A DNA stretch of 34,994 bases, taken from the NCBI GenBank assembly GCA_903893745.1, contig CAITNF010000006.1:1-34994 (forward strand). The letters are read 5' to 3'. The notes under the pieces are model-generated. The model had not been told where the DNA came from, did no database searches, and saw nothing but the letters and a program-made list of their open reading frames with translations. Positions 1 to 34,994 of this stretch are shown here, in pieces (the stretch's first letter is position 1; each line of letters starts with the position of its first letter). Position numbers and translations under genes: made by a program. The DNA comes from an uncultured Actinomycetes bacterium (lineage in GTDB: Bacteria > Actinomycetota > Acidimicrobiia > Acidimicrobiales > RAAP-2).

Positions 1-1
1 A

Positions 2-343
2 AGCGAGTTGCTCGTTGACTGGGCGGGACAGTCCCGCCAGTACGCCGCCCCCGACATACTTTCAGCACTGCGTGGACGACTCCGCCGTTGGCTGCTGAAA
101 GAGAAGGCCGCACTGTGCGCGGTCGCGGCCTACGAACAGATTGAAGTGCCCGCGATGCCGACTTCGCCACTCGAGACCCGAATTAATAGCCACCGCGGCA
201 GTGAGTACGACCGGCTCGCCCGACTCACCTACGCCCGCGTCTTCGAGGGTCGGTCCTTGCGCGATCTCGCTCGTGACGATCACAGCGCTCCGACAACATT
301 GCAGGCCGAGCTTCAGCGCTTCGCGTTGCGATTTCTTCTCTAG
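2..343 (+). CDS. Unknown protein, C-terminal part (cut by left edge), possible helix-turn-helix
   Basis: The reading frame is open to the left edge, so the true start is probably outside the window; an in-frame TTG at 8 is the first start codon inside it. The last 50 or so residues are helical and Arg/Leu-rich, with the pattern LARLTYARVFEGRSLRDLAR, which resembles the helix-turn-helix of sigma-factor region 4 (a helix, then a 'SLRDLAR' turn and a recognition-like helix). That resemblance is only by eye. No cofactor or catalytic motif is visible. The stop at 343 lies 27 bases before the next gene on the same strand, so it is likely the upstream member of an operon with the membrane protein and the BTAD regulator. 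I do not recognise the family. Confidence 0.55.
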   Translation, partial: SELLVDWAGQSRQYAAPDILSALRGRLRRWLLKEKAALCAVAAYEQIEVPAMPTSPLETRINSHRGSEYDRLARLTYARVFEGRSLRDLARDDHSAPTTLQAELQRFALRFLL

Positions 344-370
344 GGACGTGACGAGGGATAATGACCGCGA

Positions 371-967
371 ATGGTATTACCAAAGAATCCTCACTACGTT
401 GTGAGCACGATGATCCGCAACATATTTTCACTACGAATTGCCCACTTAGTGTTCTGGTCGAGTCCAGTGCTACTGCTCATTTTGATCTTCACGATGACAA
501 CGTCAACTCGCTCATTGACCACGAGTCACTCCACACCGAAGTCGTCAATTCATTTTTCGACTACGACGTCAGCAACCGCCGTCTCTACGACGACCTCAAC
601 AATCAAGACGACGACCGTCACTTCTCTACCTTCCGCGCCAACCGTGACCAGGCCGACATTCGACGTGCGGACCGCCGCGAGCGCGAGCGTAAAAACGCCA
701 GCGCTGGCGCCCAGCGTGAACAGCGCCCCCGGCGTCCAGGCTGGCCAACTCAGTGGCGCGCTGCGCGTCGTCGACGTACCGTTGCTCGGACCGGGCTCGT
801 GGACCCTGTCGACCAACGCGCCGCTACGCGCCGATCTGCTTTGCCCTTCGGGTCAACAATCAGTCGCCAACACCATCGTGTTGATCGCTCACGAACTCTG
901 CCAACTGCAGCTCTCCTCGACCAACTCCACCGTCGACGCAGCATGGCAACTCAGTCCAGTGCAGTAG
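371..967 (+). CDS. Small membrane-anchored protein with Thr/Ser-rich stalk
   Basis: A 198-residue protein of unknown function. After a short N-terminal stretch there is one hydrophobic segment at about residues 24-45 (LVFWSSPVLLLILIFTM), followed by an approximately 60-residue Thr/Ser-rich linker, then a small domain of about 100 residues with two cysteines (LLCPSGQ and HELCQLQL) that could form a disulfide. This suggests a single-pass protein with an extracellular head on a stalk. The start is uncertain: ATG 371 has a GAGGGA about 13 bases upstream, and an in-frame ATG at 410 is also possible. The 3' end overlaps the start of the BTAD gene (ATG 943) by 25 bases in another frame, so the two are probably translationally coupled. 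The Thr-rich linker is the reason for preferring this frame over the overlapping long one. Confidence 0.7.
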   Translation: MVLPKNPHYVVSTMIRNIFSLRIAHLVFWSSPVLLLILIFTMTTSTRSLTTSHSTPKSSIHFSTTTSATAVSTTTSTIKTTTVTSLPSAPTVTRPTFDVRTAASASVKTPALAPSVNSAPGVQAGQLSGALRVVDVPLLGPGSWTLSTNAPLRADLLCPSGQQSVANTIVLIAHELCQLQLSSTNSTVDAAWQLSPVQ

Positions 968-2580
968 GTCGATTCGCGAGCGGTCCACTGCACGGTGGCG
1001 CACTCGCCCTCTACTTCGTCCTTCTGCCTTACGTAATCAGCACGCGCTGGACGCTTGCGGCCCACCAGACGAATGGTCAAGTTATCCGTGGACTGCTGTG
1101 CGTGCTCGGCCTCTTTTGGATCTTGTTCGTTCTCCAGTTACTTCGCAACGTCGTACTAGTGCGTCGCGGCGAAGAGCCCACTCACGGCGGAAGCGCCTGG
1201 CTCGCGGGACTGATTGTCACCGTACTGTCGTTCCTCGCCCTCTCTCACGCTCCGGTCACGACCAAAACTCCCGTGCCAGTGACCGTGACAGCGAGTGTGC
1301 GTACTCACGCTCCAGCCCCCGGTGGTCTGCCGATATCCGCCCTGCCAACCGTGGGTGCGTTGCCCTTCGCGCTGGTGGCCAAGCGAAGAAGTGATGAACT
1401 GCGCTACAGCAACTTGGTCACCACTGATGAAGAAATCGACAACGATATTGCTCTTCTTCGAGGGGCTAATGCTCCATTGCTCTCTCGACTTCGAACGCTC
1501 AAGGGTGCAGCGCGAGACGGCGTACTCGCCGCGAAGAGTGACCTGGCGGAAGTTGAAGCTTGCGAAAGTCGAGAGCCACTCGTGGCTTGCGTGGTGGGTC
1601 ACGACGGTGCGACCACATTCATTTCTTTCGCGTCCGAGGGTGGTCGACTTCGCATTCCACTTCATTGGAGTTCGGACAAGTTGGTGAGCGAGCTCGTGAC
1701 CATCCACCGCAGCGGCCGGTTGATGTGCTCGTCGCAGGTCGACGAACTAGTGCGAGCCCTGGCCACTCGCTCACTGAATTCAACCTTGGTGCTCTACTTA
1801 GGCGATCCAATTGATCTCGATGATGCGCTACGAGCCTGCTGCGTCACCATTGAACGAGTCGAACACGAAGCAATGCTGGCGAACCTGATTCGTGAGCCTT
1901 CGGACTCACCCGCTAACGCAGTGCGCGGAGAAATTCGGGTGGAACTCTTGCGAGCCGAACCATCCGTGCAAGGACTCATCGAGCCATTTCTTCCCACCCT
2001 GCGCCGACGCTGCGTGGAGATGGTGGCCTACCTCAGTTTGCACCGACACGAACCAATCACCGGTGAACGACTTCGTACCCGGGTACTCGCTCGAGGTGAC
2101 GTCGACGCGTCATCTCGCACGCTGGCTAATACCGCGAGCTCCGTACGGCGCAGTCTCGGCATCGACGTCAACGGTCCACGACTTCAGCCGGTCACTTCGT
2201 CCGGGCTGTACCAAACTCACGGGGTAACGAGCGACGTTGAAATCTTCCACGCGTTAGTCACCCGCGCGCGCCAAGTACCTGAGGCACAGCGCGGACTCCT
2301 ACTCGAAGAGGCCCTTGGACTGGTACGCGGCGAACCCCTCGCGAGCGTTCTGCGCGGTTTCGAATGGTTTCTTGCCGAAGGACACTCCGCTCGCTTACAG
2401 CGTGACGGTGAGTGGGCCTCACTCGCGTTGTACCACGACTGTTTAGAGCGCGACGACTCCGAACGAGCCTTCTGGGCCCTCGAGCGAGGACGACTGCTCG
2501 ACCCCTACAGCGACGAGTTGGTCCAGGCACTGGCTCGCGTGCCGCGACTACGCGAGTTTGGCGGCAATCGATCCCGCTGA
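943..2580 (+). CDS. Membrane-anchored BTAD/SARP-type transcriptional regulator
   Basis: A 545-residue protein. Near the N-terminus are two clear membrane segments (about residues 19-40 and 48-73) and a third at about 85-102. A middle region of unknown fold follows (about 130-340). At about 357-430 is a winged-helix-like stretch (VEMVAYLSLHRHEPITGERL and then SSVRRSLGIDV), and at 430-535 an alpha-helical TPR-like bacterial transcriptional activator domain (EEALGLVRGEPLAS; WALERGRLLDPYSDELVQAL). Known families with this order are BTAD/LysM-type regulators of actinobacteria; no LysM is seen here. The frame is open back to ATG 361, but I start at ATG 943 because 371-967 is occupied by another gene and the upstream translation is Arg/Asp-rich without domain character. 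The stop overlaps the convergent ddl 3' end by 33 bases. What it regulates is unknown. Confidence 0.75.
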   Translation: MATQSSAVGRFASGPLHGGALALYFVLLPYVISTRWTLAAHQTNGQVIRGLLCVLGLFWILFVLQLLRNVVLVRRGEEPTHGGSAWLAGLIVTVLSFLALSHAPVTTKTPVPVTVTASVRTHAPAPGGLPISALPTVGALPFALVAKRRSDELRYSNLVTTDEEIDNDIALLRGANAPLLSRLRTLKGAARDGVLAAKSDLAEVEACESREPLVACVVGHDGATTFISFASEGGRLRIPLHWSSDKLVSELVTIHRSGRLMCSSQVDELVRALATRSLNSTLVLYLGDPIDLDDALRACCVTIERVEHEAMLANLIREPSDSPANAVRGEIRVELLRAEPSVQGLIEPFLPTLRRRCVEMVAYLSLHRHEPITGERLRTRVLARGDVDASSRTLANTASSVRRSLGIDVNGPRLQPVTSSGLYQTHGVTSDVEIFHALVTRARQVPEAQRGLLLEEALGLVRGEPLASVLRGFEWFLAEGHSARLQRDGEWASLALYHDCLERDDSERAFWALERGRLLDPYSDELVQALARVPRLREFGGNRSR

Positions 2581-3654
2581 GCGCAGTACCAGTCCGTCTG
2601 CTCCCGCGGCGCTGTAGCGATGCGCGGGTCGTTCGGTCGCCTCGGCGAGCAGGTCACTCAGCAGTTGCGTGAACGAAAGCGGTGGGTCCACGAACAAGTG
2701 TTTGGCGAGTGAGCCCGGAATGGTATTGATCTCGTTCACGTAGAGCTCATGCTCATTGGCCAAAAAGTCGACTCGGGCGACACCACGGACTGACGCTACG
2801 TTCGCGAGAATTCCTACGGCATTTTCAATGGCCGCAACTTGAGCGGGCGCGAGAACGGCCGGAAGCTCGCGTGGCGCCGAGACCATTCCCTCACCGCCCA
2901 CGTACTTATCGCGGTAGTGCAAGATCTCCGCATCCGTCGAGCGACGAATCGGTCGCTCGATGGCCGACAGCGACAACGTCGGGTACGTTCGCAGCGCAAT
3001 CTGAAGGTCAAAGAGATCAGGACGATACGGCTCCACGACACAGCCCAAGGCCAGGTGCGTGTTCGTCGCCAGCCGCGCCTTCGCGGTCGCCAGATCGGCC
3101 ACGACATCAATACCAATCGAGGAGCCCCCGAATCGAGGTTTCAAAATGTAAGGCCCTTCAAACGGCAAGGTTGCCGTGTCATTCGTTAAGAGCACTCGCG
3201 CCAGAGCGGGCAGTCCCGCCGCGTGCACCACCCCCGCGAAAGCCCACTTATCCATCCCCAAGGCGGCACCCGCCACGCTTGGTCCGCTGTAGGCAATCCC
3301 AGCTAGATCAAGCGCCGCTTGCATCGTGCCGTCTTCACCCGGTCCGCCGTGAGTTGCCATAATGATGGCGTCGAGTGGCAGGGGGCGTTCTTTGCCTCGT
3401 CGCCCCGCGTCAGCGAAGAATCCGCCACCTCGACCACAGCGCAGCGTTAACGGAGTGGAGCCGCCCGGGAGTCCGTCCAAAAAGGCACTGGCTTCAACCC
3501 CGTGGGCCACGACGTGAAACTCGCCAGTCTTGGTCCAATAGATTCCCACGCAGTCGCGATGCGTTCGTTCAAGCTCGCGCAGTGCTTGGAGACCGGTAAG
3601 GATTGAGATGTCGTGCTCGGGCGTTGGACCGCCGAATAAAACACCACTCGTCAC
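2548..3654 (-). CDS. ddl: D-alanine--D-alanine ligase
   Basis: Makes the D-Ala-D-Ala dipeptide for peptidoglycan from two D-alanines and ATP in the cytoplasm. The 368 residues start with VLFGGPTPEHDISILTG, the Ddl N-terminal signature (GG..EH.(V/I)S). The ATP-grasp part contains KPRFGGSSIGI (nucleotide-binding loop), RVDFLANEHELYVNEINTIP (metal-binding Glu and Asn), and a Pro-Gly-Ser ending (TIPGSL). Length fits the family. The GTG start at 3654 is preceded by AGAGG six bases away. It is the last gene of a hydrolase-murF-like-ddl operon, 30 bases after the ligase, which fits supply and use of D-Ala-D-Ala. The last residues read over the 3' end of the convergent BTAD gene, so no separate terminator space exists. 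Confidence 0.95.
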   Translation of the reverse strand: MTSGVLFGGPTPEHDISILTGLQALRELERTHRDCVGIYWTKTGEFHVVAHGVEASAFLDGLPGGSTPLTLRCGRGGGFFADAGRRGKERPLPLDAIIMATHGGPGEDGTMQAALDLAGIAYSGPSVAGAALGMDKWAFAGVVHAAGLPALARVLLTNDTATLPFEGPYILKPRFGGSSIGIDVVADLATAKARLATNTHLALGCVVEPYRPDLFDLQIALRTYPTLSLSAIERPIRRSTDAEILHYRDKYVGGEGMVSAPRELPAVLAPAQVAAIENAVGILANVASVRGVARVDFLANEHELYVNEINTIPGSLAKHLFVDPPLSFTQLLSDLLAEATERPAHRYSAAGADGLVLRSAGSIAAKLA

Positions 3655-3684
3655 TGCACACCTCTTCGCCGTTTCATGGACACA

Positions 3685-5262
3685 TCAAGGGTAGTGGTCG
3701 GGAAGATCGTTTAAGTACAACACGCCATCGGCGGGGCCCAATGCCGAGCGCACCCACGCCACGGCCTCTTCGCGAGTATCAAAACGCGTTACCGGGCCGT
3801 CAAATCCGGCCACTAGTGGGCGGACGTTGGTGCGTCCGACAATGACGAGCTCGGCGTTCATGGCCGAGACCTGGCGGGCCAACAGTGCGTTCTCGCGGTA
3901 CTGCTCAACCCCAAGCTCAATCATGCCCGGGGTGATGACCACTCGCCGACCCGTCAAGGAGAGCGAGGACAGTAACGACAGCGCCGCCGCCGCGCTTGAC
4001 GGATTGGCATTAAAGGTGTCGTCGATCACGGTCACGCCCGACGGCGCGACGACGACATTTGACCGATTCGCAATAGGGCCGATTCGCCGAAGTGCTTCGG
4101 CGATTTCACTCGTTTCCACGCCGAGTTCGAGCGCGCCCGCAATCGCGCAGGCGACGTTCGTGACCTGCACGCCAAGGATAACTTCGCACTCAGCGACGTC
4201 CTGACCGTCAATCGACACTCGCCACTGTCCAGAATCCTCTCGCACCAGCACTGACGCGTGCGAGTTGGCGCTACCCGCGGTGCGAACTTTTTTTCCCGCC
4301 ATCTCCAACACGCTCACCCAGCGACTCAGCCGAGGGTCATCGACATTGAGCACCACAATGGGGGCTCGCTCAGTTATCTCAAACTTCGCACGGTCGATTA
4401 CCTCAAGGCTCTTCATTCGCTCAAGGTGCACGGGGCCAATCGCGGTAACTATCGAAATATCTGGCACGCACCACGACGTGAGATCGCGAATCTCCCCCGG
4501 CCCGTAAGTGCCCATTTCGGCGATGAAAATTTGGGCGTCATCGGAGAGATGTTCGTTCACCGCCCTCGAGAGTCCAGCTCGATTATTAAAACTGCGAGGT
4601 GACGCCACGACGCCACGACCCGAACCCAAGATGTCGGCCAGATGGTTCTTGGTTGACGTCTTTCCAAAAGAGCCGGTAATTGCCACCACTCTCGGATGCA
4701 CGCGAGCGAGTTGCGCACTCGCCTGGCGCACAAACCGGTTAGCACTTCGCCTTTCGTAGGGGGCGAGCACTCGAACCACGACGTCGAGCACGAGCGGCAC
4801 CGCCCACACCATCGCGGCTGCTCCCAGCCATACGCGCGGCGTGGCCAAGCTCACCATGGCGACGGCCACCCCAACAACGATGGTGAGGCCCGCAATGGTG
4901 GTAGCTCGACGAGTCCAGTGCAGTGCGCTCGTACGACCCCGTATGGTCAGGCCCTGCGGGCACGTTAGACCGTAGAGTGCGCTCAAAGCTGCGATGAAGA
5001 GATCACTTTGCAGCACTGCGGCGACGAGCAGGGCGACCATGAATACGTGGGAGCGCGTAAAAGGTCGAGATGATCGAAATCGCTCAATCGATTTTGCCGA
5101 GGCCACGGTTGGTGACGACCAACGACCGAGGAATCGGATCATTGAAGCTGGTTCGTAGTGTTCACGCTGCAATACACGCAGCCAACGCAGCAACTGCGCA
5201 CCGTACGCCCCAGCGAGCGCGACGGCTAGCAGGCCTGAAGCGATGACGCGCATGACGCTCAC
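3685..5262 (-). CDS. murF: MurF-like Mur ligase with N-terminal membrane domain
   Basis: Likely adds D-Ala-D-Ala to UDP-MurNAc-tripeptide (MurF reaction) or a related amide-forming step. Of 525 residues, 1-185 hold about four hydrophobic segments (around 5-25, 73-100, 120-140, 145-167) and take the place of the normal UDP-MurNAc-binding domain 1. From 193 the Mur ligase core begins: GSFGKTSTK P-loop (198-205), FNNRAGL (225-231), AEMGTYGPGEI (248-258), GPVHLERMKSLE (276-287), NVDDPRLSRW (306-315) and DDTFNANP (414-421, matching MurF DD(S/T)(Y/F)NANP). Domain 3 runs to the end (LYLNDLPDHYP). The GTG start overlaps the hydrolase stop by 4 bases, and ddl follows after 30 bases. The adjacent ddl supports a MurF role; the missing domain 1 means a different substrate cannot be excluded. 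A shortened paralogue lies at 18307-19287. Confidence 0.85.
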   Translation of the reverse strand: MSVMRVIASGLLAVALAGAYGAQLLRWLRVLQREHYEPASMIRFLGRWSSPTVASAKSIERFRSSRPFTRSHVFMVALLVAAVLQSDLFIAALSALYGLTCPQGLTIRGRTSALHWTRRATTIAGLTIVVGVAVAMVSLATPRVWLGAAAMVWAVPLVLDVVVRVLAPYERRSANRFVRQASAQLARVHPRVVAITGSFGKTSTKNHLADILGSGRGVVASPRSFNNRAGLSRAVNEHLSDDAQIFIAEMGTYGPGEIRDLTSWCVPDISIVTAIGPVHLERMKSLEVIDRAKFEITERAPIVVLNVDDPRLSRWVSVLEMAGKKVRTAGSANSHASVLVREDSGQWRVSIDGQDVAECEVILGVQVTNVACAIAGALELGVETSEIAEALRRIGPIANRSNVVVAPSGVTVIDDTFNANPSSAAAALSLLSSLSLTGRRVVITPGMIELGVEQYRENALLARQVSAMNAELVIVGRTNVRPLVAGFDGPVTRFDTREEAVAWVRSALGPADGVLYLNDLPDHYP

Positions 5263-6008
5263 GTCAGTACTCCACGAACCAGCTGAGCCAGGTCACCTGG
5301 TGCCTCTGTGGGTACCAGGTGACCAACGTCTTTCAATATATTCAGCGAATGGGGCACCGCCAGGAGTTGACTGGCTCGTTCAGCAATTTCTACCGGTACG
5401 TCACCATCGAGTGCGCCCCAAATCATCAGAACGGGCGCGGACACTCGTGATAACTCGTCTTCATAACTTTCGTTCACGGTGGCGACGAGGACGTCGCGCA
5501 GCACGCCCGACGCTGTGCGGTAGTCCCTCGAACCAAAACGCTGTCGAGCGGCCTCCATTGCCCCCTCCTTCACGAGGTGGCGCCGATGGAGCCATCGAAC
5601 TACTCGGTAGCGAAGTGGTGATGTGCCTACTTCGCTGCGTCGAAGCAGGGGCACTCCGGTTAAGACCAGCGTCTGCACTAGTTCGGGGTACTTCGCCGCG
5701 ACGACGGTAGCAATCCGTCCACCAAACGAGTGGCCCACGATGACGAGCGGACCAGTGGCGAGGGCCCTCAGCACCGGCGCCACGAGGTTGGCGTAGTAGC
5801 GCGCACCGCCCGCAGTAGTGGGCGGTGGCGACGAGCCAAAACCGGGAAGGTCGAGGGCGACTGACGCGACGCCGACTGACGCAAGTTCGCGGGCGCACTG
5901 GGAAAAATCCTGCCCTCGTCGACCCCAGCCGTGGAGCCACACCACTCGAACCGGCCCCTCACCGAAGGTCTCTCCAAATAGCGATCCGTCGCCGTAAGCC
6001 TGCAGCAC
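5259..6008 (-). CDS. Alpha/beta-hydrolase fold protein
   Basis: A 249-residue alpha/beta hydrolase of unknown substrate. Visible elements are the oxyanion-hole strand WLHGWGRRGQDF (about 29-40), LDLPGFGSS, the nucleophile elbow GHSFGG (Ser at about 97), the acid region WGALDGDVP and the catalytic His in KDVGHLVPTE near the C-terminus. It has no signal peptide. It is the first gene of an operon with the MurF-like ligase and ddl, overlapping the ligase start by 4 bases, so a role in envelope metabolism is possible but not shown. The GTG start at 6008 lies seven bases after TAGCCT, a spacing expected for a leaderless transcript. Confidence 0.88.
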   Translation of the reverse strand: MLQAYGDGSLFGETFGEGPVRVVWLHGWGRRGQDFSQCARELASVGVASVALDLPGFGSSPPPTTAGGARYYANLVAPVLRALATGPLVIVGHSFGGRIATVVAAKYPELVQTLVLTGVPLLRRSEVGTSPLRYRVVRWLHRRHLVKEGAMEAARQRFGSRDYRTASGVLRDVLVATVNESYEDELSRVSAPVLMIWGALDGDVPVEIAERASQLLAVPHSLNILKDVGHLVPTEAPGDLAQLVRGVLT

Positions 6009-6080
6009 GTCCTTCAGGCTAGTGACCTCTCCTCGTTGCTTCGGGCCACGTCACGGCCGACCGGTAGCGTCGGAGCCATC

Positions 6081-7697
6081 ATGAGTGACAATCCGGTGTT
6101 CTCCGACGACCTGCTCTTGGGCCTAACCCCCGAGCAGCGTGAGGCCGTCACTTCTCGGGCGCGGCGGCTCTTAGTTCGCGCAACGGCGGGCTCGGGTAAA
6201 ACGCACGTTCTAACACTACGAATTCAACGTCGAATTGCCCTCGGCGAGGTCGACGCCGACCAGGTACTCGCCATGACCTTCACCCGAAAGGCCGGTGACG
6301 AACTTCGCCGGCGACTGTACCGTGCGGGAGTCCGTGATCTGCGCGCGGGCACCTTTCACCGAGCCGCACTGGCCATCGTGAATCAGTATCGCGAAGACCA
6401 CCATCTTCGACCAATCGTGGTCGAGCCACATCGACGGCGTTTGGTCACCGCGCTGACCCAACAACTGCGTACGGCTGGTGAGCTGAAGTTAGAAGAGTGG
6501 CAACTGCCGCGTCTCGAACAAGAAATTGGCTGGGCCCTGAGTCAGGGATTTACCGGGGCGCTCTACGCCAAGAATGCTCGCAAGTTTCGTCGCGATGCGC
6601 CGCTACCACCGAGTCAGTTTGCCGACATCCTTGATCGCTACGTCGGACTCTGTCACAGTCGCGGTGTGCTGGACTTTGATCTACTGCTGAGCGAAGCGAT
6701 CCTGTTGTTACGCGAACAACCAGCTGTCCTCGCCGCCTTTCGCCACCGCACTAAATCAATTTATGTTGACGAATCACAGGACATGAATCCCCTGCAGTTC
6801 ATGCTGCTGTGTCAAATGGCTGGCGACGACCCAGATATCTTCTTCGTCGGTGACCCCAACCAATCGATTTACGGTTTTAACGGCGCCAACCCAGATCTGA
6901 TGAATGAAATTCTCCAGACGTGGCCCGACACGGTGGTACTGGACCTCACTCGTAACCATCGTTCGACGGCGAACATTATTGCGGTGGCGAACACGCTGCT
7001 CGAAGAAGGGGCAGCCGGCATCGTGCCCGCGAAGGATGATGGGGATGTACCCATGGTGCGTGGCTACAACACTGATGAAGAAGAGGCCGAGCACGTGGTG
7101 GCCTGGCTCGTCGCCAAGCACCGACCCGGCACTCCCTGGCGATCGATGGCGGTCTTGGCGCGCACCAACGTGCAACTCGAACTCATCGCGCACTACCTCG
7201 AGATGGCCTCAATCCCCGTTGAAAAACGAGGAGCAGAACACTCTCCCGCGTCGGATCTGGCCACCGCGAACGAGGCCTGGTCGCGGCGACTTGACGATGA
7301 ACAGCGTGACGCCGTAGCCCTTTCGACGATTCACCGGGCGAAGGGTCTCGAGTTTCAACACGTGGCCGCCATTGGTTGGGCCGAAGGACAGTTACCGAAC
7401 TACAACGCCCACACTCCCGCAGAGATAGCCGAAGAGCAACGCCTGGCCTACGTCGCGTTGAGCCGGGCTGAGGAGGCAGTTCTCGTGACGTGGAGTCGTG
7501 GTCGCAATGATCCGCGATACCCCGATCGATCGCCGTCGAGGTTTTTAGCTCCAATTGAAGCGGTCATCGCGGCGATTGAGGCTCGCAACGCTCCGCTCAC
7601 TGGCGACGCCCGAAAGGCACGCCTCGCCGCAATTCGCCGCGAACTCGAGGCCGCACAAGTAGCGTTACCCACTAGTGGGAACCCCGGACCTTCGTAA
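6081..7697 (+). CDS. Compact UvrD/Rep-family (SF1A) DNA helicase
   Basis: A 3'-5' DNA helicase of superfamily 1A, 538 residues. Motifs in order: Q-motif LTPEQREAV, motif I ATAGSGKTH (about 34-41), Ia MTFTRKAGDELRRR, II DESQDMNPLQ (about 230), III GDPNQSIYGFNGA (about 257), IV LTRNHRST (about 290), V STIHRAKGLEF (about 416) and VI EEQRLAYVALSRAEE. The gap between IV and V is only about 125 residues, well short of UvrD/PcrA/Rep, so the 2B subdomain is reduced; overall length is also shorter than the usual 650-750. There is no nuclease domain. The ATG at 6081 is chosen because GGAG lies five bases upstream; an in-frame start at 6036 has no such site. The 3' end overlaps the oxidase start by 23 bases. 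Divergent from the wall operon. Confidence 0.92.
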   Translation: MSDNPVFSDDLLLGLTPEQREAVTSRARRLLVRATAGSGKTHVLTLRIQRRIALGEVDADQVLAMTFTRKAGDELRRRLYRAGVRDLRAGTFHRAALAIVNQYREDHHLRPIVVEPHRRRLVTALTQQLRTAGELKLEEWQLPRLEQEIGWALSQGFTGALYAKNARKFRRDAPLPPSQFADILDRYVGLCHSRGVLDFDLLLSEAILLLREQPAVLAAFRHRTKSIYVDESQDMNPLQFMLLCQMAGDDPDIFFVGDPNQSIYGFNGANPDLMNEILQTWPDTVVLDLTRNHRSTANIIAVANTLLEEGAAGIVPAKDDGDVPMVRGYNTDEEEAEHVVAWLVAKHRPGTPWRSMAVLARTNVQLELIAHYLEMASIPVEKRGAEHSPASDLATANEAWSRRLDDEQRDAVALSTIHRAKGLEFQHVAAIGWAEGQLPNYNAHTPAEIAEEQRLAYVALSRAEEAVLVTWSRGRNDPRYPDRSPSRFLAPIEAVIAAIEARNAPLTGDARKARLAAIRRELEAAQVALPTSGNPGPS

Positions 7698-9069
7698 CGA
7701 ACTTCTCGAACTCTTCGGAGCCGACGCCGTCACCTTCGCTCCGCACCATCGTGAAGAAGATTTGCACGATGAATCACTCCATCAGCGGCACCACGAACCT
7801 TTTGCCGTAGTGCGCCCTTCGAGTACGGCGGACGTTGCGCAACTCGCCCAACTCGCTACGCGACACCGCATTACCTTGACGCCGCGCGGATCAGGCACTG
7901 GACTTTCGGGAGCGGCCACGCCAGTACCCGGCGGCATCGTGGTGAGTTTTGACCGAATGAATCAGCTCCTCTCACTCGACGCAAGCGATCACATGGCGGT
8001 CGTGCAGCCGGGAATTACTTTGCGCGAGCTAAACGAGCTGCTGGCTGGTAGTGGGCTCTGTTACCCCGTCTACCCCGGTGAACTTTCTGGTTCGCTCGGG
8101 GGCAACGTCAATACCAATGCTGGTGGCATGCGCGCCGTACGACACGGCGTGACGCGCCACCACGTGGTGGGACTTGAACTCGTCCTCAGTGATGGCACCG
8201 TGCTGCGTACTGGCGGACCAGTCGTTAAGTCGTCGTCGGGGTACGAACTCACCCAACTAGTTCTCGGTAGCGAAGGAACCCTCGCCCTCGTCACCGAAAT
8301 CACTATCAAGCTTTCGCCAACTTTGGCTCATGGAGCAACCGTGCTGGTGGCCTTTGACGCCCTCGATCGGGTCACCAAAGTCGTGCCGCGCATCATTGCG
8401 TCTGGTTTAGAGCCCTCCATGCTCGAGTACATCGATGTCGTGACCATGGCAGCCATTACCAAGGCCGCCGGTCTAGAACTCGGGGTGAACCCGACGGTGG
8501 CGAGTGCCACTGCGGCGTACCTAGTGGTCGTGCTCGAGACGCGAACGAGCGAACAACTCGACCGCGACCTCGCCGACCTCGCCAGTCTGGTCGATGAAGC
8601 CGGGGCGCTCGACGTTTACGTGCTCGCCACGAGCGCCGCCTCACGCCTTATCGAGGCGCGCGAACGAGCTTTTTGGGTCTCCAAGGCTGCGGGAGCCAAC
8701 GATCTGGTCGACGTGGTCGTACCTCGGTCACGAGTGCCCGATTTTCTCGACGCGGCGAGCACAATTGCTCTACGACACGAGGCCTTCATCGCCGGCTGCG
8801 GGCACGTGGGCGACGGGAACATTCATCTGTCGATCTATCAGCCCGACGATGAGAAACGTGAAGCCTTGCTGCTCGAACTCTTCGCCTTCGGACTTGAATT
8901 GGGCGGACAGATTTCGGGAGAGCACGGAATTGGGCTCGACAAGCGAGGTCCCTATCGTGTTCTCACTGACCCCCACCTCCTGGCCCTCCAGGAGCGGGTG
9001 AAGTACGCATTTGATCCACTTAATATTTTGAATTCACCGCTGCAACCAGCAAGGGAGCACTTGGCATGA
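7675..9069 (+). CDS. FAD-linked 2-hydroxyacid oxidase/dehydrogenase (GlcD-like)
   Basis: Flavoprotein of the vanillyl-alcohol-oxidase/PCMH superfamily, glycolate or D-lactate dehydrogenase type, oxidising a 2-hydroxyacid to a 2-oxoacid. The 464 residues contain the FAD-binding loop PRGSGTGLSGAATPVPGG (about 64-82), GELSGSLGGNVNTNAGGMR (about 138-156) and GSEGTLALVTEITIKL, and the C-terminal half has CGHVGDGNIHLSIY and GEHGIGLDKRGPY, both typical of GlcD/DLD C-terminal domains. No GlcE or GlcF partner is next to it, so it may work alone or with a distant electron acceptor. The GTG start at 7675 lies inside the helicase gene. The stop overlaps the next gene's ATG in ATGA, so it forms a coupled pair with the ThDP enzyme. 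The substrate cannot be read from sequence. Confidence 0.9.
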   Translation: MGTPDLRNELLELFGADAVTFAPHHREEDLHDESLHQRHHEPFAVVRPSSTADVAQLAQLATRHRITLTPRGSGTGLSGAATPVPGGIVVSFDRMNQLLSLDASDHMAVVQPGITLRELNELLAGSGLCYPVYPGELSGSLGGNVNTNAGGMRAVRHGVTRHHVVGLELVLSDGTVLRTGGPVVKSSSGYELTQLVLGSEGTLALVTEITIKLSPTLAHGATVLVAFDALDRVTKVVPRIIASGLEPSMLEYIDVVTMAAITKAAGLELGVNPTVASATAAYLVVVLETRTSEQLDRDLADLASLVDEAGALDVYVLATSAASRLIEARERAFWVSKAAGANDLVDVVVPRSRVPDFLDAASTIALRHEAFIAGCGHVGDGNIHLSIYQPDDEKREALLLELFAFGLELGGQISGEHGIGLDKRGPYRVLTDPHLLALQERVKYAFDPLNILNSPLQPAREHLA

Positions 9070-10619
9070 ATGGAGCCCACGCTCTACTTTCAACGCTGCA
9101 CGCGAATCACGTCACGACAGTTTTCGCGAATCCGGGTACTTCCGAGATGCACTTCGTCGCCGGACTCGACGACGTGCCTGACGTTCGCGCAATCCTCTGC
9201 CTCTTTGAGGGGGTGGCGACGGGGGCAGCCGATGGCTACGCCCGCGTGACTGGTCATCCGGCCGCCACCCTGTTGCACCTCGGGCCGGGACTGGCCAATG
9301 GTTGGGCCAATCTTCACAATGCTCGACGTGCCCATTCACCGCTAGTCAATATCGTGGGCGATCACGCGACCTACCACTCAATTCTTGATGCCCCGCTGCA
9401 GAGTGACATCGCCGCAGTAGCGGGCGCGGTGAGCGGATGGGTTCGACGCAGTCAAAGTCCCAACGACGTGGCAAACGACGTGGCGAGTGCCATCAGCGCC
9501 GCCTACGGTCCCCCGGGCCAAATCGCCACACTAATTTTGCCGGCCGATAGTTCGTGGGGTGACGTCACCCAAGAATCTCCTTGGCCAGTAGCTCTGCGAC
9601 ACGCACCCCTGGCCCCCGACGAGGTGGCCCTTGAACGCGCAGTGCGACTCTTGCGCACGAAAAACGCCGCGCTCTTCCTCGGGGGCACGGCACTGAACGC
9701 GGACCAATTAGCTCTGGCCCATCGTGTGGCCCAGGCCGCGGGCGTGCGCGTCATCATGGAGACGTTCCCCGCGATTATGGAACACGGAGCGGGCATTGCG
9801 AGCCCGGAACGACTCATCTACCTGAGCGAATTCGCGATCCATCAACTCGCCGACCTCGAAGCGCTTATTGTCATTGGCTCAACGCCACCAGTTGGTTTCT
9901 TTGCCTACCCTGACGTGTCGAGCCACGTGGTGAGCAGCGACTGCGAGGTACTACTGCTCGCTCCGACCAACGTTGACTCACGGGCGACCCTCGCCGCGTT
10001 GGTGGAACTACTCGCTGCGCCCGCGCTAAGCGTCGAACAAGGAGTGCGTCCACTCGCGCCCACGGGAGCGCTCACGACCGAGAGTTTTGCCGCAGCCGTC
10101 GCGGCCACCATGCCCGAAGACCTAATCATTGCCGACGAGTCCAATACGTCGGGTCTTCATCTCTACGGGGCCACCCGCTTCGCTCCGGCCCATCGACTGA
10201 TGACCTTGACCGGGGGCTCCATTGGCTACGGGCTGCCGGTGGCGGTGGGAGCCGCCGTCGCGAGTGGCTCGCGCGTGCTCGCACTCGAGTCCGACGGTTC
10301 AATGCTCTACACGCCCCAAGCACTCTGGACGATGGCGCGCGAACAACTCGACGTGACAGTCGTGGCGCTGTCGAATCGTAGTTACGCAATTCTCAATCTC
10401 GAACGCCAGCGCGTTGGTGCCGTTAGCGAAGGCTCGGCCAGCCAGCGCATGCTCGATCTCGATTCACCCCCGCTCGATCTCGGCGCCCTGGCGGGTGCTC
10501 AAGGTGTTCCAAACGTCCGGGTGACGACGGCCGACGAGTTAGTCGCGGCGCTAAATCGTTCCTACGCGACACCCGGACCAATGGTGATTGAGGCGATGCT
10601 CCCTAAGGGACTTAGCTAG
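9066..10619 (+). CDS. Thiamine-diphosphate enzyme, acetolactate-synthase-like (IlvX type)
   Basis: ThDP-dependent enzyme acting on 2-oxoacids (decarboxylase or carboligase), 517 residues. The N-terminal Pyr domain has FANPGTSEMHFVAGLD and the catalytic Glu in LFEGVATGAADGYARVTG (Glu at about 48). The middle domain starts near 190. The C-terminal PP domain has GGSIGYGLPVAVGAA and the metal/ThDP motif ESDGSMLYTPQALW (about 406-420), with SNRSYAILN as the motif end. From memory it resembles mycobacterial IlvX, a short acetolactate-synthase homologue, more than true IlvB. The Glu argues against glyoxylate carboligase, which lacks it. The 4-base overlap with the FAD oxidase suggests sequential steps: hydroxyacid to oxoacid, then decarboxylation or ligation. 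Its stop overlaps the convergent xth stop by 4 bases. Confidence 0.88.
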   Translation: MNGAHALLSTLHANHVTTVFANPGTSEMHFVAGLDDVPDVRAILCLFEGVATGAADGYARVTGHPAATLLHLGPGLANGWANLHNARRAHSPLVNIVGDHATYHSILDAPLQSDIAAVAGAVSGWVRRSQSPNDVANDVASAISAAYGPPGQIATLILPADSSWGDVTQESPWPVALRHAPLAPDEVALERAVRLLRTKNAALFLGGTALNADQLALAHRVAQAAGVRVIMETFPAIMEHGAGIASPERLIYLSEFAIHQLADLEALIVIGSTPPVGFFAYPDVSSHVVSSDCEVLLLAPTNVDSRATLAALVELLAAPALSVEQGVRPLAPTGALTTESFAAAVAATMPEDLIIADESNTSGLHLYGATRFAPAHRLMTLTGGSIGYGLPVAVGAAVASGSRVLALESDGSMLYTPQALWTMAREQLDVTVVALSNRSYAILNLERQRVGAVSEGSASQRMLDLDSPPLDLGALAGAQGVPNVRVTTADELVAALNRSYATPGPMVIEAMLPKGLS

Positions 10620-11377
10620 AGCGAAAAGTCGGCCACGACTGGCGCGTGGTCCGAAGGCTTCTCGCCCTTTCTGGCGTCACGGTCGACGTAGCTCGCCGTG
10701 GCTCGTTCGCGCAAGTACTCATCAACGTAGAGCAGGTCAATACGAAGTCCCCAGCCTCGATGGAATGATCCATTGCGATAGTCCCACCACGAGTAGCACG
10801 GCAGATCCGGATTTAAGACCCGGGTGAGGTCGACAAGACCGGTGGCTTCTATCGCCACCAGCGCCGCTCGTTCTGGTTCGCTGACGTGCGTCGCGCCCAC
10901 CATCACCGACGGGTCGTAGCAGTCGAAGTCACTCGGCGTCACGTTGAAGTCACCACCGACCAGCACGGGCATTGCCGCGTCACGAGTCGCCAGCATCGTA
11001 CGAAGCTTTTCTAACCAGGCCAACTTATAGAGATAGTGCGGATCGTCGAGGCTGCGGCCGTTGGGAACGTAGCACGAGTAAAACTGCACGCCGCCACACT
11101 GTGCGCCGACAATGCGAGCTTCGGGGTCGTCATCGCCAAAGCCCATAGTCACGTTGAGAAGGCCGACTTTGGAGAATATGGCGACGCCGTTCCACTGACC
11201 TTGACCGTAGTGAGCAGCTTCGTAGCCCAGCGTCGCCAGAGCGTCGTACGGAAACTTGGCGTCGGTCATCTTGGTCTCTTGGATTAGTAGGACGTCCGGT
11301 GCGTGTTGGAGGAGCCAACCCTCGACTCGGGGCCACCGAGCGTTTAGTGAATTGACGTTCCAGGTAGCAACTTTCAC
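10616..11377 (-). CDS. xth: Exodeoxyribonuclease III / AP endonuclease
   Basis: Mg-dependent AP endonuclease and 3'-exonuclease of base-excision repair, 253 residues, normal for the family. Active-site motifs seen: WNVNSLNAR (about 6-14), LLIQETKM with the metal-binding Glu (about 34), GGDFNVTPSDFD (catalytic Asp and Asn), SWWDYRNGSFHRGWGLRIDLLYVD, and the terminal SDHAPVVADF with the catalytic His. It is the last gene of the kgd operon: its ATG overlaps the fabZ-like stop by 4 bases (ATGA), so it should be coupled to it. Nothing unusual apart from being transcribed with central metabolism. Confidence 0.96.
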   Translation of the reverse strand: MKVATWNVNSLNARWPRVEGWLLQHAPDVLLIQETKMTDAKFPYDALATLGYEAAHYGQGQWNGVAIFSKVGLLNVTMGFGDDDPEARIVGAQCGGVQFYSCYVPNGRSLDDPHYLYKLAWLEKLRTMLATRDAAMPVLVGGDFNVTPSDFDCYDPSVMVGATHVSEPERAALVAIEATGLVDLTRVLNPDLPCYSWWDYRNGSFHRGWGLRIDLLYVDEYLRERATASYVDRDARKGEKPSDHAPVVADFSL

Positions 11378-11808
11378 GAGACGTCAGCGAGCACGAACAA
11401 GAGGTCCGCTTCCACCGCAATCTGTCCATCAACCGTGGCCACCCCATGCCCCTTACCACCACGGGCCGATAAATGCGTCATCACGCACTCCAACGTGACC
11501 GTGTCACCAGGCACTACCTGGCGACGAAAACGCGCTCGCTCGACCCCACCAAATAGTGGGAGCCGCCCGAAGTACTTCGCGTCGGCGAGCACAGCTACGC
11601 CACCGCATTGGGCGAGTGATTCAAGTAACAAGACGCCGGGGGTGGTCGGTCGTCCCGGGAAGTGTCCCGGGAAGAACCATTCGTCACCGCGCAAGGTCCA
11701 AGTCCCACTCGCGCGCACCCCGGGTTCAATAGCAATCATCTCGTCGAGTAATAAAAAGGGCGGTCGATGGGGCAGCCAGTCGCGGGGATCCATCGACAGT
11801 GCACTCAC
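11374..11808 (-). CDS. fabZ: FabZ-like 3-hydroxyacyl-[acyl carrier protein] dehydratase
   Basis: Hot-dog-fold dehydratase that removes water from 3-hydroxyacyl-ACP, 144 residues as expected. The family signature is intact: LPHRPPFLLLDEM (about 13-25), FFPGHFPGRPTTPGVLLLES with the catalytic His in GHFPG and catalytic Glu in LLES(L)AQ. The C-terminal half has RRQVVPGDTVTLE as in FabZ. The start ATG overlaps the NYN-S1 gene stop by 4 bases, and its stop overlaps xth by 4. No other fatty-acid genes are nearby, so it could serve FAS II or another acyl chain pathway; a non-ACP thioester substrate is possible. Confidence 0.88.
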   Translation of the reverse strand: MSALSMDPRDWLPHRPPFLLLDEMIAIEPGVRASGTWTLRGDEWFFPGHFPGRPTTPGVLLLESLAQCGGVAVLADAKYFGRLPLFGGVERARFRRQVVPGDTVTLECVMTHLSARGGKGHGVATVDGQIAVEADLLFVLADVS

Positions 11809-12866
11809 GAAAGACTCAGTTCAGCAATGCGACGATCACCGTCAACGTTCGCGAGGCGGAAACTTCGCCGGTCACCACGAGTGAGAACATCACGCGCCCG
11901 AGTCGGCGCGGGTGAACCCAGCAACGTCGTGGGGGCGTAACACTCCACGTGTCCGCCACCCTTCAACTCAACTTGAATAACGGCCCCGTGTGACGTGAAG
12001 GCCGTCACTTCACCCTCGACGCGCGCGCCCAGTCGATGCGTCGAGCGAAAGAGGGTGAACTCTTTCTCGGGATTTACAGGTTGGCGACCACGACGCAAGA
12101 CCACTTCGGGTGGAGCATTTTTCGCAACTTTTTTGACCGGCGTCTTAGTTGGCTGCTTCTTTAAAGGTGCTTTATTGGTTGAAGTTTTCTTCACCGCTAC
12201 CTTTTTGGCTGGCTGCTCAACGGCTGGTTTGCTGGGACGTTTCGTTGCCGGGAGACTCGCGGGTTTCACGGGACTCTTTTTGGCCGCTCGGGGCTTCACC
12301 GCGGCCGGTTTCGCGGCGCTCTTCTTAGCCACACGGGGTACTTTTAGTGGTGTCAACGTTGTGCCAATAGTGGGCTTTGCGCCGTTCGGTAACGTGACGG
12401 CGAGTTTTTTGGTTACTTTTGCCGTCTTAGCCGCGCGCACCGGAAGACGCGGCGTAAACACCCAGCCGACGCCCGGCACTGGCTTACCACCAATCAGTCG
12501 CCCGGTATCAAAGAGCCATCGATACTCGTCATGAAACTCTTGAAATGAGTCGTTGCTTAAGACCACGCCCTTAATGCGGTCGGCGATTTTCAAAATAAAA
12601 GCGTCGCCCCGACCCACCGCACCGGCCGGTGGCGTCACAATTTCTCCGGCCAGTTCCGACTCTTTAAATCGTGTGCGTTCCGAAGTGGCTACCCGATGCG
12701 CAAAGCTCGCGTCGGCCACGACAATAACTTCGGCCGTGGGGTTCTCCTCAAGAAACGCCCGCACCGCTTCGTCTAACTGCACGAGACTTGGCGTCGTTCT
12801 GCCCTCAGTCGCGAAATTCGAGCCGTCAACGACAACGCGAAGTCTGGGAGATTTTGAGGGACTCAA
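11805..12866 (-). CDS. NYN/PIN-domain ribonuclease fused to S1 RNA-binding domain by a Lys/Ala/Pro linker
   Basis: A 353-residue probable endoribonuclease. Residues 1-145 look like a Zc3h12a-type NYN/PIN domain: VVVDGSNFAT (Asp14), VVADASF (Asp52), GRGDAFILKIAD (Asp88) and VVLSNDSFQEF (Asp106), an acidic constellation that would bind metal. Residues 146-275 are a basic, low-complexity linker rich in Lys, Ala, Pro and Thr (PAKKVAVKKTSTNKAPLKK), like histone H1 tails. Residues about 280-353 resemble an S1/OB RNA-binding domain (GARVEGEVTAFTSHGAVIQV, ending RIAELSLS). The gene overlaps the kgd stop by 4 bases and the fabZ-like start by 4. An RNA-cleaving or RNA-processing role is inferred; no target is known. 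Confidence 0.8.
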   Translation of the reverse strand: MSPSKSPRLRVVVDGSNFATEGRTTPSLVQLDEAVRAFLEENPTAEVIVVADASFAHRVATSERTRFKESELAGEIVTPPAGAVGRGDAFILKIADRIKGVVLSNDSFQEFHDEYRWLFDTGRLIGGKPVPGVGWVFTPRLPVRAAKTAKVTKKLAVTLPNGAKPTIGTTLTPLKVPRVAKKSAAKPAAVKPRAAKKSPVKPASLPATKRPSKPAVEQPAKKVAVKKTSTNKAPLKKQPTKTPVKKVAKNAPPEVVLRRGRQPVNPEKEFTLFRSTHRLGARVEGEVTAFTSHGAVIQVELKGGGHVECYAPTTLLGSPAPTRARDVLTRGDRRSFRLANVDGDRRIAELSLS

Positions 12867-15800
12867 CCAACGGCCCTTCGCAGGAGATCGGCCTGTTCGG
12901 CCACGTGCACCAAGGAGCTGCCCGTGGCCGGACTCGCCGATTCGGCACGAGCCACGTGACTGACCTTCAGATCACGAAGCCAGCGGTGCATCTGATGATG
13001 CACGAAGGGCCACGCACCCATGTTCTCAGGTTCTTCTTGCAGCCACACCACTTCATCAACCTTGGGATAGTGCGTCAACAGATCATCGAGCTCCGCCTGG
13101 GGCCAGGGGTAGATCTGTTCAACGCGCGCCACCGCGACGGAACTCGACGCCAGTTCCTCGCGACGAGCAATTGCTTCGTGCGCCACCTTGCCCGTGGCGA
13201 GCACCAGGCGGCGCACCGACGAGCGATCGGCGACCGCGTCATCGAGTACTGGCTGGAACGAACCTTGTTCGAAGGCGGACAGTGGTGAGCGCATTTGCGC
13301 CGATCGGAGCATTGACTTTGGCGTAAAGATGATCAAGGGCGTTATCCGCTCTCGGGTCACTTGGCTACGCAAAAGGTGGAAGTACTGCGCGGCGCTGGTG
13401 GGCTGGGCTATCCGTAGATTATTTCGCGCACTGAGCGACAGGAATCTCTCAATTCGCCCGCTCGAGTGCTCCGGGCCCTGGCCCTCGTAGCCGTGTGGCA
13501 GCAACATCACCAGACTTGACCGCTGTCCCCACTTGTCTTCGGCCGCGACAAGGAAGTTGTCAATGATGATTTCGGCTCCATTGACAAAATCTCCAAACTG
13601 GGCTTCCCACGCCACCAGCGTGTGGGTGGACTCGAGGGAGTAGCCGTACTCAAAGCCCAAAGCCGCGTACTCGCTCAAGTACGAATCGCGGACTGTAAAG
13701 AATCCGCCGTCGTCCATACTCGCGAGAGGAACAAATTGATCCCCGTTCTCGTAGTCAATTAAGGCGGCGTGACGATGTGAGAAGGTTCCGCGTCGCGAAT
13801 CTTGACCCATCAGACGAACGTTGGCGCCCTCTCGGACCAAGGTGCCGAACGCTAACGCCTCACCGAGGGCCCAATCGACTTCGCCCTGTTCGAGCAGCGC
13901 GGCCCGCTGAGCAAACTGACGGATAAGTTTCGGGTGCACGGTGAAGCCTTCGGGTGCGCTCGACGTGACGGCGGCGACCTCCAGCAGCCGAGAACGCGCG
14001 ACCCCAGTCTCGGGTGCGGGTGGATCACGAGGAATATCCGCAATCGGCACTCCCGAAAGTTCGGGAACCGGAACCGTGCGCACCTCATCGAGCACTCGCT
14101 GAAGGCGTTCATTGAAATCATTTAGGGCCGACTCCGCCTGATCGATTGAGATGTCGCCTCGACGAACCAGCGTCTCGGTGTACACCTTTCGCACTGAGCG
14201 CATCTGGTCAATGATCTTGTACATCTGTGGTTGGGTGTAACTCGGATCATCGCCCTCATTGTGTCCGTGTCGTCGGTAGCAGACAATATCGAGCACCACG
14301 TCTCGATGGAATCGAGCGCGATAGTCGTACGCCAGTCGAGCGGCTCGCGCGCACGCCTCGGGATCGTCACCGTTCACGTGAAAGATTGGTGCCTGAATCA
14401 TCTTGGCGACGTCCGTTGGATAGACACTCGAGCGAGCCGACTCGGGGGCCGTCGTGAAACCAACTTGGTTATTGATCACAATGTGAATTGCCCCACCAAC
14501 CCGGTAGCCCGAAAGTTGCGAGAGGTTCAGCGTCTCGGCAACTACTCCCTGGCCCGCGAAGGCCGCGTCGCCATGGACCAAGATCGGAAGGAAAGGAAAG
14601 TTGAAGTCGTTCGACTGAGCGATTGTTCCATCGCTTGGTCGGCGCACGACGTCTTGTTTCGCGCGAACGATACCTTCGACCACGGGACCAACCGCTTCGA
14701 GGTGGGACGGATTAGAAGCCATCGAGACTTCGATCGTGGCCCCATTGGCACTCTTGTAAACACCGTGAGAGCCCTTGTGGTACTTCACGTCACCACTGCC
14801 CTGCACACTCTCGGGGTCGAGATTGCCCTCGAACTCAGAGAAAATATCGCTGTACGACTTACCGACCACGTTCGCGAGTACGTTCAGTCGACCTCGATGG
14901 GCCATTCCCAGTACCGCCTCGCGGATGCCCTGTTCGGCTGCGGCGTCGAGCATGGTGCGCAGTGCGACAATCGTCGATTCACCACCTTCGAGACCGAATC
15001 GCTTTTGACCGACGTAGCGCGAGTGCAAGAAGCGCTCAAAGACCTCGGCCTCGGTAAGCGCCTCGAGCACGCGATGCTGTTCGTCGGTAGTGAGAGTGAC
15101 GTGCACGCCCTCAACTTGCTCCTGAATCCACCGCTTCTGTACGGGATCCATCACGTGCCCGTACTCAATACCAATGGTGCGACAGTACGCATCACGCAGA
15201 ATTGCCAAAATTTCTTCGAGCGTCGCCTGCGTACGTCCGGCCAGTCCATCAACAACGAAGGTACGGGGAAGATCCCAGATGGTCAGTCCGTAGTTCGCCA
15301 GATCGAGTTCAATATGCGGAGTAGGTGGGTCACTGTGCAGTGGATCGAGGTGCGCGTGCAGGTGGCCGCGAACTCGGTACATGTTGATGAGCTGCTGCAC
15401 GCGAATCTGCTTCAAGATGCGCTGGGTCTCGTCCTCTTCCAAGGAGGGATTCTGGTCAATCGCCCATCGCGCCGGTTCGTAGGGCACACCCAGCGAAGCG
15501 AAGATTTCGTCGTAGAAATTGTGCGCACCGGTGAGACACTCCGCCACGTGCTTCAAAAACAAACCGGACTCGGCGCCTTGAATGATTCGGTGGTCGTAGG
15601 TTGACGTCAAGGTCATGACCTTGCCCACACCCATGTTGGCTAGTGCCCGAGGATCCGCCGCCTCAAATCCCGCAGGCCACGCCAGAGCTCCGACGCCAAA
15701 AATCGCGCCCTGTCCCTGCATCAAACGCGGTACTGACTGGCCAGTACCGAGTGTGCCCGGGTTGGTCAGCGAAACCGTCGCGCCCACAAAATCATCCGCG

Positions 15801-16462
15801 CCAAAAGTGGCGTCGTGCACCTTACGCACGAGATCTTCGTAAGCCAGGAGAAACTCTCGAAAGTCCATAGTGTCCGCATCACGAATCACGGGGACGAGAA
15901 GATTGCGAGTGCCGTCGGAGCGCTGGACGTCGACCGCGAGTCCCAGTCCTACGTGCTCACGGTGCATCACACCGGGCGTGCCCTTTTTATCGACCGCTTC
16001 GACGAATGATGCATTCATTGCGGGCACTGCGGCAATTCCGCGCAGCATGGCAAACGCAATGAAGTGCGTGTACGAAGCCTTCGCCCCACTTGATCGACCC
16101 AACGCTTCGTTCAGCGCGGCGCGGTTGATCTCGAGCAGTCGCGCCGATACGGTACGAACGCTGGTGGCGGTAGGAACACTGAGGCTCGCCGTCATGTTCG
16201 TAACGATTCGAGCCGCCGCACCTCGAAGCGGCGTTGCTTCTTCGTTGGGAGTGACCTCAGCCTTGGCGGCGGTAGCGGACGTCGAAGTGGTGACGACCGG
16301 AACAGCCGAGCGCTGATAGTCAACGAAAAACTCTCGCCAACTTTCCGCCACAGAACTGGGGTCCGCGAGGTAGCGGTCGTACATGTCGTCGACCAACCAG
16401 GCGTTCGGTCCGAACGAGCCCTTTTTCGCTACTGCAGATGAGGTTTCAGGGGGGGTGCTCAC
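12863..16462 (-). CDS. kgd: Multifunctional 2-oxoglutarate metabolism enzyme (E2-like/E1 fusion)
   Basis: Kgd-type enzyme of the actinobacterial TCA cycle: ThDP-dependent 2-oxoglutarate decarboxylase/dehydrogenase E1 preceded by an E2-like acyltransferase domain. The 1199 residues fit the family. Residues 16-50 (FGPNAWLVDDMYDRYLADP) are the typical N-terminal E1 docking segment. A short Ala/Thr-rich linker replaces a lipoyl domain. At 100-320 is the acyltransferase core with DHRIIQGAESG (His291). The E1 part follows, with HKGSHGVYKS, HGDAAFAGQGVVAETL and NNQVGFTTAP around the ThDP site, and the transketolase-like C-terminal half with the RRGTFSHRHA region. The GTG start lies six bases after TAGGCT on the minus strand, suggesting a leaderless message. 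First gene of a four-gene operon. Confidence 0.96.
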   Translation of the reverse strand: MSTPPETSSAVAKKGSFGPNAWLVDDMYDRYLADPSSVAESWREFFVDYQRSAVPVVTTSTSATAAKAEVTPNEEATPLRGAAARIVTNMTASLSVPTATSVRTVSARLLEINRAALNEALGRSSGAKASYTHFIAFAMLRGIAAVPAMNASFVEAVDKKGTPGVMHREHVGLGLAVDVQRSDGTRNLLVPVIRDADTMDFREFLLAYEDLVRKVHDATFGADDFVGATVSLTNPGTLGTGQSVPRLMQGQGAIFGVGALAWPAGFEAADPRALANMGVGKVMTLTSTYDHRIIQGAESGLFLKHVAECLTGAHNFYDEIFASLGVPYEPARWAIDQNPSLEEDETQRILKQIRVQQLINMYRVRGHLHAHLDPLHSDPPTPHIELDLANYGLTIWDLPRTFVVDGLAGRTQATLEEILAILRDAYCRTIGIEYGHVMDPVQKRWIQEQVEGVHVTLTTDEQHRVLEALTEAEVFERFLHSRYVGQKRFGLEGGESTIVALRTMLDAAAEQGIREAVLGMAHRGRLNVLANVVGKSYSDIFSEFEGNLDPESVQGSGDVKYHKGSHGVYKSANGATIEVSMASNPSHLEAVGPVVEGIVRAKQDVVRRPSDGTIAQSNDFNFPFLPILVHGDAAFAGQGVVAETLNLSQLSGYRVGGAIHIVINNQVGFTTAPESARSSVYPTDVAKMIQAPIFHVNGDDPEACARAARLAYDYRARFHRDVVLDIVCYRRHGHNEGDDPSYTQPQMYKIIDQMRSVRKVYTETLVRRGDISIDQAESALNDFNERLQRVLDEVRTVPVPELSGVPIADIPRDPPAPETGVARSRLLEVAAVTSSAPEGFTVHPKLIRQFAQRAALLEQGEVDWALGEALAFGTLVREGANVRLMGQDSRRGTFSHRHAALIDYENGDQFVPLASMDDGGFFTVRDSYLSEYAALGFEYGYSLESTHTLVAWEAQFGDFVNGAEIIIDNFLVAAEDKWGQRSSLVMLLPHGYEGQGPEHSSGRIERFLSLSARNNLRIAQPTSAAQYFHLLRSQVTRERITPLIIFTPKSMLRSAQMRSPLSAFEQGSFQPVLDDAVADRSSVRRLVLATGKVAHEAIARREELASSSVAVARVEQIYPWPQAELDDLLTHYPKVDEVVWLQEEPENMGAWPFVHHQMHRWLRDLKVSHVARAESASPATGSSLVHVAEQADLLRRAVG

Positions 16463-16468
16463 CCCTTC

Positions 16469-16474
16469 AGCCTA
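16469..16474 (-). promoter_or_regulatory. Leaderless-type -10 box of kgd
   Basis: TAGGCT on the minus strand, then six bases (GAAGGG), then GTG 16462. This matches TANNNT-N6-start. GAAGGG is too close to the GTG to serve as an ordinary ribosome site. Confidence 0.45.
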
Positions 16475-16498
16475 GAGGCCGAGCCAATTTTTTGCGTG

Positions 16499-16526
16499 TT
16501 ACCGTCCGCCTACGAACCGGTAAGTT
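16499..16526. promoter_or_regulatory. Divergent promoter region with TTACCG dyad between kgd and the hydrolase
   Basis: TTACCG (16499-16504) and CGGTAA (16518-16523) form an inverted repeat with a 13-base centre. On the plus strand TTACCG is 16 bases before TAAGTT (16521-16526), which is six bases before GTG 16533. On the minus strand the mirrored TTACCG is 16 bases before TAACAC. The dyad could be two overlapping -35 boxes or a regulator site. Confidence 0.4.
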
Positions 16527-16532
16527 GCCTAA

Positions 16533-17342
16533 GTGAGCACTTCTCCCCCGGTTGCGCCCAACTTTAATCCAGTCACCAATTCACTGGCGGGGGGACTCGC
16601 GCTGGCCGAGCACCGAGTTGCCCAGCCTGAGGCCACGGTCATTTGCGTCCACGGGGGTCTCGACCGGGCGACGTCGTTTAGCCGACTGGCTCGGCGCCTC
16701 GAAACGATGAACGTACTGGCCTACGACCGACGGGGCTACCAAGGGTCGCGAATCCTCGGGCCCGGAGCAATCGCCGACCACGTTGACGACCTCGTCAAAG
16801 TAGTGCTCAGTGAGGGTGAGCAAGTGCCCATCATTCTGGTTGGCCATAGTTTTGGTGGCGTCATTGCCCTCGCTGCGGCTCTGCAACTTCAAGATCGAGT
16901 GGCACTCGTGCTCGCCTACGAGTCGCCGCTCCCCTGGGTACTCGCTCGAGTCAGTGGAAGACCTCCATTGACTGACGATGCGGGCTTTGAGGCAGAACAG
17001 TTCTTTCGTAGGGTGATTTCGAAAAGTGCCTGGGATCGCTTGAGTGACGATGAACGTACTTCGCGACAACTCGATGGCCCCGCGTTAGTAGCCGACCTCA
17101 CTTCCTTGGTCGACGGCCCGCCCTTCGACCTTCGACTACTCACGTCGCCCACACTCTACGTCTACGGTGACGGTCCTCTTGGGGAATACTCGCAACAGTT
17201 AGCCGAACGCTTAGCCGCGCTGAATCCGCACATTTCGTCGAGACAAATTGTTGGGGCCGGTCACGGTGCCCACCTCACCAACCCCGACCAATTGGCTTTG
17301 CTCATTATCGAACAGTGGAGGTTGTTATGCGCGTCGCGGTAA
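16533..17342 (+). CDS. Alpha/beta-hydrolase fold protein
   Basis: A 269-residue alpha/beta hydrolase, substrate unknown. It shows VICVHGGLDRATSF (oxyanion region), LAYDRRGYQGSR, the nucleophile elbow VGHSFGGVIA (Ser at about 108), and a late His in GAGHGAHLTNPDQL. There is no signal peptide. The GTG start lies six bases after TAAGTT, the layout of a leaderless gene, and it diverges from kgd across 70 bases. The 3' end overlaps the next gene's start region by 16 bases, so the two are probably one transcript. It is not closely similar by eye to the hydrolase at 5259-6008. Confidence 0.88.
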   Translation: MSTSPPVAPNFNPVTNSLAGGLALAEHRVAQPEATVICVHGGLDRATSFSRLARRLETMNVLAYDRRGYQGSRILGPGAIADHVDDLVKVVLSEGEQVPIILVGHSFGGVIALAAALQLQDRVALVLAYESPLPWVLARVSGRPPLTDDAGFEAEQFFRRVISKSAWDRLSDDERTSRQLDGPALVADLTSLVDGPPFDLRLLTSPTLYVYGDGPLGEYSQQLAERLAALNPHISSRQIVGAGHGAHLTNPDQLALLIIEQWRLLCASR

Positions 17343-18229
17343 CTGGTAGTTCTGGTCTAATCGGTCGCGCCTTAACTGACGCACTCACCCTTCGCGGCGA
17401 CGTCGTCATTCCCTTTGTGCGAAATCGCGGATCGGCGTCAGCGGGTTCCGTGCGATGGGACCCCTCTCGTGGCTATCTCGACGGTGACGATCTCGGCGCG
17501 GTCGGACCGATCGACGCCGTCGTGCACCTCGCCGGTGCCGGAATCGCCGATCGCCGTTGGTCGCGAGCTCGAAAGTCCGAGATTCTTGCTTCGCGAGTAG
17601 ACGGCACGCACTTACTGGCAAAAAGTATGGCCGGCCTGGCAACACCACCACGGTCATTCGTCAGTGGCTCAGCCATTGGTTACTACGGCAACGGTGGCGA
17701 CAACGTGCTTGACGAGTCATCCCCACTGGGCGAAGGCTTTCTGGCCGAGGTCTGTCACCAGTGGGAAGAGGCAACGAAGCCCGCGAGTGATCGGGGCCTC
17801 GCGGTCGCCTTCGCGCGCACGGGCATCGTCATGTCGACTCGTGGTGGGGCGCTCAAGCGACAGCTGCCACTCTTTCGCCTGGGCCTTGGTGGCAGACTCG
17901 GTCGCGGTACCCAGTGGACGAGCCTGATTTCGCTGCACGATGAAGTGCAGGCTCTGCTCTTCCTTCTCGATGGGGCTCATCAAGGACCGTTCAATCTGGT
18001 GGCACCTGAACCACTGACGAATAACGATTTCACCAAATCCCTGGGAGCAATCTTGCATCGTCCCACCTGGTTAGGGGTACCGGGTTTCGCACTGAAAGTT
18101 GCGCTCGGCGGCCAACTCGCGAATGAAGCCCTCTTGGCCAGTCAGCGCGTGGTGCCTACTCGACTGCTCGAAGCGGGCTTTACATTCCGCGACGCTTCAG
18201 CTTCGGCAATTTTGACACAGTCACTTTGA
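17327..18229 (+). CDS. TIGR01777-family NAD(P)-dependent epimerase-like protein (YfcH type)
   Basis: Extended short-chain dehydrogenase/epimerase fold, 300 residues. The N-terminal Rossmann motif VAVTGSSGLIGRALTDAL is followed by the TIGR01777 signatures VRWDPSRGYLD, VVHLAGAGIADRRWS, SGSAIGYYGNGGDNVLDE (with the YYG segment) and EVCHQWEEAT, and the late EALLASQRVVPTRLLEAGF typical of YfcH proteins. The reaction is unknown in this family. I choose ATG 17327 because GGAG at 17317-17320 is six bases upstream; an in-frame GTG at 17315 would add four residues. It overlaps the hydrolase gene by 16 bases. The stop is 77 bases from the convergent MurF-like paralogue. Confidence 0.9.
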   Translation: MRVAVTGSSGLIGRALTDALTLRGDVVIPFVRNRGSASAGSVRWDPSRGYLDGDDLGAVGPIDAVVHLAGAGIADRRWSRARKSEILASRVDGTHLLAKSMAGLATPPRSFVSGSAIGYYGNGGDNVLDESSPLGEGFLAEVCHQWEEATKPASDRGLAVAFARTGIVMSTRGGALKRQLPLFRLGLGGRLGRGTQWTSLISLHDEVQALLFLLDGAHQGPFNLVAPEPLTNNDFTKSLGAILHRPTWLGVPGFALKVALGGQLANEALLASQRVVPTRLLEAGFTFRDASASAILTQSL

Positions 18230-18306
18230 ACTGCTGCAGGTCACTTCCGATCGTCATTTTCTTTCGAGCAACCAATGCTCGCGTCGTTGGCAGATCAATC
18301 ACGCCC

Positions 18307-19287
18307 CTACGGCAGATGGTCGGGTAGTTCGCCGAGGTACAGCACCGCGTCAGTAGTAGTGACGTGTTCTTTGATCCAGCGCACTGATTGTTCAAAGGTG
18401 TCGACTCGAATGGCCCCGTTGGCGCCATCGATGAGGGGCGCCGCGTTCAGTCTTCCTACGGCGATGAGTTGCGCGTGATTTGAGTCAATTCGCGTCGCCA
18501 TTCGGTAGCTAAGTTCAGTGTGCCCTGCACCTTCGACAACGCCCGGAGTGACCACGAGTCGCTGCCCGCTCACCGGACGAGCGAGAAACTCATCGAGGAC
18601 GTCGGAGATATCGTTCCAGCTGCTGAGGCGAGTCGCGTCAACGATCAGAGCCCCATTGGGAGCGACCGCGTCAACCACTCGACCACTGACCTGCCCATTT
18701 GGATGGTGTCCCAGAAGCACCGTGACGAGCAATGGAGCTCCGACAATGGTGACCACGAATGCTTCCGCCATGAGCCCGAGAAGGTAGCCCGCAATAAAAA
18801 TTGCTCCGGCAACGAGCGTCGCCCCGATTGCGAGACCGGTGCGCGGCCGTTCACTAGGTTCACGCCTCCGTCGACGAATGGGCATCCCCCAGGGAAAGAC
18901 GATCCCGTACAGACACGTTGCGACGATTACGAGTTGTGGCGCTCTGGTGATCTCCAACATCGCTAGTACTACAACGGCGACAAGCGTGAACGAAGCGGGA
19001 CGCACAATGCGGCTGTTCGTGAAGCGCTCATCTCGTCGAGTCAGGTGCTGGGCGAGGAATTGCGATGCCGCCCGCACTGGCGTGGCGACGGTTCGTGAGA
19101 CCAAGCTCGCGTGGCGGGTGACGGCGAAGGCTGAACTTGCCGGTGGGAAGACCCACAGCGCAAAAACCCTGACGACCGCTCGGCGGCCATCGACCCGACT
19201 CGCGACCCTCGACCACCGTAAAATCTGACAAAGCCAAGCAATTCCCCAAATAATTAGTTCAATTAGGGGCTTTAGCGGGTAGTGCAT
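18307..19287 (-). CDS. Core-deleted paralogue of the membrane MurF-like ligase
   Basis: A 326-residue membrane protein. Residues 1-190 hold about four hydrophobic segments (around 8-24, 98-128, 150-170, 173-192) and match the membrane domain of the ligase at 3685-5262, for example CLYGIVFPWGMPIR against ALYGLTCPQGLTIR. Residues about 213-326 match its C-terminal domain: QRLVVTPGVVE against RRVVITPGMIE, AVGRLNAAPLIDG against IVGRTNVRPLVAG, and the ends LYLGELPDHLP and LYLNDLPDHYP. The central ATPase domain, including the P-loop, is absent and DDTFNANP is replaced by VDATRLSS. The frame is intact, so it could be a functional non-catalytic partner rather than a dead gene. The ATG at 19287 has TACACT eight bases upstream. 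It diverges from the first ABC operon. Confidence 0.8.
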   Translation of the reverse strand: MHYPLKPLIELIIWGIAWLCQILRWSRVASRVDGRRAVVRVFALWVFPPASSAFAVTRHASLVSRTVATPVRAASQFLAQHLTRRDERFTNSRIVRPASFTLVAVVVLAMLEITRAPQLVIVATCLYGIVFPWGMPIRRRRREPSERPRTGLAIGATLVAGAIFIAGYLLGLMAEAFVVTIVGAPLLVTVLLGHHPNGQVSGRVVDAVAPNGALIVDATRLSSWNDISDVLDEFLARPVSGQRLVVTPGVVEGAGHTELSYRMATRIDSNHAQLIAVGRLNAAPLIDGANGAIRVDTFEQSVRWIKEHVTTTDAVLYLGELPDHLP

Positions 19288-19348
19288 TCACGAAGAGTGT
19301 ACGACCATTACCAGATGCCGACTCGCAATGACTGATACCTTCTCTTTG

Positions 19349-21370
19349 ATGAATTTGTTGGAAGTTCGAAATCTCCAAATCACCTACAAGCTTCGAACCT
19401 CGGACGTCGTTGCGGTGGATGACGTCTCGTTCTCCATTGCCGCTGGCGAGTGCCTGGGCGTCGTGGGTGAATCGGGCTGCGGCAAGACAACGGTGGGCAT
19501 GGCCATCATGCAACTACTGGCCGGTAACGGGCATATTTCTGCTGGCGAAATTCTGCTTAATGGCAAGAACTTGGTCGGACTACCCGACAAGGAGTTGCGC
19601 AAATTTAGAGGACGTACCGTCGCACTAATTCCGCAAGACCCAATGACATCGCTCAACCCTGTGATGCGAATTGGGGACCAAGTGGTTGAGGCGTACCGCA
19701 TTCACCATCGTGTGTCGAAGAAAGTTGCGGCGGAACGGGCGCTCGAAATGCTGCGCATGGTCGAGATTCCTAACGCCGAAGAACGCTTCAACCAATATCC
19801 TTTTGAGCTCTCTGGAGGTTTGCGCCAGCGTGTCATCATTGCCATGGCGCTCGTGTGCGAACCTCAACTCCTCATCGCCGATGAGCCCACTACCGCACTC
19901 GACGTGACTATCCAGGCCCAGATTCTCGACGTGCTCGACAACCTGCGAGAAAAATACAAGTTGGCCGTCATGTTGATCACCCACGACATGGGCGTCATCG
20001 CCAGCCGGACCGACCGGGTAGTGGTGATGTACGCCGGACGCGCCGCCGAAGAAGCATCAACGTCAGAGATTTTTCGTGATATGCGCCACCCTTATACGCG
20101 CGCGCTGCTGGCGTCAGTGCCGTCCATCGAAGGAGACCAGCCCACCCGGCTTCACTCAATTCCCGGACTCCCACCCGACCTCACGAAACCAATCGAAGGT
20201 TGTCGATTCAGGGCTCGTTGCGAATTCGCAACTGAGGAGTGTCGCCGAGCAGAGCCCTCGCTGACGGCGAGCGGTGATGGACATCGATTCGCCTGCTTCA
20301 ACCCCTTAAGTATCGGGTGGGATGGCGTGCGTGAAAGTGGCGCCGCGATCCCAATCCGTCGACGGGGTGACGAAATTCTGGTGTCCTTGCAAAACCTCAC
20401 GAAGGACTTCCCACTTCGAGCCAAAGGAATCTTCACTCGCGAGCGACGAGTGGTGAGCGCCGTCTCTGACATCACGTTGGATGTCTATCGTGGTGAGACG
20501 CTCGGAATTGTCGGCGAGTCCGGTAGCGGCAAGACCACCGTGGGCAAGCTCATCATGGGACTTGAGAAGCCCACTAGCGGGTCTATTTCTTTTACGGATG
20601 CTGACCCAAGTCACGCCCCGGTGACTCAGTTGGCGCTCGCAAAAATTCGCCAGATGATTTTCCAAGACCCCTACGCGTCGCTCAACCCTCGAAAGCGGAT
20701 CGTTGACCTTATTGGTGAACCGCTCGACATTCAAGGAACTTTAAAGGGGCCTGAACAGACTCGCCGAATTGGTGAGCTCCTTGATGAGGTGGGACTCCCC
20801 CAAGAGTCGCTCTATCGCTATCCGCACGAACTCTCTGGCGGGCAGCGACAACGTGTTGGTTTAGCTCGGGCGATGGCTCTGCAACCAGCGATCATCATCG
20901 CCGATGAACCCGTTTCTTCGCTGGACGTGTCAATTCAGGCTCAGATGCTGAACCTCTTAAGTGACCTGCGTGACGAAAAGGGACTCTCCTACTTATTTAT
21001 TAGTCACGACTTGGCAGTCGTTCGCTACATAGCGGACCGAATTGGCGTGATGTATCTCGGTAAACTGGTGGAAATTGGTCCAGCCCATCAGGTGTTTACT
21101 CAACCAGCTCACCATTACACCCGAGCTCTGCTGGACGCGGTACCCGTCGCTAATCCTGACGCCGCACGAGGTCGGTCCGGTTCACGACTCGGTGGGGAAA
21201 TCCCTAGCGCAATCGATCCACCATCGGGCTGTCGTTTTCGAACTCGCTGCCCCGCGGCCACGGAGGAGTGCACCGCCGTAGAGCCGACCTACGCCGAAGC
21301 TGGGGATAACCACCTGGTAGCTTGCCACCACCCTCTTCGAGCCACTGTCGCCATCCGGGCAAAGGTATAA
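19349..21370 (+). CDS. ABC importer, fused OppD-OppF type ATPase (system 1)
   Basis: Energises uptake of peptides or similar solutes at the inner face of the membrane. It is 673 residues with two complete nucleotide-binding domains. Domain 1: Walker A GESGCGKTT, signature LSGGLRQR, Walker B LLIADEPTTALD, then the OppD/DppD C-terminal Cys region (GCRFRARCEFATEECR). Domain 2: Walker A GESGSGKTT, signature LSGGQRQRVG, Walker B IIIADEPVSSLD, and again GCRFRTRCPAATEECT. The four-Cys patterns at both ends are typical of oligopeptide-importer ATPases. I choose ATG 19349: it lies seven bases after TACCTT, and it aligns with the start of the paralogue at 29788-31803; an in-frame ATG at 19328 would add seven residues. 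Permease genes follow after 7 bases. Confidence 0.93.
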   Translation: MNLLEVRNLQITYKLRTSDVVAVDDVSFSIAAGECLGVVGESGCGKTTVGMAIMQLLAGNGHISAGEILLNGKNLVGLPDKELRKFRGRTVALIPQDPMTSLNPVMRIGDQVVEAYRIHHRVSKKVAAERALEMLRMVEIPNAEERFNQYPFELSGGLRQRVIIAMALVCEPQLLIADEPTTALDVTIQAQILDVLDNLREKYKLAVMLITHDMGVIASRTDRVVVMYAGRAAEEASTSEIFRDMRHPYTRALLASVPSIEGDQPTRLHSIPGLPPDLTKPIEGCRFRARCEFATEECRRAEPSLTASGDGHRFACFNPLSIGWDGVRESGAAIPIRRRGDEILVSLQNLTKDFPLRAKGIFTRERRVVSAVSDITLDVYRGETLGIVGESGSGKTTVGKLIMGLEKPTSGSISFTDADPSHAPVTQLALAKIRQMIFQDPYASLNPRKRIVDLIGEPLDIQGTLKGPEQTRRIGELLDEVGLPQESLYRYPHELSGGQRQRVGLARAMALQPAIIIADEPVSSLDVSIQAQMLNLLSDLRDEKGLSYLFISHDLAVVRYIADRIGVMYLGKLVEIGPAHQVFTQPAHHYTRALLDAVPVANPDAARGRSGSRLGGEIPSAIDPPSGCRFRTRCPAATEECTAVEPTYAEAGDNHLVACHHPLRATVAIRAKV

Positions 21371-21377
21371 CGGAACC

Positions 21378-22379
21378 ATGCGCTATCTACTCTCTCGCTT
21401 AGCTCAAGGTGTTCTCACGTTGTTTGGCGTCAGTCTGCTGACCTTCTTCCTACCTAAATTTTTCCAAGCACCTACAGGACTAGCCGTGCAAGTACTCGGC
21501 CAGCGAGCCACCCCCCACGCGATTTTGGGTTTCTTGCACGAATATGGTCTCGACCGCTCGCTACCGGTGCAGTACTGGCACTGGCTCGTTGCGGCGCTAC
21601 ACGGGAATTTTGGCATCTCCTACCAGGCCACGGCTACGCAGGGCACGCCCGTTACGGTAAATCAATTAATTGGTTCGAATGTCTGGCGCTCAATTTGGCT
21701 TACCTTTGTGCCAACCATTCTCTCGGTACTTATTGCAATTCCAATTGGACTCACTCAAGCGGTGCGTCGCAACCGCCCGTACGATCACGTGATGACGACG
21801 GTGGTCTACGTGGTGTACTCAACTCCAGCCGTGTTGGTCTGCTTGCTGTTGGTGTACTACTTCGCCATCCAAATTCACGTCGGTACCGTTTCGATTGATG
21901 CGCTCGCCGTGCAGATCTCACCCTCAGCTTTCCCCATGTGGGCGTTGCACCATTTACGTCAGTTCATCCTCCCGTTCGTGGGCATTATTGCCCTATCCGT
22001 TGGCGGACTAACTCGATTTATGCGAGGTTCGGCCCTCGACACGCTGGTGCAAGACCACGTCCGGACCGCTCGAGCCAAGGGGGCGAGTCCCACGCGGGTT
22101 TTGTTCAAGCACGTGTTGCGGCCATCGCTGATTCCAATGCTCACCATCATTGGTCTATCCATTCCGAGCATTATCGGTGGAGCGTTAATTGTTGAAAGCG
22201 TCTTTAACTATCCGGGCATGGGAATTCTGGCGGTGCGCGCTACGACCGTGGGCGACTTCACCGTCGTGATGGCCCTCACGATCTACACCGCGGGTTTGAC
22301 CGTCATTGGCAACTACCTGGCCGATATCTTCACTGCGATTGCCGACCCTCGCGTTCGTCTAGGGAAAGGGCGCAACTGA
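21378..22379 (+). CDS. ABC importer permease, DppB/OppB type (system 1)
   Basis: Membrane subunit of a peptide/nickel-type importer, 333 residues. It begins with the family's MRYLLSRLAQGVLTLFGVSL first helix and has about six membrane segments. The EAA loop that contacts the ATPase is clear (DHVRTARAKGASPTRVLFKH), followed by LIVESVFNYPGMG, a DppB hallmark. The start lies 7 bases after the ATPase gene, and its stop shares a base with the next start (TGATG), so translation of the two permeases should be coupled. Substrate unknown. Confidence 0.94.
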   Translation: MRYLLSRLAQGVLTLFGVSLLTFFLPKFFQAPTGLAVQVLGQRATPHAILGFLHEYGLDRSLPVQYWHWLVAALHGNFGISYQATATQGTPVTVNQLIGSNVWRSIWLTFVPTILSVLIAIPIGLTQAVRRNRPYDHVMTTVVYVVYSTPAVLVCLLLVYYFAIQIHVGTVSIDALAVQISPSAFPMWALHHLRQFILPFVGIIALSVGGLTRFMRGSALDTLVQDHVRTARAKGASPTRVLFKHVLRPSLIPMLTIIGLSIPSIIGGALIVESVFNYPGMGILAVRATTVGDFTVVMALTIYTAGLTVIGNYLADIFTAIADPRVRLGKGRN

Positions 22380-23350
22380 TGGAACCTTCGTCGAACGAAG
22401 TAGTTCGCGACGAGCTCGTGAGCGGCGTCGTTGCGAGCCGCGGGGCGGGTACCGTAGCGGGCACCGGAACGATGCGCCAGCAGATGTGGCGCGTATTTCG
22501 CCAGAATAAATTAGCGCTCGCGTCACTAGCATTCGTAGTGATCCTCATTCTCGGCGCCGTAATTTATCCCTTCTTCTTTAACGGCCTCTACTGGAAGTCA
22601 GCACCGATTGACCTCGCCAACACGTGTTTCAATTCCACAGCACCGGGCTATACGGGTAGCGCACCTCCCAGTGCGCACCACTGGTTAGGTTGCATCAAGG
22701 GTTACGACACGATCGGACTGCTGTTCTACTCAGGTCGCTTCTCATTAGGTATTGGTTTTCTTTCGGCCATCGTCACGATGAGCCTGGGGGTCACCTACGG
22801 CATGCTGTCGGGCTACATCGGCGGCAAACTCGACGCAATTTTGATGCGAATCGTCGACATGATGCTCTCAATTCCTGGTCTCTACCTACTTATTTTGACC
22901 ATTGTGTTGTTTGGAAGGTCCTTTGTTGCTCTCACCGTCGTCATCGGATTCACCGGTTGGTTTGGGGTAGCTCGTTTGATGCGCGCTGAAACGCAGTCAC
23001 TTCGCGAACGTGATTACGTCGCGGCCGCCATCACGATGGGCGCGAGCCGACAAAGAATTATCTATCGCCATATTCTGCCGAACGCGATGTCAACAATGGT
23101 GACTGCGGGCACATTCGCCCTGGGCGACGCGATTTTGGCGTTGGCCGGAATTGGCTTCCTAGGACTTGGCTTACAGCCGCCCCAGTTCGACTGGGGAACC
23201 TTAATTCAGCGAGGTTCCGACGTTTTCAAACTTGGCTACTGGTGGACCATTTGGCCAATTGCCGCACTCTTTATTCTCTTTGTGTTATCGACCAACTACA
23301 TTGGCGACGCTATGCGTGACGCCTTTGAGGTGCGCCTTCAAGAGCAGTAG
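22379..23350 (+). CDS. ABC importer permease, DppC/OppC type (system 1)
   Basis: Second membrane subunit, 323 residues. A 45-residue polar N-terminus precedes the first helix (LALASLAFVVILILGAVIY). An unusual 60-residue extracytoplasmic segment with two cysteines (ANTCFNSTAP, HWLGCIKGYD) follows; most DppC proteins have a shorter loop, and system 2 lacks the cysteines. Further segments include LGVTYGMLSGYIGGKLDAI. The EAA loop is DYVAAAITMGASRQRIIYRH, and the end has GFLGLGLQPPQFDWGTLI, the DppC signature. A terminator-like hairpin follows at once (23351-23370), separating it from the binding-protein gene. Confidence 0.93.
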   Translation: MEPSSNEVVRDELVSGVVASRGAGTVAGTGTMRQQMWRVFRQNKLALASLAFVVILILGAVIYPFFFNGLYWKSAPIDLANTCFNSTAPGYTGSAPPSAHHWLGCIKGYDTIGLLFYSGRFSLGIGFLSAIVTMSLGVTYGMLSGYIGGKLDAILMRIVDMMLSIPGLYLLILTIVLFGRSFVALTVVIGFTGWFGVARLMRAETQSLRERDYVAAAITMGASRQRIIYRHILPNAMSTMVTAGTFALGDAILALAGIGFLGLGLQPPQFDWGTLIQRGSDVFKLGYWWTIWPIAALFILFVLSTNYIGDAMRDAFEVRLQEQ

Positions 23351-23375
23351 CCCCTTGATCAGGGGTTTTTGCTCT
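23351..23375 (+). terminator. Rho-independent terminator after system 1 permease genes
   Basis: The inverted repeat CCCCT-TGATC-AGGGG (23351-23365) is followed by TTTTT (23366-23370). An outer complementary pair, AGAGCA at 23341-23346 and TGCTCT at 23370-23375, could extend the stem. It begins right after the permease stop codon and lies upstream of the binding-protein promoter, so it should isolate that gene from the ATPase-permease transcript. Confidence 0.8.
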
Positions 23376-23401
23376 ATTTTGCGGTAATTGCTGCACACGG
23401 T

Positions 23402-23417
23402 CTTAGTTAAATCTAAG
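23402..23417. promoter_or_regulatory. Possible operator dyad before binding-protein promoter 1
   Basis: CTTAG-N6-CTAAG is a short inverted repeat (5-base arms, A/T-rich centre) ending three bases before the -35 box at 23421. Position suits a regulator site, but 5-base arms can occur by chance. Confidence 0.3.
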
Positions 23418-23420
23418 TAT

Positions 23421-23449
23421 TTGACCAACTGACCCAAAAGCCCTACTAT
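23421..23449 (+). promoter_or_regulatory. Sigma-70-type promoter for binding protein 1
   Basis: TTGACC (23421-23426), a 17-base spacer and TACTAT (23444-23449). Both boxes are close to TTGACA and TATAAT. Transcription would start near 23456, giving a 5' leader of about 70 bases that contains the hairpin at 23486-23512. Confidence 0.7.
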
Positions 23450-23485
23450 CTGGTAAGCGGAGCTCCTTTGGGAATCTGCGATTGT

Positions 23486-23512
23486 AAACCAGGACAAACC
23501 GTGTCCTGGTTT
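23486..23512 (+). promoter_or_regulatory. 5'-leader hairpin next to the ribosome binding site of binding protein 1
   Basis: A perfect 10-base stem, AAACCAGGAC (23486-23495) and GTCCTGGTTT (23503-23512), with a 7-base loop. It ends 14 bases before ATG 23527 and just ahead of GGGGGGAAG. It may stabilise the message or control ribosome access. It is not a classical terminator, because no T run follows. Confidence 0.6.
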
Positions 23513-23526
23513 AGTTGGGGGGAAGA

Positions 23527-25641
23527 ATGCAGCATTACAAACTACGTCGCACGCTAATTGGGAGTCTTGCCGGTTCCTTATTTGTGCTTTCGGCACTCGT
23601 TGCACCACTGGCGTCAAGTGCTAATGGTGTTACGGCCAGTCATGATCCGGCAAAAGCCAGTAAGGCAAACACGATGCGTGTGCCCTGGTCGCCGAATCAG
23701 CACTTGCACAAGCTCAATCCCTTTTATTCGGCTGCGTACTGCTACGCCGCGGACATTTCGATTCAGCAGATGATGTACCGTCCGGGCTACTACTTCGGTT
23801 TGGGATCGTCAATCGCGCTGCAGCCCCAGCTCTCGGCCTACAACGCGCCAGTCTTCTCGTCAGACTCGAGTAACAACACCATCGTGACGTTCAAGGTAAA
23901 GCCGTGGATGTGGTCGAACGGCAACACGCACGCGACCGACCTCAACGGTAAGGCCACTTCGGCCAAGGCCTCGATGCAGAAGACCACCGCCGCTGACGCC
24001 ATCTACTGGTTGAACATGGATAAAGCGATGAGCCAGGGAACCTTCTACACACCTGATGGCACGTTGAAGAGTGCCGGTGCCTACGCGGTCTGCGGTTACG
24101 TCCCCAAGATGGGTCTACCTGACGCCGTGTTGAACGTCACCGCGCCCAAGGGTCTCTCGGGCGACACCGTGCAGATCACCTTCAAGGGCCCCCAGAACCA
24201 TGACTGGCTGATTTACAACGAACTTTCACAGATGCAGCCAATGCCTAAGGCGTGGGACACCACTGCTGCGGCTGGGGCCAAGACTTTCACTAAGCCCTAC
24301 ACCGGTTCGGCTAGCACTTGTTCGTCAGAAAGCTGGTCGGCAATTAAGACTGACGGCAGCGACCTTTGCTCCTTCGAGTACGGCTACCAGCGCAACTTAC
24401 TTTTGAATGACCCCTACTGGCACTGGGCTAATGGTCCCTACCGCGTGAGCACAATTGGCTACGCCAACGGTGTCATCTCTGGTAACGACGTTCAGATCGC
24501 GAACTTGAACTACAGCGGACCAGTAAAGGCCCACGCCATTCAAAAGCTCGTCTACGTGCCCGAAACTGACACGCCGACGGAGACCAACCAATGTGCAGCT
24601 GGTCAGTTGGACTCGTGTTACGTCGATCCCAGTTTGATTACGGCGTCGCCGGGTATTGGCAAGGTTGGTACCTTGCTCGACCCGAAAATTAAGAAGCACT
24701 TCGTGCCGATTGCCGCCACATCGTGGGCTATCAGTTACTTGATGTTCAACTCGGGTAATGCGAACTCCGTTTCGCCCTGTCTGGTCGATGGCAAGCAGAG
24801 CAACACGTGCGCCTGGGCCGGATTGGACAACCAGCAGTACTTCCGCCAAGCCATGTACCGTGCACTCGACCAGAAGTATCTGATCAGTCACGTTCTGAAC
24901 GGCTACGCCGTGCCCACGACATCGGCCATTCCGCCGGTCGGTGGTAAGGCATTCCAGGGCAAGGTGAAAGATGCGATTCCGTTCAACTTGAAGGCTGCCA
25001 TCAAACTGATGACGGACCACGGTTGGAGTACACCAGACGGCGTTAACGCATCGACCTGTCAACTCGATAACTGTGGAACATCGGACTGGCCAATTGCGAA
25101 GGGTGCCGCAGCGTCGTTATCGCTGCTCTACCCGTCGGGCGATCCCACCACTGACTATCAGATCAACGACGAGGTAGCGATGTGGATTCGAGCTGGTATC
25201 AAGGTCACGGCTCAGGCCGAGCCCGTTACCACCGTTGGTGACGACTGCTTCGGAGCTACCGATCACAAGTGGTCACTTTGCCTCTACGGCGGATGGATCT
25301 ACGCTCCCGACTTCTACCCATCGGGTGAGACGTTGTTTGGCACTGGAGCGGGATCGAACTCGTGGGGCTACTCGAGTCCGATTATGGACGCCTTAATTGC
25401 GGCAACAACGCAAAACGGATCGTACAAACTTTCCCAGACTTTGAGCGCCGCCGATGCAGCGAAGTACGGTTCTTCGGCTGCGGCAGGTCAATCGTTTGTC
25501 AGCTGGTCGAATATTGACTTGCCAGTTCTCTGGCAGCCACAATCGACTGGTTTTAGGTTGCAGTTGAAGACGGTCAAGGGTGCTCAGGCGCCCAACCCAC
25601 TTGGTAACCGCAACCCGGAGTACATCACGAAGTTGCGTTAG
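23527..25641 (+). CDS. ABC importer solute-binding protein, family 5 (system 1)
   Basis: Extracytoplasmic binding protein of a peptide/nickel-type importer, 704 residues, clearly longer than the usual 500-550. It has an N-terminal signal peptide (LRRTLIGSLAGSLFVLSALV, about residues 5-24) with a small-residue cleavage region (APLASSANG) and no cysteine, so it lacks the lipobox usual in Gram-positive binding proteins. Twelve cysteines in the mature part suggest several disulfides. Family features are QQMMYRPGYYFG, the FRQAMYRALDQKYL region and APDFYPSGETLFG. The ATG at 23527 has GGGGGGAAG just upstream. It has its own promoter and terminator, and follows the permease genes. The ligand cannot be predicted. 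Confidence 0.9.
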   Translation: MQHYKLRRTLIGSLAGSLFVLSALVAPLASSANGVTASHDPAKASKANTMRVPWSPNQHLHKLNPFYSAAYCYAADISIQQMMYRPGYYFGLGSSIALQPQLSAYNAPVFSSDSSNNTIVTFKVKPWMWSNGNTHATDLNGKATSAKASMQKTTAADAIYWLNMDKAMSQGTFYTPDGTLKSAGAYAVCGYVPKMGLPDAVLNVTAPKGLSGDTVQITFKGPQNHDWLIYNELSQMQPMPKAWDTTAAAGAKTFTKPYTGSASTCSSESWSAIKTDGSDLCSFEYGYQRNLLLNDPYWHWANGPYRVSTIGYANGVISGNDVQIANLNYSGPVKAHAIQKLVYVPETDTPTETNQCAAGQLDSCYVDPSLITASPGIGKVGTLLDPKIKKHFVPIAATSWAISYLMFNSGNANSVSPCLVDGKQSNTCAWAGLDNQQYFRQAMYRALDQKYLISHVLNGYAVPTTSAIPPVGGKAFQGKVKDAIPFNLKAAIKLMTDHGWSTPDGVNASTCQLDNCGTSDWPIAKGAAASLSLLYPSGDPTTDYQINDEVAMWIRAGIKVTAQAEPVTTVGDDCFGATDHKWSLCLYGGWIYAPDFYPSGETLFGTGAGSNSWGYSSPIMDALIAATTQNGSYKLSQTLSAADAAKYGSSAAAGQSFVSWSNIDLPVLWQPQSTGFRLQLKTVKGAQAPNPLGNRNPEYITKLR

Positions 25642-25657
25642 TTACTCATAGGCAGTT

Positions 25658-25695
25658 CAGCACAAACCCCCGCCCCCGGGCGGGGGTTTGTGCTG
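25658..25695 (+). terminator. 18-base perfect hairpin after binding protein 1
   Basis: Arms 25658-25675 and 25678-25695 are perfectly complementary, C/G-rich at the top (CCCCCGCCC), with a two-base centre. It is very stable, but only GTCGTAG follows, not a T run. Position 17 bases after the stop codon makes a terminator or 3'-end stabiliser likely. Confidence 0.75.
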
Positions 25696-25757
25696 TCGTA
25701 GAAGATTGGCGAGTTGGAGCAACTGTGACATCGGGTACCGCTAGGTAAAGATTTCCA

Positions 25758-25774
25758 AGTAAAAAAAATTTACT
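25758..25774. promoter_or_regulatory. Possible operator dyad upstream of binding protein 2
   Basis: AGTAAA (25758-25763), five A, TTTACT (25769-25774): a 6-base-arm A/T-rich inverted repeat 35 bases before the -35 box. It may be a regulator site or just an A-rich tract. Confidence 0.3.
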
Positions 25775-25809
25775 CAGTTGTCATAGTTGAACGACTTCGC
25801 ACAGTGCTC

Positions 25810-25838
25810 TTGCAAAGTGCGGCGCCGCTGGATACTCT
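25810..25838 (+). promoter_or_regulatory. Sigma-70-type promoter for binding protein 2
   Basis: TTGCAA (25810-25815), 17-base spacer, TACTCT (25833-25838). Start expected near 25845, giving a leader of about 65 bases that includes the hairpin at 25874-25891, the same layout as binding protein 1. Confidence 0.6.
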
Positions 25839-25873
25839 GAACCAAGTAAGTTAATTTGAGCAACTCTGATATT

Positions 25874-25891
25874 TGGTCACCCAAGTGACCA
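25874..25891 (+). promoter_or_regulatory. 5'-leader hairpin next to the ribosome binding site of binding protein 2
   Basis: TGGTCAC (25874-25880), loop CCAA, GTGACCA (25885-25891), a perfect 7-base stem. It abuts GAGGGGA, the ribosome binding site, and ends 17 bases before ATG 25909. Sequence differs from the hairpin of binding protein 1, position is the same. Confidence 0.55.
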
Positions 25892-25908
25892 GAGGGGAAA
25901 TCAACCAA

Positions 25909-27765
25909 ATGAAAATCCATCAAAAGATGCGGCTAGCAGTTACTGTGGCAGCGGCTGCCGGAGTCCTTTCTTTAGGACTAATCATTCCGTCAGTTAGCGG
26001 AGCCAGTACGCCAAATGACACGATCGTGTACGCGGAAGGTGCCGGGGCATTCCCGAACTACATCTTTCCCTACGTCGGTTGCGCCAATTTCTCGGTCGCT
26101 ACTCTAAGCCAGTTCCAAGAGATGATGTACCGACCGGTCTACTGGTTTGGTACACCTGGTTCTAGCGCCGTGGATTTCAACCTCTCGCCCGCGAAGGCTC
26201 CCGTATTTTCCAACGGTAACAAGACAATTACGATCAACATGAAGGGCTGGAAGTTCGCCAGTGGACAGACTGTCAACGCGCAATCAGTCATGTTCTTCTT
26301 GAACATGTACAAGGCCGACCCGACGTCCTACTGTGGCTACAACAAGGGTTACGGCATTCCCGACCAAGTGGCGAGCGCCTCTGGTTCAGGTAATACGGTG
26401 ACGATTAACTTCACCACCTCGGTTAACCCCGGGTGGATTTTGTATAACTACCTTTCCGAGCTGACCCCCATGGCCGACTCGTGGGACATCACTGCTCCCG
26501 GTAAGCCATCAACGTGTGCCTCTGGCGCCTACGGTGCCGCGGCCACGAATGCGGCTTGCAAGGCAGTCGAGAAGTACTTAGCCAAGCAGTCCGGTACTTT
26601 GACTAACTTCAGTGACGCGCTATGGACTAGTGGTACCGATGGTCCTTGGAAGCTCATCAAGATGGACAACCTGGGCAACTGCACCTTTGTACCGAATCCC
26701 TCCTACTCCGGTCCGGTTAAGGCCCAAGCGGGCATTAAGTTCGTGAAAGAAGTGGCGTTCGCGTCGTCAACTGCCGAGCAGAACGCTCTGCGAGCTGGTG
26801 GCATCACACTGGGCTACGTAGACCCCGTCGTCTTAACCTCGAATGCCCCGTCTCCTGGCAAAGTGGGCAACAACTGGTCAGCCGTTGCGGCCAAGTACAA
26901 CCTAGCGACAGGCTTCCCGTGGGCATTTAACTACGCCCCGTTCAACTTCAGCCCGAAAGATCCCAAGGCAGCCATTATTGCTCAGCCCTATATTCGCCAA
27001 GCGCTGCAAGAAGCAGTCGATCAGATTGGCATCATTAATAAGGTTGACAAGGGTTATGGTGCCCCGATTGATAGTCCACTGCCGCCTAACACGCCCACCT
27101 CTATTAGTGGTCTGCCCAACCGACTCGAGCCAGTAGCCAACCCCTACCCGTTCAATCTGGTGCACGCCAAGAAATTGCTCACGTCGCACGGCTGGAAGAT
27201 GAACTCGAAGAAGGTGATGGCCTGTGTTGCACCGGGCACTGGTTCAAGCAACTGTGGCAAGGGTGTGAAGATGGGTGACACGCTCAACCTTTCCATTGTG
27301 TGGGCCAGCGGTTCGCCATCGTTGGACCTCACGTTCAACACCGAGATTGCCGACTGGGCTTCGATCGGAATCGTTTTCAAGCACACCACTGCGCCGTTCA
27401 ACAGTGTGATTGCTGACTGCGAGCAAGGTACGAAGTTCGAAATCTGTTCGTGGGGCGGCGGCTGGAGCTACGCTCCCGACTACTACCCATCGGGCGAGAC
27501 GCTCTTTGCACCGGGCGGTGGCTTCAATGTCGGCACCTACAGCAACTCGGCGATGACCGCGGCGATCAAGGAAACGACTTTCGGCACCGCGAACTTGAAG
27601 AAGTACGCGACCATCTCTGCGGTGCAACTGCCGGTGCTCTACCAGCCTGAAGCGACCGGAACGAGTGAGATTCTAAAGACGCTGAAAGCGATCAACGCCA
27701 ACGGCATCAATGGTCTCGTTTCTAATCCCCTGCAGAACTTCATGCCGGAGTACCTGCACTTCTAA
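25909..27765 (+). CDS. ABC importer solute-binding protein, family 5 (system 2)
   Basis: Extracytoplasmic binding protein, 618 residues, longer than typical. Signal peptide at about 1-30 (MRLAVTVAAAAGVLSLGLI), cleavage region SVSGAS, no lipobox cysteine. Nine cysteines are in the mature part. It is related to binding protein 1: QEMMYRPVYWFG, PSTCASG and the C-x8-C unit (ADC...EICSWGG) followed by YAPDYYPSGETLF. I choose ATG 25909 because the signal peptide starts there and AGGGGA lies about ten bases upstream; an in-frame GTG-type start at 25873 would read through the leader hairpin. A strong hairpin (27787-27824) separates it from its permease genes. Ligand unknown. Confidence 0.9.
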   Translation: MKIHQKMRLAVTVAAAAGVLSLGLIIPSVSGASTPNDTIVYAEGAGAFPNYIFPYVGCANFSVATLSQFQEMMYRPVYWFGTPGSSAVDFNLSPAKAPVFSNGNKTITINMKGWKFASGQTVNAQSVMFFLNMYKADPTSYCGYNKGYGIPDQVASASGSGNTVTINFTTSVNPGWILYNYLSELTPMADSWDITAPGKPSTCASGAYGAAATNAACKAVEKYLAKQSGTLTNFSDALWTSGTDGPWKLIKMDNLGNCTFVPNPSYSGPVKAQAGIKFVKEVAFASSTAEQNALRAGGITLGYVDPVVLTSNAPSPGKVGNNWSAVAAKYNLATGFPWAFNYAPFNFSPKDPKAAIIAQPYIRQALQEAVDQIGIINKVDKGYGAPIDSPLPPNTPTSISGLPNRLEPVANPYPFNLVHAKKLLTSHGWKMNSKKVMACVAPGTGSSNCGKGVKMGDTLNLSIVWASGSPSLDLTFNTEIADWASIGIVFKHTTAPFNSVIADCEQGTKFEICSWGGGWSYAPDYYPSGETLFAPGGGFNVGTYSNSAMTAAIKETTFGTANLKKYATISAVQLPVLYQPEATGTSEILKTLKAINANGINGLVSNPLQNFMPEYLHF

Positions 27766-27786
27766 AGAATTAGTAACTACTCGTTT

Positions 27787-27824
27787 ATCAAAGAGAGCCT
27801 CCCTAGCGGGAGGCTCTCTTTGAT
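27787..27824 (+). terminator. 17-base perfect hairpin between binding protein 2 and permease genes
   Basis: Arms 27787-27803 and 27808-27824 pair perfectly, loop TAGC. The right arm ends in CTCTTTGAT, so only a partial T-rich tail. It would give partial termination, leaving more binding-protein than permease message. Confidence 0.75.
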
Positions 27825-27899
27825 GGCGCGCCCTAAACTTGCCAGCACGCCCTTAGTCTGTCGTTACGCAACCACCACATCCCCCGAGAAAGGACGGCC

Positions 27900-28871
27900 A
27901 TGATTACCTACATCGTGCGGCGACTGGTGCAATCGTTTCTGGTACTGCTCATTGTGATGTTGGTAACGTTCACCCTTCCCTACTTCCAGACCGGAGGTAT
28001 TCTCGCCCCGGCCTACTCAGTGCTTGGCACACACGCCAACGCCTACACCGTTCATATATGGGGAGTGCAGCACGGCATGAACCACCCTTACCTCATACGC
28101 TTCTGGAACTACCTTGACCAGGTCGTCTTTCACGCCAATCTGGGCTACTCCTACAAACAAAACATGTCGGTGTGGGGCATCATTTCGCTCTACGTACCGC
28201 GCACCGTCTGGCTCGCGCTCTCGGCACTCGTGCTCACCGTCCTTATTGCTCTGCCACTGGGTATCTTTCAGGCAGCTCGACGAAACAGCACCTTCGACTA
28301 CACCGCAACGGGTGTCGCATTCTTCTTGTACGCAATGCCCTCATTTCTTCTCTGCATGCTGATGCTCCAGTTTTTTAGTTTTGGTTGGATTCACCTTCCC
28401 GCTCAGCCTCCGAACGAAGTAGCTCCGTGGGCAATGTTCACCGATCCGGTTGGATTTATCTTGCCCATTGCCTGTTTAACTTTGCTTTCAGTAGCGGGCA
28501 TCAGCCGGTTCATGCGCGGCACCGTACTTGACGTACTGGTGCAGGACTACGTCCGTACCGCCCGGGCCAAGGGGGCGACTAATCGTCGGGTGCTGTTTCG
28601 TCACGCCCTGCGCAATGCGCTTGGACCAATTGTGACGATTCTCGGTCTTTCATTGCCGGCCCTCTTTGGTGGCGCGCTCATTATTGAGAGTGTGTTCAAC
28701 TACAGCGGCTTAGGTATTCAAACGGTAAATGCCGCCGTGACGTTCGACGTACCAACGGTCCTAGGCATCACGGTGCTGGTTTCGATTATGACGTTGCTGG
28801 GCAACTTACTGGCTGACGTGTTTTTGGGCGTAGTCAATCCGCGAATCCGAGTTGAAGTGCAGACGGCATGA
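27900..28871 (+). CDS. ABC importer permease, DppB/OppB type (system 2)
   Basis: Membrane subunit, 323 residues, with about six segments. It starts MITYIVRRLVQSFLVLLIVM as in DppB, has the ATPase-contact loop DYVRTARAKGATNRRVLFRH and the hallmark LIIESVFNYSGLG. AAAGGA lies five bases before ATG 27900, a strong ribosome binding site. It is clearly paralogous to 21378-22379. Its stop overlaps the next start by 4 bases (ATGA). No convincing promoter is seen between the hairpin and this gene, so it probably depends on read-through. Confidence 0.94.
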   Translation: MITYIVRRLVQSFLVLLIVMLVTFTLPYFQTGGILAPAYSVLGTHANAYTVHIWGVQHGMNHPYLIRFWNYLDQVVFHANLGYSYKQNMSVWGIISLYVPRTVWLALSALVLTVLIALPLGIFQAARRNSTFDYTATGVAFFLYAMPSFLLCMLMLQFFSFGWIHLPAQPPNEVAPWAMFTDPVGFILPIACLTLLSVAGISRFMRGTVLDVLVQDYVRTARAKGATNRRVLFRHALRNALGPIVTILGLSLPALFGGALIIESVFNYSGLGIQTVNAAVTFDVPTVLGITVLVSIMTLLGNLLADVFLGVVNPRIRVEVQTA

Positions 28872-29773
28872 CCACGGCTGAATCAGCGGAACTCACCATC
28901 CAAACAAGTAGTGGCGTCGTACCGATGTGGCGTCAACGGCTGCAGATTTTCATGCACAATAAGTTGGCTATTGCTTCAGTTGCGTACCTCGTCTTCATTA
29001 CGCTGGCCTGCTTCATTGTGCCCCACCTCTACCAGACCAATCAAACGAACCAGGCGCTCGCCCTAAACGTTCCCTGGAATGCTGCCCCGTCGTGGCATCA
29101 CTGGTTCGGTACTGACAGTTCAGGTTTTGATGAGTTGGGTCGAATTCTCTACGGCGGGGGCTACTCGCTCACGTTGGGTCTGCTAGCCGGCCTCATCACC
29201 ATCATCGTGGGCACGATCTACGGCATGGTGTCAGGTTTTTTTGGTGGTCTGGTTGACACGGTCATGATGCGAACCTTGGACGCGCTGCTCTCAATCCCCT
29301 ACCTCTTCTTGTTGATTTCCTTCATCACCATCTTCGCCCGTTCAACAACTTTCTTAATCATCATCATTGGCGTGACCGGGTGGTGGGGCAACGCGCGCAT
29401 TATTCGTGGTGACGCGCTACTCATTCGAAAGCTCGAGTACACCCAAGCCTCAACCGCGATGGGAGCCAGTCGCTGGCACGTGATTCGACGCCACGTTTTT
29501 CCCAATTCGATTAGCAACATCGTGACGATCGCTACTTTTTCAGTAGCTGACGCAATTCTCTTCCTCTCCGCATTGGGGTTCTTGGGACTCGGCATCCAGG
29601 CTCCCCAAACCGACTGGGGCACGATGCTGCAAAACGGAACGTCGCAGATCTCCAATGGTTACTGGTGGGAGATCTACCCCTTGGCGGTTGTCTTCGTGCT
29701 GGTCGTAGTCGCTATCAACTACATCGGCGACGCACTACGTGACGTGTTCGAAGTCCGCCTCTTAGAACGCTAA
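28868..29773 (+). CDS. ABC importer permease, DppC/OppC type (system 2)
   Basis: Second membrane subunit, 301 residues, with a short polar N-terminus and the first helix LAIASVAYLVFITLACFIV. The extracytoplasmic segment (about 60-85) has no cysteines, unlike system 1. EAA loop EYTQASTAMGASRWHVIRRH, end signature GFLGLGIQAPQTDWGTML. Coupled to the DppB-type gene by a 4-base overlap. The stop lies 14 bases from the stop of the convergent ATPase gene. Confidence 0.94.
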   Translation: MTTAESAELTIQTSSGVVPMWRQRLQIFMHNKLAIASVAYLVFITLACFIVPHLYQTNQTNQALALNVPWNAAPSWHHWFGTDSSGFDELGRILYGGGYSLTLGLLAGLITIIVGTIYGMVSGFFGGLVDTVMMRTLDALLSIPYLFLLISFITIFARSTTFLIIIIGVTGWWGNARIIRGDALLIRKLEYTQASTAMGASRWHVIRRHVFPNSISNIVTIATFSVADAILFLSALGFLGLGIQAPQTDWGTMLQNGTSQISNGYWWEIYPLAVVFVLVVVAINYIGDALRDVFEVRLLER

Positions 29774-29787
29774 AACGAACGAAGCCG

Positions 29788-31803
29788 TTAACTTCGCGGG
29801 CTGAGGGTGACGGGCGTCTTCATCGGGAAGTGGCAGGCCGCTTGTTGTCGTTCGTCAAAGTATCGAAGCGTCGGCTCCTCGTTGGCGCAGATGTCCTGGG
29901 CGTTGGCGCACCGAGTGCGAAAACGACAGCCCGATGGTGGATTAACCGACGAAGGTAGTTCACCGACCACGCGATGTGCGCGCGTCGGCGCGAAGGGATC
30001 AGGCACTGGTACCGCATCGAGCAGACCTTGGGTGTAGGGATGGGCCGGTGAGCGAAAGACGGACTCCGCGTCACCAATCTCCACGATGACTCCCAAGTAC
30101 ATCACCGCAATAGTGTCCGCCATGTAATAGACGACGGCCAAGTCGTGGCTTACCATTACGTACGAGAGGTTGTGGATTCGTTGTAGATCCTTCATCAGAT
30201 TCAAAATCTGCGCCTGAATTGACACGTCGAGGGCCGAAACCGGTTCGTCGGCAATGATCAGCCGGGGATTCAGCGCCAGCGCTCGAGCAAAGCCAATTCG
30301 CTGGCGTTGTCCACCCGAAAATTCGTGGGGGTATCGATCGCCCGCCAAAGGGTCGAGTCCCACTGATTCAAGTAGCTCGCGAGTTCGTTGCCCCTGCTGA
30401 GCCTTGGTGCCCTCGTGTTGGATCATTAATGGCTCACTCAGAATCTGGGCCACTTTCATTCTTGGATTCAGCGACGAGTAGGGATCTTGGAACATCATTT
30501 GGCGAGCCCGTCGGTCGAGCTTGGATGGGCGATAGCCCCGTGCCGAGACCAATTGGTCGTCGAAGTAGACCTGACCGGACGTGGGCATCTCTAAGCCCGC
30601 CAGCATGCGGCCAATAGTGGTTTTACCGCAACCCGACTCGCCTACCAGCCCGAGCGTCTCGCCTTCCCGGATCGTAAACGAAACGTTCGTGACCGCACGG
30701 ATGGCGCCCACTTTGTGGCGAATCAAACCACCCTTAATCGGAAACTCTTTAGTGAGACCTTCGGTACGCAAAATGACTTGTTGCCCGATTGTGCTCTTGT
30801 TAAATTCCTCGTGGTCGCGGATTATCACCGGGGCCGCCCCCTGGACCGGATGAAAGCAGGCGTAGCTGCCCTTCGAATCGCTCGTCATCGGGGGTTCGGT
30901 GGTGCGACACTCATCTGAGGCGAACGTGCAGCGCGGCGCGAAGCGACAGCCCACGATGGTGCCACGAAGATCGGGCGGCATTCCGGGAATCGACGTCAGT
31001 TTTTGTCGAGACGAGGTCTCCATACTCGGCATCGAAGCCAGGAGCGCTTGGGTGTAGGGATGCCGCATCGAACCAAAGAGTTCGCGCGTCGGAGCCTCTT
31101 CGGCCTTTTTCGCTCCGTACATCACCACGACTCGGTCCGTGTGACCCGCGATGACCCCCATGTCGTGAGTAATCAGCAAGACACCCATATGGAGCTCGCG
31201 ACGTAAGTTGTCCAGGATATCCAAGATCTGGGCTTGAATCGTGACGTCGAGCGCAGTCGTGGGCTCATCAGCAATCAGGAGTTTGGGGCGACAGACCAAT
31301 CCCATCGCGATAATGACGCGCTGGCGAAGCCCTCCGGAGAGTTCGAATGGATACTGATCGAGTCGCTCGGCCGGTCGAGGCATCTCCACCATCTCGAGCA
31401 CTTCGAGCGCGCGCGTACGGGCCTCGGCTTCGGACGCCCCAAAGTGAATGCGCAGTCCTTCACCAATTTGGCGACCAATCTTGGTTGTCGGGTTCAAAGA
31501 ACTCATCGGGTCTTGAGGAATAAGGGCAACCGTTCGACCACGCTGGGACTGCATTTCGGCTTCGCTCAAGGTAGAAAGGTCAATACCGTCGAGCATGATG
31601 CGTCCCGCGGTAATGGCCCCACTACCGGGTAATAGTCGAATGACTGCCAGACCGGTCGTGGTCTTCCCACAGCCCGACTCGCCCACGAGTCCTACGCACT
31701 CCCCCGGTTCAATTGATAGCGAGAAATCGTCGACCGCAGTCGCGATGCTGTTGCGTGACGTGAATTGAACTCGCAAATTTTCAATGGAGAGCAGAGAAGT
31801 CAT
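29788..31803 (-). CDS. ABC importer, fused OppD-OppF type ATPase (system 2)
   Basis: ATPase for the second importer, 671 residues with two nucleotide-binding domains. Domain 1: GESGCGKTT, LSGGLRQR, LLIADEPTTALD, Cys region GCRFAPRCTFASDECR. Domain 2: GESGCGKTT, FSGGQRQRIG, LIIADEPVSALD, Cys region GCRFRTRCANAQDICA. It matches system 1's ATPase along its whole length. It is on the opposite strand to its presumed permeases and converges with them, so it must be transcribed separately, starting 68 bases downstream of rnhB on the same strand. The ATG at 31803 is preceded by TAAGAT nine bases away. Confidence 0.93.
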   Translation of the reverse strand: MTSLLSIENLRVQFTSRNSIATAVDDFSLSIEPGECVGLVGESGCGKTTTGLAVIRLLPGSGAITAGRIMLDGIDLSTLSEAEMQSQRGRTVALIPQDPMSSLNPTTKIGRQIGEGLRIHFGASEAEARTRALEVLEMVEMPRPAERLDQYPFELSGGLRQRVIIAMGLVCRPKLLIADEPTTALDVTIQAQILDILDNLRRELHMGVLLITHDMGVIAGHTDRVVVMYGAKKAEEAPTRELFGSMRHPYTQALLASMPSMETSSRQKLTSIPGMPPDLRGTIVGCRFAPRCTFASDECRTTEPPMTSDSKGSYACFHPVQGAAPVIIRDHEEFNKSTIGQQVILRTEGLTKEFPIKGGLIRHKVGAIRAVTNVSFTIREGETLGLVGESGCGKTTIGRMLAGLEMPTSGQVYFDDQLVSARGYRPSKLDRRARQMMFQDPYSSLNPRMKVAQILSEPLMIQHEGTKAQQGQRTRELLESVGLDPLAGDRYPHEFSGGQRQRIGFARALALNPRLIIADEPVSALDVSIQAQILNLMKDLQRIHNLSYVMVSHDLAVVYYMADTIAVMYLGVIVEIGDAESVFRSPAHPYTQGLLDAVPVPDPFAPTRAHRVVGELPSSVNPPSGCRFRTRCANAQDICANEEPTLRYFDERQQAACHFPMKTPVTLSPRS

Positions 31804-31871
31804 AGCTTCATAATCTTAACCTTGGGCCATAAATTCCTAACGGTGCCTGCGTAAGTCAAGGTTCTGTGCGC

Positions 31872-32540
31872 TCACGTCGGTTTGGGGAGACGCCAGCTCA
31901 GTCGGTGCTCTTGGGACGGACCCCGTTCACGAAGCGCCGCGAGATGATCAGGCGCACCGTAGCCCTTGTTGTGAACCCAGCCGTAGCCGTGGTACTGGGT
32001 GTCGAGTTCGACCATGACGTGGTCGCGAGCCACCTTGGCCAGTATCGACGCCGCACCAATGGTCGCGCAAAACTGATCACCCTTAATGACGGTGGTGTGA
32101 TCCAGTGCGGCGTAAGTGAGTAGTGGTGGTTGCGCACTACCAAAGGCCACGTTGATTGGAGCTCGCAACAGATTGAACGAGCCATCGATGAGTGCGTGGG
32201 TCGCAGTGACGTCGAGGCCGTCGAGAGCGCGCGTTGCCGCGACCGCGAGAGCGAGTCGAAGCCCCCACTCGTCAATCTCGTGTGACGATACCGAGCCAAG
32301 CGCCCACGACGTGGCCCACTCCTTTAGGGGGCCCACCAAGCGTTCACGCCGAGCCGGGGTCAGCAGCTTCGAATCGGTCAGACCCGCTGGTGCAGGCCGT
32401 AGGTGATTTACGGCGACAGCGCCAACGGTGAGCGGGCCCGCCAGGGCGCCTCGACCTACTTCGTCTAGTCCGACCACGACCGCGCCACCCTCGATCAGCG
32501 GACGCTCGTAAGCGAATAAGTCCAGGGGAACTGACGGCAC
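31872..32540 (-). CDS. rnhB: Ribonuclease HII
   Basis: Cleaves RNA in RNA-DNA hybrids and starts removal of misincorporated ribonucleotides. Motifs: VVGLDEVGRGALAGPL (catalytic Asp and Glu), GLTDSKLL, HALIDGSFN with the third Asp, KGDQFCATIGAASILAKVARDH (with the fourth acidic residue) and GYGWVHNKGYGAPDH. The frame is open to 32810, but the upstream part lies over cofC. I choose GTG 32540 because TACCCT sits six bases upstream, as for other genes here, and the resulting 222 residues fit the family; ATGs at 32573 and 32582 are alternatives. Divergent from cofC across 40 bases. Confidence 0.92.
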   Translation of the reverse strand: MPSVPLDLFAYERPLIEGGAVVVGLDEVGRGALAGPLTVGAVAVNHLRPAPAGLTDSKLLTPARRERLVGPLKEWATSWALGSVSSHEIDEWGLRLALAVAATRALDGLDVTATHALIDGSFNLLRAPINVAFGSAQPPLLTYAALDHTTVIKGDQFCATIGAASILAKVARDHVMVELDTQYHGYGWVHNKGYGAPDHLAALRERGPSQEHRLSWRLPKPT

Positions 32541-32580
32541 CCCCTCAGGGTAGTGACGAACCACCCCTAACATGCATCCC

Positions 32581-33201
32581 ATGTCCCTCGATGTTGTCGT
32601 CGTGCCACTGAAGTCATTCGCGTCGGCCAAGCAACGTCTCCGAGAAGGGGGAATCGAGCACGTCAGTGAACTCGCCGAGCGACTCGCCATTGGAGTCCTG
32701 CGAGCCTGTGCGCCACGCCACGTCATTGTGCTCAGCGACAGCGACGACGCCACGACCTTTGCTCGAGCCAATGGAGTCGGCGTCTGGACCTCTGACCATC
32801 CTGGGCTCAATAACGCCGTTCAGGGCTCGTACCAAGCGCTAGGGAGCCAGTACGACCGATTCATTGTGGTCCACGGGGATTTGGTCGCACCTGACGGTCT
32901 GGGGGCCTTTGAGCCCGGACCAGGAGTGACTATTGTGGCTGATCACCACGGCCAAGGGACGAACGTACTGGTGCTACCAACCGGCCTGGACTTCACCTTT
33001 GGCTACGGCCCCTCGTCGGCGCACCACCACCAGCGTGAGGCGCAGCGCCTGGGGCTGGATTGGCAGCTACTTACCGATAGCCCTTGGCAGTTCGATATTG
33101 ACGAACCGGCCGATCTTGATCGAGCCCGCAAAGCATTTGAGGGGGCCAAAGGCCCCCTCAAATCCCAATTCCCCGAAGGGAATATTGAAACTACTTCTTA
33201 G
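32581..33201 (+). CDS. cofC: 2-phospho-L-lactate (phosphoenolpyruvate) guanylyltransferase, F420 synthesis
   Basis: CofC/FbiD transfers GMP from GTP to phospholactate or phosphoenolpyruvate early in coenzyme F420 synthesis. The 206 residues have PLKSFASAKQRLRE (substrate/GTP loop at 9-22), VIVLSDSDD, VVHGDLVAP (metal-binding Asp), HHGQGTNVLVLPTGLDF, FGYGPSSAHHHQREA and the end DIDEPADLDRA, all typical of the family. ATG 32581 lies seven bases after TAACAT; the in-frame ATG at 32572 would sit inside that box. No other F420 genes are in the window. The last 20 codons run through a strong hairpin, and the stop overlaps the convergent H1-like gene. Confidence 0.9.
   Translation: MSLDVVVVPLKSFASAKQRLREGGIEHVSELAERLAIGVLRACAPRHVIVLSDSDDATTFARANGVGVWTSDHPGLNNAVQGSYQALGSQYDRFIVVHGDLVAPDGLGAFEPGPGVTIVADHHGQGTNVLVLPTGLDFTFGYGPSSAHHHQREAQRLGLDWQLLTDSPWQFDIDEPADLDRARKAFEGAKGPLKSQFPEGNIETTS
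33135..33163. terminator. Hairpin inside the 3' end of cofC, possible bidirectional terminator
   Basis: ATTTGAGGGGGCC (33135-33147), loop AAA, GGCCCCCTCAAAT (33151-33163), a perfect 13-base stem. No T run follows in either direction. It lies between the stop codons of the convergent cofC and H1-like genes, but within the coding frame of cofC. Confidence 0.6.
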
Positions 33202-33493
33202 CAGCCTTCTTTGCAGCAGGACGCCTCTTAGCAGCCTTCTTCGCAGCAGGACGCTTCTTAGCAGCCTTCTTTGCAGCAGGACGCTTCTTAGCAGCCTTCT
33301 TTGCAGCAGGACGCTTCTTAGCAGCCTTCTTTGCAGCAGGACGCTTCTTAGCAGCCTTCTTGGCAGCCTTCTTAGCAGGAGCCTTCTTGGCAGCCTTCTT
33401 AGCAGGAGCCTTCTTGGCAGCCTTCTTGGCAGCAGGACGCTTCTTCACTACCTTTTTGGCCGGAGCCTTCTTCTTCTTCGCGGCTGGTGCCAC
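33191..33493 (-). CDS. Histone-H1-like Lys/Ala/Pro repeat protein
   Basis: A 100-residue very basic protein, about nine-tenths Lys, Ala, Pro and Arg, with no folded domain. The first 20 residues are APAAKKKKAPAKKVVKK, then two 9-residue APAKKAAKK units, and then 10-residue KKRPAAKKAA repeats up to the end. Such tails occur on actinobacterial HU/HupB and H1-like proteins; here the tail stands alone. Likely a DNA- or RNA-binding, nucleoid-associated protein; that is inference from composition. The GTG start at 33493 has AAGGAGG four bases upstream, a strong ribosome site. The stop overlaps the cofC stop. Confidence 0.8.
   Translation of the reverse strand: MAPAAKKKKAPAKKVVKKRPAAKKAAKKAPAKKAAKKAPAKKAAKKAAKKRPAAKKAAKKRPAAKKAAKKRPAAKKAAKKRPAAKKAAKRRPAAKKAAKK
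33197..33346. repeat. Five tandem 30-bp repeats encoding a 10-residue unit
   Basis: Units start at 33197, 33227, 33257, 33287 and 33317, nearly identical (a few C/T differences), plus a partial sixth at 33347. Period 30 bases keeps the frame of the H1-like gene. Next to it (about 33350-33425) is a 27-base repeat encoding the 9-residue unit. Confidence 0.9.
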
Positions 33494-33533
33494 TTTCCCT
33501 CCTTGGGACTCAACGTTGTATCAAGTTAGAACC

Positions 33534-33701
33534 TCAAGACACCACTGTGGTGCTCTCGATACCAGGTACCGCCTTGATAATGCGTGTACTCGCTCGTGTA
33601 CCACCCAGCTTCCCGGCTGTGCGGCGACCGATCGCAGTGCACGGACCAACTGCACGGGAGGAATTTATAAAAGCGTTGCTAGCAGCACTTTCATAAAACA
33701 T
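33534..33701 (-). CDS. Possible small ORF upstream of the H1-like gene
   Basis: A 55-codon ORF starting at ATG 33701. AGGAGG at 33705-33710 is only three bases before the ATG, but the adjoining GGAGG is six bases away. It lies downstream of a promoter-like sequence on this strand and ends 40 bases before the H1-like start. The product (MFYESAASNAFINSSRAVG at its start) is not recognised and has no membrane segment. A second ATG at 33694 in another frame would encode only nine residues, MKVLLATLL. Codon use does not decide. It may be a real small gene, a leader peptide, or just untranslated leader with a chance site. Confidence 0.3.
   Translation of the reverse strand: MFYESAASNAFINSSRAVGPCTAIGRRTAGKLGGTRASTRIIKAVPGIESTTVVS
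33540..33552. promoter_or_regulatory. Possible operator, palindrome upstream of the H1-like gene
   Basis: CACCAC-T-GTGGTG, 6-base arms around one base, 47 bases upstream of the H1-like start. The position suits a regulator site, but there is no further support. Confidence 0.25.
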
Positions 33702-33729
33702 CAACCTCCTCCGCAGAAGGACAAGTAAA

Positions 33730-33758
33730 AGTTCACTCGCTTTAGCGACCAATGTCAA
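33730..33758 (-). promoter_or_regulatory. Promoter-like sequence reading towards the H1-like gene
   Basis: On the minus strand TTGACA (33758-33753, a perfect -35), 17-base spacer and TGAACT (33735-33730, a weak -10). A start near 33723 would be followed by AGGAGG at 33710. It points leftwards to the small ORF and the H1-like gene. The rest of the gap 33494-33791 shows nothing else I can support, and no clear promoter for the rightward gene. Confidence 0.45.
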
Positions 33759-33791
33759 GTATTTCGGAGTTTTTTTCGACAATTGGGAGTC

Positions 33792-34994
33792 GTGCTCACC
33801 AATGATGGACTCTATTTAGGTCGAGGCCAACACGGTGATGTGACGAGCGGCAGTGAGCGTTCCACACTCGTACTTGGTCCAAGTCGTAGTGGAAAGACTT
33901 CCTCCATTATCATTCCAAATCTCCTGATGAGCAACCATTCTTGTCTTATCACTTCGACCAAAAGCGACGTCATGACTCGACTTGTCGGGGCACGCAGTGA
34001 CAGCGCCACGTTGCTCTTCGATCCGTCGGGATCGGTCCCACTTCCCGCGGGGGTGCACCGAATTGGTTACTCACCAATTCGACAGTCAAAAACTTGGGAT
34101 GGAGCGGTTTTGGCCACCCGAAGCCTCATTGACGTTGCCCGGCGTGGTCGAGGTGATCGCGGTGACGACCACTGGACCGAGCGCGCGGGTGCCCTCGTGG
34201 CGCCACTGCTGCACGTCGCGGGGCTGCGCAACGAGACACTCGGAACTCTCGCTTCGCAGGTTGATATGCGCAGCGCCGATCGTGTCCTCGATGAACTGAC
34301 TGAGCGCTACGGCGATCAACATCCCGCCGTTTCACTCCTTCGTGGTGTTCTGGCCACCGAAGAACGCGAGCAATCGAGTATCTGGTCTACGGCCTCGGGC
34401 CTCTTTGCGGGCATGCGTACCGAAGCCGCACGCAACTCGGCGCGCGAAGCACCACTCGACATCACCGCCTTTTTGGCCGGTCCCCATCACCTGCATGTCG
34501 TCGCCCCCAGTCGCCACCAATCAGTCACGATCCCCCTGGTAGTTGGCCTGATCGAAGAGCTCGTCCACGCGACCTACGACCATTACCACGAGGGTGCTCG
34601 ACTACTGCTGGCCCTGGACGAACTCGCCAACGTCGCTCCCCTGCCTCGCCTAGCCAGCATCGTGTCCGAGGGTGGTGGCCAGGGAGTCCTCACGCTGGCC
34701 TGTCTCCAGGACCTCAGTCAAGCGCGAAGTCGTTGGGGCACTTCCGCCGATGGCTTTATCTCACTCTTTGCTACCACCGTCATTTTGGCCGGTATTGCCG
34801 ACCGTGCGACGCTCGAACTGTTATCCCATTTGGCGGGGCGAGTACTAGTGGATTCAACGTCAGAGCAGCGAAGTCGACAAGGTCGCGTCGCCGGCTACAC
34901 CACCTCGTGGCTCGAGCGAGACCGCGCCACCGTTGGCAATCTCGCGAACGGTCGACCAGGTTTTGCTCTCGCTCTCGACGCCACCAAAGTAATG
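33792..34994 (+). CDS. VirD4/TraG-like coupling-protein ATPase, N-terminal part (cut by right edge)
   Basis: The frame is open from the GTG at 33792 to the window end (401 codons), so the C-terminus is missing. It has the VirD4/TraG/TraD pattern: GLYLGRGQHGDV near the start, Walker A LGPSRSGKTSS (about 32-42), SIIIPNLL, ITSTKSDVMTRL and LLFDPSG, as in coupling proteins, then Walker B LLLALDELANVAPLPRLASI (about 274-293) and GVLTLACLQDLSQARSRWG, the sensor region typical of TraG. There is no N-terminal membrane segment, unlike most VirD4 proteins, so it would be soluble. GGGAG lies only two bases before the GTG; TTG 33783 is another possible start. No relaxase or other transfer gene is in the window. 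Confidence 0.85.
   Translation, partial: MLTNDGLYLGRGQHGDVTSGSERSTLVLGPSRSGKTSSIIIPNLLMSNHSCLITSTKSDVMTRLVGARSDSATLLFDPSGSVPLPAGVHRIGYSPIRQSKTWDGAVLATRSLIDVARRGRGDRGDDHWTERAGALVAPLLHVAGLRNETLGTLASQVDMRSADRVLDELTERYGDQHPAVSLLRGVLATEEREQSSIWSTASGLFAGMRTEAARNSAREAPLDITAFLAGPHHLHVVAPSRHQSVTIPLVVGLIEELVHATYDHYHEGARLLLALDELANVAPLPRLASIVSEGGGQGVLTLACLQDLSQARSRWGTSADGFISLFATTVILAGIADRATLELLSHLAGRVLVDSTSEQRSRQGRVAGYTTSWLERDRATVGNLANGRPGFALALDATKVM

Follow-up and report, generated by a model that had tools for sequence, protein, structure and literature searches.

A MurF paralogue without its ATPase domain, encoded beside an oligopeptide ABC importer in the Acidimicrobiales

Introduction

What can a Mur ligase do once the part that handles ATP is gone? 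The question is raised by a window of 34,994 nucleotides (contig CAITNF010000006.1) from an uncultured member of the Acidimicrobiales, which carries on its minus strand two genes related to murF, the gene for UDP-MurNAc-tripeptide--D-Ala-D-Ala ligase. One is full-length; the other, at 18307..19287, is much shorter. A preliminary description of the locus proposed that the short gene is an intact frame of 326 codons, paralogous to the ligase encoded at 3685-5262 and alignable with it at both ends, from which the ATPase core has been removed, and that selection may have kept it. The frame is indeed intact, giving a product of 326 aa against the 525 aa of its paralogue. Its relationship to MurF, its distribution, the constraint on it and its gene neighbourhood are described below, followed by the roles that it may have.

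The Full-Length Membrane MurF

The full-length protein (3685..5262, minus strand) matches Pfam Mur_ligase_M and Mur_ligase_C, as well as TIGR01143, the latter at 205 bits, below the model cut-off of 288.6. The next-best match to TIGR01143 in the genome is far lower (106.9 versus 205.9 bits for the 3685-5262 protein). The canonical N-terminal Mur domain is largely replaced by a membrane domain. The gene adjoins ddl, encoding D-Ala-D-Ala ligase (2548..3654, minus strand; Pfam and NCBIfam). Near ddl, positions 361-2580 encode a protein of 739 aa that neither NCBIfam nor Pfam matches at E 0.01, and a relative of this protein lies beside ddl in 6/6 other mapped genomes.

Of 79 genomes sampled from the order, 44 match the long protein at E 1e-30. 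In 32 of those 44 the match begins at or before residue 24, that is, within the membrane domain. Judged by sequence, membrane-anchored MurFs are common across this order. No description of this widespread form was found in the literature searched.

The Short Protein and Its Likeness to MurF

The two proteins resemble one another at both ends, as the preliminary description had it. BLASTP gives a C-terminal match of 34% identity over 131 columns (E 7e-20) that reaches both C-termini, where LYLGELPDHLP of the short protein faces LYLNDLPDHYP of the long one, and an N-terminal match of 27% (E 8e-6). Profile comparison with hhalign strengthens both. The membrane domain of the short proteins (residues 1-195 in the window copy, 18703..19287, minus strand, with its hydropathy peaks) scores 99.6% (E 9e-24) against the N-termini of 35 full-length MurFs. 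Control comparisons gave 0.3% for an ABC permease profile and at most 0.8% for 20 column shuffles, which rules out a chance likeness of hydrophobic segments. MurF domain 3, the C-terminal domain (residues 202-326, 18310..18684, minus strand), scores 100% (E 2e-39) against a domain 3 profile made from the 32 of the 35 full-length MurFs with the exact motif.

Pairwise alignment, which had been proposed as a check, thus matches the ends and leaves the central region of the ligase without a counterpart. Counted on the ligase, the aligned membrane columns end at residue 167 and the C-terminal match sets in at residue 395, so that the short protein lacks about 225 residues in between. The earlier claim of a missing core with its P-loop therefore stands, while its size of about 200 residues was slightly low. 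Pfam Mur_ligase_M, which matches the long protein at 7.7e-26, finds nothing in the short one. The same deletion of the central ATPase domain with its P-loop is present in all four short proteins identified (see below).

Two further features are common to the four. The alteration of the NANP motif reported for the window copy is a replacement of DDTFNANP by DATRLSSW (residues 217-224, 18616..18639, minus strand), and the alignment shows the NANP loop replaced in 4/4 short proteins, so that none of them has the DDxxNANP motif of MurF ligase domain 3. In addition, an extra loop of 30-35 residues follows the first membrane helix (about residues 56-89 in the window copy, 19021..19122, minus strand); at these positions more than 90% of the 35 full-length MurFs have gaps. 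By sequence, the short protein is a paralogue of membrane-anchored MurF that lacks the whole ATPase domain, and it cannot be a ligase by itself.

Domain models recognize little of it. The window copy is unmatched by Mur_ligase_C as well as by Mur_ligase_M in Pfam, and by TIGR01143 at E 0.01 in NCBIfam; within the short family Mur_ligase_C is weak, matching two of four members with a best E of 0.012. One of four members matches Pfam Acyl_transf_3 (E 0.0024; 17.4 bits, where the cut-off is 31), which was set aside as a chance likeness of membrane sequence. Searching PDB sequences with a profile of the short family brought up one match, at E 1.3, also taken as chance. Promoter-like sites (1 versus 0.5 in shuffled sequence) and terminator-like sites (2 versus 1.2) are near the shuffled numbers, and a tRNA search of the window found none.

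What Remains of the Fold

The AlphaFold2 (AF2) model of the short protein is poor overall, with a mean pLDDT of 49.7, and fair over residues 211-320, where means per ten residues are 58-78. With VIA-align, the model matches residues 312-447 of E. coli MurF (1gg4) at Z 13.2, with 2.4 Å over 120 residues, and 4cvk at the same Z of 13.2. The seven best rows are all MurF domain 3 (Z 12.2-13.2), followed at about 12 by pseudomurein ligases and further MurFs, where rows within 1 of each other are ties. By Foldseek, the top row is an Mpl domain (E 6e-4), MurF comes tenth, and the 50 rows listed consist of Mur-type ligases and FolC. According to the model, then, the fold of domain 3 is kept in the short protein.

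The conserved residues have fared less uniformly. Full-length MurFs have 179 columns of at least 90% conservation, and of these 82 are absent from every one of the four short proteins. Of the remaining 97, 42 keep the residue in at least three short proteins and 55, the NANP loop among them, are changed or mostly gaps, a class that includes about 8 columns belonging to the deleted core or gapped in most of the four proteins. An excerpt of PMC3060825 assigns the incoming amino acid or peptide to the C-terminal domain of Mpl and MurC. Hence the ATP side of the ligase is lost, and the fold may retain its peptide side.

Orthologues and Distribution

Relatives of the short protein over nearly its whole length are encoded in 4 of 99 genomes of the genus, namely, the window genome and three others, designated G092, G093 and G094. 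The search for orthologues with the same deletion in related genomes, suggested earlier, therefore yielded three. The window protein is 30-36% identical to the other three, and all four share the core deletion, the changed NANP loop and the extra segment. In the other 95 genomes no short gene was found; 92 of these match the part shared with full-length MurF. Short frames containing domain 3 in G034, G036, G038, G080 and G087 run to contig ends and were rejected as assembly cuts.

Outside the genus, a profile of the four short proteins found no further whole-profile match among the matches listed for 172 genomes of the family, a search in which single matches were itemised down to about E 7e-20 and 16 genomes had no match. 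In 397 sampled genomes of the order, the same profile at E 1e-25 found only the two bearers within the sample. The short form is a new core-deleted variant of a widespread membrane ligase form, found in one genus within the genomes searched.

In a tree on the shared columns, the four short proteins form one clade against 35 full-length MurFs, with support 100/99 (10 of 45 extracted rows were dropped, their last 250 residues being identical to another's). The tree carries a long-branch warning, strongest for the window copy with its branch of 2.03. The genomes themselves are not so grouped. In a tree of OGDH, built by a quick method with 35 rows of the 96 genomes with a match and including three bearers (G093 left out), the bearers do not group together and G091, a genome without the short gene, is sister to G092; a clade of bearers without G091 is rejected (AU p 1.3e-6). 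It follows that losses or transfer occurred.

Constraint on the Short Gene

Between G093 and G094, the closest pair, the short gene has a dN/dS of about 0.14, a rough ratio given a dS of 1.65, near saturation; pN/pS is 0.30 (bootstrap 0.25-0.37). Neutral evolution, which would have contradicted the idea that selection kept the gene, is not seen. Full-length murF in the same pair has a similar dN/dS of 0.138. Three other genes of this pair lie well below the short gene: 0.03 for the fused ATPase gene (DF) and 0.04 for the permease gene B, both of the neighbouring importer, and 0.04 for ddl. Pairs further apart, which are saturated, give slightly higher values for the short gene than for murF (0.30-0.32 versus 0.20-0.25). 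In a neutral simulation at 1 substitution per site, 0/5000 frames stayed free of stops, and the short gene has a coding-type distribution of GC by codon position. The selection ratio covers G093/G094, and the window copy, for which the genomes searched contained no close relative, is judged by its open frame and kept residues. The short gene is under purifying selection, at least in one pair. The pattern expected of a conserved pseudoenzyme is thus found: catalytic parts are lost in 4/4 orthologues, and purifying selection is present where measured, in G093/G094. Strain-specific decay is ruled out by the orthologues, the clade and the constraint together.

The Neighbouring Oligopeptide Importer

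Only 40 bp separate the start codon of the short gene from that of a divergent gene, 19328..21370 (plus strand), encoding a fused DppD/DppF-like ATPase (DF; NCBIfam). It is followed on the same strand by Opp/Dpp permeases B (21378..22379; NCBIfam Opp4B and others, below curated cut-off) and C (22379..23350; Opp4C and others, likewise below cut-off) and by a solute-binding protein of the SBP_bac_5 type (23515..25641; Pfam PF00496, E 4e-22; no NCBIfam match at 1e-10). These neighbours, designated the type-1 importer, make up the usual Opp/Dpp set.

The arrangement is not peculiar to the window. In 4/4 genomes the short gene is adjacent and divergent to an oligopeptide ABC importer, the linkage to be expected of an accessory protein of an Opp/Dpp system, and the neighbouring importers of G092, G093 and G094 each include a relative of the window DF ATPase, in every case the only ATPase match of this kind in the genome. 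The murF-ddl pair is on another contig than the short gene in these three genomes and about 13 kb from it in the window. The importers differ in gene order: DF leads in the window, whereas the other three begin with B and have the solute-binding gene at their far end, on the other strand. The clusters of G093 and G094 share their surroundings and that of G092 has different ones, compared on one side only as the cluster begins 494 bases into its sequence stretch. Together with the window, this makes three chromosomal places.

Between G092 and G094, identity is 41% for the short protein, 53% for MurF and 80-83% for DF, B and the solute-binding protein. Thus, no co-evolution of the short protein with the importer is visible. 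The solute-binding proteins of type 1 are encoded at 23515-25641 in the window, L033:15863-17860 and L034:4337-6340. Between G093 and G094 the dS of this gene is 0.21, much below the 0.68-1.65 of the short gene, DF and B, pointing to either recombination or strong codon bias. The clusters of G092 and G093 also encode, between permease C and DF, proteins of about 170 aa that are 49% identical to each other (L032:6954-7478 and L034:9066-9575); no likeness to them was seen among the window ORFs.

Importer Types and Chromosomal Sites

A tree of joined importer proteins (n = 8) splits into two types with support 100/100. Type 1 comprises the first copy in the window and those of G091, G092, G093 and G094, and type 2 the second copy in the window and those of G057 and G070. 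The typing covers these eight transporters and four more ATPases, out of 89 genomes with an ATPase match. Four of the five type-1 importers in the tree adjoin a short gene. Branching within type 1 is not settled by either the joined or the single-gene trees: single-gene trees join the window importer to those of G092-G094 weakly (72/66, 53/15 and 42/9), and in the C tree G091 groups with the G092-G094 importers in place of the window importer.

In G057 and G070, the type-2 importer is flanked by a TIGR01777 gene and by one that, judged by eye, is RNase HII-like. At this same site the window has the short gene and the type-1 importer ahead of type 2, and G091 (97% complete) has a type-1 importer with no short gene. 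That importer can, therefore, do without the short protein. In G092 the site has no importer, and in G094 only a solute-binding protein. A Mutator-family transposase gene (PF00872; L032:3262-4551) sits in the G092 cluster between the genes for the solute-binding protein and the DF ATPase, which fits mobilisation.

Possible Roles

The short protein probably has a new, non-enzyme job beside a peptide-uptake pump. We propose, with a probability of roughly 0.4, that it is a non-catalytic membrane protein serving the type-1 importer, probably through the use of domain 3 for peptide binding or docking. Sequence, clade and constraint show that a duplicated membrane MurF lost its ATPase domain, acquired a loop behind the first membrane helix and was retained as a non-catalytic membrane protein. 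It would work with the divergently encoded importer: its membrane domain would hold it at the inner membrane, and domain 3, on the cytoplasmic side, would bind cell-wall-type peptides or dock a partner, thereby regulating the importer or handing peptide onward. We infer a function with the importer from the linkage kept at three places. Its connection to cell-wall peptides is reasoned by analogy with murein tripeptide uptake in E. coli, where, in the part of PMC6022919 that treats it, MppA is described as delivering the tripeptide through Opp or Dpp. Counting against an importer role are the differing gene order, the G091 importer that has no short gene, possible co-mobilisation, and the dN/dS of DF and B (0.03-0.04), much below that of the short gene. 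The same holds for the absence of visible co-evolution, the weak single-gene support for joining the window importer to those of G092-G094, the 55 altered or gapped columns and the low mean pLDDT of the model. A more specific version, in which the protein is a dedicated membrane adaptor derived from MurF that senses or receives imported cell-wall peptides at the ABC importer and couples uptake to the last cytoplasmic peptidoglycan ligation, is quite unlikely.

The preliminary description had thought of a regulatory or scaffold partner in mixed complexes with the ligase. The short protein would use the shared membrane domain to pair with full-length membrane MurF, which it would regulate or position. 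The membrane domains are clearly homologous, several conserved residues are kept, and all four genomes encode a full-length MurF as well. However, the short gene lies outside the murF-ddl cluster in 4/4 genomes, and its membrane domain has diverged and gained a loop. MurF does not need the short protein, given that the search found the short gene in only 4 of 99 genomes and that 92 of the other 95 match the shared part. That the short gene adjoins a peptide importer in all four genomes speaks against MurF as sole partner. This pairing is unlikely, if an alternative to be reckoned with.

The linkage itself can be read otherwise. A membrane protein with an unrelated new role might merely travel with the importer cluster on a mobilised segment, as the transposase inside the G092 cluster, the patchy distribution, the rejection of the bearers as one clade in the OGDH tree, the G091 importer without a short gene and the fast divergence of the short gene would all allow. 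Such hitch-hiking must nevertheless have left the pairing intact at three places, even where the importer gene order differs and in spite of the low identity, 30-36%, between the window copy and the others, and we think it unlikely as well. Two further accounts are very improbable. The branch of 2.03 leading to the window copy might be that of a decaying pseudogene, against which stand four open frames of the same architecture, the dN/dS of 0.14 in the closest pair, the coding-type GC by codon position and the neutral simulation. The kept fold of domain 3 might likewise be that of one half of a split ligase with the ATPase domain supplied by another protein, yet the NANP loop is lost in all four and no Mur ATPase domain occurs among the neighbouring genes scanned.

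Relation to Known Systems

The short protein is like membrane-anchored MurF in its membrane domain and domain 3, both homologous, and unlike it in lacking the ATPase domain, the P-loop and the NANP loop and in having an extra loop. MurT of the MurT/GatD pair is, in an excerpt of PMC6085368, another case of Mur central and C-terminal domains put to a different job. MurT, however, retains the central ATPase domain and is active, whereas the short protein has no Mur central domain with a P-loop. Among the papers listed, our literature search found no report of a membrane-anchored, pseudo-, paralogous or core-deleted MurF, most subscription journals lying outside its coverage, and nothing relevant on MurF with dipeptide ABC transport or on dipeptide binding by MurF. 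To our knowledge, a Mur-derived membrane protein is not a known part of Opp/Dpp importers, and our impression is that core-deleted paralogues of an essential ligase kept by selection have rarely been described in bacteria.

Should the short protein indeed serve the importer, peptide uptake and cell-wall synthesis would be joined by a direct molecular link, and the protein would reveal which of its functions a Mur ligase domain retains without ATP.
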